Shown: positions 1 through 64,000 of the stretch, in pieces | How the letters are laid out: each line of letters opens with the position of its first letter | Numbering within the stretch: the stretch's first letter is position 1 | Assembly: GCA_012520655.1 (NCBI GenBank) | Contig: JAAYNW010000066.1 | Location: 1 to 64,000, forward strand | Source: Clostridiales bacterium | GTDB lineage: Bacteria > Bacillota > Clostridia > Lachnospirales > Lachnospiraceae | Direction: 5' to 3' | Length of the DNA stretch: 64,000 nucleotides | The notes under the pieces: generated by a model | Told to the model about the DNA's origin: nothing | The model's database searches: none | Seen by the model: the letters and a program-made list of their open reading frames with translations, nothing else | Translations under genes and position numbers: made by a program

Positions 1-164
1 ACATCTTCCGCCTTCTGATAAGAAAGCTCCTGTACAATTTCCTGAGGCAGACTTTTCGTCGTCTTTTCTTCTCTTGTGCTCGGTACTACTTCATACTCTA
101 TACCGATCTGTTTAAGCAGTTCTCTTCTTCTCGGCGATGCCGAGGCCAAAATTATCTTATTCAT
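1..164 (-). CDS. maf: Maf-like nucleotide pyrophosphatase, N-terminal part (runs off window start)
   Basis: Reverse strand from 164 reads MNKIILASASPRRRELLKQIGIEYEVVPST..., the classic Maf N-terminus; start overlaps the ppk stop (tcat, 161-164). Confidence 0.88.
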   Translation of the reverse strand, partial: MNKIILASASPRRRELLKQIGIEYEVVPSTREEKTTKSLPQEIVQELSYQKAED

Positions 165-2317
165 GATGGAGTCTCCGGTATAAATACGCGGTCATCTACC
201 GCTTTCTTTCCTTCTTCTGCAGCCTGCGCCGCTTCTAATGCGAACTTTTTCTGGGAATTATAGACTAATTTTCCCCTTTTATCCACTTTATCATAGCTTC
301 CGTCAGGCTGTAATATATGCGCTTTTACCGTATCCTTAAGCTCCCCTTCCAGAATGTGTACAATCTTTTCCTTTAATTCCGGTCTTTCCACCGGGAAGAG
401 TATTTCTACCCTTCGTTCCAGATTACGCGGCATCCAATCCGCACTGCCGCAGTAAATCTCGTAATTTCCCCCGTTTTCAAAGTAAAATATCCTGCTGTGT
501 TCCAGAAAATTGCCTATGATAGAACGCACGTGTATAGTCTCACTTATCCCCGGAATCCCTACCTTCAGACTGCAGATGCCGCGGATAATCAGTTCAATCT
601 CTACCCCTGCCGCACTCGCCTCATACAAAGCCTCTATAATATCCTTATCGCACAAAGAATTCATCTTCGCAATAATACGGGCGCCCCTTCCTTCTTCGGC
701 ATACTTTTTCTCTCTTCCGATGAGATACAAAAATCTATCCTTCAGCCAAAGGGGCGCTACGGACAATTTGTTCCACGACCTCGGTTCCGAATAACCCGAC
801 AGCATGTTGAACACCGCAGTAGCGTCTTCACCAATCGCTTCGCTGCAAGTAAGCATACCGATGTCCGTATAAAGCTTTGCCGTAGCATCGTTGTAATTGC
901 CCGTCCCAAGATGTACGTACCGTCGGATGCCATCCTCCTCCTGCCTTACGACAAGCGTTATCTTACAGTGGGTTTTTAACCCTACAAGCCCATAAATTAC
1001 ATGACACCCCGCTTTTTCCAGCATCTTAGCCCAGACAATGTTGTTTTCTTCGTCGAAACGCGCTTTCAGTTCCACCAGAACGGATACCTGTTTCCCATTT
1101 TCCGCCGCCTGAGCCAAAGCCGCAATAATCGGGGAATTGCCGCTGACGCGGTAAAGCGTCTGCTTAATAGCAAGGACATCAGGGTCTTTTGCCGCCTGTC
1201 TGATAAAATTTACGACCGGAGCAAAGGTTTGATACGGATGATGCAATAAAATATCACCCTCTCTTATTTTCTCAAAAATATCGCAATCAGCCGGGAGCTC
1301 CGGCACCGGCTGCGGATACCCATAGCCGGACTCTTTCAAATAATCAAACCCATCAAGTCCATACATCTTCATGAGGAACGTCAAATCAAGAGGCCCGTCA
1401 ATCTGATAAATATCCTCTTCCATGATAGAAAGTTCATCGCCAATCAGCCCTAAGAGACGTTTGTCGATGCCGCTTTCCACTTCCAGACGGATGACTTGCC
1501 CCCATTGCCTTTTCTTTAATTGCTTTTCAATTTCTTTCAATAAATCCTCCGCTTCATCTTCCTCTATGGTAAGATCGGCATTGCGCATGATACGGAAAGG
1601 ATGAACACAAACAATATTGTAATTCAGAAATAGTTTTTCGATATTTCTTTCGATGATTTCTTCTAACAGAATTACCGTTCTCTCTTTTTCGTCTTGCGCC
1701 TTAAGGGAGACAATTCTCGGAAGGACGCTAGGCACTTGAACCGTAGCAAATTCCAGTTCCTCATCTCCTTCTTTTTTGGTAACAAGCGCCCCCAGGTTCA
1801 AGGACTTGTTGCGAATCAAGGGAAACGGTCTGGATGAATCCACCGCCATAGGCGTCAGAACCGGATAAACATTTTCCATAAAGTATCGATCCGCATATTC
1901 CGCCTCTCGGGCCGTCATATCTTCATGATGCTCTATAATGCGTAGCCCGTTCTGCAATAGTATAGGCACAAGCGACCGCTTGTATGTAGAATATTGAAGG
2001 TTTACAAGCTCATGCGTAGCTTCATTCAGCCTTTGAAGCTGCTCTGACGGTGTCATACCCGCGATATCGGGTTTCGTATAGCCCGCGTTTACCATATCCT
2101 TCAAGGAGGCAACACGAACCATGAAGAATTCGTCCAAATTAGAGGCCGTAATACTTAAGAATTTCAACCGTTCAAAAAGAGGTATCTGTTTATCCCGGGC
2201 CTCGCTGAGCACGCGCTTATTAAAGAGAAGCCAGCTGAGTTCCCGGTTCGTATAATTATTATAATCCGCAGCTTTTTGATTCTCGCTTTCTTTGCCGTTC
2301 ATAATTTCCTCCGCCAT
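161..2317 (-). CDS. ppk: Polyphosphate kinase 1
   Basis: 718 aa; NRELSWLLFNKRVL, ASNLDEFFMVRV, KARFDEENNI, HLGTGNYN motifs of PPK1. Confidence 0.96.
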   Translation of the reverse strand: MAEEIMNGKESENQKAADYNNYTNRELSWLLFNKRVLSEARDKQIPLFERLKFLSITASNLDEFFMVRVASLKDMVNAGYTKPDIAGMTPSEQLQRLNEATHELVNLQYSTYKRSLVPILLQNGLRIIEHHEDMTAREAEYADRYFMENVYPVLTPMAVDSSRPFPLIRNKSLNLGALVTKKEGDEELEFATVQVPSVLPRIVSLKAQDEKERTVILLEEIIERNIEKLFLNYNIVCVHPFRIMRNADLTIEEDEAEDLLKEIEKQLKKRQWGQVIRLEVESGIDKRLLGLIGDELSIMEEDIYQIDGPLDLTFLMKMYGLDGFDYLKESGYGYPQPVPELPADCDIFEKIREGDILLHHPYQTFAPVVNFIRQAAKDPDVLAIKQTLYRVSGNSPIIAALAQAAENGKQVSVLVELKARFDEENNIVWAKMLEKAGCHVIYGLVGLKTHCKITLVVRQEEDGIRRYVHLGTGNYNDATAKLYTDIGMLTCSEAIGEDATAVFNMLSGYSEPRSWNKLSVAPLWLKDRFLYLIGREKKYAEEGRGARIIAKMNSLCDKDIIEALYEASAAGVEIELIIRGICSLKVGIPGISETIHVRSIIGNFLEHSRIFYFENGGNYEIYCGSADWMPRNLERRVEILFPVERPELKEKIVHILEGELKDTVKAHILQPDGSYDKVDKRGKLVYNSQKKFALEAAQAAEEGKKAVDDRVFIPETPS

Positions 2318-2326
2318 ATCTTATGC

Positions 2327-3877
2327 TTATAAGCTTCTTTTCTGTTTGATAACAGGTCTGACACTGTACACCTCTTCAAAAAACTCCGCACCCTGACCAA
2401 ACATTCCCTTTTCAAGAGTAATGTCATCATTCGTATCTACGGTAATCATAAGTACATCATCCTTGAGAACAGTCTTAACATCCTTAAACTTTTGCTTATG
2501 GCTTCTGTCCAGTCCGTTGGCAACACGGAGTATCGCTGTCAGCTTAGCTGTTTTCAAATATGCATCCCTGCTTAAAGTAGATTCTCTTCCTATTTTATAA
2601 TAATATACAAATTCCGAATGGTTATATTTTACTACATTCGCCACAATTTCCCGTTCCACATGAGAAAGTCCGATAATCTCCGTTGCCATAATAATACTGT
2701 AGGAGCATTCTCCCAGATTTACCATACTGATATATTTTCCGCAATCGTGTAAAAGTGTGGCAATGCGGAGAAGAAGCCTGTCTCTTTTCTCCAACCCATG
2801 CACTCTTTTCATGCTGTCAAATATAGTAAGAGCTATTTTTTCCAATGTTTCTCCGCGTTTTTTGCTTCCCATATATCTTTTGCTTATATTCCGTGCACAG
2901 GCAATAATGTCCTGCTCGAAATCATGCTCCGGAAGAACAATTTTATTATTCTGCGCATACTCATATGCGATGCCGTCGCATAACGTGACCCCGGGGGCCC
3001 AAAGCAATTCCACGTTCATAACCTCTATTATTCTTTTCAATAGAATGCAGGAAATATAGAGCAGCGTAATATTTTCTTCCGGCATATCGAAAAGCTTCGT
3101 AAGCTCCTGAACCGTTTTTTCCCGAAAAATCTTCAAAAACCGCTCAAAGTTTCTCGCATTCACATATCCACTCACACTCTCCGAAAAAAGCTTTTTCTGG
3201 ACGAGCGAGGAAATATAATCGTCAACGATAATAATATTATTGATTTCGCGGTCCTTCAAATACAGCTTTTTAAATACTGCCAGCTGTGAATCTACCAATT
3301 CTTCTATCAGTGCTTCATATTGCCTGTTTACCGCCTTCAATTGATTCATATAGTCTCTTAGACGCAGAACACCCAATCGAAGATTCTGGGTGGCTACGAG
3401 CGCATCTTTATCGAAAAGAGATATCTGGATGCTTCCGCCTCCGATATCTGCGATAACCGTTCCCTTTTCAATAAATTTATTAAAATCCTCTCCTTTAAAA
3501 GCGATGGATTTATAATCCAGGAAACGCTGCTCGGAGTTGCTGAGCACCTCTACCGTAATTCCTGTCCGCTGACGAATCTGGTCGAGGATAATAATGGTAT
3601 TTTCCGTCTCCCTGATCGCACTCGTTCCATATGCTTTATACTCCGATACCTTGTAGGATTTCATAATCTTCGTATATTCATTCAGGTAATGACATAGCTC
3701 ATCCACCTTATCATAAGCCATTTTTCCTACGGCATATGTTTCCGTTCCCAGATCGATGCGATGTCTGATATGGTCAATCTCTCGCATTCCGTCCTTCGCC
3801 GATATTTCAAATATTTTCATGGAAAGTTCAAAGGAACCTACGTCTATTGCCGCAAATGTCTTCATGCCGACAGTCAT
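2327..3877 (-). CDS. Ppx/GppA family phosphatase with C-terminal HD domain (exopolyphosphatase)
   Basis: AAIDVGSFELSMKI, VIADIGGGSIQISLF, and HD motif LLHDCGKYI; adjacent to ppk. Confidence 0.92.
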   Translation of the reverse strand: MTVGMKTFAAIDVGSFELSMKIFEISAKDGMREIDHIRHRIDLGTETYAVGKMAYDKVDELCHYLNEYTKIMKSYKVSEYKAYGTSAIRETENTIIILDQIRQRTGITVEVLSNSEQRFLDYKSIAFKGEDFNKFIEKGTVIADIGGGSIQISLFDKDALVATQNLRLGVLRLRDYMNQLKAVNRQYEALIEELVDSQLAVFKKLYLKDREINNIIIVDDYISSLVQKKLFSESVSGYVNARNFERFLKIFREKTVQELTKLFDMPEENITLLYISCILLKRIIEVMNVELLWAPGVTLCDGIAYEYAQNNKIVLPEHDFEQDIIACARNISKRYMGSKKRGETLEKIALTIFDSMKRVHGLEKRDRLLLRIATLLHDCGKYISMVNLGECSYSIIMATEIIGLSHVEREIVANVVKYNHSEFVYYYKIGRESTLSRDAYLKTAKLTAILRVANGLDRSHKQKFKDVKTVLKDDVLMITVDTNDDITLEKGMFGQGAEFFEEVYSVRPVIKQKRSL

Positions 3878-3886
3878 TCTCCCTTC

Positions 3887-5179
3887 TTATAGTTTCTTTC
3901 CCAGCAAATAATCGATAAACTGTTGCGCGGTCCGCCCCGACAGCCCTCCGTGAGAAAGTTCCCACTTATTCGCTTCCAGAAGCAGGTCTTCCTCCGGCAT
4001 CGTAATCTTATGCCGTACAGCAAGTTTGCGAATAATCTCCTGAAATTCCTTTTTATCCGGTGAACAGAAGAAAATCGTCACGCCAAAGCGATAAACGAGG
4101 GAAAGTTTCTCCTGTACCGTATCGCTGGCGTGGAGCTGATCTCTGCGGCCCTCCTTATCCGCAAAGGTCTCCTTTATCAGATGTCTTCTGTTGGAGGTTG
4201 CGTATATGAGCACATTATCCGGTTTCTTTTCAAGTCCGCCTTCGATTACCGCTTTCAAATATTTATATTCTGTTTCAAATTCTTCAAAGCTAAGGTCATC
4301 CATATAAATAATAAACTTGTAGTTTCGGTTTTTAATCTGTGCGATAACATCGTTCAAATCCTGAAACTGATGCTTATATACTTCGATAATACGCAATCCT
4401 CTGTCATAATATTCGTTGGCAATCGCCTTGATGCTGGAGGACTTACCTGTGCCCGCATCGCCGAAAAGAAGACAATTATTCGCTTTCCTTCCATCTACAA
4501 AGGCCTCTGTGTTTTCTATAAGTTTCTGTTTCGGAATCTCATATCCAATCAGATCGTCCAAATACACATGGGCAATGTTCAATATAGGAACAATATGCAC
4601 GCCACTCTCGTCATGGAAGATACGGAATGATTTATGTAAGCCAAATTTCCCTACTCCATATTTTTTATAGAAGTCCGTAAGAGTCGCTTTCATCTCCTCC
4701 GGGGAATTGTTCTTTGTGAACTTTACCGCCAGGTTACAGATACTTTTACAAATACGTTCATTGTAGACTTTGCTCTCTTGCTCGCAGCTATCATAAGAAA
4801 GAATGAGAGAAAATGCTTCCGCTTCGAACACATCCATCATATCTGAAAAATCGTAATCATAAAACTCTTTAAAGATAACGATGTCGTGGAGCACAGCCTG
4901 ATTGATGGTTCCCTCTACTTCTCCTCTGATTTCACAGGCTTTGCTATAGCTGTTTTCATTATTTACAAGAAGATTCGTAAGATAACAATGCCATAGGTTT
5001 CCGTAGAAGCCATGATGTCCGGCCATCTCAATCAATCGGTGCACGCAGTCGTACAGAAGCGCTCTTTTATCTTCCATATTAAAAAAATTGTCATTGTAAT
5101 GGCTCATAAGCCATGCCATATCATAAAATAATGATCCATCCTCAAAGCCTTTATATACAATCAATTCATTTTCACGCAT
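3887..5179 (-). CDS. DUF815-type AAA+ ATPase
   Basis: Walker A LLFGDAGTGKSSSIKA, Walker B-like FIIYMDDLSFEE; DUF815 architecture. Confidence 0.82.
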   Translation of the reverse strand: MRENELIVYKGFEDGSLFYDMAWLMSHYNDNFFNMEDKRALLYDCVHRLIEMAGHHGFYGNLWHCYLTNLLVNNENSYSKACEIRGEVEGTINQAVLHDIVIFKEFYDYDFSDMMDVFEAEAFSLILSYDSCEQESKVYNERICKSICNLAVKFTKNNSPEEMKATLTDFYKKYGVGKFGLHKSFRIFHDESGVHIVPILNIAHVYLDDLIGYEIPKQKLIENTEAFVDGRKANNCLLFGDAGTGKSSSIKAIANEYYDRGLRIIEVYKHQFQDLNDVIAQIKNRNYKFIIYMDDLSFEEFETEYKYLKAVIEGGLEKKPDNVLIYATSNRRHLIKETFADKEGRRDQLHASDTVQEKLSLVYRFGVTIFFCSPDKKEFQEIIRKLAVRHKITMPEEDLLLEANKWELSHGGLSGRTAQQFIDYLLGKKL

Positions 5180-5191
5180 CTCATCCTGCCT

Positions 5192-6388
5192 CTAGTAATT
5201 TCCTAATATTTTCATATTTCTCGCTTCATCTCTAAGGCCTCGCAGTGCATTTTTTACCGCACTGTCCGCAAGGTTCCCGTCAAAGTCGATAAAAAAACGG
5301 TATTCCCAATTGCGATCTTCTATCGGACGGCTTTCTATTTTATTCATGTTAAGATTATTGTATATAAAATGTGAAAGCATATGATAAAGAGAACCGCTTT
5401 CATGAGGCACTTCAAAGCAAATGCTCACTTTTTTCGCATCTTTCAAAAATATCTTCTGGTTTGTCACGATGATAAAGCGCGTGGAATTCGTACTCGACCG
5501 ATTGATGCCCCGCTCCAATATCTCGAGTCCGTAATTCTCCGCGGCATAGGCGCTGGCGATTGCCGCCTGCGTTGTATCCTTATCCTCGGCCACCTTTTTC
5601 GCAGCAAAAGCGTTGTTATTCATACTGATTTGCTTCCAGGCTGCATGCTCCTGAAGGTATTTGGAGCTTTGCATCAATGACTGAGGATGAGAATATACAG
5701 TCTTAATATCATCTATTTTCGTTCCCGGAACCGCCATTAAGCAATGCTCTATTTTTATTATCTGCTCGCCTACAATGTAATTCTCAAACTCTACCAGCAT
5801 ATCGTAGATTTCGTTTACGATGCCCGCCGTAGAATTCTCTATGGGAAGCACCGCATAATCCGCACTGCCTTCATCGATGGCTATCATCGCATCGCGAAAG
5901 GTCTCCACGTGAAAATTATTTATGTCCTTTCCGAAATATTCCTGCATCGCAGCCTGCGTATAAGCTCCCTCTGCTCCCGGAAACACAACTCTCACATTCT
6001 CCAAATCGAGGCGACCCACACCGATAAACGGCAGCCTCCCTATACTTCCTTTTTCTGTCAGCATCTGATATTGCAGCTTGCGGCTCATGGACATAATCTG
6101 CTCGAACAGTTCTTCAATACCATGGCTGTTAAATTCATTGTGTGTCATAGACTTCACACTTCGAATCTTCTGTTCTTCCCGTTCTTTATCGAAAACTTTT
6201 TTGCCTGTCTCTATCTTGTACTCCGCTACCTGCCTGGATATATCCATCCTTTGTTCGTACAGCTCTACAATCTGTTTGTCGATAGCGTCAATTTGTTCTC
6301 TTAATTTCGTCAAATCCATACTGCAGATTCCTTTCATGGCTCGCATTTTATCATTTTTTATCTTATAACAAACCATACTTGATAGCAA
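5192..6388 (-). CDS. pheA: Bifunctional chorismate mutase/prephenate dehydratase (true start probably MDLTKLREQID)
   Basis: LREQIDAIDKQIVELYEQRM (AroQ CM), VVFPGAEGAYTQAAM and ESRPIEDRNWEYRFFID (PDT/ACT). Confidence 0.94.
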   Translation of the reverse strand: MLSSMVCYKIKNDKMRAMKGICSMDLTKLREQIDAIDKQIVELYEQRMDISRQVAEYKIETGKKVFDKEREEQKIRSVKSMTHNEFNSHGIEELFEQIMSMSRKLQYQMLTEKGSIGRLPFIGVGRLDLENVRVVFPGAEGAYTQAAMQEYFGKDINNFHVETFRDAMIAIDEGSADYAVLPIENSTAGIVNEIYDMLVEFENYIVGEQIIKIEHCLMAVPGTKIDDIKTVYSHPQSLMQSSKYLQEHAAWKQISMNNNAFAAKKVAEDKDTTQAAIASAYAAENYGLEILERGINRSSTNSTRFIIVTNQKIFLKDAKKVSICFEVPHESGSLYHMLSHFIYNNLNMNKIESRPIEDRNWEYRFFIDFDGNLADSAVKNALRGLRDEARNMKILGNY

Positions 6389-6403
6389 GTAAATTAGAGG
6401 TCA

Positions 6404-7243
6404 TTATTTCAGTTCCTCTTGCAACTCCTCAAGCAGGGCGCTTACAGTTTTATCCCGTACCGGATGTTTAATGTAGGGATCTATTTGCACGAGCGGAACC
6501 AATACGAAATCTCTGTTTGCCATATCAGGATGAGGTATAACGAGCTTATCGGTCGACATAATAATGTCATCATAAAAAATAATATCCAGATCCAATGTGC
6601 GATCTTCCCAACGGATTTTTCGTTCCCTGCCTGCATTTTGTTCCAAACGATGCAAGTAATCAAGCAGTTCTTCCGGCGTAAATAAAGTCTCTGCTTTCAA
6701 AACTCCGTTTAAAAATTCTTCCTTCGCCGTTCCTCCGTAAGGAGCCGTGCGAATAATGTCCGATACTCTTCCTACGCTGACTCTCGCTTCCTTTTTCATG
6801 GACTCTATCGCACCGTTTATATATTCTTCGCGGTTTCCAATGCTCGATCCGAATGCGATATAAGCGGTATGCCATCCCCTTCTTATTTTTACAGATACGG
6901 ATTCAAAGGGCAAGCCTACAGGCGCGTACGGCTTGCGAACCTCCAACTCTATTTCATTTATGAGAGGAAAGGCAAGAAGAACCTCCTGTGCCATATTTTC
7001 TGTCACAGACTCTATCAGCTTATATGTATGTCTTTTCATGTAATCGTCCATAAAATGACATACCTCGCCGTAATTTACCGATAGAGACAAGTCATCCTTT
7101 TGCCCTGCCATTCTCGTGTTTACGTATAAAGAGGCATTTATATAGAATTTCTGTCCGTTTAATGTCTCTTCCGGATATACTCCGTGATGAGCGAATACTT
7201 CCAGATTTTCTATTTTGATTTCATCAAGATACTTATTTCCCAT
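6404..7243 (-). CDS. folB-folK: Dihydroneopterin aldolase / HPPK fusion
   Basis: FolB-like N-terminus (FAHHGVYPEETLNGQKF) fused to HPPK (AYIAFGSSIGNREEYI, RKIRWEDRTLDLDIIFYDD, PHPDMANRDFVLVPL). Confidence 0.94.
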   Translation of the reverse strand: MGNKYLDEIKIENLEVFAHHGVYPEETLNGQKFYINASLYVNTRMAGQKDDLSLSVNYGEVCHFMDDYMKRHTYKLIESVTENMAQEVLLAFPLINEIELEVRKPYAPVGLPFESVSVKIRRGWHTAYIAFGSSIGNREEYINGAIESMKKEARVSVGRVSDIIRTAPYGGTAKEEFLNGVLKAETLFTPEELLDYLHRLEQNAGRERKIRWEDRTLDLDIIFYDDIIMSTDKLVIPHPDMANRDFVLVPLVQIDPYIKHPVRDKTVSALLEELQEELK

Positions 7244-7265
7244 ATCTCATTATATCCTCTTCTTT

Positions 7266-8108
7266 CTAATTCCCGCTTTGAAGAATCGCTTCTGCCATAC
7301 GGATAGCTCTGACATTCTCTTTGATATCGTGTACTCTGACAAAAGTGCAGCCTTTGATAACGGCAAATACCGTAGTAACAAGGGTTCCTTCCACTCTCTG
7401 GTCTACCGGCAGATCTAAAGTCAGCCCTATTACCGACTTCCTGCTCGTTCCGAGAAGTATCGGGTAATTAAATATTTTTAATTCTTCCAGGCAATGAATA
7501 ATCTCCAGATTATTCTCGTAGGTTTTGCCGAATCCTACTCCCGGATCGAGAATGATTTTCTCATCAGCAATACCGGCTTTATAGGCTATACGGATTGTCT
7601 CCGCCAAATCGGAAGTTACGTCCTGCATATAGTCGCTGTAATCCGGTTCTTTTCGGTTATGCATCAGGCAGCAGGGAAGTCCGCTCTCTGCTATTATTCT
7701 TGCCATATCCTTATCGTATTTCAGACCCCATATATCGTTAACCAAATCAGCCCCCGCCTTTATCCCGGCTAGCGCAACTTTACTCTTGTAAGTATCAAGC
7801 GATACCGGAATCTCAAATCGACTCTTTACCGCCTCCACGACCGGCACCACACGTTCAATTTCTTCTTCATCGGGAAGCTGTATATGTCCGGGCCGGGTCG
7901 ATTCGCCTCCGATATCTATAATATCAACTCCTTCTGCAATCATTTCCTCCACATGTTTTAATGCTTTATCAATCTCGTTAAATTTCCCGCCATCAGAAAA
8001 GGAATCCGGCGTCACATTGAGGATTCCCATTACATATGTATGCCTATTTACTTCAAAATCCCTATTTCCTATTCTGATTTTTCTTGAGCTTGCTGTTTTA
8101 CCTTCCAA
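7266..8108 (-). CDS. folP: Dihydropteroate synthase
   Basis: VMGILNVTPDSFSDGGKF, DIGGESTRPG, DPGVGFGKTYENN. Confidence 0.96.
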   Translation of the reverse strand: MEGKTASSRKIRIGNRDFEVNRHTYVMGILNVTPDSFSDGGKFNEIDKALKHVEEMIAEGVDIIDIGGESTRPGHIQLPDEEEIERVVPVVEAVKSRFEIPVSLDTYKSKVALAGIKAGADLVNDIWGLKYDKDMARIIAESGLPCCLMHNRKEPDYSDYMQDVTSDLAETIRIAYKAGIADEKIILDPGVGFGKTYENNLEIIHCLEELKIFNYPILLGTSRKSVIGLTLDLPVDQRVEGTLVTTVFAVIKGCTFVRVHDIKENVRAIRMAEAILQSGN

Positions 8109-8122
8109 CTTTTACTCCTCCC

Positions 8123-8623
8123 TTACCATATCAAATGCATATTTTTTTTATCGTTTCTCCAGTTACATTTCTTCTCGGTCTTACAGACAAAGCAGCTTCT
8201 GCTCAACTTGTCCGCACGGTACAGCAATCCGTCCAATCCGGGCTGCGATGCCGACAGTGCCTTCCTGTGACCTGCGATTGCTTTTAAAATAACACTCGTT
8301 TCTATATCATCAAACCCACAATCCTCCAGAATAGGCGCCGCCAGTAGAGCACTCGCCTCTTCGTGAGGCGTCCCATCCCTATATTGCACATGTCTTCCTA
8401 TATCGTGAAGCAAGGCTGCCGCATATATCCAATCTTTCTCCACATGTCTTTCTTCCTTCAGGTTCAATATCTCAGCAATTCTCGCCACATCGAGAAAATG
8501 AACCATATCATGGCGGCAAAACTCCCTTTCAGCTTCCGCTTCTTCGTTCAAGCGCACATGCTCTTTATAAGAATGGTGTTGCAATATTTGATTAATCCTG
8601 TCTTTTCTTTTATTTTTCATCAT
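8123..8623 (-). CDS. HD domain phosphohydrolase embedded in folate operon
   Basis: DMVHFLDVARIAE...AALLHDIGRHVQY...HEEAS HD signature; C-terminal CFVCKTEKKCNW cysteine cluster. Confidence 0.85.
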   Translation of the reverse strand: MMKNKRKDRINQILQHHSYKEHVRLNEEAEAEREFCRHDMVHFLDVARIAEILNLKEERHVEKDWIYAAALLHDIGRHVQYRDGTPHEEASALLAAPILEDCGFDDIETSVILKAIAGHRKALSASQPGLDGLLYRADKLSRSCFVCKTEKKCNWRNDKKNMHLIW

Positions 8624-8664
8624 TTAGACTTTCGTACTTATATTGGCTTATTTAATTGTGATTT

Positions 8665-9228
8665 TTATTTTATTAGCTGAAAAAAGAAATTCTGCAATCT
8701 TTCATTCTCTGCAAAAGTCCCACGCGTTACATAAGTTACCGTCCTGCTACCCGGCTTTTTTATTCCGCGCATCGTCATGCACATGTGCTCCGCCTCTATC
8801 ATGACCATTACACCCTGAGGATGAAGATTTTCCATTATCGCATCCGCAATTTGGGCAGTCATCTGCTCCTGTATCTGCAAACGCTTTGCGTATACCTCTA
8901 CCGTCCGTGCCAATTTGGAGATTCCGGTTACCTTACCGTCAGGAATATAAGCCACATGAACCTTTCCGTAAAAGGGCATCATGTGATGTTCGCAGGTAGA
9001 ATAGAAAACGATATCTTTTTCTATTACCATTTCATTATTTTCGGCCATAAAGGTTCTTGCCAGATGTTCGGCAGCATTTTCCTCCATGCCGCCGAATATC
9101 TCCTCATACATCCTCGCTATCCGGTCCGGTGTGTCGACAAGACCTTCCCTCGTCACATCCTCGCCGATTCCTTCCAAAAGCAATCTGACGCCTTCTTCAA
9201 TCTTTCTTCGATTTACCATGTGTATCAC
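8665..9228 (-). CDS. folE: GTP cyclohydrolase I (likely start MVNRRKIEE)
   Basis: [50 protein letters not shown]. Confidence 0.97.
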
Positions 9229-10522
9229 TCCTAATTTTATCTCTATTCTCTACAATCTTTATTAAATCACCCAGATAAGACAAAGACCCAAACGCAATAA
9301 TGACACTATCTTTATCTGCAAGCAGATAACTAAGCTCCACCGCCTCTTCCAAACTGTCGGAAGCAGTCACTCTCGGATGAAACTTCTTTACCTCTCGTGC
9401 CAGATCATATGCATGCATGGCTCTTGGATTCCCCGGAGTCGTTACCGTAATAATATCTTGCGCAAGTTCATATGTCTCACGAATTATCTTATCATATTCT
9501 TTATCTCTCAATATTCCCATTATATATATAATTCTTCTATCCGTAAAATAAAAGCGAACGGACTCTGCTAATTTCTTTGCCGCATCCTCATTATGTGCAC
9601 CATCTACGATGAATAGAGGTTTTCTCCCTATCACACTAAAACGCCCGCGCCACACCGTATCCGCAAGTCCTGCCCTGAGCTCCTTTTCCTTAACAGGATA
9701 GCCTGCCTGCCCCAGAACTTCTATTATATTTACCGCAAGCGCCGCATTCACAATCTGATGTTTTCCCGCCAGACCGATTTCCAAATCCTTATAGCATTCA
9801 TAAGAAAACCGTTGCTTTTCTACACCATATTTAACCCGCGTAATCTTTCCTTCTCCCACTACAAAAAAAGGGCTGCTTTTATCTTCTGCCCGTTTTCTTA
9901 AAATAGATAGAACCTCCGGCTCCTGCACCATGCTAAATACATAACAACCGTTTTTAATAATTCCGGACTTATTCTCGGCAATTTCCTCCAGTGTCTTTCC
10001 GAGATACTGCATGTGGTCCATGCTAATCGATGTGAAAACAGCCGCCACAGTGCTTGAGATAATATTAGTCGCATCCGACAAGCCGCCCATACCGGTTTCC
10101 AATATTACAATATCGCATTTCATTTTCTTAAAATACAAAAATGCCATAGCTGTTTCAATTTCAAAAGGAGTAGGATGCGGCAATCCTTCCTCCACGATTT
10201 CTTCAATTCTCTGCTTAATCTCTTCCAGACACTCGCACAATGCTTGTTTAGTTATAGGACGCCCGTTGATCTGTATACGTTCTCTATATTCAAAAATAAC
10301 AGGTGATATGTATCTTCCCGTCTTATATCCCGCCGCCTTAAAAACCGTAGAAAGATATGCAAGAACAGAACCCTTTCCGTTGGTCCCCGCAATATGGATA
10401 AAACGCAAATCATCCTGCGGATTCCCCAGCCGGCCGCAAAGCTCTCTCATATTGTCGAGCCCGAGCACACTTCCGTATCGACTTACCTCTTCCATATATT
10501 CCATAGCTTCTTTATAGTTCAT
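9197..10522 (-). CDS. folC: Folylpolyglutamate synthase/dihydrofolate synthase
   Basis: [44 protein letters not shown]; 3' end overlaps folE start. Confidence 0.95.
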
Positions 10523-10589
10523 ATTAACACCTTCTCCCTGTTTCTACGCGCTTTTTCTTTAAAATACGCAGAGAATAATATTTATTTAT

Positions 10590-11009
10590 TTGGAAATAAT
10601 TATCCTCATGAAAAAATTAATCCATAACTTTATCCATTGTGGCATCCTCGGATGGTGCCTTGAAATTACTTTTACAGCGTTGAATTCCTTTCGGCGCAGA
10701 GAATTTACTCTGACGGGAAATACTTCCATCTGGATGTTTCCCATATATGGCATGGCGTCTTTCCTCGCTCCGGTATGCAGACTTGTAAAGAAGCAGCATT
10801 TCCTTATAAGAGGATTTATCTATGCTTTGCTTATTTTCATCGGTGAGTTTGTGACCGGTTCTCTTTTATCGCGCAAAGACTTATGCCCGTGGAATTACAA
10901 CCGTTCCAAATGGAATATCAAACAAATTGTCCGTTTGGATTATCTCCCCTGTTGGATATTCGCAGGTCTTCTTTTTGAACGCCTCATAAAGGAAAATGAT
11001 GATTTATGA
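10590..11009 (+). CDS. Small integral membrane protein, putative ABC-transporter permease family (PF06541-like)
   Basis: IHCGILGWCLEITFTAL, WMFPIYGMASFLAP; resembles the N-terminal region of the 19318-20250 product. Confidence 0.7.
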   Translation: MEIIILMKKLIHNFIHCGILGWCLEITFTALNSFRRREFTLTGNTSIWMFPIYGMASFLAPVCRLVKKQHFLIRGFIYALLIFIGEFVTGSLLSRKDLCPWNYNRSKWNIKQIVRLDYLPCWIFAGLLFERLIKENDDL

Positions 11010-11026
11010 GACATCTTGACCGCATG

Positions 11027-12388
11027 TCATAGCGTTTTTTGCCTTTCGGCATTTCTCATGACGAAAATGTAAGCAATTGCCAGAAAGATTCCTGTCATCA
11101 ACCATGCACTCGCATTTCCGAAGCAGACACCTATATAGCTATTATAATGCGCCGCGAGAAAAGCCAACGCCGCACGACAGACTAACTCCACAACACCACC
11201 GAGCATGGGCAGTACGGAATATCCGCTGCCCTGCATCGCATTGCGGAAGATGAATATCATACCGAGGGGAATGAAGAAGCCTCCGCAAATCCTTATATAA
11301 GTCGACGCATAGCCCAGTACTTCCGTAATGTCTCCACTTACAAACAGGCTGATTGCACAAGGAAGTATTAACAATACTACGGCATAAATAACAACTCCGT
11401 AAACTGCCGACATCATGCCGGCAATCCTTACACCCTTACGAATTCTTGCAAAATCATTTACACCCCTGTTCTGTGCACAATAAGTTGCCATCGTCATTCC
11501 TATGGCAACGAATGGCTGTGTCACAAACTGTTCTACCTTAGATGCTGCCGTATAGGATGCCACTGCTATGGAACCAAACAGATTAAGTGCCGACTGTACA
11601 AGCATCGTTCCGACGGCGGTAATGGAAAATTGCAATGCCATAGGCAATCCAATACTCAACTGATTGATGAAGCAATTATATTCCAACTTCCAATGTTCTC
11701 TTCTGGTACATAGAATAGGTACTTTTTTTATAATATAAATCAAACAAAGGACGCCTGATACTCCTTGCGAAATAAGCGTTGCAGCAGCAGCTCCCGCCAC
11801 TCCCATAGGTATGGCCAGAATCAGGAATAAATCCAAAAAGACATTGAGCACGGCAGCGAGTACCAGAAAGTACAGCGGCACTTTACTGTTTCCTACCGCT
11901 CTTAAAAAGCTCGCAAGCAGATTGTAAAATACAGTGAATGCCATTCCCATACACATAATGACAACATAGGTCTTGGACATCTCCAGAATATCTTCCGGCG
12001 TATTCATAATACGCAAAAGCCTGTCCATCCCCGCGATACTCACAATTGTCATAATAATTGTAAAAATTACAGACAAAAACACCGCATTTGTTACACTTTT
12101 CTTCAATCCTTCATAATCTCCCGCTCCAAAACGCTGTGCGGTAAGCACGGTAAAGCCCGTAGTAAGTCCCTGCATAAAACCAAAAATTAAGAAAGTAATC
12201 GTACCTGTGGCGCCTACCGCCGCAAGCGCCTGTACACCAAGAAAGCGGCCTACGATAATCGTATCCACCATCGTATACAACTGCTGAAAAATATTACCGA
12301 TTATAAGCGGAATAATAAATTTAATAATTAGCTTTGAAGGTTTTCCCTTCGTCATATCGAGTTCCATATTCCTATTTAAACCTCTCAA
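11027..12388 (-). CDS. MATE family efflux transporter
   Basis: MTKGKPSKLIIKFIIPLIIGNIFQQLYTMVDTIIVGRFLG and multiple TM segments. Confidence 0.95.
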   Translation of the reverse strand: MRGLNRNMELDMTKGKPSKLIIKFIIPLIIGNIFQQLYTMVDTIIVGRFLGVQALAAVGATGTITFLIFGFMQGLTTGFTVLTAQRFGAGDYEGLKKSVTNAVFLSVIFTIIMTIVSIAGMDRLLRIMNTPEDILEMSKTYVVIMCMGMAFTVFYNLLASFLRAVGNSKVPLYFLVLAAVLNVFLDLFLILAIPMGVAGAAAATLISQGVSGVLCLIYIIKKVPILCTRREHWKLEYNCFINQLSIGLPMALQFSITAVGTMLVQSALNLFGSIAVASYTAASKVEQFVTQPFVAIGMTMATYCAQNRGVNDFARIRKGVRIAGMMSAVYGVVIYAVVLLILPCAISLFVSGDITEVLGYASTYIRICGGFFIPLGMIFIFRNAMQGSGYSVLPMLGGVVELVCRAALAFLAAHYNSYIGVCFGNASAWLMTGIFLAIAYIFVMRNAERQKTL

Positions 12389-12401
12389 TTTACCTTTAAA
12401 A

Positions 12402-12430
12402 GGCGGTATGAAAATTCATTCCATACCGCC
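12402..12430 (-). terminator. Intrinsic terminator downstream of the 12438-12827 gene
   Basis: Perfect 9-bp stem GGCGGTATG...CATACCGCC; reverse-strand transcript continues into TTTTAAAGG. Confidence 0.7.
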
Positions 12431-12437
12431 ACATTTT

Positions 12438-12827
12438 CTATAAATTGTCCGTCAACATACCATCTCTCATACCCGAACCTATGTCAAGAGTATTGAGAGT
12501 TCTTCTTTTTCTTCTCGCTTCTTCTGAAGTTCTTAAAATATAATCCTTAATTTCTTTCGAATGTTTGATATGTATCAGCTGCAGGTTCGGATGCGTGGTA
12601 TCTCCTGTAAAACATATGACCGTCCCGAGTCCGAATATTCTTTCCAATAAGGACACCTGAAGTTCTACATCCTGCACCTTGTACATATAACAGTCATTTT
12701 CATAAGTTTTAAACAGACCGGTATTGACCACAATATATTCTTCCTGAATCGTATACTTTGTAAACGTCCACGGAAGTCCAAAAAACAAAAGCCTTTTTCT
12801 CTCGATATATTCCATAATAATGACCAT
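12438..12827 (-). CDS. PH domain (bPH2-like) protein
   Basis: WTFTKYTIQEEYIVVNTGLF...VQDVELQVSLLERIFGLGTVICFTGD pattern of bacterial PH domains. Confidence 0.6.
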   Translation of the reverse strand: MVIIMEYIERKRLLFFGLPWTFTKYTIQEEYIVVNTGLFKTYENDCYMYKVQDVELQVSLLERIFGLGTVICFTGDTTHPNLQLIHIKHSKEIKDYILRTSEEARRKRRTLNTLDIGSGMRDGMLTDNL

Positions 12828-12926
12828 ACCTTTCCCTATTATTCATTATTTTCTCTATTATATAAGATTGATTATCATAATGCAAAGCATTTTCATCTAT
12901 TTAGGATTTTTTTATTTTTTTTTGCA

Positions 12927-12955
12927 TTGAAAGACATGATTCATTGTGGTATCAT
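12927..12955 (+). promoter_or_regulatory. SigA-type promoter for pyrBI leader
   Basis: TTGAAA (12927-12932) - 17 nt - TATCAT (12950-12955). Confidence 0.7.
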
Positions 12956-13015
12956 AGAAGAAATTTTAGGGCATATAGTTTATATAGTAAAGTAAATGAA
13001 TTCAGGAGGTACCCC

Positions 13016-13120
13016 ATGGCAACGAGAGAACATAACGATTGTTTCAGATTTTTCCAAATGCCGGTTGCCATCTGTTTTTTATTATTTGTTCAATTAATTA
13101 TTTTAATGGTTACTTATTAA
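13016..13120 (+). CDS. Putative 34-aa pyrBI leader peptide [34 protein letters not shown]
   Basis: ATG preceded by AGGAGGT Shine-Dalgarno; U-rich second half; stop codon abuts the downstream hairpin. Confidence 0.65.
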
Positions 13121-13149
13121 ATCGAAGAGAATTTTTTCTCTTCGATTTT
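13119..13149 (+). terminator. Putative attenuator hairpin in pyrBI leader
   Basis: 13-bp perfect stem AAATCGAAGAGAA / TTCTCTTCGATTT, TTTT loop, short T tract. Confidence 0.7.
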
Positions 13150-13233
13150 GTATGTACGGCTATTATAAATATTACCATGCCGCCTACAGAAAGAGTCGCT
13201 CTAAAATATCATTATGGAAAGGAAGGTTATAAT

Positions 13234-14148
13234 ATGAGACACTTAATGAGCCCTCTCGATTTTACCGTCGAAGAATTGGATAAACTTTTCGACCTCGCAA
13301 ATGATATCGAACACAATATGGCAAAATATGCTCATGCATGTGACGGAAAAAAGCTTGCCACCTGTTTCTACGAACCGAGTACCCGTACAAGACTAAGCTT
13401 TGAATCCGCAATGTTAAACTTGGGAGGAAGCGTTATCGGATTTTCCGATGCAGGCTCTTCTTCCGCTTCCAAAGGAGAAAGCGTTTCCGACACGATACGC
13501 GTTATATCCTGTTTTGCAGATATCTGTGCCATACGTCATCCGAAGGAGGGTGCTCCCATGGTTGCCGCAAGCAAATCTTCCATTCCGGTCATTAATGCCG
13601 GTGATGGCGGCCATCAACACCCAACCCAGACCCTTACCGATTTGCTTACCATCCGTTCATTAAAAGGAAAGCTTAAGAATTTCACTGTCGGCTTGTGCGG
13701 AGATTTGAAATTCGGCCGTACCGTTCATTCCCTCATTCACGCTTTGATACGTTATCCCGATATTCAATTCATTTTTATATCGCCCGAAGAACTGAAAGTT
13801 CCCGATTATCTTACAGACATATTAAAAGAAAAGAACATCCCGTATGAAGAAGTTATTCGTCTGGAAGAAATTATGCCTAGACTGGATTTCTTATATATGA
13901 CTCGCGTACAGAAAGAGCGTTTCTTCAACGAAGAGGACTATGTAAGGTTAAAAGATTTCTACATATTGGATAAAACCAAAATGGAACTCGCAAAAAGCGA
14001 TATGCTCGTTCTACACCCTCTTCCGCGTGTTAACGAAATCTCTGTAGAAATAGATGACGACCCGCGCGCCGCATATTTCAAACAGGTACAATACGGCGTA
14101 TATGTCAGGATGGCACTTGTACTCACATTGTTGGAAGTCGAAGTATAG
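13234..14148 (+). CDS. pyrB: Aspartate carbamoyltransferase catalytic subunit (start corrected from 13039)
   Basis: [51 protein letters not shown] ggaaagg upstream of 13234. Confidence 0.95.
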
Positions 14149-14169
14149 AGGCAGAAGGGAGGAATTATT

Positions 14170-14604
14170 ATGTTAAATGTAGGAAAAATAGAAGAAGGCT
14201 TCGTTCTCGACCATATCGAAGCCGGAAAAAGCCTTTCCTTATATCATCATCTGCAGCTTGATAAGCTGGATTGCACCGTTGCCATTATAAAAAATGCAAA
14301 AAGCAATAAGATGGGAAAAAAAGATATTCTTAAAGTGGAGTGTGATATCAATACTTTAGATCTGGATGTTCTGGCTTTTATCGACCACTGCATTACAGTA
14401 AATGTAATTAAAGATGGGGAAATTGTAGATAAAAAAGAATTGACGCTCCCAAAGGAAATTAAAAATATAATCAAATGCAAAAACCCCAGATGTATTACTT
14501 CCATCGAGCAGGGACTGCCCCATATCTTCGTACTTTCCGATGAGAAAAAAGAAATATACAGATGCAAATATTGTGAAGAAAAATATGAAGACATAACCAA
14601 ATGA
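14170..14604 (+). CDS. pyrI: Aspartate carbamoyltransferase regulatory subunit
   Basis: C-terminal Zn site CKNPRCITS...YRCKYCEEKY; directly after pyrB. Confidence 0.93.
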   Translation: MLNVGKIEEGFVLDHIEAGKSLSLYHHLQLDKLDCTVAIIKNAKSNKMGKKDILKVECDINTLDLDVLAFIDHCITVNVIKDGEIVDKKELTLPKEIKNIIKCKNPRCITSIEQGLPHIFVLSDEKKEIYRCKYCEEKYEDITK

Positions 14605-14612
14605 GTGATTAC

Positions 14613-14671
14613 AAAAAAGTGTGCTGTCTCATAGTGTCGCTTTATAGGCGATAATATCTATGAGACAGCAC
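14613..14671 (-). terminator. Terminator for the HPr-like gene, possibly bidirectional
   Basis: 14-bp perfect inverted repeat GTGCTGTCTCATAG (14621-14634)/CTATGAGACAGCAC (14658-14671); T6 on minus strand at 14613-14618. Confidence 0.7.
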
Positions 14672-14717
14672 TTCCTCTAAAACCAATCTATCCGATTTGA
14701 ATAATCACGTTATAACA

Positions 14718-14993
14718 CTACAGAATATTTTTAAAAAAATCTGCCAGCTCTACTACGGCTTTCGCTTCATCAGGCCCTTCCGCTTCTATCAGCACCTCAT
14801 CTCCGGGCGCAATTCCCATTGCCATAATACTAAGGATTCTTTTCGCATCTCCGAATTTATCATTTACGCTAATGGAAATAGCCGACGCATATTTTACCGC
14901 TTTTGTAACAAGAAGTCCTGCAGGTCGGGAATGCATTCCCGGATAACCTGCTATTTTACATTGAAAACTTTTCATATCCTTCACCGGGTTCAA
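14718..14993 (-). CDS. HPr family phosphocarrier protein (probable start MKSFQCKIAG)
   Basis: GMHSRPAGLLV active-site His motif; HPr-like length. Confidence 0.9.
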   Translation of the reverse strand: MNPVKDMKSFQCKIAGYPGMHSRPAGLLVTKAVKYASAISISVNDKFGDAKRILSIMAMGIAPGDEVLIEAEGPDEAKAVVELADFFKNIL

Positions 14994-15123
14994 AACTTTA
15001 CCCTTAATTCCCCGCTTTCCTTTTAGTTAATAAAATAGTTAATAAATCTATATTAATTATTTCACTACTATAATTTCCGATTTTTAATATTTTATTCTAT
15101 GAAAAGATTTCCTTGTATTTTAC

Positions 15124-15897
15124 TTAATTGCCGCATTCTACGCTTATTTTATTAAAAACGCCCATGATTTCTTCTATCTGCAGTTGCTTCTTCTCCTCTC
15201 CTGCCTTATCCAAAATCACATTGCCTTCATGCATCATCAAAATACGGTTCCCATATTCTACAGCATATCGTAGATTATGCGTTACCATAATAGTAGTTAC
15301 CCTTTTTTCCCTAACTATCTTATCCGTCAGTTCCATGATGATTTCTGCCGTCTTCGGATCGAGTGCCGCCGTATGCTCATCCAAAATTAAAAACTCAATC
15401 GGTGTCATGGTTGACATAAGTAGAGCCAGCGCTTGCCGCTGTCCGCCGGAGAGGGATCCGACCTGTGTATATAGCTTATCCTCCAGACCCAGATTCAAAC
15501 GACTGAGCAATTCTCTGTAATACTCGGTTCTGGCTTTATTTACGCCGCGTCCCAAACCGTATTTTTTTCCTTTATTATCTGCAATGGACATGTTTTCCAG
15601 AATATTCATGCTCGGACATGTGCCCTTTGAAGGATCCTGATAAACGCGGCCAATTTTGCGATGTCTGAAAAAATCTCTCTTTCCCGACATGTCTTCTCCG
15701 TTTACCGCTATCTTCCCGCTGTCAATATCGATACTGCCGCAGATAATATTTAGCATGGAGGTTTTGCCTGATCCATTGCTTCCCACAACTGCCACAAATT
15801 CTCCGTCAGCTATCTTGAGATTAAAATTCTGAAAGAGACAGAGTTCGTTTACAGAACCGGGATTATAATTTTTATTTATATTAATTAGTTCTAACAT
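15124..15897 (-). CDS. ABC transporter ATP-binding protein (TrpZ-like)
   Basis: GSNGSGKTSMLNI, LSGGQRQALALL, LDEHTAALDP. Confidence 0.93.
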   Translation of the reverse strand: MLELININKNYNPGSVNELCLFQNFNLKIADGEFVAVVGSNGSGKTSMLNIICGSIDIDSGKIAVNGEDMSGKRDFFRHRKIGRVYQDPSKGTCPSMNILENMSIADNKGKKYGLGRGVNKARTEYYRELLSRLNLGLEDKLYTQVGSLSGGQRQALALLMSTMTPIEFLILDEHTAALDPKTAEIIMELTDKIVREKRVTTIMVTHNLRYAVEYGNRILMMHEGNVILDKAGEEKKQLQIEEIMGVFNKISVECGN

Positions 15898-16774
15898 ATC
15901 TGCCTCCTCTTCTCTTTCTGTCCATACCGACCACTAAAATAATAAGGAACAATACTGCGGTAATCAGCTTAAGGTCCATGGGTGGAAGCCCCATCCTGAT
16001 AGCCAAAGCCACACATCCCTTATATAGAAGAGAGCCGAGCACTACACTGGAGGTTATATTTAAAAAGGTTACCTTCTTAAAAAGGCTCGTACCGATGATA
16101 ACACTCGCAAGACCAATAACTACCGTTCCTGTTCCCATGGAAATATCGAAATATCTCTGCTGTTGGGCGAATATACATCCGCTCAGTGAGACCAAACCAT
16201 TCGCAATGGCGAGTCCGACTATTTTTACCAATCCCTTATCTACTCCCAAAGAGGTAACGATAATATCATTGTCGCCTACCGCCCGAAGAAGGAAGCCCGA
16301 CTTTGTGCTCATGTAGCCATCCAAAAGGTATTTGGTAATCATCAAAATAACTAAAATAATAATTACCGTCTTATATACCGACATGCCTTCCGGAAAAATG
16401 GCATTGATAAAACCATTATCAAAAATCGTATTCATGTTATAAATAGGCAGATTAGCCTTGCCGGCAATTCTCAAGTTTACCGTGTAGAGCGCCGTCATCA
16501 TAATGATCCCCGACAATAAATCTCTTACTTTCAATTTTACGTGAATGAGTCCCGTACATATACCCACAAGAGCGCCCGCCGCAAACGTTATGAAAAGTGT
16601 CAAAAGAGGATTCACTCCCGATGCAATCAACATACAGGTGATTGCCGCTCCCATAGGGAAGCTGCCGTCTACCGTTAAATCGGGAAAATCCAATATTTTA
16701 TATGTTATATACACTCCTAACGCCATAATAGCATATATCATGCCTTGTTCCAACACGCTGAGCAATAAAGTCAC
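15881..16774 (-). CDS. ABC transporter permease (TrpY-like)
   Basis: Hydrophobic, GVYITYKILDFPDLTVDGSFPMGAA motif of the branched-chain/TrpY-like permeases. Confidence 0.9.
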   Translation of the reverse strand: MTLLLSVLEQGMIYAIMALGVYITYKILDFPDLTVDGSFPMGAAITCMLIASGVNPLLTLFITFAAGALVGICTGLIHVKLKVRDLLSGIIMMTALYTVNLRIAGKANLPIYNMNTIFDNGFINAIFPEGMSVYKTVIIILVILMITKYLLDGYMSTKSGFLLRAVGDNDIIVTSLGVDKGLVKIVGLAIANGLVSLSGCIFAQQQRYFDISMGTGTVVIGLASVIIGTSLFKKVTFLNITSSVVLGSLLYKGCVALAIRMGLPPMDLKLITAVLFLIILVVGMDRKRRGGRYVRTN

Positions 16775-16795
16775 TATAATTCCTCCGATACTTTT

Positions 16796-17794
16796 TTATT
16801 CTACGACTATTTCGTCGAATACTTGATATGCACTGTCCACAAATGAACTGTCGAGTGCAAGATTGATTTTTTCTGCGGCTGCCGTATTTACATACAGGCT
16901 CGGCTCGGAAATAACTTCAAAATTCATTTCGGAAGCTTTTGCCTCTCCCTTTAAGACCTTAGCCGCCATTTTTCCCGTTTGTTTGCCGAGTTCATAATAT
17001 TCAAGACCCATAGAAGCGACGCATCCTACCTTTACCTGCTCCACTTCGGAACCGAATACCGGAATCCCTGCATCGTTTGCAGTCGCAAGCACTGTCTGCA
17101 AAGCGGATACTACCGTATTATCCGTCAAATTCGTAATACAGTCAACCTTTGTTACCATATCTGCTGCGGCCATACTTACATCGGCGATGGTATTGATTCC
17201 CACCTCTACGATTTCGAATCCATAGTCACCTGCATACTTTTTGTATTCTTCAATCGCACTTACGGAATTCACCTCGCTGGTCGTATAAATTATGCCTATC
17301 TTCGTTGCCTCCGGCAATATCTTTCGAATCATATCAAGCTGCTCGGAAACCGCCAATGCGTCTGAAGTGCCGGTCACATTTCCCGTAGGCGCTCCGTCCT
17401 CTCCCGCAAGACCCGCTTCCACCGGATCGGATACCGCCGTATAGATAACTGGAATATCCGTATTCAGACAGGAATTGTATGCGCTCATCGCACTCGGAGT
17501 GGCGATGGCGCAAATCATATCTACCTTTTGGGATACATAGTTATCTGCTATCGTACTTGCCGTGCCCGTATCTGCCTGCGCATTATCAAAGAGCACGGTC
17601 AGATTATCTCCTTCTTTAATTCCTTCTTCCGTGAGACCTGCAAGAAAACCTTCCTTACAATTATCCAAGGAGCTGTGCTCCGCAAATTGCGATATACCGA
17701 TGGTATATCCCTCCGAAGCCTTCTGTCCGCAAGCTGTAAACATTGTCATCATAGTTGTTGATGCTAAGAGTACTGCCAATAATTTCTTTTTCAT
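16796..17794 (-). CDS. ABC transporter substrate-binding lipoprotein (TrpX-like, PF04392)
   Basis: Lipobox-like MFTACGQK; YTIGISQFAEHSSLDNCKEGFLAGL, AIATPSAMSAYNS, IPVIYTAVSDPVEAGL. Confidence 0.92.
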   Translation of the reverse strand: MKKKLLAVLLASTTMMTMFTACGQKASEGYTIGISQFAEHSSLDNCKEGFLAGLTEEGIKEGDNLTVLFDNAQADTGTASTIADNYVSQKVDMICAIATPSAMSAYNSCLNTDIPVIYTAVSDPVEAGLAGEDGAPTGNVTGTSDALAVSEQLDMIRKILPEATKIGIIYTTSEVNSVSAIEEYKKYAGDYGFEIVEVGINTIADVSMAAADMVTKVDCITNLTDNTVVSALQTVLATANDAGIPVFGSEVEQVKVGCVASMGLEYYELGKQTGKMAAKVLKGEAKASEMNFEVISEPSLYVNTAAAEKINLALDSSFVDSAYQVFDEIVVE

Positions 17795-17954
17795 AATCTT
17801 CCCTCTCCTTTTCTTATTATGTGCCGTTTACAAGAAAAACCGCTCCGTATTCCACCAGCTAAATTTCTTCCGCAAAAGCAGTAAGCAGTAACAAAGTGCG
17901 GCATGCACATCCTGCAGAGTATTTTATGTAATAGGATGCAATTTTCTATTACAT

Positions 17955-18235
17955 AAAAAAAACGCCTCAAGCTATTTGCTTGAGACGGTAATAAACTTAG
18001 TATAAGTTCTATTATCGCGGTACCACTCAAATTGACATGCCATCTAGGCATCGACCACTTTATTCATGTACTGCCATACACGTCGGATGGATAACGGGCC
18101 CGAATCCCGCCGGCACCTACTATCATTTCAGCCCGGCCTCGAAAGTCCATTCAGTAAAATTCCCTATACTGCCTTCCACCGCCGGCAGCTCTCTGCAATA
18201 GTTTCTGATACCTACTACTCTTTCTCACAGGTTTA
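17955..18235 (-). promoter_or_regulatory. T-box riboswitch leader
   Basis: Reverse strand: AGAGAG, GGTGGAAG, GAGTGGTACCGCG T-box, and terminator CGTCTCAAGCAAATAGCTTGAGGCG-TTTTTTTT upstream of the ABC operon. Confidence 0.93.
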
Positions 18236-18377
18236 TTGATTATTTCTCTTTTATTCACATTAATCTAATTTTTTATTATTGTCAAGCTTTTATTTTAACT
18301 ATCCTAATTTTAATTATTTTTTTAAGAAAAAATAAAAATATATTTACTTCTTGTTAAATTAGGGTACAATGTGAATA

Positions 18378-19274
18378 TTGACGCTTTATAAACAACAACG
18401 CAGAAGAATTTTTTTGCATAATAAATATACGGAAGGAAGATACGTTTTGAAACTGGACATGCATTGTCACACGAAAGAAGGTTCTTTGGATGGCAAAATT
18501 TCTATACGCGATGCAATTTACTTGCTTCGTGAAAAAGGATACCAGGGTATGCTCATTACCGATCACAATTCTTACAAAGCATACCGTTATTACAAGAAAA
18601 ACATTATGGGCAAGGAGTTCGATGACTTCGTCGTTTTAAAGGGCATCGAGTACGATACCATCGATGCGGGACATATCATTATCGTTATGCCTACCGGCGT
18701 AAATTTGCCGCTTTTAGAGCTTCGAGGTCTTCCCGTTCATTTGCTGATTGACATCGTGCATCACTTCGGCGGAATGCTTGGTCCCGCACATCCCTGCGGG
18801 GAAAAATATTTAAGTCTGATGAATACAAAACGCGGCAAGAAGTCTCGCGGCCTGATGGCCAGATTCGACTTCGTCGAAACCTATAATGCTTGTGAGTCCG
18901 CAAAATCGAACAACGCAGCCAGAGAACTCGCCGAACGTTTCGGGAAACCGGGAATCGGCGGCAGCGATTCACACAGGGAAGAAAGTATCGGCTTCGGCTA
19001 TACGATGATTGAAGCTGAGATTAAAAATGAAACGGATTTAATTCACGCCCTTCGATCCGATGTGGCGATTACTTCGGGCGGCGAACAGTACATGTTCACA
19101 ACTAAGCAAAGAATCGGCAGGATGAATAACGTTTTAATATATTCTTTCTGGTTTTATAATAAATTTCTGGCCCTGTACAAGAAAAACAGCCGTAATATGG
19201 AGCTTCTTAAGAATCATTTATATGAATATGTACCGAGTCACAAGGAATGGAAATACAAAAATCAGGTTCATTAA
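18378..19274 (+). CDS. PHP domain metal-dependent phosphoesterase
   Basis: LDMHCHTKEGS, LITDHNSYKAYRYY, GGSDSHREESIGFGYT. Confidence 0.9.
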   Translation: MTLYKQQRRRIFLHNKYTEGRYVLKLDMHCHTKEGSLDGKISIRDAIYLLREKGYQGMLITDHNSYKAYRYYKKNIMGKEFDDFVVLKGIEYDTIDAGHIIIVMPTGVNLPLLELRGLPVHLLIDIVHHFGGMLGPAHPCGEKYLSLMNTKRGKKSRGLMARFDFVETYNACESAKSNNAARELAERFGKPGIGGSDSHREESIGFGYTMIEAEIKNETDLIHALRSDVAITSGGEQYMFTTKQRIGRMNNVLIYSFWFYNKFLALYKKNSRNMELLKNHLYEYVPSHKEWKYKNQVH

Positions 19275-19317
19275 CGTGTCTATGGTGTCAATATTCCATG
19301 ACTTCAGTAACGGAAAG

Positions 19318-20250
19318 CTATTTTTTTAACTTGTCATTTACAAAGTCCTTGATATCCTGAAGCGCACGCTTGAATTTACTTGAGACCATAGACGGATTGC
19401 CCTTTATTAAACGACGCTTGTAAATATCAATCAGGTTTTTAAGCTGTTTACTGCTTTCCAGATTTATCTTATACTTCGTCCATAATTCCAGAAGCTCCTC
19501 CCGTATATTTTCAGGATATACGAGAACACCGCTTTGAATTTTTTCTTTTAGTCCGAGCAGGCGTTCTTCAATACCGGCAATCAGTTCATCCGCTCTGCCT
19601 TCTCTTTCCTGTCGTTTCGTCCCGCGGCCTTCATAGGCCATCGCAATAATCACATCCAGACGTTTCTGTACGCGGTCAAGTTCTTCCTTGACAGCCTCTA
19701 ATCTCACGAGGATATCGCGCAAGTCGATTGCCGCCTTAAAGGATAACGTAAAATCCGCCACGATATATATCGTAAGTATAAATACGATTATTGCAAGAAT
19801 ATTATTAGGAATATCCAACACCAGCTGTTCTATGGGCTTATGTAGTATCCTTGTCATCAATACGGTAAGTCCGCCCCAGGCGAGCGTAGAAGACAGACAT
19901 ATATATCCTCGAAAATTAAACTTTTGCTCGGAGTAGTCCCAATATCTTACTTTAAAAAGTGCTTCCATAACAACGCCCGTTATATACTCGAGCAGCGTTG
20001 CCCCGATACAGCCTGCCACATATGTTTGAAAAAGATTATGCTGAAAAGGCATGGATACAACGAGCATCATAATCGCACCGCTTCCGTATAACGGAAGAAA
20101 GGGGCCTCGCATAAATCCTCTGTTGACCAGATGTCGGCTCCTTAAGGAAACATATGCGGATTCAAAGCACCATCCAAAAAAGCAATAAAAATAAAAGAAA
20201 AATAACCATTGTGTCATTGTATAGGAAAACATGAACCATCCCCCATTCAC
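19318..20250 (-). CDS. Putative ABC transporter permease (PF06541-like) with C-terminal coiled region
   Basis: FYFYCFFGWCFESAYVSLRSRHLVNRGFMRGPFLPLYGSGA. Confidence 0.82.
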   Translation of the reverse strand: MNGGWFMFSYTMTQWLFFFYFYCFFGWCFESAYVSLRSRHLVNRGFMRGPFLPLYGSGAIMMLVVSMPFQHNLFQTYVAGCIGATLLEYITGVVMEALFKVRYWDYSEQKFNFRGYICLSSTLAWGGLTVLMTRILHKPIEQLVLDIPNNILAIIVFILTIYIVADFTLSFKAAIDLRDILVRLEAVKEELDRVQKRLDVIIAMAYEGRGTKRQEREGRADELIAGIEERLLGLKEKIQSGVLVYPENIREELLELWTKYKINLESSKQLKNLIDIYKRRLIKGNPSMVSSKFKRALQDIKDFVNDKLKK

Positions 20251-20278
20251 AGATAATTTTACGCTCCGCGCGTTGCCT

Positions 20279-21046
20279 TTATTTGTATACTCCCGCCAAC
20301 ACGCTCAGCTTTCCTTTTTTCGTTTCATATTCACAGCCATAATAAATAAATCTTCCATATCCCCGTACGGAAATCATATCCCCTTTTTTAAGTATATAGC
20401 TGTTATTCTCATTTATCCGTCCATTCACATAAACCTTTTTCTCTCGAAAGAGCAGAAGGCTCCGGTTCCTTGACAGCTGATAGATTTTTGCTGCAACGGC
20501 ATCTGCGCGTTCCGAAGAAACCGTATATTTTATCGTCTCCGGTTCTTTAGCCGGAATGCATACGTCCGCATTCTCCACAGCACATCTTACGTGAGTGTGT
20601 TTTACCTTATTCAGGTTTTCTATGATAAATGGCGCTATTTTGTCGGTGCAGAATAAGTAAGCGTTTTTCCCTTGAATAAATATATCGCCTACGGTACTCC
20701 TGTCGATTCCCAGATTCATAATCGCTCCTAAGAAATCTCTATGGTTCAAATCCTCCGCAAATTTTTCGATAATAGGTCTAACCGAAAGGCAGACTATCGG
20801 AAACTCTTCTCTGTATCCGAGGCTTTCTTCGCTGCCGAATCTGAGCATTCGCCGTTCGCAGTCCTCATTTCCTCCAAACAGCTTATAAGGCATTGTTTTC
20901 ACCTCAGGCGCCATTCCATAGAACACATCCTGCTCCGCCATACTTAAAAATCCTATGTACGTATAAATATTATGTTCATAGGATTTTTTAGCCAGCTCCG
21001 TTATCCGCTTTTTCAATTGTTGTAATTCTTTTTCGTTATTATACAA
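20279..21046 (-). CDS. YlmH-like S4-domain RNA-binding protein
   Basis: VSLGIDRSTVGDIFI-like MNLGIDRSTVGDIFIQGKNAYLFCTD and C-terminal S4 (KVYVNGRINENNSYILKKGDMISVRGYGRF). Confidence 0.88.
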   Translation of the reverse strand: MYNNEKELQQLKKRITELAKKSYEHNIYTYIGFLSMAEQDVFYGMAPEVKTMPYKLFGGNEDCERRMLRFGSEESLGYREEFPIVCLSVRPIIEKFAEDLNHRDFLGAIMNLGIDRSTVGDIFIQGKNAYLFCTDKIAPFIIENLNKVKHTHVRCAVENADVCIPAKEPETIKYTVSSERADAVAAKIYQLSRNRSLLLFREKKVYVNGRINENNSYILKKGDMISVRGYGRFIYYGCEYETKKGKLSVLAGVYK

Positions 21047-21968
21047 AGCTAATCACTTCTTCTTTCGGCGCTTTTGTCTGTTCTACACGCAGTGCTTCAA
21101 GCACCGGTCCCTCTCCGTTATAATCGGCAAAATATTCCTTCTTTACAACAGCCGTAATTTTTATCCATTGTTTATCCGTAAGGCTGTCCGCTTTATCATA
21201 TGAGCAAGCGAAACCCAGAAAAGCCATATCATCCGCGCAGCAAGTCATTGCCATCCTCCCGGGTACAAAATATCCTTGGGGGAACCCCTCCGGCTTCAGA
21301 ACCATAGCCGTGAACTGTACCTTTTTCCCGATATAACGTTCCAGATGATCCAAAGAATCCAAATACCAGATTCCATAGCCCTTATCGTCCAAGCTGATAA
21401 TCTCATCCTTAAGGCTGTAGGGTAAATCATCCTCCATGATCTCATTTACTTCTCCGTTGGAATCTTCAAAAACAATCTCCGCTTTCTGATTAATAGCTTT
21501 AATGTTCCTCTTGTAGCTGTTCAAGTCTTCCACACCGTCACAGCGGTTAAAAATAATCAACTCTGATTTTCTTATCATTTCCGCAAGCAATGACTTCATA
21601 TTATTGAAGTACATAGGAAATGTGGAGGCATCGATCGTCGTTACTTGTTGCTCAATCGTCCAGTGCCACGGCAATTTCATGTTTTTATAATTCCACATTC
21701 CGTTATACTCGATAATAATGCGCTCCGGTTTATATTTTTTCTCCAACTCAAGTAAATGGGCGGGATTGAAATCTTCTTCATCTTCTATCATTTCGAGATC
21801 GACCCTGCTCATCTTAAGCAGCTTTTCGTCGTATTCTATTTCTCCCTCCTCGCACAGAATCAAAAGAGTCCTTCCCTTTACCTGAAAATAAGGCTGCTCC
21901 AATGTATAGGTAATAAACTCCGTTTTTCCGCTCTCCAAAAATCCATTGATAATATAAACCGGTTTCAT
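21039..21968 (-). CDS. G3E-type GTPase (CobW/P47K-like)
   Basis: MKPVYIINGFLESGKTEFI P-loop, LIIFNRCD; next to a second CobW protein. Confidence 0.8.
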   Translation of the reverse strand: MKPVYIINGFLESGKTEFITYTLEQPYFQVKGRTLLILCEEGEIEYDEKLLKMSRVDLEMIEDEEDFNPAHLLELEKKYKPERIIIEYNGMWNYKNMKLPWHWTIEQQVTTIDASTFPMYFNNMKSLLAEMIRKSELIIFNRCDGVEDLNSYKRNIKAINQKAEIVFEDSNGEVNEIMEDDLPYSLKDEIISLDDKGYGIWYLDSLDHLERYIGKKVQFTAMVLKPEGFPQGYFVPGRMAMTCCADDMAFLGFACSYDKADSLTDKQWIKITAVVKKEYFADYNGEGPVLEALRVEQTKAPKEEVISFV

Positions 21969-22017
21969 ATGATTCCTCTCTATCTGCCTATCTTATACTT
22001 ACGATTCTCTTTATTAA

Positions 22018-23067
22018 TTACAAAGCCTTATGAAACAGCTTATCCAAATTCGCTTCCTGCAATTCCGAGCCGATGACACAAATCTTACCTGTTACATCAG
22101 GACGTCCGGCTCGTATATCGCATTCGCCCGGTACATAATCGAAATAAACCCATGTGCCGTCACCGGCAGGTACCATTCCTTTTGCCCGCAGTACGAATCC
22201 GTATTCTTTCTCTTTCTCCAGCTCTGCAAGCAGTGTCTCTATTTCTTCCGTTGTATATGCAGCGGCCGTCTGCATTCCCCAACTGGTAAATACCTCATCC
22301 GCATGATGGTGACCATCACCGTGATGATGCTCGTCCTCATGATGGTGATGCTCGTCATGATGGTGACCGTGACAGCCGCAGGTGCAGCTCTCACCGTGGT
22401 CATGATGATGATGCTCTTGCTCTTTGCGCACTTCCTCCATCATCTCCGCTTCCAAATCCTTCGCACCCTCTATTGTTTCCAATATATCTTTTCCGTCCAA
22501 TTCTACCCACTCTGTTGTAACAATCACAGCCCTTTTGTTATATTCTCTAATCATGGATATGACAATAGACAGCTTTTCCTCACTGATTTTTCCTGTACGG
22601 CTTAAAATAATCGTTCCTGCATTTTCTATCTGATTAATGAAAAATTCTCCAAAATTCTTAATATACATTTTGCATTTCGATGCATCCACCACCGCTACGG
22701 CACTGTTAAGCTGCACCTCGTTCTCCGCAGTCACATCCTGCACAGCCTTCATTACGTCGGATAGCTTACCTACTCCCGAAGGCTCTATCAATATTCTTTC
22801 AGGTTCATAGGTCTTGAGCACCTCCTTTAAAGAAGTGCCAAAGTCTCCTACCAGAGAGCAGCATATACATCCGGAATTCATTTCTTTTATTTCAATTCCC
22901 GCCTCCTTTAAGAAGCCTCCGTCAATACCGATTTCGCCAAATTCATTCTCTATCAGCACGACTTTGGTATCTGCCAAAGCCTCCTTCAATATTTTTTTTA
23001 TTAATGTTGTCTTACCGGCTCCGAGAAAGCCGGATATTATATCAATTTTTGTCATGTCAACAATCAT
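22018..23067 (-). CDS. CobW/HypB/UreG-family GTPase with His-rich linker
   Basis: IDIISGFLGAGKTTLIKKIL, EFGEIGIDGGFL, EMNSGCICCSL; HHHHDHGESCTCGCHGHHHDEHHHHEDEHHHGDGHHH. Confidence 0.94.
   Translation of the reverse strand: MIVDMTKIDIISGFLGAGKTTLIKKILKEALADTKVVLIENEFGEIGIDGGFLKEAGIEIKEMNSGCICCSLVGDFGTSLKEVLKTYEPERILIEPSGVGKLSDVMKAVQDVTAENEVQLNSAVAVVDASKCKMYIKNFGEFFINQIENAGTIILSRTGKISEEKLSIVISMIREYNKRAVIVTTEWVELDGKDILETIEGAKDLEAEMMEEVRKEQEHHHHDHGESCTCGCHGHHHDEHHHHEDEHHHGDGHHHADEVFTSWGMQTAAAYTTEEIETLLAELEKEKEYGFVLRAKGMVPAGDGTWVYFDYVPGECDIRAGRPDVTGKICVIGSELQEANLDKLFHKAL
22296..22416 (-). repeat. Low-complexity CAT/CAC-rich tract encoding the His-rich linker
   Basis: Iterated atgatggtgaccatcaccgtgatgatgctcgtc units. 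Confidence 0.8.
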
Positions 23068-23227
23068 TCTCCTTCCTGCTTATTACTTATGTATTTTGCT
23101 CTAATTTTGCACTAATGTCAAGTTTTTCAGATTTGCATGATACCCTTTCAAAAAAGTTGCACGCTCCGCAAATACAATGTATGATATTTAAAGCAAAGTT
23201 GCATTCAACAAGTTCGACTTAGAAAGT

Positions 23228-24427
23228 GTGGTTATCTATATTATGAAAAAAACGATAAAACTTTATGATATTGATGCTTATCAAACCGATTTTACAGCAG
23301 TAGTTGTATTTTGCCGTCCCGTTTCTTCGGATTCCCGCGAGCAGCAGCCGTCCGAGCCGCTCTATGAGGTCATACTCGACCAAACACTCTTCTTTCCCGA
23401 AGAAGGCGGCCAGAACTCCGATACGGGAACTCTGAATGGTTCCATAGTATCCCATGTGCAAATAAAAAACGGCATTATAACACATATTACAAATGCCCCT
23501 TTTGCTTCCGGCGAGACTGTCACCGGCGAAATTGAGTGGGAAACTCGTTATTCCAATATGCAGCAGCATTCCGGCGAGCACATCATGTCCGGTCTGATCC
23601 ATTCTCATTTCGGCTATGATAACGTAGGCTTTCATCTCGGTTCTCAATCCGTTACTCTTGACTTCAACGGCTTTCTGGACAAAGAACAGTTGCATATGAT
23701 AGAATCCCTCGCCAACGAAGCCATATACCGCAATATAGAAGTAATTGCCGAATATCCGTCCGAAAAAGAACTGCTGAAATTAAACTACCGCAGTAAAATT
23801 GAATTGAATGAGCCGGTACGCATCGTAACCTTCCCGGGATATGATGTCTGCGCGTGCTGTGCACCCCATGTAAGGAGAACCGGTGAAATCGGTATAATAA
23901 AAATAGTAGATGCAATCAGGCATAGAGGCGGCGTTCGAATCAGCATTCTCTGCGGACGTCGGGCCCTCGAGGATTTCAGAATGAAACAGGAACAGGTTTA
24001 TGCCGTTTCCGCCTTATTATCCTCGAAGCCGGAATTAATCGCGGCGGCTACGGAACGTATGAAAGAAGATATTTTTTCTCTAAAGGGACAAATCATGGAA
24101 CTTCAGGAAGCTCTGATCGGACTTAAAGTCTCTCAGATCGCTGACGGGACACATAATCTCTGTTTGTTTGAAGAAGCTATGGAAGCTCCTGTCCATAGAA
24201 AGTATGTAAATATGCTGGTTGAGAAATGTTCCGGCGTCTGCGGCGTCTTCGTGGGAAATGAGCAGAACAGTTACCGCTATATTATCGCTTCCAAATATGA
24301 GGATGTACGTACCGTAAATGAAAGACTGAAACACGACTTGCATGCAAAAGGCGGGGGCTGTAAGGAAATGGTCCAAGGCTCACTAACAGGATATCAGAGC
24401 GACATTATCCGCTGCATACAAAGCTAA
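23228..24427 (+). CDS. Alanyl-tRNA editing protein (AlaX family, with DHHA1-like C-terminus)
   Basis: DQTLFFPEEGGQNSDTGTL, MQQHSGEHIMSGLIHSHFG, CACCAPHVRRTGEIG. Confidence 0.93.
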   Translation: MVIYIMKKTIKLYDIDAYQTDFTAVVVFCRPVSSDSREQQPSEPLYEVILDQTLFFPEEGGQNSDTGTLNGSIVSHVQIKNGIITHITNAPFASGETVTGEIEWETRYSNMQQHSGEHIMSGLIHSHFGYDNVGFHLGSQSVTLDFNGFLDKEQLHMIESLANEAIYRNIEVIAEYPSEKELLKLNYRSKIELNEPVRIVTFPGYDVCACCAPHVRRTGEIGIIKIVDAIRHRGGVRISILCGRRALEDFRMKQEQVYAVSALLSSKPELIAAATERMKEDIFSLKGQIMELQEALIGLKVSQIADGTHNLCLFEEAMEAPVHRKYVNMLVEKCSGVCGVFVGNEQNSYRYIIASKYEDVRTVNERLKHDLHAKGGGCKEMVQGSLTGYQSDIIRCIQS

Positions 24428-24431
24428 ATAG

Positions 24432-24475
24432 AAAACCTTACCGGTACCGTTAAGTTAAGTACAAGTAAGGTTTTA
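24432..24475 (+). terminator. Intrinsic terminator after alaX
   Basis: AAAACCTTAC ... GTAAGGTTTTATTTTATT. Confidence 0.75.
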
Positions 24476-24477
24476 TT

Positions 24478-24867
24478 TTATTCGGCAATTCTCTTATCCG
24501 TCTCCAGTATATGTTCTATTAACCAATCAGTCACAAATTTCAACAAGTCCTTGATTATCTGTTCCTGATTCTGATCCACGATTTCCAGATCCATGTTATC
24601 CAACTTACGTATGAAATTGTCATGCTGAATCTTCTGTGTAAACATTCTCTTGTATTGAATGCTTTCCATATAGTCCTCTTCATTCTTGAAATGCATCGCA
24701 GAGTAGTCCTTCAACCGCTGAATGAGGTTTGTAATATGGTCATATTTATCCGGTACAAATTCATTCACACATAACTGGTATATCTCTTCCGCAATCTCAA
24801 ATAATACTCTATGCTCATTGTCTATCTGCTCAATACCTGTCAAATACTCGTCTTTCATCTCATACAT
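24478..24867 (-). CDS. Bacteriohemerythrin
   Basis: IEQIDNEHRVLFEI, SAMHFKNEEDYME, KIQHDNFI, WLIEHILETDKR. Confidence 0.92.
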   Translation of the reverse strand: MYEMKDEYLTGIEQIDNEHRVLFEIAEEIYQLCVNEFVPDKYDHITNLIQRLKDYSAMHFKNEEDYMESIQYKRMFTQKIQHDNFIRKLDNMDLEIVDQNQEQIIKDLLKFVTDWLIEHILETDKRIAE

Positions 24868-24974
24868 ATTATTCCCGCCTTTCGTATTTCACTCGTTTCA
24901 GACTCTTAAGTAATATTTTATAATAAAGTATTTATTATAATAACATGCTCACGCAAAAATTAACAGATGAAGTT

Positions 24975-25754
24975 TTATCCCAATGCGACATCCAATATCA
25001 TCATGATTACAAACCCAATGGCAAATCCGATAGTTCCCATATTGGAATGTTCTCCCGATGCTGATTCAGGAATTAATTCTTCCACCACTACATAAATCAT
25101 AGCGCCTGCGGCAAATGCCAGCGTGTAGGGAATAAACGGCGTAATATAAGTTGCCAAAAGAAATGTAACGATTGCGGCTATAGGTTCTACAATTCCTGAA
25201 AGAACTCCCATAGCAAAGGCTTTTTTCTTGCCTACTTCTTCCTTAAGCGGCAGAGAAATAATCGCTCCTTCCGGAATATTCTGAATCGCGATTCCTATGG
25301 AAAGAGCAATAGCGCTCGCCATCGTAATTAGACTCCCTCCATTTATGGAACCTGCCAGCACGATACCGACCGAGGCACCTTCCGGTATATTATGAATCGT
25401 CACGGCAAGCATAAGCATAGTCGATTTCTTCAAACTGCTTCTCGGCCCTTCCTGCTCTCCTCCGTCCAAATGAAGGTGAGGCACTACTTTATCGAGCAAA
25501 AGCAAAAATACTATACCAAGTATAAATCCTGTCGCTGCCGGAATAAAAGCCAGCTTCCCCATATGCTCCGACATATTCATCGCCGGAATGAGTAGCGACC
25601 ATACGGATGCGGCTACCATGACGCCCGCCGCAAAGCCCAACATCGTCTTTTGTACGATTGCATTCATTTCCTTCCTTAATAGAAAAACACATGCAGCACC
25701 GAGCGACGTCCCCAAAAAGGGAATCAATATTCCCGTTAACACATTTGTATTCAT
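24975..25754 (-). CDS. ZIP family metal transporter
   Basis: AVTIHNIPEGASVGI, GIAIQNIPEGAIISLPL. Confidence 0.93.
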   Translation of the reverse strand: MNTNVLTGILIPFLGTSLGAACVFLLRKEMNAIVQKTMLGFAAGVMVAASVWSLLIPAMNMSEHMGKLAFIPAATGFILGIVFLLLLDKVVPHLHLDGGEQEGPRSSLKKSTMLMLAVTIHNIPEGASVGIVLAGSINGGSLITMASAIALSIGIAIQNIPEGAIISLPLKEEVGKKKAFAMGVLSGIVEPIAAIVTFLLATYITPFIPYTLAFAAGAMIYVVVEELIPESASGEHSNMGTIGFAIGFVIMMILDVALG

Positions 25755-25837
25755 AATCTATCCTCCTACTGTATTCTCTATTTTCTTATCGTATATCTAT
25801 TATATTTGTTATTAATTTATTTTTCTACAGCGTTTTT

Positions 25838-26647
25838 TTAAAGAGAGGAATATTCCTCCAAAATAGAGGTGATAGGAAGGCTCGCCGTCTCATCCGTATC
25901 CGTTCCTCCGGTCAGCATTCCCACAAAATTACCGTATGCATCAAAGGTTCCTCCTCCCGACATTCCGGGCTTGCCAAACCCAAAGCCATACAGCATATAA
26001 GAGTCAAATTCCTTTATATACCAAAACGGAGATGCCACAGTTCCTTCATACATATTCTCACCTGCTCCGTCCGCAGAACCTACATGAAAAACAGCATCGC
26101 CTGCTTTCAGTCCGGCGTAAGCTGTCTCATCCTTCTTTACCTCCTTCAAAGAAATGAGGTCTTCATAAGCCAGGTCCTTAATATCCACCTTCAAAAATCC
26201 CAAGTCATACAGGCTCGAAAGCTTAACTATTCTGCCTCCCGAAGTTATACCGTTCCAAAAGGTGATACAACCGTCCTCCTGCCAATTCTCCAAGAGATGC
26301 TTATTGGAAATGATGATGATTTCCTTTTCGTTCATCTCCCATATGACTCCGCTCCCATAAAAATTACCCGTGCTTATTTTCACAATTCCGGCTTTTACGT
26401 TTTCATAAGCCCTTTTTATATCTGCTTTCTCCAAAGCATGCAGGACTGTTCCGTCATAGCATACCATACCCTCATATTGATCCTGAAAAGTGGTTGTCTG
26501 AATGAGCGGTCGATGCTCCTGCGCATATACCGTTACAGAAAACTCTCCGCAGGATGCGGTAAGGCATAAACATATAAGGTTTTTAAGATAAAACTTCATA
26601 TATTTATTCTTCCGACCGCTCATCGGCCATATGCAAAAATATTTCAT
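25838..26647 (-). CDS. Secreted trypsin-like serine protease
   Basis: Signal peptide-like N-terminus; SGVIWEMNEKEIIIISNKHLL, GKPGMSGGGTFDAYGNFVGML. Confidence 0.78.
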   Translation of the reverse strand: MKYFCIWPMSGRKNKYMKFYLKNLICLCLTASCGEFSVTVYAQEHRPLIQTTTFQDQYEGMVCYDGTVLHALEKADIKRAYENVKAGIVKISTGNFYGSGVIWEMNEKEIIIISNKHLLENWQEDGCITFWNGITSGGRIVKLSSLYDLGFLKVDIKDLAYEDLISLKEVKKDETAYAGLKAGDAVFHVGSADGAGENMYEGTVASPFWYIKEFDSYMLYGFGFGKPGMSGGGTFDAYGNFVGMLTGGTDTDETASLPITSILEEYSSL

Positions 26648-26695
26648 CGTCCAACCTTCTTTTTATATCCGGCTTTTCTGTTTTATTATTATTTA

Positions 26696-26727
26696 TAAAA
26701 ATCTCCCCGGTTATGGAGAGATTTTTA
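26696..26727 (-). terminator. Terminator for rnpB, potentially bidirectional
   Basis: AAAAATCTCC-CCGGTTAT-GGAGAGATTTTT. Confidence 0.8.
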
Positions 26728-26748
26728 CTTTTACTATTATATATTTTC

Positions 26749-27100
26749 ATACTAAGCAGAACGATAAGCCGGGTTATGTCGTGAATGATCATCTATCTGG
26801 AATTACCGTCACCGGTAATCTCTAGCGACCCACCTGAAAGCAGGCCGGGCCGGCCTATTGCTTTCCATTCGGTCTTGCTTCGGATGGGGTTTACATGGCT
26901 CCGTCTGTTACCAGACGGACGGTAGTCTCTTACACTGCCCTTCCACCCTTACCCCGCATAACGGGGCGGTTCATTTCTGTTGCACTATCCTTGGAGTCAC
27001 CTCCACCGGACGTTATCCGGCATCCTGCCCTGCGAAGCCCGGACTTTCCTCACCTGCTTCCTTTCGGAATTGCAGCCGCGATCATTTATTCTACTTAGTA
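26749..27100 (-). ncRNA. rnpB: RNase P RNA
   Basis: Reverse strand contains GAGGAAAGTCCGGGCT, AGTGCAACAGAAA, GACATAACCCGGCTTATCG; P1 pairing TACTAAGTAGAA/TTCTGCTTAGTA sets the ends. Confidence 0.95.
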
Positions 27101-27103
27101 TTA

Positions 27104-28771
27104 CTAAACATGAAAACAACTTCCTCCGACGAACTCCCGGCAAATGGAATTCTTCGGTAGGTTGTCACTGCTCACACCAATAAAATATTCCAAGAACTTT
27201 AAAAGCCTCTTTGCTTCATGATATTCGGGTTCGCCCTTTTCTATTCCAAAAAGAAGAGGTTCCGCATACTGCTTTAATACTGCCAGTTCGTAAATCAATG
27301 CGGAGTTAAACATGGCGTCCGCACTCTCCTGAAACGGAAAAATATATTTTTCCTCTCCCTTTCTGACAGAACTCCACAGCTCAATAGTTCTTTTTGCACA
27401 AGCGCCTCTCGTACGCGCATCTCTGACCATACGTCTTAGAAGTCTGCCATCCGTAGTCGGAATCCTATTGTGCTCATCGATATTAATGCTCGTCAATGCG
27501 CTGATGTATATTTTGTACTTGCTTTCATTCGGAAGAGAATATGACGTATCGCCGTTCAGTCCATGAATTCCTTCTATCACGAGAACATCATCCGGCCCCA
27601 GTTTTTTATAATTCCCCCTATATTCCCGAAGCCCCGTCTTAAAATTGAAGCTCGGCAATTCCACCGTTTCTCCTTTAAGAAGCTCTGCCATATCCTTATT
27701 GAACTGTTCCACGTCAATTGCTTCCAAGCATTCGAAATTATAATCGCCGTTTTCATCTCTCGGTGTCTTATCCCGATTGACGAAATAATCGTCGAGAGCA
27801 ATCGGATGAGGCGTAAGTCCGTATGTTCGAAGCTGTATGGATAATCTGTGCGAAAAAGTTGTCTTCCCCGAAGAAGAAGGGCCTGCAATCATGACGAACT
27901 TCACTCCGCCTCGCTGTACGATATCTTGGGCAATCTCCCCGATTCTTCTTTCCTGCAACGCTTCCTGGACCAGTATCAGGTCATTGATATTCCCCTTACA
28001 AATCTGATCGTTCAGGTCTCCTACGGTATCGACACCCACCATATTACCCCATTCATCCGATTTTTTCAAGGTTTCAAATAATTTTTCTCTGGGTTCCATC
28101 ATAGGAAGCTTATCCGGCACCTGTTGTTCCGGCAGTAAAAGCATTAAACCCTCTTCATAAGAAAACACCTCAAAATATTTTACATAACCGGTGCTTGGAA
28201 GCATATAGCCATAAAAATAGTCGTAATAACCATCCAGACAATAGACATTCACATTAGAGCTTCTTCTGTAACGAAAAAGCTTTTCTTTGTCTTTCATATT
28301 CTGCCCGCGAAAGATTTCCAAAGCTTCATTAATCGGATAAGATTTTTTGGTAATCGGTATATCTGCCTCTACCAATTCGTGCATTCTTTTGTTCAGACTG
28401 CGGATGAACTCCGGCTCGACTTTGAAATCGCCGTCTATGCTGCAATAATATCCGGGACCGATAGCAAACTCCACTTTAATCTTCCTCAATGTGTTTTCCC
28501 CTACCACATCTCTGAGCGCTTTGATTAACAGCATGACTGCCGTGCGCACATAGGTTTTGTGGCCTGCCGAATCGCCTAAGGTAATAAATGTCAGTTCACA
28601 ATCCTTACTTACTTCCTTGATCAGTTCCCTTATCTTCCCATTAGCGGTTACGAGAGCAATCCTCTGTCGATATTGATTCTGATATTCTTTCGCTATTTCT
28701 TCGTACAACGTACCTTTTTCGTATTGCCTCTTTTCGCCGTCTATCGTAACTGTAACCATTATATCCTCCAA
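27104..28771 (-). CDS. Nucleoside (uridine) kinase-like protein with TGS/ThrRS-like N-terminus
   Basis: VMIAGPSSSGKTTFSHRLSIQL, HPIALDDYFVNRDKTPRDENGDYNFE. Confidence 0.92.
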   Translation of the reverse strand: MEDIMVTVTIDGEKRQYEKGTLYEEIAKEYQNQYRQRIALVTANGKIRELIKEVSKDCELTFITLGDSAGHKTYVRTAVMLLIKALRDVVGENTLRKIKVEFAIGPGYYCSIDGDFKVEPEFIRSLNKRMHELVEADIPITKKSYPINEALEIFRGQNMKDKEKLFRYRRSSNVNVYCLDGYYDYFYGYMLPSTGYVKYFEVFSYEEGLMLLLPEQQVPDKLPMMEPREKLFETLKKSDEWGNMVGVDTVGDLNDQICKGNINDLILVQEALQERRIGEIAQDIVQRGGVKFVMIAGPSSSGKTTFSHRLSIQLRTYGLTPHPIALDDYFVNRDKTPRDENGDYNFECLEAIDVEQFNKDMAELLKGETVELPSFNFKTGLREYRGNYKKLGPDDVLVIEGIHGLNGDTSYSLPNESKYKIYISALTSINIDEHNRIPTTDGRLLRRMVRDARTRGACAKRTIELWSSVRKGEEKYIFPFQESADAMFNSALIYELAVLKQYAEPLLFGIEKGEPEYHEAKRLLKFLEYFIGVSSDNLPKNSICREFVGGSCFHV

Positions 28772-28781
28772 ATCCTGCTGC

Positions 28782-29594
28782 CTACATTATCCAAAACGGA
28801 TTCTTTTCTTTTGCCGCAAATACGGTAAGCTGCGGCAGCTCTCTTTTAATATATTCCCTCATATATGGAATAAATATCTTCTCCAGACCAAAATGACCGG
28901 CATCGATGATCATAAGGCCCTGCGCCATCGCATCCAATCCCTCGTGATGCTCGATATCTCCCGTAATGAGCACCTCTGCCCCCGCCACCACTGCCGGCTT
29001 TATCATCGACTTACCGGAGCCCGGCGATACTGCTGCCCATTCGATAGGCGTATCCGGCTCTCCGTATATTTTTACATTCTCCAAATCAAATGTTTCTTTT
29101 ACAAAAGAAGCACATTCCTCCAGAGTCATGACCTGAACAAGTCTTCCATATCTGCCGATTCCCTCTTTTGCAATCTCATCCTCATAAGTGATGTCAAGAA
29201 CCTGTCGATTCGTTAAGCCCAGTTCATCAGCCGCCGCATCCGCCATACCCATTACGTCAAAGTTCGTATGCATCGCATAATAGCTTATATCATTGTGCAA
29301 AAGTTTTATGATCCTGCGCCCGATAAAATCATCCGACGTGATTTTTTTCATGGGAGAAAAGATGAGAGGATGATGCGTCAGAAGCATATCCGCTCCTGCC
29401 CGTACCGCTTCGTCTATCACTTCATCCGTGGCATCAAGCGCTATGCACAGCCTGTTTACTTCCTTGTCTCTTCTTCCCGCAAGAAGCCCTACGTTATCCC
29501 AGCTTTCCGCAAAAGAAGAAGGAGAAAGTCTCTCCAGACTTTCAATGATCTTATCACATCTCATACACCGCCGCCTTTCCCATACGCTTCTCAT
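28782..29594 (-). CDS. Nif3-like dinuclear metal center protein
   Basis: SWDNVGLLAGRRD, LLTHHPLIFSPMKKI, HTNFDV, GDIEHHEGLDA. Confidence 0.94.
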   Translation of the reverse strand: MRSVWERRRCMRCDKIIESLERLSPSSFAESWDNVGLLAGRRDKEVNRLCIALDATDEVIDEAVRAGADMLLTHHPLIFSPMKKITSDDFIGRRIIKLLHNDISYYAMHTNFDVMGMADAAADELGLTNRQVLDITYEDEIAKEGIGRYGRLVQVMTLEECASFVKETFDLENVKIYGEPDTPIEWAAVSPGSGKSMIKPAVVAGAEVLITGDIEHHEGLDAMAQGLMIIDAGHFGLEKIFIPYMREYIKRELPQLTVFAAKEKNPFWIM

Positions 29595-29621
29595 ATGTTA
29601 CTCATTTATCGTCTTGACCTT

Positions 29622-30410
29622 TTAATATATTAGGCTATGAGCACCTCCTGCATCCATATAAGAAAGTGCCGCATCAATGTCTCTTATCCTGCCTGCTATT
29701 TCTCTCCGTCTCATATTCCGCCTGTCGATTTGTGTCCCATTTTCTTCGCCAGACTTTTCCAGATCTCTGAGAATTTCTTCGCATAAGGCCCGTTCTTTTA
29801 TTAAGAATCCAAGCAATATGGGATTCTTTCTTTTTAAAAGGACAGGGCCGTACTTATCGTCTACCTGCCGGCTGACGACCGGGAGTTCTTCCTGTCCTAT
29901 ATCTCCTGTCGTAGGCTGCACTTTTATGACCGAATAATATTTTCCGTCCTCCAAAATCATATTCTCATCTGTTATAAGATATCCCTGCTCCCGCAAGTAT
30001 TCTCTCATTCCCTGCAGCTCAGATTGAGGCTGCAGGATAAATTCCTTCATGGAACGTACTTTCTCCCTTCCTTCTTCAAGTATCCGTTTCATCAATTTGC
30101 CGCCCATGCCTGCACAAATCAGAGTATCGGCCTCACCCGGAAGAAGTGACGTCACTCCGTCGGACAATCTGGTCTCTATGTAATCTGTCAAAGCATAATC
30201 TTCGACATGTTTTCTCGCCGCTTCCAGAGGTCCCTTTCTTACATCCATAGCGATTGCTTTAGGACATATACCGGTTTTTACCAGGTAAATAGATATGAAT
30301 CCATGATCGCAGCCTACATCACACACAGCATTTCCCTTCGTTACCATATGGGCTACGGCGGACATTCTGTCCGATAATACAACTTCCTTTAAACTTCTGT
30401 CTGCACTCAT
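29622..30410 (-). CDS. trmK: tRNA (adenine22-N1)-methyltransferase
   Basis: VCDVGCDHGFISIYLV, LICAGMGGKLMKRIL, FILQPQSE. Confidence 0.92.
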   Translation of the reverse strand: MSADRSLKEVVLSDRMSAVAHMVTKGNAVCDVGCDHGFISIYLVKTGICPKAIAMDVRKGPLEAARKHVEDYALTDYIETRLSDGVTSLLPGEADTLICAGMGGKLMKRILEEGREKVRSMKEFILQPQSELQGMREYLREQGYLITDENMILEDGKYYSVIKVQPTTGDIGQEELPVVSRQVDDKYGPVLLKRKNPILLGFLIKERALCEEILRDLEKSGEENGTQIDRRNMRRREIAGRIRDIDAALSYMDAGGAHSLIY

Positions 30411-30423
30411 TATCTTAATCCGA

Positions 30424-31548
30424 TTAATCCAAGTAGTCTTTTAGTTTGCGGCTTCTGCTAGGATGCCTTAATTTACGAAGCGCTTTCGCTTCTATCTGTC
30501 TGATACGTTCGCGGGTAACATTGAACTCTTTACCGACTTCTTCCAGCGTTCTCGCACGTCCGTCATCCAGACCAAAACGCAATCGAAGCACTTTCTGTTC
30601 TCTTTCCGTCAAGGTTCCGAGCACTTCCACCAGCTGTTCTTTTAATAAAGTAAAGGCGGCCGCATCTGCGGGTACCGGAACGTTGTCATCCTGGATAAAG
30701 TCTCCCAAATGACTGTCTTCTTCTTCTCCGATAGGCGTTTCCAAAGAAACCGGCTCCTGAGAAATCTTAAGAATCTCTCTTACCCTGTCTACAGGCATAT
30801 TCATTTCTTCCGCAATCTCTTCCGGAGAAGGCTCGCGTCCCAATTCCTGCAAAAGCTGTCTGCTTACGCGAATCAGCTTATTGATTGTCTCTACCATATG
30901 GACCGGAATACGTATCGTTCTCGCCTGATCGGCAATAGCTCTTGTAATAGCCTGACGAATCCACCATGTAGCATACGTAGAAAACTTGTATCCCTTTCTG
31001 TAGTCAAACTTTTCCACAGCCTTAATAAGACCAAGATTGCCTTCCTGAATTAAATCGAGGAAAAGCATACCGCGGCCTACATATCTTTTCGCTATGCTGA
31101 CAACAAGACGCAAGTTCGCTTCCGCAAGACGTTTCTTCGCTTCGTCATCTCCCATTTCCATTTTCTTCGCAAGCTCAATCTCTTCCTCCGCACTAAGAAG
31201 AGGGACCTTTCCGATTTCTTTCAGATACATTCTGACGGGATCCTCGATACTGATGCCGTCCGGCACGGAAAGATCGATGCTCTCCACATCTACCTCGTCT
31301 TCCTCCGTAAGAATAATCTCCTCATCATCCACGTCATCGTCTTCCGTGATACGAAGTACATCCACGCTGTTTTGCTCCAGAGTTTCCATTATCTTATCGA
31401 ACTGTTCCTCCTCAAGCGCCATGTCGGCGAAGAAGTCGTTAATCTCCTGATATTCCAGAACATTTTTTTTCTTTTTAGCAGTGTTTAAGAGTTCCTTCAA
31501 ATGCTCCTCAAACTTTGCCTGTGTGTTTTCATCCATTTTAGGTTCCAT
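30424..31548 (-). CDS. rpoD: RNA polymerase primary sigma factor
   Basis: [54 protein letters not shown]; region 4 [29 protein letters not shown]. Confidence 0.98.
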
Positions 31549-31576
31549 CCTTCCTCAAGTAGTCATAGTATTATCT

Positions 31577-33352
31577 TTAATCCAAAGAAATATGCGTTTT
31601 GCTAAGTTCTTCCAACGCTTTTTTTCCCGCAATCACCTGATTTACGGCGCTGATATCCGCTCCCAACTTTCCGGAATAGTATTCATAGCTATTCTTTTTC
31701 ACGGTATAAAGGATATCGTGGAATGCCTTTTCCCGTTCCTGTTTCGTCTCCAGTTCCTCAAGCTTAGTGTTAAAAAGCGCCGCTACCTCCCGCTGATCCT
31801 CTTCATCCGTAAATAGGCTGACTATATAAGCCGGATTAAGCTTTCCCTGTTTAAGATCTTCGAACAGCTTGTCCGCCACTTTACGATATAACTCTACCGT
31901 AAAATCCTCAGGCGATATATATTTTACAATTTTAGGAAATACTCCGGGTTCCTCTGTAATCCAAGTAATGAGAAGCCTCTGCGCCTTTTTCATATTCTCC
32001 TCCGGTGTATTCTTCTTCTCCGCAATCCCTGACTTCGGACGAACTACCGGACTCACAAGCCCAGTCTTTGCCGCATATGAAGTTACGAGCTTCCTTAAAT
32101 TGTCAAAACCTATGCCATATTTATCCGCTACCGCTTCTATGTAGTTTTCCCGTTCTACTTCCTCCGGAAAACCGCACAGCTTTTTCGCTATTTCTCTATG
32201 GAACTTCGTCTTGGATTCCGGATCTCTTAAGTTATAGTCCTTTTCCATGATACGAAGCTCGAAGAAAAAGCTGTTCTCCGCATCGTTCATTCTCTGCAAA
32301 AATGCGTCGATTCCCAGATTCTTTATAAACTCATCCGGATCCTTATAAGGTTCCAAATTAATGATTTTACCGCTCAACCCCACTTCTTTCAAAATAGAAA
32401 TAGCTCTGAGCGCCGCGTTTATTCCCGCGCCATCGCTGTCATAGGCAAGAAGCACCTCCTGCGTATATCTGCGAAGGAGGTTCGCCTGTCCCGCCGTAAA
32501 TGCAGTTCCAAGCGATGCCACCGCCTGCGTAAATCCGGCCTGATGCATAGCAATCACATCCATATAACCTTCACAAAGAATCACATTACTCTGCCGCGAG
32601 GTTCTTGCGAAATTCAAGCCGTACAAATTACGGCTCTTATCGAAGACTATCGTTTCCGGCGAGTTCAAATATTTCGGTTTGGCATCGCCCATAACGCGCC
32701 CGCCGAAACCTATCACTCTATGATTGATATCCTGAATGGGAAATATCACTCTGTTCCAGAATTTATCGTGCATTCCGTATTTCTCATCGTAGCTTGCCAG
32801 TCCCGCTTCCTGTATTAAATCGTCTCCGTAGCCCTTAGAACGCAAATATCGTATCAAATCGTTACTCGACACATTGGCAAAACCGAGGCCGAATTTTTTC
32901 ATCGTCTCATCGCTTAGCTGCCTGTCCGCCAAATAGCGGTAGCCTATACTGCCACGCTGTGAACGGAGCTGGTAGTAAAAATATTTTGCCGCTTCTTTAT
33001 TTACTTCCAACAGTTTATTTCTTTTGCTCTCCTTTTTCTTTATCTCTTCCGAATATTCTATCTCGGGCAAATCCACATTTACTCTGTCCGCAAGCATCTT
33101 TATCGCCTCCGGAAAAGTAAAGTTCTCATACTCCATAATAAAAGTAAATACGTTTCCGCCTGCACCACAGCCGAAGCAATAATACATCTGCTTACTTCTC
33201 GAAACGGAAAAAGATGGGGACTTTTCATTGTGAAAAGGGCAGAGACCGAAATGGCTGCTTCCTTTTTTCTGCAAACGTACATACCCGGAAATCACATCTA
33301 CTATATCGTTTTTCAATCGTACTTCTTCTACTAACTCATCAGGATAGTACAC
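31577..33352 (-). CDS. dnaG: DNA primase
   Basis: CPFHNEKSPSFSVSRSKQMYYCFGCGAGG zinc finger; LCEGYMDVIAMHQAG Toprim. Confidence 0.97.
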   Translation of the reverse strand: MYYPDELVEEVRLKNDIVDVISGYVRLQKKGSSHFGLCPFHNEKSPSFSVSRSKQMYYCFGCGAGGNVFTFIMEYENFTFPEAIKMLADRVNVDLPEIEYSEEIKKKESKRNKLLEVNKEAAKYFYYQLRSQRGSIGYRYLADRQLSDETMKKFGLGFANVSSNDLIRYLRSKGYGDDLIQEAGLASYDEKYGMHDKFWNRVIFPIQDINHRVIGFGGRVMGDAKPKYLNSPETIVFDKSRNLYGLNFARTSRQSNVILCEGYMDVIAMHQAGFTQAVASLGTAFTAGQANLLRRYTQEVLLAYDSDGAGINAALRAISILKEVGLSGKIINLEPYKDPDEFIKNLGIDAFLQRMNDAENSFFFELRIMEKDYNLRDPESKTKFHREIAKKLCGFPEEVERENYIEAVADKYGIGFDNLRKLVTSYAAKTGLVSPVVRPKSGIAEKKNTPEENMKKAQRLLITWITEEPGVFPKIVKYISPEDFTVELYRKVADKLFEDLKQGKLNPAYIVSLFTDEEDQREVAALFNTKLEELETKQEREKAFHDILYTVKKNSYEYYSGKLGADISAVNQVIAGKKALEELSKTHISLD

Positions 33353-33399
33353 TTTTTTTCCCTTCTTTTATATAAATAATTCAATATCTCATCACATTC

Positions 33400-34413
33400 T
33401 CAATAATGCCACGATTTCGGTATGAACAATTCCTCATACTTCGCAATGGCAAATCGATCCGTCATCGCTCCTATGAAATCGCACACAATGATTTCCGGAT
33501 GCTCACCATGCTCCTCCATTCGTGCAGTCAGGTGCTTCGGAATAAGCTCCATATGGCGAAGATAATATTCATAAAGCGATTCCATAAGCATCTCCGCTTT
33601 CTTCTCTTCGCTTTTTGCTTCTTTGTTCTTGTACACCATTTCGAACATAAAAGCTCTTAATTTCTTCATAGCTTCCGCAACCGGGACAGACATCATAATA
33701 TCGTCTTTGTCATAGCTGGTCGTTACCAAATCATGAATGAAGTGGTCAAGACGCTCTCCTGTCGTCTCTCCGATCACCTCTGCTATTTCCTTAGGCACAT
33801 CGGACTCCTTTAGAATTCCTCCGCGAATGGCATCGTCCATATCGTGGTGGATATATGCAATCTTATCCGAAAAACGGACAATCTTTCCTTCCAGTGTAGA
33901 TGGCATTCCTTTTGTCTGGTGATTCCGTATTCCGTCTCTGACTTCTTCCGTAAGATTCAGTCCCTGCCCGTCCTTCTCCAAGCAATCCACCGTGCGGACG
34001 CTTTGTTCGCTATGGCAAAAACCATAAGGACATACTCTGTCAAGGGCGCGCTCCCCCGCATGACCAAAGGGCGTATGCCCCAAATCATGTCCCAGAGCGA
34101 TAGCTTCCACCAAATCTTCGTTCATCCGGAGTGCCTTTGCAATCGTGCGCGCATTCTGGGATACTTCAAGGGTATGAGTCAGTCTCGTCCTGTAATGATC
34201 TCCTTCCGGCGTCAAAAAAACCTGCGTTTTATCCTTTAACCGCCTGAACGCCTTACTGTGCAATATTCTATCGCGGTCTCTCTGATAGACCGGCCGGATA
34301 TCGCATTGCTCTTCCTCCCTGAGTCTGCCTTTGGAATTCATGCTTAGAGACGCATAAGGACTTAAATATTCTTTTTCCCATTGTTCCAGTTTCTCACGAA
34401 TTAACATAGTCAC
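33400..34413 (-). CDS. dgt: Deoxyguanosinetriphosphate triphosphohydrolase-like HD protein
   Basis: HSKAFRRLKDKTQVFLTPEGDHYRTRLTHTLEVSQNARTIA, ALGHDLGHTPFGHAGE. Confidence 0.96.
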   Translation of the reverse strand: MTMLIREKLEQWEKEYLSPYASLSMNSKGRLREEEQCDIRPVYQRDRDRILHSKAFRRLKDKTQVFLTPEGDHYRTRLTHTLEVSQNARTIAKALRMNEDLVEAIALGHDLGHTPFGHAGERALDRVCPYGFCHSEQSVRTVDCLEKDGQGLNLTEEVRDGIRNHQTKGMPSTLEGKIVRFSDKIAYIHHDMDDAIRGGILKESDVPKEIAEVIGETTGERLDHFIHDLVTTSYDKDDIMMSVPVAEAMKKLRAFMFEMVYKNKEAKSEEKKAEMLMESLYEYYLRHMELIPKHLTARMEEHGEHPEIIVCDFIGAMTDRFAIAKYEELFIPKSWHY

Positions 34414-34536
34414 TTAAGCTTCTACCTCAACCTTTCACTGTCACACAAATTGTAGCCACTGTTTTAAATATTCTCGGTCAACATCCAAATTCCTTTATTT
34501 TTTCTTTATTTTACAGTTATTTTTTCATCGCATCCG

Positions 34537-35445
34537 TTATCGGCATATATCATAAATAAATTCCGCGTTCTTATCCATAGCCTCATACGCCGTTTTAAAC
34601 GGAGACATTTGGAAAACATGCCACATTCCTTTAAATATGTCGATTTTTACCGGAACATTGGCCTTTACCATTTTCTTGTGGAGCATGGTAGCGTCGCTTA
34701 ACAGTATTTCATTATCACCCACCTGTATATAAGTCGAAGGAAAGCCTTCAAAATCTCCAAAAATCGGAGAAATAAACGGATTTTCCAAGTTCTGCCCGCA
34801 GGCATAATTACAAATCATCTGTTCAATATATTCTTCGTTCAGTACAGGGTCCACTTCTTTTTTACTCCCATGAGTATTTCCCGAGGCTGTAAGATCCGTC
34901 CACGGAGACATAAGAACAAGACCTCTCGGGAGGATTCTTCCTTCCCCTTTTAACTTATGGGTGAGAGCAAGCGCCAGATTCCCCCCTGCCGAATCCCCCG
35001 CCACAATGACATCTCTCGCCCCGTATCCTAAGAGCATCAAATAATTCCACGCTGTCATAGCATCCTCCAATGCCGCCGGATAAGGATACTCAGGCGCCAG
35101 CCTGTAGTCGAAGCTAAGTACATCCATGGAGGTTGACATAGCCAGTTTCGTGGTCAATGTTCTCGCATATTGGCTGCTGCCGGTAGAATATCCGCCGCCG
35201 TGGCAATACAGTATCACATATTTTTTCATATGTGCTCTGTTCACGGCTATCCATTCCCCGTACATATTCTCAATTTGCGTCGCTTTTACGGTTGTTTCCT
35301 TGCTGCTTCCCAAAAAAGCGCCGAAATAGTCCTGCGATTGCCTGTGCTTCTCAATATCCGCGTTCTCCACTACACTATGCACCCGTTTAATAAGGTTCAT
35401 GAGGTTTTGATTTCTTTTTTCCGACAATGCCATATGAATAATCAC
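34537..35445 (-). CDS. Alpha/beta hydrolase, HSL family
   Basis: YCHGGGYSTGSSQYAR, VAGDSAGGNLALAL, MWHVFQM. Confidence 0.92.
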   Translation of the reverse strand: MIIHMALSEKRNQNLMNLIKRVHSVVENADIEKHRQSQDYFGAFLGSSKETTVKATQIENMYGEWIAVNRAHMKKYVILYCHGGGYSTGSSQYARTLTTKLAMSTSMDVLSFDYRLAPEYPYPAALEDAMTAWNYLMLLGYGARDVIVAGDSAGGNLALALTHKLKGEGRILPRGLVLMSPWTDLTASGNTHGSKKEVDPVLNEEYIEQMICNYACGQNLENPFISPIFGDFEGFPSTYIQVGDNEILLSDATMLHKKMVKANVPVKIDIFKGMWHVFQMSPFKTAYEAMDKNAEFIYDICR

Positions 35446-35558
35446 GCCTTTCGTATAATTAATCTGACACTTTTTAAGCCAATTCTATCACATAATTTAC
35501 ATTTTGTGGTATACTCTATACATTACATCAAGAATCTTTTTACTTTTGAGGATTATTT

Positions 35559-36866
35559 ATGACCATAAGCAAAGAAAAGATAACATTGCACAAAAAAAGC
35601 GAGCGGAGAACATGGTATAAGCTGGATCTATCCGCAATCGTATATCCGACTCTCCAGCGCAAAGATTTTTCTTCCGTGTATCGGCTTTCCGTGGTACTGA
35701 AGGAAACCATACGGCCGGATATTCTGCAGCAGGCGGTGGATGTCGCCCTGAAACGTTTTCCCACTTATAAAGTGGCAATACGCAAGGGACTGTTCTGGCG
35801 CTATCTGGAACCGAATAACAGACCCGGCCCTTTCGTTCAGCCCGACATTAAAAATCCCTGCATGCCTATGCCTTTTAAGGCCAATAACCGTTATCTTGTG
35901 AGGATTTATTATCACGAATGCCGAATTGCGCTGGAGGCTCATCACAGTCTGGGGGACGGAAGCGGCGGCATGTACGTTCTGCAAACAATTACTGCTGTCT
36001 ACCTTCGTTTGCTCGGCCACAAGATTTCCAACGGCGGTTTTGTCCTGGATGTGAATCAGGAACCCGATTCCGAAGAACTGGAGGATGCTTACATGCGCTA
36101 TGCCAACGCACAGGTAAGACCTCCCCGCCCCGGCGAAAAAACTTATCGGATACGAGGTACGAAGGAACCCTTTTATACGCTCAATATCATTGACGGCATC
36201 ATGTCCGTAAAAGAGGTAATGGCTGTTGCCTCCAAATATAACGCGACTATTACGGAATACTTGAACTCCGTACTTCTGTATGCGTTGCTTCAGAAGCAGG
36301 CCGCCGAATGGCATATAAAGCTGCGTCCGGTGAGAATCGCCATGCCGGTTAATTTGCGGCGCTTTTTCCCCTCCAAGACCTTGCGCAACTTCATAACTAT
36401 GGTATATCCTTCCATCGACCCGAGGCTTGGAGAATATACCTTCGACGAAATAGTCGCTCACGTGCATAATTATATGCGCTATTATATAAATGAAAAATTC
36501 TTAAGAGGAGATATCACGACCAATGCTGCCACCCAGAGAAATCCGGTAATCCGCATTGTCCCTCTTTTTATAAAGGATTTCATCGTGCGCCTTTTTTACA
36601 CTAAGGTGCAAGATAAGAATTCCTCGGCCGGTTTAACTAATATGGGCGCATTAAAAGTACCCGAGGATATGAAGCCGCATATCGAGCGGTTTGACATTTA
36701 TATGGGACAACCGTTTTCCTCCCGCACCAACTGCGCTATTTCCAGTTTTGAAGATACTCTTACCATCAACTTCGCCAGCAGCATCGTAGAGGCCGACGTG
36801 GAAAGATATTTCTTCCGCAAGCTTGTTCAGGATGGCATTCACGTTAAAATAGAAAGTAACCGATAG
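35559..36866 (+). CDS. Condensation/alcohol acetyltransferase-like acyltransferase
   Basis: ALEAHHSLGDGSGG matches the HHxxxDG catalytic motif; about 435 aa. Confidence 0.8.
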   Translation: MTISKEKITLHKKSERRTWYKLDLSAIVYPTLQRKDFSSVYRLSVVLKETIRPDILQQAVDVALKRFPTYKVAIRKGLFWRYLEPNNRPGPFVQPDIKNPCMPMPFKANNRYLVRIYYHECRIALEAHHSLGDGSGGMYVLQTITAVYLRLLGHKISNGGFVLDVNQEPDSEELEDAYMRYANAQVRPPRPGEKTYRIRGTKEPFYTLNIIDGIMSVKEVMAVASKYNATITEYLNSVLLYALLQKQAAEWHIKLRPVRIAMPVNLRRFFPSKTLRNFITMVYPSIDPRLGEYTFDEIVAHVHNYMRYYINEKFLRGDITTNAATQRNPVIRIVPLFIKDFIVRLFYTKVQDKNSSAGLTNMGALKVPEDMKPHIERFDIYMGQPFSSRTNCAISSFEDTLTINFASSIVEADVERYFFRKLVQDGIHVKIESNR

Positions 36867-36878
36867 GAGGTCTTATAT

Positions 36879-37583
36879 ATGTCATATTGTGTAAATTGCG
36901 GCGTAGAATTGGACGCAGACTTGCAGAACTGTCCTCTCTGCAATACGCCTGTTATCAATCCGAATGAACTGAGAAAAATGGAACGCTCTCCCGCTTATCC
37001 CCGGGAAAAAGGACAAGTGGAAACCGTAAAAAGAAAAGATTTGGGAATTTTATTATCGGTAGTTTTGAGCGCTACCGCCATAAGTTGTGCGATGCTGAAT
37101 ATTTTTGTATTTAAAAACAGTATGTGGTCTCTGTTGATTATTGGCATTTGTATCATTCTCTTCGTGCTTGCCATACCGGCAATCATATATACGAAACTGC
37201 CGATTTATCTATCGCTTTTATTTGACGGCATTGCCGTAGGCGGATATTTATATATGATCACGTACCTCACTCCTTCTTCGGAATGGTTCTGGCAGCTCGC
37301 TTTGCCGATTACGGCATTAGTCACTCTATTGGTCGAGATATTTACGCTCCTGATCCGCTTCTTTCCGGTTTCCTTCATTACTACGGCTCTCTATATTTTT
37401 GCGGAAGCCACTGTCTTATGTATAGGAATAGAGCTTCTTATCGACAGATTTATTCAAAAACCGCTGGGATTGTCATGGTCTGCGGTAGTTCTGACTGCCT
37501 GCGGCATAATTGTCATTGCGCTCATTACGATTCTCTCCAAAATGCGACTGCGCGAAGCTGTCAGAAGACGACTGCATTTCTAA
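36879..37583 (+). CDS. Zinc-ribbon membrane protein (DUF6320-like)
   Basis: N-terminal CVNCGVELDADLQNCPLCNTPV zinc ribbon followed by about 6 TM segments. Confidence 0.78.
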   Translation: MSYCVNCGVELDADLQNCPLCNTPVINPNELRKMERSPAYPREKGQVETVKRKDLGILLSVVLSATAISCAMLNIFVFKNSMWSLLIIGICIILFVLAIPAIIYTKLPIYLSLLFDGIAVGGYLYMITYLTPSSEWFWQLALPITALVTLLVEIFTLLIRFFPVSFITTALYIFAEATVLCIGIELLIDRFIQKPLGLSWSAVVLTACGIIVIALITILSKMRLREAVRRRLHF

Positions 37584-37596
37584 AAAACTACAGTTG

Positions 37597-37648
37597 AAAA
37601 TACCCTGATAGACAGTCACATCTGCTTTTACGACCGTTTATCAGGGTA
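37597..37648 (+). terminator. Terminator between convergent genes
   Basis: AATACCCTGATA ... TTATCAGGGTATATTATTTT. Confidence 0.7.
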
Positions 37649-37655
37649 TATTATT

Positions 37656-38324
37656 TTATTGGGCTAATAAGATTCCGTGCTTTTTTTCCGCTTCTTCGAT
37701 ACTTCCATAGCCATAGAACTTCGTTTCATTTTCAATAATCTGTTTTTCTATATTTTCGCCTTTATCATAAGCTTCCTTGGTTTGCGCAAGTATTAAACCG
37801 ATCGTTCTCTCCGAATATGAGAGGAGCTCTCCTCTGAGATAGCTTTCCATAGAAGATCCGTTCGCTGCAGAATCTTCCTGTGTCTTCGCCACTCTTCCTC
37901 TTTTTCGCAAATTAGGATAATGGGAGAGCATATACTCATCCCACTCCAGATGGATTGCGACAAGTTCTTCTACCATTTCTTTTTTGTATTCGGAGGCTTC
38001 GGGAATATATTCTTTTACGCGCTCGTATTCCTCCGGGAATGTAACCTCCATCATTCTTCCATATTTCTCAAACAGAAGATTCCGGCCTTCCTCATATGCT
38101 ATCATCAAATCTTCCATATAGCTTCGGAGGATTTCATCGTTATAAACCATCCACTGGCTCATCCTCATGCGGAAAAATGTATCCGGGTCATCCTGGCAGG
38201 ATGCTCTTCCTCCGGTGTTATAAACATGTTGAAACATATCCCATTCAATTTGTACAATGTCGAATATTAAATGCTCTCTTTCAGTAATTTCTGCCATATC
38301 TAATCTCCTTCCGGCCTCTGGCAT
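37656..38324 (-). CDS. DUF4125 family protein
   Basis: [40 protein letters not shown]. Confidence 0.8.
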
Positions 38325-38336
38325 CTATTCTCCGGC

Positions 38337-38861
38337 CTATTGGGAATCCAAATCCAGGCTTACTTCTCCAAAGGTCAATGGCTCATCATATATTGCATGA
38401 CCGGTTTCTATAGTTTTCCCTTCCACCGTAATTTGTAACGCGTCTGCCTCATACGCCTGCAAAAAGGTATCCGTAAGAGCTGTCATGATTACATTTTCTC
38501 CGCCGCTGCCCATAGTCTCTAAATATTCTCCAAAGGCCTCCGACAAATCCAAATGAAGAACGCTCTTTCCGTCTTCCTCCGTTATTTGAAATTCATTCAC
38601 TTTCGTATCCATAGAAACAATATTATGTACAGCCAGATAGCCAACGATGATATCGGGAGTTACCTCTTCCACAAGTATTGTTTCCGTTTCCAATCCATCC
38701 GCTTTGCTGTTGCTGAAATATATTACCAGCTCTTTTGCTTCGTTCGCTTCTGCCTGCATTACTTCCGATACCGTTTCTCCGGAGTTCTCAGAACTGCTGC
38801 ACGCCGAAAATACCACGCTTGCCAAAAACATTACCAGTGTAATCCATCTTCTCCCTTTCAT
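38337..38861 (-). CDS. GerMN-domain lipoprotein
   Basis: Lipobox VFSACSSS; short GerMN-like domain with SKADGLETETILVEE. Confidence 0.75.
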   Translation of the reverse strand: MKGRRWITLVMFLASVVFSACSSSENSGETVSEVMQAEANEAKELVIYFSNSKADGLETETILVEEVTPDIIVGYLAVHNIVSMDTKVNEFQITEEDGKSVLHLDLSEAFGEYLETMGSGGENVIMTALTDTFLQAYEADALQITVEGKTIETGHAIYDEPLTFGEVSLDLDSQ

Positions 38862-39060
38862 ACTCTACTCCAATCCCTATATCAGAGCATTGCACACACG
38901 CATACTCTCCTCCCTGACCGTATATCCGATACGGCCGACAACTGAGTTTATTTTACCATACAATGGAAAAAAACGCAAAAATACACATTCGACAAAATTC
39001 TTTTCTGTTTGCTCTGTCCGCTCATCTGCATCTCTGTCTCCGCATACGTTGAAAAAAATA

Positions 39061-39091
39061 AAAAGTCGACGGCATTCCTGCAATCGACTTC
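39061..39091 (-). terminator. Terminator for tRNA-Leu(AAG)
   Basis: Reverse strand AAGTCGATTGCAGGAATGCCGTCGACTTTTTATTTTTTT. Confidence 0.75.
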
Positions 39092-39106
39092 TTAATTATA
39101 TAATAC

Positions 39107-39190
39107 TGCGGAAGAAGGGACTTGAACCCTCACGATGTAACCATCACAAGATCCTTAGTCTTGCTCGTCTGCCAATTCCGACACTTCCGC
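39107..39190 (-). tRNA. tRNA-Leu, anticodon AAG
   Basis: Reverse strand GCGGAAGTGTCGGAATTGGCAGACGAGCAAGACTAAGGATCTTGTGATGGTTACATCGTGAGGGTTCAAGTCCCTTCTTCCGCA; anticodon stem CAAGA/TCTTG, loop CTAAGGA; class II variable arm. Confidence 0.92.
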
Positions 39191-39383
39191 ATAGCGCAAT
39201 CACTTACGCCGCAAGTAGGATAGTATCATTTTGAAAGTAAAAAGTCAATATATTTTTTACAATTTTATAAAAAATATTAATTTATTCTATCATATATTTT
39301 TTTATTTATTCGTTTGATTTTTTATACTTCATGATCCATTAAGCTCGAAAATGCAAAAAAACGCAAAAAATCCATACTTATAA

Positions 39384-39412
39384 TTGAATTCCAAGGATTT
39401 CCTTGTTATAAT
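39384..39412 (+). promoter_or_regulatory. SigA-type promoter of the FliD-like gene
   Basis: TTGAAT - 17 nt - TATAAT. Confidence 0.7.
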
Positions 39413-39464
39413 ATTAATATCATAGGAATAGTGTACACATTTTATTTACATAAGCAACCTAAAA

Positions 39465-39497
39465 AGGCACGGAGGCCTGATTATTTATCAAAGGAGT
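39465..39497 (+). promoter_or_regulatory. CsrA-like leader: ACGGA-loop hairpin plus AAGGA Shine-Dalgarno
   Basis: AGGC-ACGGAG-GCCT hairpin (39465-39478) followed by CAAAGGAG. Confidence 0.4.
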
Positions 39498-39503
39498 GAA
39501 TTT

Positions 39504-40265
39504 ATGAATATTAGGACGAAATCAGATGTATCTTATTTATTTTCCAATATGTCATCTTCCAGGTCCGGTTCAAATCTGGGTAACTTAAACTTTTTATCCG
39601 ATTATGCCAGTATCAAGAACGGAAGCTACGGAAAACTATTAAAAGCATATTATAACAAAGTCGGCAATGACTCTACGGCAAGTAAAAGCACATCTACTTC
39701 CTTGGCTTCGGACTCTACTAAGACTCTTGCCGCTATCGATAGTGCTGCCGATAAGTTGAAAGAATCTGCCGATGCATTAATAAATAAAGGGACCGATTCT
39801 TTATTTAAAGAAAAAGAAGTAACCGTAAAAAACGAGGACGGTACTATTACCACTTCGAAGCAATATGATATGGATGGCATATATAAGGCTGTGTCCGGTT
39901 TTGTAACCAATTATAATTCCCTTATTGATTCGGTAGCCAAATCGGATTCTTCGGCCGTATTAAAAGCGGCTTCCAATATGACAAATATCACAAGCCTGTA
40001 TTCAAAAACATTGGAAAAGGCAGGAATTACAGTAGGAAGCAATAATAAGCTTTCCGTTGATAAGGCGAAATTCGAAAAAGCTGATATTTCTACTTTAAAA
40101 TCCATATTTAACGCTTCGCCTTCATTTGCTTACAGCATTTCAAGCCAGGCTTCCTACATCGATTATGCGGCAAGCCGTGAAGCTCTAAAGGCAAATACAT
40201 ATAATGGTGCCGGATTCTATAGCAATAATTATTCTATGGGCAATTTATTTAACCGTTTGTTTTAG
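39504..40265 (+). CDS. FliD C-domain-like / flagellar filament-cap-like protein
   Basis: VSGFVTNYNSLIDSVAKS...LYSKTLEKAGITVGSNNKLSVDKAKFEKADISTLKSIF resembles the FliD C-terminal pattern; no other flagellar genes nearby. Confidence 0.55.
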   Translation: MNIRTKSDVSYLFSNMSSSRSGSNLGNLNFLSDYASIKNGSYGKLLKAYYNKVGNDSTASKSTSTSLASDSTKTLAAIDSAADKLKESADALINKGTDSLFKEKEVTVKNEDGTITTSKQYDMDGIYKAVSGFVTNYNSLIDSVAKSDSSAVLKAASNMTNITSLYSKTLEKAGITVGSNNKLSVDKAKFEKADISTLKSIFNASPSFAYSISSQASYIDYAASREALKANTYNGAGFYSNNYSMGNLFNRLF

Positions 40266-40284
40266 CATATAAGTTAGCACGTAA

Positions 40285-40328
40285 AAAAGACATAAGATTT
40301 CCTAAACGGAAACGTTATGTCTTTTTTT
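40285..40328. terminator. Bidirectional terminator between the FliD-like gene and tRNA-Leu(CAG)
   Basis: AAAAAGACATAAGATTTCC...GGAAACGTTATGTCTTTTTTT. Confidence 0.85.
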
Positions 40329-40329
40329 A

Positions 40330-40413
40330 TGCAGGAAAAGGGACTTGAACCCTCATGATATTGCTATCACACGGACCTGAACCGTGCGCGTCTGCCAATT
40401 CCGCCATTCCTGC
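40330..40413 (-). tRNA. tRNA-Leu, anticodon CAG
   Basis: Reverse strand GCAGGAATGGCGGAATTGGCAGACGCGCACGGTTCAGGTCCGTG...GGGTTCAAGTCCCTTTTCCTGCA; loop TTCAGGT. Confidence 0.94.
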
Positions 40414-40555
40414 ACGCAAAAGTTATTGTATATGTTTTTTAACTTTCTGTCAACTATAAATTAATATTTTAAATCAACACCTCTCCGTATACTTTTCTTA
40501 TCCGCCACATACATTTAAATTAACAAAAAGAAATAACCTCCAAAAGGATTCTTAT

Positions 40556-41245
40556 ATGTGTGAAAGCAACGTACTGCCATATCGCGATGATATAAAAGTG
40601 CTTATAGTGGGCAGAGCTAAGGATACGGTCAATTATGAAAAAGCTCTAGCTGCCATGGGTATCTCTTACCTAACTACGATGGAGCTGGAGTACCTTTCCG
40701 ACTTCGATGCTCTCCTGCTTCCGGGAGGAGGCGATATTACTCCCGCCTTTTTCGGCCAGAAGAATCAGGGCTCCAAAAATATGGATACCGAACTGGATAT
40801 TATACAGTTACAGGCTTTGGATTTCTTTGTAAAGCGAGAATATCCGGTGTTCGGAATATGCAAAGGAATACAGGTTATCAATGTTTATTTTAACGGCACA
40901 ATCATCCAGGATCTCAAGCAAGCCGAACATCATGCATGGAATAACGGAGATCGTATTCATTCCTCCGTTTCACTTCCCGGTACTCCTCTTTTCTCACTAT
41001 ATGGGAGACACTTCAATGTAAACAGCGCGCATCACCAAGGTATCGGAAAAGTCGGCTACAGCCTAAGCGTTATCCAGACCGCCGATGATAATGTTGTCGA
41101 AGGTATTATACACGATACACTCCCTATTATCGGTGTGCAGTGGCACCCGGAGCGGCTTTTCGACACTTCCGTTCCCCGGGATACCGTGGACGGACGCCCG
41201 CTTTTTTCTTACTTTTTATCCTTATGCGATTCTGCCGGAGTTTGA
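40556..41245 (+). CDS. Gamma-glutamyl-gamma-aminobutyrate hydrolase family (peptidase C26)
   Basis: LLLPGGGDITPAFF, VFGICKGIQVINVYFNG, VQWHPERL. Confidence 0.93.
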   Translation: MCESNVLPYRDDIKVLIVGRAKDTVNYEKALAAMGISYLTTMELEYLSDFDALLLPGGGDITPAFFGQKNQGSKNMDTELDIIQLQALDFFVKREYPVFGICKGIQVINVYFNGTIIQDLKQAEHHAWNNGDRIHSSVSLPGTPLFSLYGRHFNVNSAHHQGIGKVGYSLSVIQTADDNVVEGIIHDTLPIIGVQWHPERLFDTSVPRDTVDGRPLFSYFLSLCDSAGV

Positions 41246-42420
41246 ATTTCTTTTCTTCTCCGGCGTTTTTGTTCCCGTTTCTTTTTGTTTTCTTCCCGCT
41301 TTATCTTGCCTTCTTCCGCCCGTTCCTGGATTTCTTCCCTTGCCTTTTCGCCGGCAATCTCAAATAACGAAATAACGATCCTCTTCATCATTCCCGCAGT
41401 CTCGGCATCCAACCCCTTCACTGCCGCTACTACCGCCAGCATACTCTTCTTCCAATCCGCCGTAAAATCAATCAGAGTCGTCGCTTGAGAGGCCGCCACT
41501 ACCTCATATAAGGTATCTACAAAGGAATGGATATGCTCTTGATCCAAAGACAGTATCCACTCATTCAAAGCATCATCCATAAACTTTCTGCTCTTATATA
41601 TGTCCTTCGCACTCACAAAGGCATCATCTTTTACAAGCCACGTATAAGGATCGTGCTGCAGCAGACCGAATGTTTTGCTCTCTACCACCATGTATTCGTC
41701 CTTATGAGACCCTAGCAGCATTCCTACCAGCGATGAGTGCGGAATAATCTTTACCACCCGATCTGCAATTTCTTCATAATGTCCGCTTTCTCTTATCTCA
41801 GGGCGAAAGCCCGGGCCGTCATGGCTGAATATCTTAACAATCCTCTTTCGTACCTCCGGTCTGCAATTCATCGCCGCATATACTGCAAAATTACCTCCTT
41901 TGGAATGACCTCCCGTATAGAACTCCTTCGAGAACTTCCCGGCTACTTCATTCATATATTGTACACTGTAGATCTGTCCCGGCACCGGCTCGGAAAAAGC
42001 CAGATTAAAGTCTTCTTTCCAACCGATAATTGTCTCATCCGTCCCCCGGTAAGACAAATATACCGTCTTATCATCCAAAAGATAAGTAATGGCTGAAAAC
42101 TGCGTCTCTTTTTCCGGTTCGATAAAGTTTACATAATAATTGAGTTTGATAGAACCGTAACGCACACTGTTTAACATCCCATCAAACAGCGCCATATTCT
42201 CTTTCCTGTATCTTTCATCCGCAAAAAGCTTCTCCTTATCCTGATGACGGTTCACATATTCTATTGTAACAAAAGGCTTTTCCTCCGAAATATCCGGCAC
42301 AATGCCATCGAATTTCAAATAGCTGAGCTGGCACAGAACCAGACTGTCCACTTCATTCATCGGCTTCTCAGTAAACGTATAATCTGCATATTCTTTCAAA
42401 TAATCAATAATCGTTCCCAT
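41209..42420 (-). CDS. DUF2974/Mbeg1-like lipase-fold protein with charged C-terminal tail
   Basis: YLSYRGTDETIIGWKEDF, YTGGHSKGGNFAVYAA; KREENKKKREQKRRRRKE tail. Confidence 0.88.
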   Translation of the reverse strand: MGTIIDYLKEYADYTFTEKPMNEVDSLVLCQLSYLKFDGIVPDISEEKPFVTIEYVNRHQDKEKLFADERYRKENMALFDGMLNSVRYGSIKLNYYVNFIEPEKETQFSAITYLLDDKTVYLSYRGTDETIIGWKEDFNLAFSEPVPGQIYSVQYMNEVAGKFSKEFYTGGHSKGGNFAVYAAMNCRPEVRKRIVKIFSHDGPGFRPEIRESGHYEEIADRVVKIIPHSSLVGMLLGSHKDEYMVVESKTFGLLQHDPYTWLVKDDAFVSAKDIYKSRKFMDDALNEWILSLDQEHIHSFVDTLYEVVAASQATTLIDFTADWKKSMLAVVAAVKGLDAETAGMMKRIVISLFEIAGEKAREEIQERAEEGKIKREENKKKREQKRRRRKEIQTPAESHKDKK

Positions 42421-42432
42421 GCCGTGTCCCCT

Positions 42433-43458
42433 CTAAAAACGTGCCTCCAAATGTCCGATATTTTTTATAAGTACGGATACCGTACCGTCCGGATTCGTGA
42501 TAAACTCCACACATCCTGGATTTTTATATTGTTCCATCGGAATCTTAATTTCTATTCCCGTATCCGTATACAAATGCTGCTTCTGGTATTTCTTTATTGT
42601 CGCTTCGCTTTGAGGTAATATTTCTTCCTTAACCAGATCATACTTTTCCATTTTATCCTGAAAAGCAACTTTTAACTCCGGTTTTTCTTCAAATATCCTA
42701 TCCGCAATCTCCTCTACCACGAATCCGCCGTTTTCCTGCAGTTCTTCCTGTATAATGCTTTTTGCCTTCATGTGAGCTTCATATTGAGACAGTTCATCAT
42801 AAGCATCCTTCTGGACTGCTTCCACCGCTTTCGTCACGATTGACAGCTTCGATTTATGTGACATATGGCTGCTGCATTTAAGAAATAAATAAGAAAAATA
42901 ATTTGTCTTTTCTCCGTTCACCTCATACTTTTTCTCTATAACCTGTACCGACAGATCCGCAAGACGAATAATCGCCGCTTCGCTCAGCCTCTGAGTCTCG
43001 GACGGAAGTATAGACTTATGCCGGATTACCTCATTAGTGTTTCCCCCTTCTTCCGAAGCAAGCGTCCGATGAGTATACAACGCTTTGTAATTCATCTTGA
43101 GAAAGGCCAAATACTCATCGTCTCCGCTTCTGAACCGCACTACGATGAGATCCGCCGGCGGAATATCTATATTGCTGTTCATAATGCTATATAATAGCTC
43201 CGCCGCATCCTTGCTTATTTCCACAAAGAAGTCATCCGAATACTGCTCCAGCATTTTATAGACCTCCGACTCTTCTTTATAAAACTGACATATCTTCCCA
43301 TCATCCCCCGAGGAAATTTTAGCGATATGCTCCTTCAAAAAATCGGCAAATTCAGAACCATATTCAATCTCCTCATCCGACAGCACCGGCATCCCAATCG
43401 TCGAATCGAGAATGTGTAATATTACCTTTTTTATCCTTATGTCCTCTTTTACTATCAT
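42433..43458 (-). CDS. Nucleoid-associated protein (NdpA-like)
   Basis: IRIKKVILHILDSTIGMPVLSDEEI, YLFLKCSSHMSHKSKLSIVTKAVEAVQKDAY. Confidence 0.88.
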   Translation of the reverse strand: MIVKEDIRIKKVILHILDSTIGMPVLSDEEIEYGSEFADFLKEHIAKISSGDDGKICQFYKEESEVYKMLEQYSDDFFVEISKDAAELLYSIMNSNIDIPPADLIVVRFRSGDDEYLAFLKMNYKALYTHRTLASEEGGNTNEVIRHKSILPSETQRLSEAAIIRLADLSVQVIEKKYEVNGEKTNYFSYLFLKCSSHMSHKSKLSIVTKAVEAVQKDAYDELSQYEAHMKAKSIIQEELQENGGFVVEEIADRIFEEKPELKVAFQDKMEKYDLVKEEILPQSEATIKKYQKQHLYTDTGIEIKIPMEQYKNPGCVEFITNPDGTVSVLIKNIGHLEARF

Positions 43459-43486
43459 CTACCGTACCTCTCTCTTTTCCATCATC

Positions 43487-44922
43487 TTATTTCTTCCACG
43501 TCCCGGGAGACAAGAGTATAAGTATCGGCAAAAGCTCCAGCCTGCCGACGAGCATATCGAACATAAGAACCAGCTTGGAAAATGCTGAAAATGCCGAATA
43601 ATTTCCCGAAGGCCCTACCATACTGAAGCCTGCCCCTACATTATTGAACGTAGCAGCCACTGCCGAAAGGTTCGTTGTAAAATCAAATTCATTTAAAGAA
43701 AGGAGCAGAAAGGAGCCGAAAAAGATAAATATATAAATCATCGCATATACCTGCACCGATTTTGTCACGCTACTCTCCACGACATGTCCGTCCAGATGAA
43801 TCTTTTTGAATCCCCTCGGATGAATCACATAGGAAATTTCATTTTTTATTGAACGAAGCGTAATGATAAATCGGGATATTTTAAATCCACCGCTGGTTCC
43901 CCCCGCACAGGCACCCAGCAATGACAGAATAAGTAAAATTGCCTTTGAGAATTCAGGCCATGTATTATAGTCCGTCGATGAAAATCCGGTAGTCGTTATT
44001 ATAGATACTACTTGAAGCAGTGCGTGATGAAAGCCTAAGAAAATACTGTCAAAATAGCTTCTCGTATTGAGGGTAATCAGAATCGCAGCTAAAAGTACTA
44101 TGACAAAATAATAACGGAGTTCCTCGCTTGCAAATGCCTCCTTGGGCTTCTTAATAAGAATGAGGTAGAATATCTGAAAATTAATACCGCATATAAACAT
44201 CAATACGGTTAGAATCGTCTGTATCGCAATCGAATAGCTTCCGAGGCTGGAATTGAGCAGCCCGAAGCCTCCGGTTCCCACCGCCGAAAAAGTCAATGTA
44301 ACCGCATCATATACAGATAAGCCCGCTATAAATAAAAAAACAGTTCCCGCAAATGTAATACCTATATAAATACCGTAAAGTATCATTGCCGTATTCTTTA
44401 CACGAGGTACCAGCTTACCCACTCTGGGACCCGGACTTTCCGCCCGTAAAAGATGCATATTATAGCTTCCCGACAACGGAAGAACTGCCAAAATCAATAC
44501 CAGGACACCCATTCCTCCTATCCAGTGGGTAAAGCATCTCCATAGTTGAGTGCTTCTCGATAAAGCTTCCACGTCAGTAAGAATAGTCGCCCCCGTAGTT
44601 GTAAATCCCGATACCGTTTCAAATATCGCGTCCGTATAAGAAGGGATCTCCCCGCTTAAATAAAATGGCAGCGCCCCCACCAGACTCAAAATAATCCAGC
44701 TTAAGGATACGGATACAAATCCTTCTTTAGCATAAAATACTTTATTTTCGGTTTAAAACGCCTGCCTATCATGCTGACCACAAAGCAGACTGCCATTACG
44801 GCAATAAAATAAACAGCACTTCTTTCACGGTACCAAATACCGACTAAACAGGGCAATGACATAAATAACGCCTCAAACTCCAATACCCTGCATAATATAT
44901 ATCGAATCATCGAATAATTCAT
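43487..44922 (-). pseudogene. trkH: TrkH-type potassium transporter split into two frames by an apparent 1-nt deletion
   Basis: 44922-44701 encodes MNYSMIRYILCRVLEFEAL...KPKIKYF; the other frame continues YAKEGFVSVSLSWIILSLVGALPFYLSGEIPSYTDAIFETVSGFTTTGATIL. Confidence 0.85.
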
Positions 44923-44990
44923 TCTATTTTCCTCTATCTAAATATCTCAATATAGAAATATTCTTTCTCCTCAAATATTACTTTCTGTCC

Positions 44991-46346
44991 TTAAGCCAAT
45001 ATGTCTTTAATATCCTGCAAACCCGTTATAGTCGTAGCCAGAACTACCGTATCCCCTACGTTGATACGGCTTTGACCGCTGGGAGTAATGATATTTCCTT
45101 GGTGGTTGATACAGCATAGCAGAATATTGGGCTTCAAATTGAGCTCCACCAACGGAACACCCACTACCGGACAATCTTCTCTTATAATAAATTCCAGAAT
45201 TTCCACTCTATCGTTATTCAGCCGGTATAAGGTTTCTATATTGCTTCCGATAGAATTCTGCATTGCTCTTACATACTTGATAATCGTCTCCGCAGTGATA
45301 TACTTCGGATAAATAACGCTTCCCAGATCCAGTTCTTCTATAATTTCGTCATATGCAATCCTATGCACCCGGGTAATCAACTTCGCCTTCGAAATGCTTT
45401 TTGCAAAAAGGGAGAGCATAATATTCTCTTCGTCAAAATTAGTAAGCGCCACAAAAGACTCCGCCTGCGGCAGTCCTTCCTCCATCAAAAGGTTCCTGTC
45501 CGTACCGTCGCCTAAAATCAGCGTCGCCTGTGGTAGAAGTTCGTTCAGCTCGCCGCATCTTTTTTTATCTTTTTCTACAATTTTTACATCAATTCCAATG
45601 GAAAGGAGCTGGTTTGCCAGATAATATGCCGTTTCTCCCCCACCTACAATAAACGCATTCTTGGCTCTGGTCGTAGGAACTCCCAGTTTCTTGAAAAATA
45701 AAACGGTGTTTTTGGCCGAACCCACAACAGATATCTCGTCCTTTGCCTGCAGAACGAAATCACCGGCAGGGATGAACACCTCATCGCCTCTTTCCACAAC
45801 ACATATAAGGACGCCGCATTTCATCTGTGCCGATATACTTTTCAGAGATTGATTGCATAACACAGAACTCGGCTCTATCTTATATTTAACCAGTTCAATC
45901 CTTCCTTTGGCGAAGGTTTCAATCTTAATGGCTGACGGAAACTTAAGTACCCTCGCTATCTCCAACGCCGCCGCATCCTCGGGATTGATAATCATGGACA
46001 ACCCTAATTCATCTTTGATAAAACTGATTTCTCTGCTGTAAACAGGATTGCGCACTCTGGCTATAGTATGGCAATCTCCCGCTTTCTTAGCAATCAGACA
46101 GCACAATAAGTTGAGTTCATCCGAACCCGTAACAGCAATTAATAAATCCGCCTCTGCAATTCCTGCATCCTTTTGTATGGAGTAGCTGGCACCATTACCA
46201 ACGATACCCATTACATCAAAATTGTTGTTTATATTATGTACCACATCGCTCTTAATATCGATGACTGTAATATTATGACCTTCCTTACTAAGTTGTTCCG
46301 CTAATGTAGATCCTACATTGCCGCATCCTACAACAATGATTTGCAT
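44991..46346 (-). CDS. trkA: Trk system potassium transporter TrkA
   Basis: MQIIVVGCGNVGSTLAEQLSKEGHNITVIDI; tandem NAD-binding/TrkA_C. Confidence 0.95.
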   Translation of the reverse strand: MQIIVVGCGNVGSTLAEQLSKEGHNITVIDIKSDVVHNINNNFDVMGIVGNGASYSIQKDAGIAEADLLIAVTGSDELNLLCCLIAKKAGDCHTIARVRNPVYSREISFIKDELGLSMIINPEDAAALEIARVLKFPSAIKIETFAKGRIELVKYKIEPSSVLCNQSLKSISAQMKCGVLICVVERGDEVFIPAGDFVLQAKDEISVVGSAKNTVLFFKKLGVPTTRAKNAFIVGGGETAYYLANQLLSIGIDVKIVEKDKKRCGELNELLPQATLILGDGTDRNLLMEEGLPQAESFVALTNFDEENIMLSLFAKSISKAKLITRVHRIAYDEIIEELDLGSVIYPKYITAETIIKYVRAMQNSIGSNIETLYRLNNDRVEILEFIIREDCPVVGVPLVELNLKPNILLCCINHQGNIITPSGQSRINVGDTVVLATTITGLQDIKDILA

Positions 46347-46358
46347 GATTTCCTCCTG

Positions 46359-47618
46359 CTATTGCATAATTCCTTCAAATTTTTTCCAGATCTCCTCATA
46401 TTGCTCTTTGATCTTCAAGTAAAGACCTATCGTCTCACCTTTTTGTTCCTCGAAGTTATTAATAATATTATCATAATTTTTCATAAGACAATCCACTACC
46501 GGCTTGCTAATCTTATAATTATCCGCATCTTTGTTCAATATTTTCTCTATCTTACCGCTCTCAAAGGAGGGCTTATAACTTCTTTGCCCATATAATGCAC
46601 TCAGCATATCCGCAACCGCTACAATCTTTTGCGGCAATGTCAGCTCTTTTTCGGTAAGTCCCTTGTGATAGCCTGAACCGTCCAGTTTTTCGTGATGTCT
46701 GATTGCTATTTCGAGCACATCCGGCTCCACAAGCCCCGAGAGAATAATCTCTGTGATTCTGACATGCGCTTTCATAATGCGCATCTCTTCATCCGAAAGC
46801 TTTCCGGGAGACTCAAGAATATCGAGAGGTATCGCTATCTTGCCCAAATCATGCAACAATGCCCCATAGTACATCCTCTTTTGTTCTCTTGCCCCGACGC
46901 CCATCAGCTTCCCGAGCTGTACGGCAAAGTTTACCGTTGCCATAGTATGCAGAACAGTATATTCACTCCGGAAATCGATAGTGTATACAAGCATTTCCAG
47001 AAAGCTCTTTTTATATCCTTCCGACCATTGGCTTCGAGAAAGTAATGCACCCAATTCTTCCTTGTATTCACCGCTTACCAGCTTGGCCGTGATTCCGAAC
47101 TTCTTTTCTGCCTCCAGAAAAATATCCAAAGCCTTTCCCGAAACCTTTATATCTCTATATCGGGTAAAATAATCTGTTTCCATTTCCGTCTTGTCACGGC
47201 GCATAAAACTATCCATTTTGTCTGCGAGAGCCAGACATGCCGTCACATGTTCGTATTTCATTTTTACAAGCCCATACCGCTCATAATCCAAATGATGATA
47301 TAGAACTATTTCGGCACGGTCTCCCATAGGTGAGAGATATTTCAAAAAAAGAAAGCCATATATGGAGTGCGACCACGTATTTTTCAGCTCAAAATCTGCA
47401 ACGTTATCCAAGCCATCCACCCGATAAAGTCCGATGTCATGCATCATGCCCAGCATCGTATATTCGAGTATCTCCTGCTCGGAATAATCTTGTCCGTATT
47501 CAAGCATTTTATATAAGATATAACCTACGATTTCACCATGAGCCATGATATTAGGATTAAGGATACTTAATGTTTTCCGAATAATCGTAATTACATTTTG
47601 GCTGCTTATTATACTCAT
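46359..47618 (-). CDS. HD-GYP domain protein
   Basis: YYGALLHDLGKIAIPLDIL, AIRHHEKLDGSGYHKGL. Confidence 0.93.
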   Translation of the reverse strand: MSIISSQNVITIIRKTLSILNPNIMAHGEIVGYILYKMLEYGQDYSEQEILEYTMLGMMHDIGLYRVDGLDNVADFELKNTWSHSIYGFLFLKYLSPMGDRAEIVLYHHLDYERYGLVKMKYEHVTACLALADKMDSFMRRDKTEMETDYFTRYRDIKVSGKALDIFLEAEKKFGITAKLVSGEYKEELGALLSRSQWSEGYKKSFLEMLVYTIDFRSEYTVLHTMATVNFAVQLGKLMGVGAREQKRMYYGALLHDLGKIAIPLDILESPGKLSDEEMRIMKAHVRITEIILSGLVEPDVLEIAIRHHEKLDGSGYHKGLTEKELTLPQKIVAVADMLSALYGQRSYKPSFESGKIEKILNKDADNYKISKPVVDCLMKNYDNIINNFEEQKGETIGLYLKIKEQYEEIWKKFEGIMQ

Positions 47619-47815
47619 TGCTTCATCTCCTGATGGTCTTTCCTCATAAACCTTTTATCCGCTGTGCTCCGCATATATCCTGTAAGGCCAAGGCACTTAC
47701 AGCTACCCATTCTTCAGCTCTATATTATTACTATTTATAATAATAACAAAAGGAAACATATATTACAAGATACACTTATATACTAGAATTAAGTATATAA
47801 ACAAGGTATCTTTGT

Positions 47816-49126
47816 TTGAAAATAATATCATCCATCAACAATTTTTTATGGAGTTATCCATTGCTCTTCCTCCTTATGGGCACCCATTTGTTCTTCACGC
47901 TCAAGCTTCGCATCCCACAGCGCCATATAGGAAAAGCTATCCGCCTTTCCATCACCTCCGAAACCTACGATACTTCCGTTTCCTCTCGTAATCTCTCAGC
48001 GTTCGGCGCCCTCGCCACTACACTCGCCGCCACTCTCGGTACGGGTAATATTATCGGCGTCTCTACCGCGGTAGCGCTGGGTGGTCCGGGTGCCATCCTA
48101 TGGTGCTGGCTGACAGGCATCCTCGGCATGGCCACTTCTTACGCAGAATGTTATCTTAGCATGCTCTTTCGAGAAAAAAATGAACAACAGGTTTATATCG
48201 GCGGTCCCATGTATGTCCTAAAAAATGGTTTACATAGCAAACTTCTAGCTAAATTTTATGCAATATGCACGATATGTGCCGCCTTTGGCGTCGGTTGTAC
48301 CACCCAGGCTAATTCGCTTACGCAGACCACATCCTCCACCTGGGGGATTTCCCCGCATATTGTCGGCATAGCCGCAGCAATTATCGTAGGCCTGGTCATC
48401 CTGGGCGGCATTCAGTCCATCGGAAAAATATGTATGAAGATCGTTCCCGTCCTCGGTTTTCTTTACCTGGGAAGCTGTTTTATTTTGCTTTTTATAAACA
48501 AAGATGCTTTATGGGATTCCATACTCATGATTTTTGAACATGCACTCATGCCCAATGCTGTTCTGGGCGGTGTTGCCGGTTATTCCCTGAAGCATGCTGC
48601 CAGATACGGAATCGCAAGAGGGCTGTTTACCAACGAAGCTGGCATAGGGACATCTGCCATCGCGGCAGCTTCCTCTTCTTCCCTTAATCCGTCCAGACAG
48701 GCCTATGTCTCTATGACCGCTGTATTCTGGGACACCGTCGTCATGTGTCTGCTGACAGGACTTGTAATTGTTGCCAATATGCTGAAGCATCCGGAATCCC
48801 TTATCGGCGTAAATGAAGCGGGACTCGCCGATGCCGCTTTTTCTTATCTTCCTGTAGGCGGAAATACCTTCCTGTCCATGTCTCTTGCCGCCTTTGCAGT
48901 TACTACCTTAATCGGCTGGTCGTATTTCGGTGAAAAGGGGATGGAATATCTCTGGGGAACAAAAAGCATCTCCGTCTATAAGCTTATATATATCGTAATG
49001 ATTTACATCGGCGCGGTCATCCCTCTGCATGTCGTATGGGAATGTACCGATCTTATCAATGCTATGATGGTATTGCCCAATGTGCTCGCCCTTTTCCTTC
49101 TAAAAGATCATATATCGGAAAAATAA
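47816..49126 (+). CDS. Alanine/glycine:cation symporter (AGCS)
   Basis: LATTLAATLGTGNIIGVSTAVALGGPGAILWCWLTG, FTNEAGIGTSAIAAA; TTG start. Confidence 0.95.
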   Translation: MKIISSINNFLWSYPLLFLLMGTHLFFTLKLRIPQRHIGKAIRLSITSETYDTSVSSRNLSAFGALATTLAATLGTGNIIGVSTAVALGGPGAILWCWLTGILGMATSYAECYLSMLFREKNEQQVYIGGPMYVLKNGLHSKLLAKFYAICTICAAFGVGCTTQANSLTQTTSSTWGISPHIVGIAAAIIVGLVILGGIQSIGKICMKIVPVLGFLYLGSCFILLFINKDALWDSILMIFEHALMPNAVLGGVAGYSLKHAARYGIARGLFTNEAGIGTSAIAAASSSSLNPSRQAYVSMTAVFWDTVVMCLLTGLVIVANMLKHPESLIGVNEAGLADAAFSYLPVGGNTFLSMSLAAFAVTTLIGWSYFGEKGMEYLWGTKSISVYKLIYIVMIYIGAVIPLHVVWECTDLINAMMVLPNVLALFLLKDHISEK

Positions 49127-49141
49127 CAGCATAAAAACGCA

Positions 49142-49192
49142 GCAAAGATGCGTCTTGAAACAGCCTTTGCTGTTCGACAAGACGCATCTTAT
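49142..49192. terminator. Bidirectional terminator between the AGCS gene and phoR
   Basis: AAGATGCGTCTTG ... CAAGACGCATCTT 13-bp inverted repeat. Confidence 0.75.
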
Positions 49193-49212
49193 TAGTTTTC
49201 ATAACTGTTCTT

Positions 49213-50556
49213 CTACAAATCTCCCTTCCCGTTATCTTCACCTTTAAAGAAAACCGATATCTTCGTTCCCTTTCCGGCTTCGCTTTCCAATTTCATCTCC
49301 GCCTGGTTTTTCGCTACAATATGCTTTACAATGGCAAGTCCCAGACCGGTTCCGCCGGTAGACTTAGAACGGCTTTTATCCACCCGGTAAAAGCGTTCAA
49401 AGATTCTTTCCTGATGTTCTTTCGGAATGCCGATTCCCGTATCCTCCACGGTAAGCACCGCTTTTCCGTCCGCAGGCGCTACCGAAACCGTAACCTTTCC
49501 GCCTTTATTATTATACCGGATAGCGTTGTCGCATAGATTATAAACGAGCTCCTCAAGCATCTGTTTCTCGGAGTGGACTGTGCACGCTATCCCCCTAAAC
49601 TCTAAGGTCACGCCATGATTTTCAGCATTGATCTGCAGCATATTTACGCATGTCTCCGCAATCTCGGACAGATTAAGGACTTCAAACGGCTCATCTCTGT
49701 CTACCACATCCAATTCGGACAGCCGAATCACGTCATTAATCAACGTAAGAAGCCTATTGGAATTGTGATGAATCTTTCTGGCAAACCGCATGATATCCTC
49801 ATCAGATGCCATGCCGCTTTCAATCAGCTCCGAATACCCGGAGATCGAAGTGAGCGGCGTTTTTAACTCATGGGAAACATTAGCGGTAAACTCCTGCCGC
49901 ATTCCGGCGTTTTTCAGAATATCCTCATGCTGCTTCTTTATCTTCGCCACAAACGGAGCCAACTCCTCATAGGTCTCCAGTTCTTCCAGACGATCCACGT
50001 TCTTGGCGACTTTTTCTATCGGTTCAAGCAGTATTTTCGTCAAAACATGGGCAATGACCGTGCATAGGAGGATAATAAGCACAATGAAAGCAATAATTGC
50101 AGGCAAAGCCCCCGCAAATATGCTCCATATGCTGTCGGCTTCCTTCGCTACCCGGATTATGTTGCCGTCCTCTGTCATAATCGCATAATAAAAAGTGCTC
50201 TTTCCCATAGTGGAAGATCTTCTGATCGCTTGTCCTTCTCCTTCGGCCAAGGTCCGAATAATCTCCGGTCGATTCGCATGATTGTCCATTTTTTCTGCAT
50301 CCGCATCGCTCTCATATAGTACATCACCGTTCCTATCCACTACAGTGATTCTCACTTTGTCCATTCTGGAATCATATTTTTTTTCTATCAGATCCGACAG
50401 TGCTTCCGTATCCTCCAGAAGATGCGCATAGGTCTTCAAGTCCTCCAATATCTGCTTCCTGAACAGATTATAGCAAATGACGGAAACGAGAATCATCGTA
50501 GAGAAAATAGCGATTATCGCAATTAACATCAATTGAAAATTAATTTTCTTTTTCAT
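49213..50556 (-). CDS. phoR: Phosphate-regulon sensor histidine kinase
   Basis: FTANVSHELKTPLTSISGYSELIESG, VEDTGIGIPKEHQERIFERFYRVDKSRSKSTGGTGLGLAIVKHI; in the pst operon. Confidence 0.92.
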   Translation of the reverse strand: MKKKINFQLMLIAIIAIFSTMILVSVICYNLFRKQILEDLKTYAHLLEDTEALSDLIEKKYDSRMDKVRITVVDRNGDVLYESDADAEKMDNHANRPEIIRTLAEGEGQAIRRSSTMGKSTFYYAIMTEDGNIIRVAKEADSIWSIFAGALPAIIAFIVLIILLCTVIAHVLTKILLEPIEKVAKNVDRLEELETYEELAPFVAKIKKQHEDILKNAGMRQEFTANVSHELKTPLTSISGYSELIESGMASDEDIMRFARKIHHNSNRLLTLINDVIRLSELDVVDRDEPFEVLNLSEIAETCVNMLQINAENHGVTLEFRGIACTVHSEKQMLEELVYNLCDNAIRYNNKGGKVTVSVAPADGKAVLTVEDTGIGIPKEHQERIFERFYRVDKSRSKSTGGTGLGLAIVKHIVAKNQAEMKLESEAGKGTKISVFFKGEDNGKGDL

Positions 50557-50582
50557 ATTTTTCTCACAAATAGCTTACATCC

Positions 50583-51263
50583 TTATGTTGTAAACATATA
50601 TCCTACATTTCGCACGGTCTTTATCATGCTTCCGGCTTCTTTTAATTTCTGTCTAAGCGTCTTGATATGCATATCCAAGGTTCTGGATTCCCCCTCGAAA
50701 TCCGTTCCCCATATTTTTTCCAGTATCAAATCTCTGGGCGTAACGATGCCGGCATTATTCATTAAAAGCTTCAATAATTCGTACTCTTTATAAGTAAGTT
50801 CGCAAGGAACACCATCGGTCGTCACCAAATGCTTCTCTTCATCCAAGCAGACCTTTCCTATATACAAGACCTTCTCCTCATTCTTACTACTTCTCCTAAG
50901 CAGCGCTTTTACTCTGGATATAAGCTCCATCACGCCAAAAGGCTTTGCCATATAATCATCCGCACCTATATCCAATCCTTTTACCTTATCTATCTCCGAG
51001 GTCTTCGCCGTTACGAGAATAATCGGAATATCCTTTGTCTCTATTCCGACACGCAGCTTTTTCACGATTTCCAGACCATCTTCATCGGGCAACATAATAT
51101 CGAGCAAAATTACATCCGGCTTTTTTTGCTCCATCTCCTCATAAAATTCTCTCGCACACTCGAAGTCTCTGATCTCATATCCCGTATTCTTCAGCGCAAA
51201 TACTTCGATTTCTCTTATGTTCTTATCATCTTCCACCACATAAATAAGCGCCATCTCAACCAC
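50583..51263 (-). CDS. phoB: Response regulator (PhoB/PhoP type)
   Basis: IYVVEDDKNIREIE, DVILLDIMLPDEDGLEIV, OmpR-type wHTH. Confidence 0.93.
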   Translation of the reverse strand: MVEMALIYVVEDDKNIREIEVFALKNTGYEIRDFECAREFYEEMEQKKPDVILLDIMLPDEDGLEIVKKLRVGIETKDIPIILVTAKTSEIDKVKGLDIGADDYMAKPFGVMELISRVKALLRRSSKNEEKVLYIGKVCLDEEKHLVTTDGVPCELTYKEYELLKLLMNNAGIVTPRDLILEKIWGTDFEGESRTLDMHIKTLRQKLKEAGSMIKTVRNVGYMFTT

Positions 51264-51430
51264 CTACTCTATCAGTTTAAATTTTATGCTTTCCAGGCCC
51301 GCGCATAATCCTTTAATGACTATTATATTTATTTTACAATACCCTTATAAAATAAAAAACCTTTTTATGTAAAATATATGTAATGTTTCCCGATATTTAA
51401 AGGGCAAAAAACTCTTTGCCCAAAGATTTA

Positions 51431-52093
51431 TTACAAAAGTCTGACATCTCCTATTTCCCCGGTTTCCTGAAACAGCTCCCACTCCGCGATATTTACTGCA
51501 TGGTCGCCGATTTTCTCCAAGTATTTGGCAATCATTAGCACATCGATACATTCATCCGCGTTCTTTGTCTCCTTTTTCAGGTATACGATCAAATCATGCT
51601 TTACTTTATTAAACAGATCATCCACTATATCATCGCTATCGATAACAGCTTTGGCCGCATTTTCATTCCTGCCAACAAAAGCCTCTACCGCCGCACGCGT
51701 CATTTCCTTCGCCGCTTTTACCATCGGGTCAAGATGCCCCGAATAGGAAGAAAGCGGATTCATATTCAGCCGCAGCAAGAGCTCTGCGATATCGGAGATA
51801 TGATCTCCCACTCTCTCAATATCCGTAACTACTTTCAAGCTCGCCGTAATCGTTCTGAGGTCACGCGCCACAGGCTGTTGCTTCGCAATGAGCGACAAGC
51901 ATCTGGATTCGATATTTCTCTCCATTTCGTTTACCGCGCGGTCGCTTTTTAGAATTCTACATACTTCTTCTCTATTACCTGTTTCCAAAGCCTGAAACAG
52001 CTCCTCATATGTAGCTTCTACCCGAAGCCCCATGGTTTCTACGTTATCTTTTAACTCTTTCAGTTCATGTTCAAATACTGTTCTGGGTGACAT
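51431..52093 (-). CDS. phoU: Phosphate signaling protein PhoU
   Basis: MSPRTVFEHELKELKDNV...IAKQQPVARDLRTITASLKVVTDIERVGDHISDIAEL. Confidence 0.95.
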   Translation of the reverse strand: MSPRTVFEHELKELKDNVETMGLRVEATYEELFQALETGNREEVCRILKSDRAVNEMERNIESRCLSLIAKQQPVARDLRTITASLKVVTDIERVGDHISDIAELLLRLNMNPLSSYSGHLDPMVKAAKEMTRAAVEAFVGRNENAAKAVIDSDDIVDDLFNKVKHDLIVYLKKETKNADECIDVLMIAKYLEKIGDHAVNIAEWELFQETGEIGDVRLL

Positions 52094-52131
52094 ATACTAT
52101 CCTCTCCTCTTTTTTCTCAGCTCTAACAAAA

Positions 52132-52902
52132 TCAGCCAAACCTTCCCGTAATGTAATCTTCTGTCCGCTTATCCGACGGTCTCGAAAAAATATTATCCGT
52201 AGTATCGAATTCCACTACTTCGCCTACAAGGAAAAATGCCGTATAGTCCGATACTCTGGCGGCCTGCTGCATATTGTGGGTAACTACAACTACCGTGTAT
52301 TTCTTTTTCAACTCTTCCATCAATTCTTCTACCTTCAGTGTAGAAATGGGGTCAAGCGCGGAGGTCGGCTCATCCATCAGCAGCACTTCCGGCTCTACGG
52401 CAAGTGCCCGCGCAATACATAGCCTCTGCTGTTGCCCGCCGGATAGTCCCAATGCCGACTTTTTCAAGCGGTCTTTTACCTCATCGAAGATTGCCGCTCC
52501 ACGCAGGCTTTTTTCTACTATTTCATCCAATTTCGCTTTATTCTTAATTCCATGCACTTTCGGACCATAAGCAACATTGTCGTAAATACTCATCGGGAAA
52601 GGATTAGGCTGCTGAAATACCATACCGACTTTTTTACGCAGCAAAGTCATATCTACCTTCGGATCATAAATATTTTCTCCATCCAAGGTTACGGTTCCTT
52701 CAATGCGTACATTATCTATCAAATCGTTCATTCTGTTCAGGCTTTTTAAAAATGTGGATTTTCCGCAGCCGGATGGTCCTATAAAGGCTGTTACCGCATT
52801 CGCTTTGATATCCATGTCTACATCCTTCAAAGCATGGTTATTGCCATAATATAAGTTCAATTTCCTTGTGCTGATTTTACTATTCTCCATGCATTTTCCC
52901 AT
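52132..52902 (-). CDS. pstB: Phosphate ABC transporter ATP-binding protein
   Basis: [56 protein letters not shown]. Confidence 0.98.
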
Positions 52903-52949
52903 TCTGTCTCCCTTTTTCCTTCCTGTTATTCATTTTTATCTGTCGCGTT

Positions 52950-53819
52950 CTAATTAACGGTATTTACATCGAATTTTCTCGCCAGATACTTGGTCAGAAA
53001 ATTAATTCCAAGCACAATAATCAGAAGCACTGCCGCAATGCCAAAGGCCACGTCATATTGTGCCTTAGACATGCTCAAAAACAATTGAATCGTCAGTGTA
53101 CCGCCGGACTGCATAATCTTATCAAACAGCCCCATGCCGGCTTTCGGTAATAGATACCCGCTTCCCGCGGTAAAAAGCAATGCCGCGGACTCTCCTACGA
53201 TTCTGCCGATTGCCAGAATAACACCCGTAATAATTCCCGGCATTGCGGAGGGCAGTAAAATTGTTCTTATCATATACCATTTGGCTGCCCCCATCGCCAG
53301 AGCACCGCTCCTATAGCTGTCAGGCACCGTTTTCAACGCCTCCTGTGTATTTCTCGTAATCAGAGGAAGAATCATAAGGGTAAGAGTAAGAGCACCCGTT
53401 AGGATGGAGTATCCCAGTCCCAAAGCGTTTCCAAAAAACACCATACCAAACAGACCGAATATGATGGAAGGAATTCCTGAAAGAGTTTCCGTCGTAAACT
53501 CTATGGCTTTTACCAAGCGTCCCGGCCTTGCATATTCATTAAGATAAATCGCGGAACCAATTCCAAGCGGTGTCCCAATTACTAAAGTGATTACAATAAT
53601 ATATAAAGTATTCACAATATTGCCAGCTATACCGACCGTCCCTTTTAAACTGCTCGTTACGGATGTCAAAAAGCTCCAATTAATCGCCCTTATTCCTTTG
53701 AAGAAAACATATCCGATAATTCCGATCAAAAGAAGCACCGAGAAAACCGCAGAAATATAAATTAGTATGCGCAGAATTTTATCTGAAATTCTTTTTCTCT
53801 TATTTGTAAGGCTATTCAT
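52950..53819 (-). CDS. pstA: Phosphate ABC transporter permease PstA
   Basis: GTPLGIGSAIYLNEYARPGRLVKAIEFTTETLSGIPSIIFGLFG. Confidence 0.97.
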   Translation of the reverse strand: MNSLTNKRKRISDKILRILIYISAVFSVLLLIGIIGYVFFKGIRAINWSFLTSVTSSLKGTVGIAGNIVNTLYIIVITLVIGTPLGIGSAIYLNEYARPGRLVKAIEFTTETLSGIPSIIFGLFGMVFFGNALGLGYSILTGALTLTLMILPLITRNTQEALKTVPDSYRSGALAMGAAKWYMIRTILLPSAMPGIITGVILAIGRIVGESAALLFTAGSGYLLPKAGMGLFDKIMQSGGTLTIQLFLSMSKAQYDVAFGIAAVLLIIVLGINFLTKYLARKFDVNTVN

Positions 53820-54750
53820 GGTTTTTATCTCCCTTTTTTAAGATTCGCGTAAGAGTTACGTTAATCAGCATTATGAAAATAAACAGCACCAAGCCTATCG
53901 TAAACAGTACCTGCCTATGTATATCTGCCGCATATCCCATCTCGCTTACGATTGCCGTCGTAAGAAATCGTACCGAATTGAACGGAAGCGGTATGTTTAC
54001 TGAGCTCCCCGATACAAGACTTATTGCCATCGCTTCGCCGATAGCTCTGCCTACACCAAGTACAATTGCCGTAATGATTCCGGACTTTGACGCAGGCAGT
54101 ATTACCTTGAAAATGGTCTGTATCTGGGACGCTCCTACCGCAAGCGATGCTGCCTTCAAGTAATCCGGAACGGCTTTAATCGCAGATTCACTTATGTTAA
54201 TTACCGTGGGAAGAATCATAATGGCCAGCACGATTACCGCCGATATCAGATTGGCGCCTCCCGTAAACTGATGCGTATCCGACCCCGCAAATATTTTCAG
54301 TTCCAGTTTATACATGAACGGATTCAATATCATCAAACCCAAGAGTCCATATATTACGGATGGAATACCCGCCAGCAATTCCACCGCAGGTTTTACGACT
54401 GCCACCACCTTCCCCGGAGCTATCTCCGCCAGAAAAATTGCCGTAAATACCCCTATCGGAACTCCAATAAGAACAGCCAATGCCGTACCAGCAATAGAAG
54501 TAAGAATAATATATAGAATGCCGAAAGAAGCCTCCGCTGCCGTCGGCTTCCAAACGGTTCCGAATAAAATATCTGTAAGCCCTACCTTAAATAATGCGGG
54601 CGTACCGTTGAAAATCATATATGCGGTAATCGAAGTAACCGCCAATACTGCCATAAAAGCGCAAATCATAAAAACAATCTGCGCTGTGTTTTCCACCGTT
54701 GATTTATTTGTATTATTTCCTATTATTGTGAAGGATTTCTGATTGCTCAT
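53812..54750 (-). CDS. pstC: Phosphate ABC transporter permease PstC
   Basis: IGVPIGVFTAIFLAEIAPGKVVAVVKPAVELLAGIPSVIYGLLG. Confidence 0.97.
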   Translation of the reverse strand: MSNQKSFTIIGNNTNKSTVENTAQIVFMICAFMAVLAVTSITAYMIFNGTPALFKVGLTDILFGTVWKPTAAEASFGILYIILTSIAGTALAVLIGVPIGVFTAIFLAEIAPGKVVAVVKPAVELLAGIPSVIYGLLGLMILNPFMYKLELKIFAGSDTHQFTGGANLISAVIVLAIMILPTVINISESAIKAVPDYLKAASLAVGASQIQTIFKVILPASKSGIITAIVLGVGRAIGEAMAISLVSGSSVNIPLPFNSVRFLTTAIVSEMGYAADIHRQVLFTIGLVLFIFIMLINVTLTRILKKGDKNHE

Positions 54751-54875
54751 AACTTCTCCCTATTTATTTAATACGGCTTCCCGATATTTCCGATCCGTAT
54801 TCCATTCACCGAATCACGGGTACGAGGCAACCCCCGTACCCTTGATATAAGTAATCTTTTATTTTGGTTATATAA

Positions 54876-55799
54876 CTAGTACGGTAAGATAAGACCTGCA
54901 CCGGCAATTACTTCTTTACCTTCATCGGAACCCAAGAAATCGAACAACGCCTGTACCAACTCATTTTGATCCGATATTTCTCCCTTTGTAGCCATCACAA
55001 AAGGTCTGCTCAATAAGTATTGGCCCGCTTTAATATTTTCTGCAGTAGCCGCTACATCGTCGAGTGCAAGCGCGATTACCGTGTCATCCAGAACATCGAG
55101 AGATACATATCCAATCGCTCCGGGTGTCGAGGCAACCTTTGCCATTACGGCTCCCGTGCTGTCAAGCTCGCTGGCATATGCACACGCATCTTCAATACCG
55201 AGAAGTTCTTCGAAGGCTCCTCTGGTACCCGAACCTGCTTCGCGTCCTACTACTACAATCGGTGCATCAGTTCCGCCCACTTCGCTCCATTTTTTTGTCT
55301 CGCCTTTATAAATACTGATAAGCTGATCCTTTGAAAGACCCGATACCGCATTGGCTGGATCTACTACTACTGCAATACCATCAATAGCGACTATGTTCTC
55401 AACTACACCGGCTTCTTTCTCACTGTCCTTCAACGCCCTGGAGGAATTCCCTATGTCCACGCTACCTGCTGTAACTGCCTCAATTCCCGCGGATGAACCT
55501 GTAAATTCAGGAGTTACCGTTACATTGGGGTATTTCACCATAAAGCTTTCCGCTACCGCATTTGCGAGCTTCTCCATAGAGGTACTTCCGGACATGGAAA
55601 TGGTTCCGCTCAAATCTGCGTTTTCTTCTGCAGGAGCTGCCGCCTCTGTCTGCGCTTCCTCTACCGGTGCTACTTCTGTCCGGGCATCCGCTTCCTGTAC
55701 AGTGGACTCTATTGCCTGACTTCCGCAAGCTGCGAGAGAAGCTACCGTTAAAATTGTCGCACCAGCAAGGGCAAACGTTTTTAATGCTCTGTTTTTCAT
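54876..55799 (-). CDS. pstS: Phosphate ABC transporter substrate-binding lipoprotein
   Basis: SLAACGSQ lipobox; SGTISMSGSTSMEKLANAVAESF, GREAGSGTRGAFEELLG. Confidence 0.96.
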   Translation of the reverse strand: MKNRALKTFALAGATILTVASLAACGSQAIESTVQEADARTEVAPVEEAQTEAAAPAEENADLSGTISMSGSTSMEKLANAVAESFMVKYPNVTVTPEFTGSSAGIEAVTAGSVDIGNSSRALKDSEKEAGVVENIVAIDGIAVVVDPANAVSGLSKDQLISIYKGETKKWSEVGGTDAPIVVVGREAGSGTRGAFEELLGIEDACAYASELDSTGAVMAKVASTPGAIGYVSLDVLDDTVIALALDDVAATAENIKAGQYLLSRPFVMATKGEISDQNELVQALFDFLGSDEGKEVIAGAGLILPY

Positions 55800-55954
55800 T
55801 TTTTCATTCTCCTCTTGATTTTATATACATTTTACAGTTACTGCCATTTATCTTCCCTAAATGGCTTGTGAGGTCATTTCCGGCTTACAATTGCCTTTCC
55901 TCATGTCTGTAATAGAAGTGTAGCATACAAAAAAAATGCCAAATATCATACTTT

Positions 55955-55982
55955 GGTAATTTGTATGTAAGATTTTTGTAAA
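55955..55982 (-). promoter_or_regulatory. Candidate Pho box upstream of pstS
   Basis: Three direct repeats on minus strand TTTACA/CTTACA/ATTACC at exact 11-nt period. Confidence 0.65.
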
Positions 55983-56036
55983 ATTTTTATATCTAATAAA
56001 ATTATCTGTTATATTATTTTGATACCGATATAACAA

Positions 56037-56083
56037 AAAAGCTCAGGATTTCATGTCAGAATGAACATGCTCCTAAGCTTTTA
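56037..56083 (-). terminator. Terminator downstream of the nth remnant
   Basis: AAAAGCTCAGGA ... TCCTAAGCTTTT stem; T6 on minus strand. Confidence 0.7.
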
Positions 56084-56128
56084 ATTATCTCCTTATTCTC
56101 TTTTTATTCCTGTATGTTTGACTTTGGA

Positions 56129-56503
56129 TCATATATGTTTTTCGCACCACACATCCAAAATACAGTTTTCACAATGGCATCTTCTTGCTGTACATACACT
56201 CCTGCCATGATATATTAATTGAAAATTGATACGGTTCCAATGCTCTTTGGGAAGAGCTTGCATTAATTCCTGTTCCACTTGAACCGGATTCTTCCTTGCA
56301 GCCCAGCCTATCCTCTTAGCAATGCGGAATACATGCGTATCTACCGTCACTCCCGGTATTCCATAAGCATCCGCCAGAAACAAAGTCGCTGTTTTTCTCC
56401 CGACTCCGGCCAAGAAAGTAAGTTCTTCCAGCGTCACAGGCACTTTACCATCATATTGTTCGAATATCTACTTGCAGCACTTTTGCATGTTTCTGGCTTT
56501 TAC
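56129..56503 (-). pseudogene. nth: Endonuclease III C-terminal remnant, with in-frame TAG
   Basis: Reads KARNMQKCCK*IFEQYDGKVPVTLEELTFLAGVGRKTATLFLADAYGIPGVTVDTHVFRIAKRIGW...CENCILDVWCEKHI; N-terminal half missing. Confidence 0.85.
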
Positions 56504-57396
56504 CTTATAAAGCTGCTCAATGTCTTAGCACCGCCGGTCGGTACGGAAAGCCTATATATTCCTTCCTGTTTCTTGGCAAACAAACGACAATCTTCTGCAA
56601 TCCTTGTTCTTAGAAGTGAAATCTTATCCGTACCATGGAATTTTTTCAGATAGTCCTCTAAATTGCATGTAACCTTCTCCCAACTATCTCTTTTGTCTTT
56701 TTCAAATACATTTTCTGCTCTTCCATTGCAAAACTTTGCCGTATTTAATCTATCGGCATCAATCAATACGGAAAGCAGCGTTCTTTCCAGAACGGAATGA
56801 AAATAGGTTATCAACACTGCTTTTCTTTTTATCTTTTCTCGTCCTTCAGGTACCACCGAAACAATACGATCAGATAATTCTTCTATCTTATTCTGAAACT
56901 GCTTTACTTCCTCTACCGACGCAATAAACAGCTTATCCAGATAGCTTTCTGAAATAGTGCTTTTACCTAAGTTAAAAAGGACCTCCTCATAATCTATATC
57001 CTGTATATTTTCTGTTCTTTCTATAAAAACAGGTTTTCCATCCGGTGCAACACAATCAATCAGCCCGTGATGAGAAAAAATTGCCATAGAAATAAGTTGG
57101 GCCGTTAACCTCTCTATCCTTTCACCTTTATAATAACGTCTATAAATGTAAACTGCTCCCGCCGAACTATGATTGACGCTTCCCCGATAAGCTCCTTTTT
57201 TACCGGAGACCGCTGCTCTTAAATAATCCTCAAACCTTTTTCTCCATTTTCCCAAATCATGTAAAAGTGCCGTAAGGTATGCAAGATGCCCTATATGTAA
57301 TTCAGATCCGATTATTTCAGCCAGTCTTGCAGTTTCCTCCAGATGCTCCAATACCGCTTGTTCTTTTCCTGTTTTTTTATCAATGTGGGCAATCAT
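56500..57396 (-). pseudogene. cas3: Truncated Cas3 (HD nuclease domain plus first residues of helicase); type I-C-like relic
   Basis: AHIDKKTGKEQAVLEHLEETARLAE, LLHDLGKW, NHSSAGA, FSHHGLID; ends LSVPTGGAKTLSSFIR* at the Walker A. Confidence 0.85.
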
Positions 57397-57629
57397 ATAA
57401 TACCTCTCTGCAACGTAGGAAAATAATAAATAGCAAATTACCAATATATGGATATTATATTGTATTTCGACATATTGTACAATATATTCTCATTTTTTTA
57501 TCACTTTATAAATATATTGCTATTCAGATTGTTCATCAGAATATCATATTATTTATGGTCGCAATGCTTATAGTTATAATATTTATATAAAAAGAAAAGG
57601 ATTGCATTATTTACAATCCCTTAAAGCTA

Positions 57630-57915
57630 CTATCCTTCAAAAAATTCAGCAACAACCTCCACCACCGGAAGCACTTCTACAAAACGATGGTTCCATATTC
57701 TTTCCTCATAATACTTTGTCAAATCTTCTCCCAAACAAAAGTCATTATCAAAGGTTGTTACCGTTCCTCGGGGGATAATTACCTCATATCCATGTTCAAA
57801 AGCGGCCTTGCAGGTAGCGTCAATGCAATACTCCGTCTGCAGCCCTGCCAATACAAGCTTCCCATCCTTGGGAACTCTTCTCCAGTTCGTCACCTGCACC
57901 ACCGTCTTTAAAGTA
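57630..57915 (-). pseudogene. Isochorismatase-family cysteine hydrolase, C-terminal remnant
   Basis: KLVLAGLQTEYCIDATCKAAFEHGYEVIIPRGTVTTFDN; N-terminal half missing, abuts GNAT gene. Confidence 0.75.
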
Positions 57916-58378
57916 TGGTCTCCATACCGATTTTCTGTGGTTTCAGGCCGCATTTCTCATAGAATCTCATTGCCGATTCGTTACAACTCCATACGTTCAA
58001 TGTAACGTTGTAGCATCCCTCTTCTCTTGCGAACTCGATTACCGCGTTATAAAGACGCTTCCCCACATGACGCCCCCTAACGTCCTCATCCACGCAAAGA
58101 TCATCGATATACAGCGTCTTTATATCTGTAAGAATATTATCATCAATATGCTGCTGCAATACGCAGAAAGCATATCCCATCAAATATTCATTCTCGTCCA
58201 CCGCTACAAGTATCGGTTTGCCTTCGTCACGAATAATTCCCTTGATTTCCTCGTCCGTGTATTTTCTGCTGTTACTCTTAAATAAATCCGGACGTCCCCT
58301 GTGATGTACTGCAGCCACCTGCAACAGAAGACTTTTAATACCCTCTATATCTTTTTCCTCTGCTTTTCTTATCGTCAT
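57908..58378 (-). CDS. GNAT family N-acetyltransferase
   Basis: LYIDDLCVDEDVRGRHVGKRLYNAVIEFA. Confidence 0.92.
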   Translation of the reverse strand: MTIRKAEEKDIEGIKSLLLQVAAVHHRGRPDLFKSNSRKYTDEEIKGIIRDEGKPILVAVDENEYLMGYAFCVLQQHIDDNILTDIKTLYIDDLCVDEDVRGRHVGKRLYNAVIEFAREEGCYNVTLNVWSCNESAMRFYEKCGLKPQKIGMETIL

Positions 58379-58391
58379 CGTTTCTCTCCTT

Positions 58392-59168
58392 TCAGGAAAG
58401 CTGACGAAAATCCATCAGCTGCTTTTCAATTCCTCTGTCTCTGAAAAGAGGTTCAACAAACAACAGTTTTGCTTCCGCACAATACATCCCCACAACTCTC
58501 GTCGCACACTTTCCCACAAAGAAACTAAGCTCGCCTCGTTCGATTTTGCTTATCAGTTCATCCTGTCTGTCATCGGTTAATAAGTCCATCTCTCTTTCGG
58601 CCATGTACCCATTATAAAGCTTTAAAATCTGACAATAATCCTCTTCTTTTAATTCTTCACATACGACCTCTTCCGTAGCTTCCTGCATTAACATATATAA
58701 AGCACTTCCGTTTTCGTCATATCCGTTATATCTAAAGCCCAAAGACATCCAGAATCTTCGATTTCTTTCATTGGATAGATTAAGCTCAAAGTACTTCGCA
58801 CCACGCACTTCCTTCCGGAGACGATCAAAACAGGCTTTTCCATATCCTGCGGTTCTATACTCCGGATAAATGCAAAAATCCAAGATAAAACATTTCCCGT
58901 CTTCTGAAGTATAAACACAATAGGAGCAAAAGCCAATTTGCACTTCCCCTTTATAAAAAAATATCATATGTGCCGGGTCGGTTTCCCTATTGCATATAGA
59001 TATTAACGTATTCCTGTATTTCTCTGAGAGAAAATATTCTTTATCCTCCTGCGTAAGCAGACTACCAATCGATGAATTAGGGAAAATATCTCGTATTAAA
59101 TATTCTTCATGCTTCTTCCAGTAAGCATCCCTGCACGCTTCTTCTATTGTAATCTCTTCTAAATCCAA
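58392..59168 (-). CDS. GNAT-like N-acetyltransferase, apparently two GNAT domains
   Basis: FILDFCIYPEYRTAGYGKACFDRL; LFVEPLFRDRGIEKQLMDF. Confidence 0.82.
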   Translation of the reverse strand: MDLEEITIEEACRDAYWKKHEEYLIRDIFPNSSIGSLLTQEDKEYFLSEKYRNTLISICNRETDPAHMIFFYKGEVQIGFCSYCVYTSEDGKCFILDFCIYPEYRTAGYGKACFDRLRKEVRGAKYFELNLSNERNRRFWMSLGFRYNGYDENGSALYMLMQEATEEVVCEELKEEDYCQILKLYNGYMAEREMDLLTDDRQDELISKIERGELSFFVGKCATRVVGMYCAEAKLLFVEPLFRDRGIEKQLMDFRQLS

Positions 59169-59260
59169 TATTTACCCTCCAGACTACTTTTTGATTCTTT
59201 TTATTCTTTCCTATGCTTATCACCATATCTTATTATGATTTTATATCAAGTAATTGAGAA

Positions 59261-60103
59261 TTACAAGACTTCCTTCAAGCCTTCCGCCGTGCTCCGAAAG
59301 TCGATTCCGAATTCTCTTATCTTTTTTATATCCATCCGGAGGTTTCTGTGTTTATCCGCAAACGACTCTCTGTTTTCTACTACGTTTATCCCCGAAATAT
59401 TCTTCAGCTTTAGAATATGCCTGACCACATCGCAGGTACAAAGGTCATTTTCGCTTCCAAAATTATATATTCCGGGAGGAATGCTAAATGCTTTTTCCAT
59501 ATTAGCAGCAACCTCCCAAACATTGGTAATACTTCTGAAGTCAAATACCGGGTATCTGACTTCCTTCCCTTCCTGTACTGCTTGTAACACATTTGTTACC
59601 AAATTGCCATGTTCTATTCCTATCCTCGTTTCCTTATCATACATCCAACTAAGTCGCAAGATTACGCTGTCTTCATTAAACTCCAGACATTTTCTCTCCG
59701 CCTGAAGCTTCTGCTTACCGTAGACATGCGGCGGACACAGACTTTCTTCTTCCGAATGCGGGTTAGTCCCTGTATGTCCTAAATAGACCTGATCCGAGCT
59801 GCAGAACATCAATTTTGCTCCGAATTTGCCGCACGCCTTAGCTATGTTCTCCGTTCCCAACACATTTACCTTATGTGACAGCTCCGGCTCCTTTTCGCAA
59901 GTGCCTATATCAGACACCGCTCCGCAATGGATTATAATATCCGGACTAATTTCTCTTACTTTTTTTTCGACTTCGTTACCATCTGTAAAATCCATCTGCC
60001 CGCGAGTCAGTCCCATAACCTCATGTTTTTTTAGTGCTATACACAGCCTTGATGCCAGAAAGCCGTTAGCTCCGGTTAGCAATATCCTCATTTTTATAAC
60101 CAT
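59261..60103 (-). CDS. RmlD-like NAD-dependent sugar-nucleotide epimerase/reductase
   Basis: RILLTGANGFLASRLCIAL, YGKQKLQAE. Confidence 0.9.
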   Translation of the reverse strand: MVIKMRILLTGANGFLASRLCIALKKHEVMGLTRGQMDFTDGNEVEKKVREISPDIIIHCGAVSDIGTCEKEPELSHKVNVLGTENIAKACGKFGAKLMFCSSDQVYLGHTGTNPHSEEESLCPPHVYGKQKLQAERKCLEFNEDSVILRLSWMYDKETRIGIEHGNLVTNVLQAVQEGKEVRYPVFDFRSITNVWEVAANMEKAFSIPPGIYNFGSENDLCTCDVVRHILKLKNISGINVVENRESFADKHRNLRMDIKKIREFGIDFRSTAEGLKEVL

Positions 60104-60167
60104 GCTCCTTTCAACCCTATCCGCCTTTAGTCGATTACATTGTAGCAGCCCGGGTAATATTCATAAA

Positions 60168-61853
60168 TCACTTTATCTTAATTACGCGCATTTCATAAGG
60201 ATGCAGAACGGACTCACTTCTATTTTCATAGTTGTAAAAATAAATTTCCTTCCCGCTATACCGACTCCAGTCAAATGCTACTTCCTCTTTTGTAAAATTG
60301 CAGATGACATCAAAAGCTTCTTTTGCAAGTTCTCTGCGGTAAGCAAATACGGTCTCCAGTTCAGAATAAAGCTCCTTATAACCTCCGTAAATAGCCGTTT
60401 CATTTCCGGATTTGAATGCTATCAGCTTCTGATAGAAATACCAGATTGAATTAGTATCCGCCAATGCCTTTGCTACGTTAATCTCGTGATAACTCTCATT
60501 AACCGACAGCCATGGAGTCACGTCCGAGAATCCGGCATTTATGCTATCTTCCCATTGCATAGGAGTTCTGGCATTATCTCTTCCTTTCTTTAGTATAGCC
60601 TCCCACGCCTTTTCTTTTAATCCTGCTTTTTCGGCTTCTTCATAATACCTGAGGCTCTCAATATCACGCAGTTCATTGATCGAGGTAAATGGCGCATTCG
60701 TCATTCCTATTTCTTCCCCCTGATAAACAAAAGAGGTTCCTTTTAACAAATGCATTGCTGCGGCGAGCATCTTTGCCGCCCGCACTCTCTCCTCTTCCGT
60801 ATCCGGTGACACGAATCTGGAAAGCGGTCTCGGCTGGTCATGATTTGACCAAAACAAACTTCCCCAGCCTTCCTTTGTCGCTTCCTGCCAACGACTGATA
60901 ATACGTTTGAAATCCGCAAGCGTGTATGGAACAATCTCCCATTTCCCGCTTCTCCCACTATCTATATCCATAAGCTCAAACTGGAAAATCATATCCAGTT
61001 CACGGACTTCTTTATTTATCAGCTGCCTGCAGATTTCCGGTGTTACAAAGGGAGTCTCTCCCACACACATGCTGTCTCTGCCTTCAAAACAAGCCGCCCG
61101 CATTTCTTTAAGGTAATCATGAAGTTTCGGCTGATTAGCAAAATGCTCCGGGCAGAAGGTGTATCCGGAGACCGTCTTTTCTCCTGTTCCATCGGGGAGC
61201 CCCGGTTTCTTGGCTATCAGATTAATGACATCCATGCGGAAGCCATCCACACCTTTATCAAGCCACCAATTAATCATGTTATATATTTCTTCACGAAGCT
61301 TTCTGTTCTCCCAATTTAAATCAGGCTGTTTTTCCGAGAATAGATGCAGATAATATTCATCTGTGGTTTCATCATATTTCCATGCGGAGGGTGTAAAAAA
61401 TGATCCCCAGTTATTTGGTTCTTTGCCGTTTGCCCCTTTGCGCCAAATATAATAATCGCGATACGGATTGTCCTTATCTTTACGCGACATTGCAAACCAT
61501 GAATTCACGTCGGATGAATGGTTCACTACCAAATCCATAATGATGCGGATACCACGGTTGTGTGCTTCCCTAAGAAGCACATCAAAATCTTCCATTGTAC
61601 CGAATTCTCTCATTATCTGCTGATAGTTGCTGATATCATAACCCATGTCAGCATTCGGAGATTCATATATAGGATTGAGCCAGACAGCACCGACCCCCAG
61701 CGCCTTCAAATAATCAAGCTTTCCTATTATTCCGTTTAAATCACCGATTCCATCGTGATTGCTATCCATAAAGCTTCTTGGATACAGTTGATAAATAACA
61801 CATTCTTTCCACCATTTTCGTTCCATAACCTTATACATAAGCAACGGATTCAC
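60168..61853 (-). CDS. GH13 alpha-glucosidase (oligo-1,6-glucosidase-like)
   Basis: WWKECVIYQLYPRSFMDSNHDGIGDLNGI, DLVVNHSSD, GFRMDVINLI, FWSNHDQPR. Confidence 0.96.
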   Translation of the reverse strand: MNPLLMYKVMERKWWKECVIYQLYPRSFMDSNHDGIGDLNGIIGKLDYLKALGVGAVWLNPIYESPNADMGYDISNYQQIMREFGTMEDFDVLLREAHNRGIRIIMDLVVNHSSDVNSWFAMSRKDKDNPYRDYYIWRKGANGKEPNNWGSFFTPSAWKYDETTDEYYLHLFSEKQPDLNWENRKLREEIYNMINWWLDKGVDGFRMDVINLIAKKPGLPDGTGEKTVSGYTFCPEHFANQPKLHDYLKEMRAACFEGRDSMCVGETPFVTPEICRQLINKEVRELDMIFQFELMDIDSGRSGKWEIVPYTLADFKRIISRWQEATKEGWGSLFWSNHDQPRPLSRFVSPDTEEERVRAAKMLAAAMHLLKGTSFVYQGEEIGMTNAPFTSINELRDIESLRYYEEAEKAGLKEKAWEAILKKGRDNARTPMQWEDSINAGFSDVTPWLSVNESYHEINVAKALADTNSIWYFYQKLIAFKSGNETAIYGGYKELYSELETVFAYRRELAKEAFDVICNFTKEEVAFDWSRYSGKEIYFYNYENRSESVLHPYEMRVIKIK

Positions 61854-62853
61854 GCTCTACAATTGTGATGGGAACCACATACTCCTCAGGCTCCGTAACT
61901 TTTTCATCCATTGTACAGCAGAGCATCTCCACTGCTTTTTTTCCCTTCTCAAATATATCCTGTCCGATTGTTGTAAGACCCGGCGTACAATAGTTTGCAA
62001 TATCAAGATTATCAAAGCCGATAATAGACATCTGCTGCGGAATCTTAATCTGCATTACATTCAGTTCCTTAATAGCGCCCATGGCAATCACATCCGCCGT
62101 ACAGAAGATTGCTGTGCAATCTGTCCCGGTCACAATTCTTCTCACCATCTTCCTGGCACTTTCAAAATCAACGTTCGCATGAAAAAGATATGAGGGGTTG
62201 ACAAGCAATTTGCTTTCTTCCAAAGCTCTTTTATAACCTTCATACCGCTTTGCACTGACACCCCCTACCTTTAATTTACCTGATAAAAAAGCAATCTTTT
62301 TGTGTCCATGCTCCAACAGATATCTCGTTGCCGTGTATCCGCCATAGATATCATCCAGCTTCACTTCCTTATAGGCATGATTGTCCATATAGGAGTCTAC
62401 CAATACTACCGGTATATTAGTTTCATTTAAACCTTCGTAGAAATCCTCGGAATACGCACCGATAACAATAATTCCATCGAGGTTTCTCTGCTGTGCCAAA
62501 TGAAAATATGTCTCGTCTGCGTTTGTCCCGGACACAATTACGTGATAACCCCTTATTCTGGCATTATATTCAATACTGGACAATATTTCACTATAGAATG
62601 GATTCTGGAATACCATCATACTGCCCGGCTCTGTTTGTGGAATAACGACTCCTATCAGGCTGCTTTTGTTGCTCGCAAGACTGCTTGCGGATATATTTTT
62701 CACATATCCCAGTTTCTTGATCGCATCCTTTACTTGTTGTACTGTTTCCGGCGGTAGTACCTTTTTTCCGCTCATCGCGTAAGATACTGTTGCAATTGAC
62801 AATCCCGTTTCTGCCGCAACATCTTTAATCGTTATTTTTCTCATTCCAGCCAC
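61831..62853 (-). CDS. LacI family transcriptional regulator
   Basis: ITIKDVAAETGLSIATVSYAMSGKKVLPPETVQQVKDA. Confidence 0.96.
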   Translation of the reverse strand: MAGMRKITIKDVAAETGLSIATVSYAMSGKKVLPPETVQQVKDAIKKLGYVKNISASSLASNKSSLIGVVIPQTEPGSMMVFQNPFYSEILSSIEYNARIRGYHVIVSGTNADETYFHLAQQRNLDGIIVIGAYSEDFYEGLNETNIPVVLVDSYMDNHAYKEVKLDDIYGGYTATRYLLEHGHKKIAFLSGKLKVGGVSAKRYEGYKRALEESKLLVNPSYLFHANVDFESARKMVRRIVTGTDCTAIFCTADVIAMGAIKELNVMQIKIPQQMSIIGFDNLDIANYCTPGLTTIGQDIFEKGKKAVEMLCCTMDEKVTEPEEYVVPITIVERESVAYV

Positions 62854-62865
62854 TGCCCCATCTAC

Positions 62866-63442
62866 TTATTTCCTGTGAAGATTCTCATCATCTTCGAAAT
62901 TCATTATACACAGATTTGTATTATTTTTCACGTCATTTCCTACCTTCTGCCCGATTTTCTCATTTGGACCGAGATTCAAAGTGATTGCAGCGTTCCCGCG
63001 AACGAAAAGCATTATTTTCCCAAACGGAACATCCTGATAAATCTCTCTTCCGCCTTCGATTCTGCTGCCGTCCCAGAAATCATACCATATGCCCTCCGGC
63101 AAATATACACTTCTCCCTACAGCGCCTTCCTCTACAACCGGAGTTACCAGAAGACTGCCGTCCTGATTGGTTCCGACCAGCTTTTCTTCAACCGCATAGG
63201 TGCAGTCATTATCATGCTGCTCATATTCCTGACCGGGAGCGAGTTCCTTGAGCGCCGGTATCTGCCAGAGAACCAGCTTCATTCCTTTTTCGTGAATTGT
63301 CCGAATCATTTTGTCCGGTGACGGCCAAGGCTCAGCAAATTGAATATTCTCCTGCGTAAGATACTCCGCCCCGTCCACCGGTTTGTAGCGCGCCCCATTC
63401 CATAAGTAAAATGCCGCTTCATCGCTCCATGCTTCAATTACG
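62866..63442 (-). pseudogene. GH31 alpha-glucosidase remnant with N-terminal and internal deletions
   Basis: Reverse strand IVIEAWSDEAAFYLWNGARYKPVDGAEYL...QHDNDCTYAVEEKL then jumps to GSLLVTPVVEEGAVGRSVYLPEGIWYDFWDG; catalytic core absent. Confidence 0.78.
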
Positions 63443-63469
63443 ATTAATCAGTACCTCCAATACTTTTTT

Positions 63470-63483
63470 GTGAAACGTTTAAC
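63470..63483. promoter_or_regulatory. LacI-type operator
   Basis: GTGAAACGTTTAAC, CG-centred palindrome upstream of the GH31 remnant. Confidence 0.65.
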
Positions 63484-63533
63484 CATTCAGCAAAAACAAA
63501 AGAAAGTAAACAGTGCTACTTTCTAATGTTTTT

Positions 63534-63548
63534 AGCGAAACGCTTCAC
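63534..63548. promoter_or_regulatory. LacI-type operator
   Basis: AGCGAAACGCTTCAC, second CG-centred palindrome. Confidence 0.6.
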
Positions 63549-63641
63549 TATCTTAAGTATAACTTCTTTTGAGCAAATGTCAATCTGCAAAACTATCCAA
63601 TACTTTTATTTCTTTCTTGTCTTTTTTACACAAAAATATAT

Positions 63642-64000
63642 TTAATTCTCATTCATCTTCGCTAACTTCGCCGCCTGATCCGCAGCAATTAAGCTGTCCA
63701 GCAACTCGTCGATATCTCCGTTCATAATGTCATCGATCTTATACAGCGTCAGCTTAATTCTATGGTCCGTCACCCTTCCTTGAGGGAAGTTGTAAGTCCG
63801 GATTTTCTCCGAACGGTCGCCGGTACCGATTTGACTTCTTCTGAGCTCCGCCTCCGCATCGTGCTGCTTCTGCTGTTCGATATCATATAATTTCGCGCGG
63901 AGAAGGGCAAAGGCTTTCGCTTTATTCTGAAGCTGAGATTTCTCTGTCTGGCTGTATACGACAATTCCTGTAGGATAATGAGTCAGACGTACCGCAGAGT
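63642..64000 (-). CDS. prfA: Peptide chain release factor 1, C-terminal part (runs off window end)
   Basis: Reverse strand ...[86 protein letters not shown]; the track ORF at 63770-63964 is a different frame. Confidence 0.93.

Follow-up and report, generated by a model that had tools for sequence, protein, structure and literature searches.

The 307 bases ahead of the aspartate carbamoyltransferase genes pyrB and pyrI in a member of the Lachnospiraceae contain an extended -10 promoter, a strong Shine-Dalgarno sequence (SD), a 34-codon open reading frame (ORF) and a 13-bp hairpin, an arrangement that probably represents a translation-coupled, UTP-sensitive transcription attenuator of pyrBI. 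In sister lineages the place of the short leader ORF is held by a complete nitroreductase gene. Firmicute pyrimidine control is usually described around PyrR. All coordinates refer to the window, that is, the whole stretch of 64,000 nucleotides that was analysed.

Anatomy of the pyrBI leader

The features of the region, from the divergent neighbour gene to pyrI, are as follows.

12438–12827, minus strand: divergent gene with a bacterial PH domain (Pfam bPH_2), a synteny anchor found in the same divergent position in most relatives
12927–12955, plus strand: promoter TTGAAA-17-TATCAT with extended -10 (TGGTATCAT), kept in four species
12961–12968, plus strand: AAATTTTA, predicted to be transcribed first and a candidate for UTP-sensitive reiterative (slippage) initiation
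13004–13010, plus strand: SD AGGAGGT of the leader ORF, assigned from sequence and from conservation in the clade
13016–13120, plus strand: leader ORF of 34 codons plus stop (ATG at 13016, TAA at 13118–13120)
13072–13118, plus strand: U-rich stretch of the ORF (62% T), a candidate region for UTP-dependent pausing of RNA polymerase
13119–13149, plus strand: very probable attenuator hairpin of 13 bp with a weak U tail (TTTTGTATG), assigned from fold, covariation and covariance model
13234–14148, plus strand: pyrB, aspartate carbamoyltransferase catalytic chain, presumed regulated gene (Pfam OTCace_N, OTCace)
14170–14604, plus strand: pyrI, aspartate carbamoyltransferase regulatory chain, presumed regulated gene (Pfam PyrI, PyrI_C)

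The promoter consists of a -35 element (12927–12932) and a -10 element (12950–12955) with a TGG extension, separated by a 17 nt spacer. Taken alone, the promoter scan performs at chance level, and it is conservation that supplies the support for this promoter. The arms of the hairpin (13119–13131 and 13136–13148) enclose a TTTT loop, with the 5′ arm beginning inside the stop codon of the leader ORF and the structure ending 85 nt ahead of the pyrB start codon (13234). The promoter, SD and ORF, together with the contact between stop codon and hairpin, had been proposed in an initial annotation of this DNA and their coordinates were verified, while the T4 tail it described needs correction, three of the four T belonging to the 3′ arm of the stem. 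The free tail is TGTATGTA, which is weak and is left uncalled by a consensus terminator scan. Tails of T6 to T9 follow the hairpin in many relatives; given the short free U tail in the window's clade, termination may be weak there.

The combination of ORF and hairpin is not due to chance. The hairpin has a folding energy of -20.2 kcal/mol, far below the mean of -5.98 for shuffled sequences (z -6.55). An ORF with adjoining hairpin arose in none of 5000 dinucleotide shuffles of 12956–13233, the same shuffles giving a hairpin of at least 11 bp in 53 cases and an SD-led ORF of at least 15 codons in 179. The leader ORF is the sole AGGAGG-led ORF of 20–60 codons within the window. Its second half, as the initial annotation noted, is very U-rich, with 62% T over 47 nt of late coding sequence, a level that 0.05% of such windows across the 64 kb attain. 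The closeness of stop codon and hairpin was considered as a stand-alone proof and rejected, since proximity to a stop codon is common among the other terminators of these genomes (median 17.5 nt; 3–16 nt in 31 of 84).

The expected PyrR apparatus was sought at several levels. An Rfam search returned no PyrR match in the window and no family at all, pyr leader families included, for this leader; a search of the organism's whole genome gave no PyrR RNA family member, and the PyrR protein model produced weak matches only, none above cut-off, in 16 genomes of the genus; control genomes gave a positive result in the PyrR searches. The absence of a PyrR element claimed earlier is thereby borne out. 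In other Clostridia (L249, L253, L258, L264), PyrR-like leaders with a AGTCCAGAGAGACT-type element and a terminator are recognisable by eye. Elsewhere in the window, Rfam identifies a T-box leader (17978–18237, minus strand, 101.9 bits), downstream of which lie genes named by eye as those of an ABC transporter (15124–17794; substrate-binding protein, permease, ATPase). Two 84-nt tRNA genes with near-equal scores are located on the minus strand at 39107–39190 and 40330–40413, ca. 1.2 kb apart.

Hairpin and upstream reading frame across relatives

Loci were gathered by means of PyrB from 16 genus genomes, 80 named Lachnospiraceae loci, 160 family genomes and 144 class genomes. Every one of the 16 genus genomes has the hairpin (AAATCGAAGRGA / TCTCTTCGATTT) ahead of pyrB, as do most of the 80 further named loci in varied form, while in most of the more distant Lachnospiraceae it is absent and pyrB has its own short leader or follows straight after the nitroreductase gene. 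Standard pairs make up 92.8% of pair cells among 39 distinct sequences, and both sides have changed at 9 of the 13 pairs, in 44 cells compared with 14 in shuffles; TCGAAGAG/CTCTTCGA in some lineages against TAGAAGAG/CTCTTCTA in others exemplifies such compensation. A covariance model matches at pyrB in every genus genome, two of which have one extra match each, to an ordinary-looking terminator after a yajC-like sequence, between two other genes. A dispersed-repeat terminator was rejected, the exact pattern and the covariance model matching only before pyrB in the window's own genome, and so, for the leaders examined, was a regulon-wide hairpin, pyrC-K-D and pyrF-E being without it.

Across 100 hairpin-bearing loci, the gap between hairpin and ATG has a minimum of 15 nt and a median of 46 nt, measures 40 nt or less in 46 and is devoid of a promoter-like site in 80. 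With gaps so short and promoter-like sites so few, pyrBI must be transcribed through the hairpin, which is very probably an attenuator in the pyrBI leader. At three loci (L139, L140, L145) no hairpin separates the two genes and the nitroreductase ORF stops right at the pyrB SD, which fits a single operon.

Two layouts occur upstream of this hairpin. Most hairpin-bearing species have a nitroreductase gene of about 179 codons (Pfam PF00881), typically ending 1–16 nt before the stem and in a few cases further away. In its place the window and three closely related species (L003, L004, L005) have short ORFs of 34, 35, 31 and 57 codons, respectively. These four form one clade in the PyrB tree (support 0.98), which adjoins species of the same genus with nitroreductase plus hairpin. 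The leader clade keeps the promoter, SD, hairpin and neighbour gene while its peptide sequence diverges; the conservation check suggested by the initial annotation was run and found the leader ORF, its U-rich end and the hairpin in the three closest species, the tract being weaker in L004 and the ORF of L005 extending through the hairpin in the direction of pyrB. Both layouts have the divergent PH-domain gene in the same position (within the leader clade it is found at three of four loci), and the nitroreductase promoter block ATTGAAAG...TATGGTATCAT and SD AAGGAGGTA align with those of the leader. Because promoter, SD and PH-domain neighbour are shared, leader ORF and nitroreductase gene hold the same place, and since the nitroreductase layout is the more widespread, the leader most likely replaced the gene. 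Even the first codons of the leader (ATGGCAGCAAGAGC...GAATGT) might descend from those of the nitroreductase (ATGACAGCAAAAGAATGT), as is suggested by comparison of a possible remnant start, MTAKEC in the leader, with MAARAHNEC in the enzyme. In the fuller scenario, for which belief and doubt are evenly balanced, an ancestral nitroreductase-hairpin-pyrBI operon would have lost its nitroreductase coding sequence in one clade and acquired a regulatory leader peptide instead, keeping promoter, SD, attenuator and possibly the remnant start, and gaining the U-rich tract and a UTP-sensitive start. Neither the nitroreductase gene at the leader's place in most relatives nor the start region as a second possible sensor had figured in the initial annotation.

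An ORF ending at the hairpin persists while its identity changes, from nitroreductase to a leader of 31–57 codons or a CobW-like gene. In L120 a gene for CobW plus DUF1980_C replaces the nitroreductase before hairpin and pyrB, with a similar gene end in L054. L053 (MKNVSISRFRIHSYFISILFLSLFFSY) and L068 (MFHALSHFIIYFPIHFQTVYFHICSI) have U-rich leader ORFs of their own, each ending next to a hairpin that is followed by T7 or T9, extending the recurrence of this combination beyond the clade. In L167 the 3′ end of a 25-codon leader extends into the 5′ arm of a T9 terminator, the hairpin being different from that of the window; the U-rich tract is weaker in L068 and L167. Parsimony on the PyrB tree (without L167) requires a minimum of three switches between the leader state and others, and the L053–L068 group may have had one origin with losses. 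A DNA search of 396 family genomes for further leader-clade members gave only hairpin-sized or short matches elsewhere. In three Butyrivibrio loci (L075, L089, L099) a different gene (336 aa) precedes pyrB, with a hairpin AGGCGCGTATTCT/AGGATACGCGCTT directly after its stop codon and no U tail.

Proposed mechanism and alternative explanations

In the mechanism proposed, transcription would start near 12961–12963, and a ribosome loading at AGGAGGT would trail RNA polymerase along the leader ORF. With plentiful UTP, the polymerase would run ahead over the U-rich tract, the hairpin at 13119–13148 would fold and many transcripts would stop before pyrB. With UTP scarce, the polymerase would slow over both the U-rich tract and the pyrimidine-rich 3′ arm, allowing the ribosome to reach the stop codon and, assuming its usual footprint, to cover the 5′ arm to about 13130, so that the hairpin would be blocked and pyrBI transcribed. 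In E. coli, a ribosome near a terminator represses it, nearly fully with a few nt between stop codon and stem, an effect that is lost beyond about 27–30 nt (PMC4824070); in the window the distance from stop codon to stem is zero. Terminators close to stop codons have, however, also been used as a signature of uncoupled "runaway" transcription in Bacillus (PMC7858274), and their presence near stop codons in these genomes means that coupling may be loose. If the polymerase normally outruns ribosomes, catching up would need pausing and the switch would be strictly pausing-dependent.

The start region may provide a second, weaker UTP sensor through slippage on AAAUUUUA at initiation. Reiterative initiation at carAB requires a run of three U and is more frequent from A starts (PMC6245113); at its predicted start point, AAATTTTA offers both the run of at least three U and the preferred A. 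It is identical in all four leader species while the surrounding 5′ UTR has diverged, and the genus's related nitroreductase promoters lack it. The start U run is missing from the separate leader loci L053 and L068. Seven loci without the hairpin, Roseburia-like and others (L083, L130, L137, L151, L159, L195, L247), carry a TATGATAnwAAAAATG-like start region after the pyrB promoter, possibly a site of start-site or slippage control.

The foremost alternative, itself of small probability, is that a pyrimidine-sensing protein or cofactor analogous to PyrR binds or stabilises the hairpin, with the leader ORF incidental. The stem is indeed conserved beyond the needs of pairing, columns 14–37, 16–35 and 17–34 being nearly invariant, and hairpin 3′ arms resemble each other more than do the post-pyrI terminators of the same 12 species (similarity 0.53 against 0.31). 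Yet the loop varies freely, very similar arms occur in the ordinary terminator of two species, and the element, a single copy of which occurs in most genomes of the genus and which is missing before the other pyr genes examined, defines no regulon; an ORF end adjoining the stem is moreover kept across different upstream ORFs. Translation could in turn be coupled to attenuation while sensing the general translation or growth state, or one aminoacyl-tRNA, instead of UTP. This is likewise improbable: Phe, Leu, Ile and Ser abound in the leader peptides, and the U-rich tract is missing at most other hairpin-bearing loci, mostly nitroreductase-linked, where the pre-hairpin sequence has a median of 28% T, but no single codon run is common to the leaders and the fold has no obvious antiterminator competing with the hairpin. 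Amino-acid starvation would also stall the ribosome upstream and lower pyrBI expression, while the U content and the start U run fit UTP.

The least probable of the three alternatives holds that the hairpin terminates partially and constitutively, or simply serves the upstream ORF as its terminator, and only sets basal pyrBI expression, with pyrimidine control exerted at the enzyme level through PyrI or elsewhere. The frequency of terminators near stop codons in these genomes, the weak U tail in the window and those Lachnospiraceae in which the nitroreductase gene abuts pyrB without a hairpin are all compatible with this. About half of the loci are nevertheless too tight for a separate pyrB promoter, and the hairpin and its sequence have been retained although the nitroreductase is gone from the locus, both of which count against this reading.

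Relation to known attenuation systems

The system most like the leader in the window is the E. coli pyrBI leader (pyrL), with which it shares its own promoter, an SD-led short leader ORF and a U-rich coding tract directly before pyrB-pyrI, as well as a hairpin placed where a ribosome near the end of the ORF could cover it. The U run at the start is also equally spaced, TATCAT being followed by AGAAGAAATTTTAGG in the window (TATCAT-7 nt-ATTTTA) and TATAAT by GCCGGAC-AATTTG in E. coli (TATAAT-7 nt-AATTTG). The leader and hairpin sequences of the two nevertheless look unrelated, the U tail in the window is weaker, and pyrL runs through its hairpin, whereas three of the four leader species end their ORF at or just before it and only L005 resembles pyrL. 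The leader of the window appears not to be a homologue of enterobacterial pyrL, and may be said to work like it rather than to be it. Promoter, SD and hairpin align instead with the Lachnospiraceae nitroreductase-pyrBI locus, which makes the likeness to E. coli pyrBI convergent. Of the convergent pyrBI-type attenuation put forward in the initial annotation, the similarity in working is thus backed by anatomy and conservation, while termination in response to UTP remains its presumptive part. A literature search found no report of a Firmicute pyrBI leader peptide; most subscription journals lay outside its coverage and an earlier description is possible.

Other attenuators are more distant. With the amino-acid type (trpL, pheL, hisL) the leader in the window shares a short leader ORF and a terminator hairpin, but it has neither a run of one regulatory codon nor an evident antiterminator. 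PyrR-dependent attenuation, as in Bacillus and other Firmicutes, likewise involves a terminator in a pyr leader but differs by the PyrR RNA and protein lacking from the searches described above.

In Bacillus subtilis, of the best-studied Firmicute genus, RNA polymerase is reported to move ahead of the ribosomes (PMC9226507; PMC7858274), which would be expected to render attenuators based on leader peptides, as in E. coli, inoperative. For Lachnospiraceae without PyrR, an attenuator of the pyrBI type would, if true, mean that conditional coupling works there. It would also allow the coupling question to be tested naturally in Clostridia and provide a documented case of a leader peptide taking the place of a gene.

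The nitroreductase layout of the relatives finds its own parallel in E. coli rph-pyrE, where a complete upstream gene ends just before the attenuator (PMC2784333). The relatives likewise have a complete upstream gene ending before a hairpin that precedes a pyr gene, differing in having nitroreductase for RNase PH and pyrBI for pyrE; the window itself departs from this layout, a 34-codon leader ORF standing in the gene's place. A second candidate rph-pyrE-like attenuator is seen upstream of pyrF-pyrE in 7 of the 16 genus genomes, where the loop of GGCGTTG...CAACGCC contains the stop codon of a NUDIX gene and a T-rich stretch comes after the hairpin (TTTGTTGTG; L277:2380–2430 on contig C94 of the window's own genome, minus strand, and L302, L304, L305, L307, L312 and L314). 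Should the gene-to-leader reading of the pyrBI locus be correct, both E. coli designs of UTP attenuation would be alternative states of one Firmicute locus, in a lineage whose terminators otherwise resemble those of uncoupled genomes.
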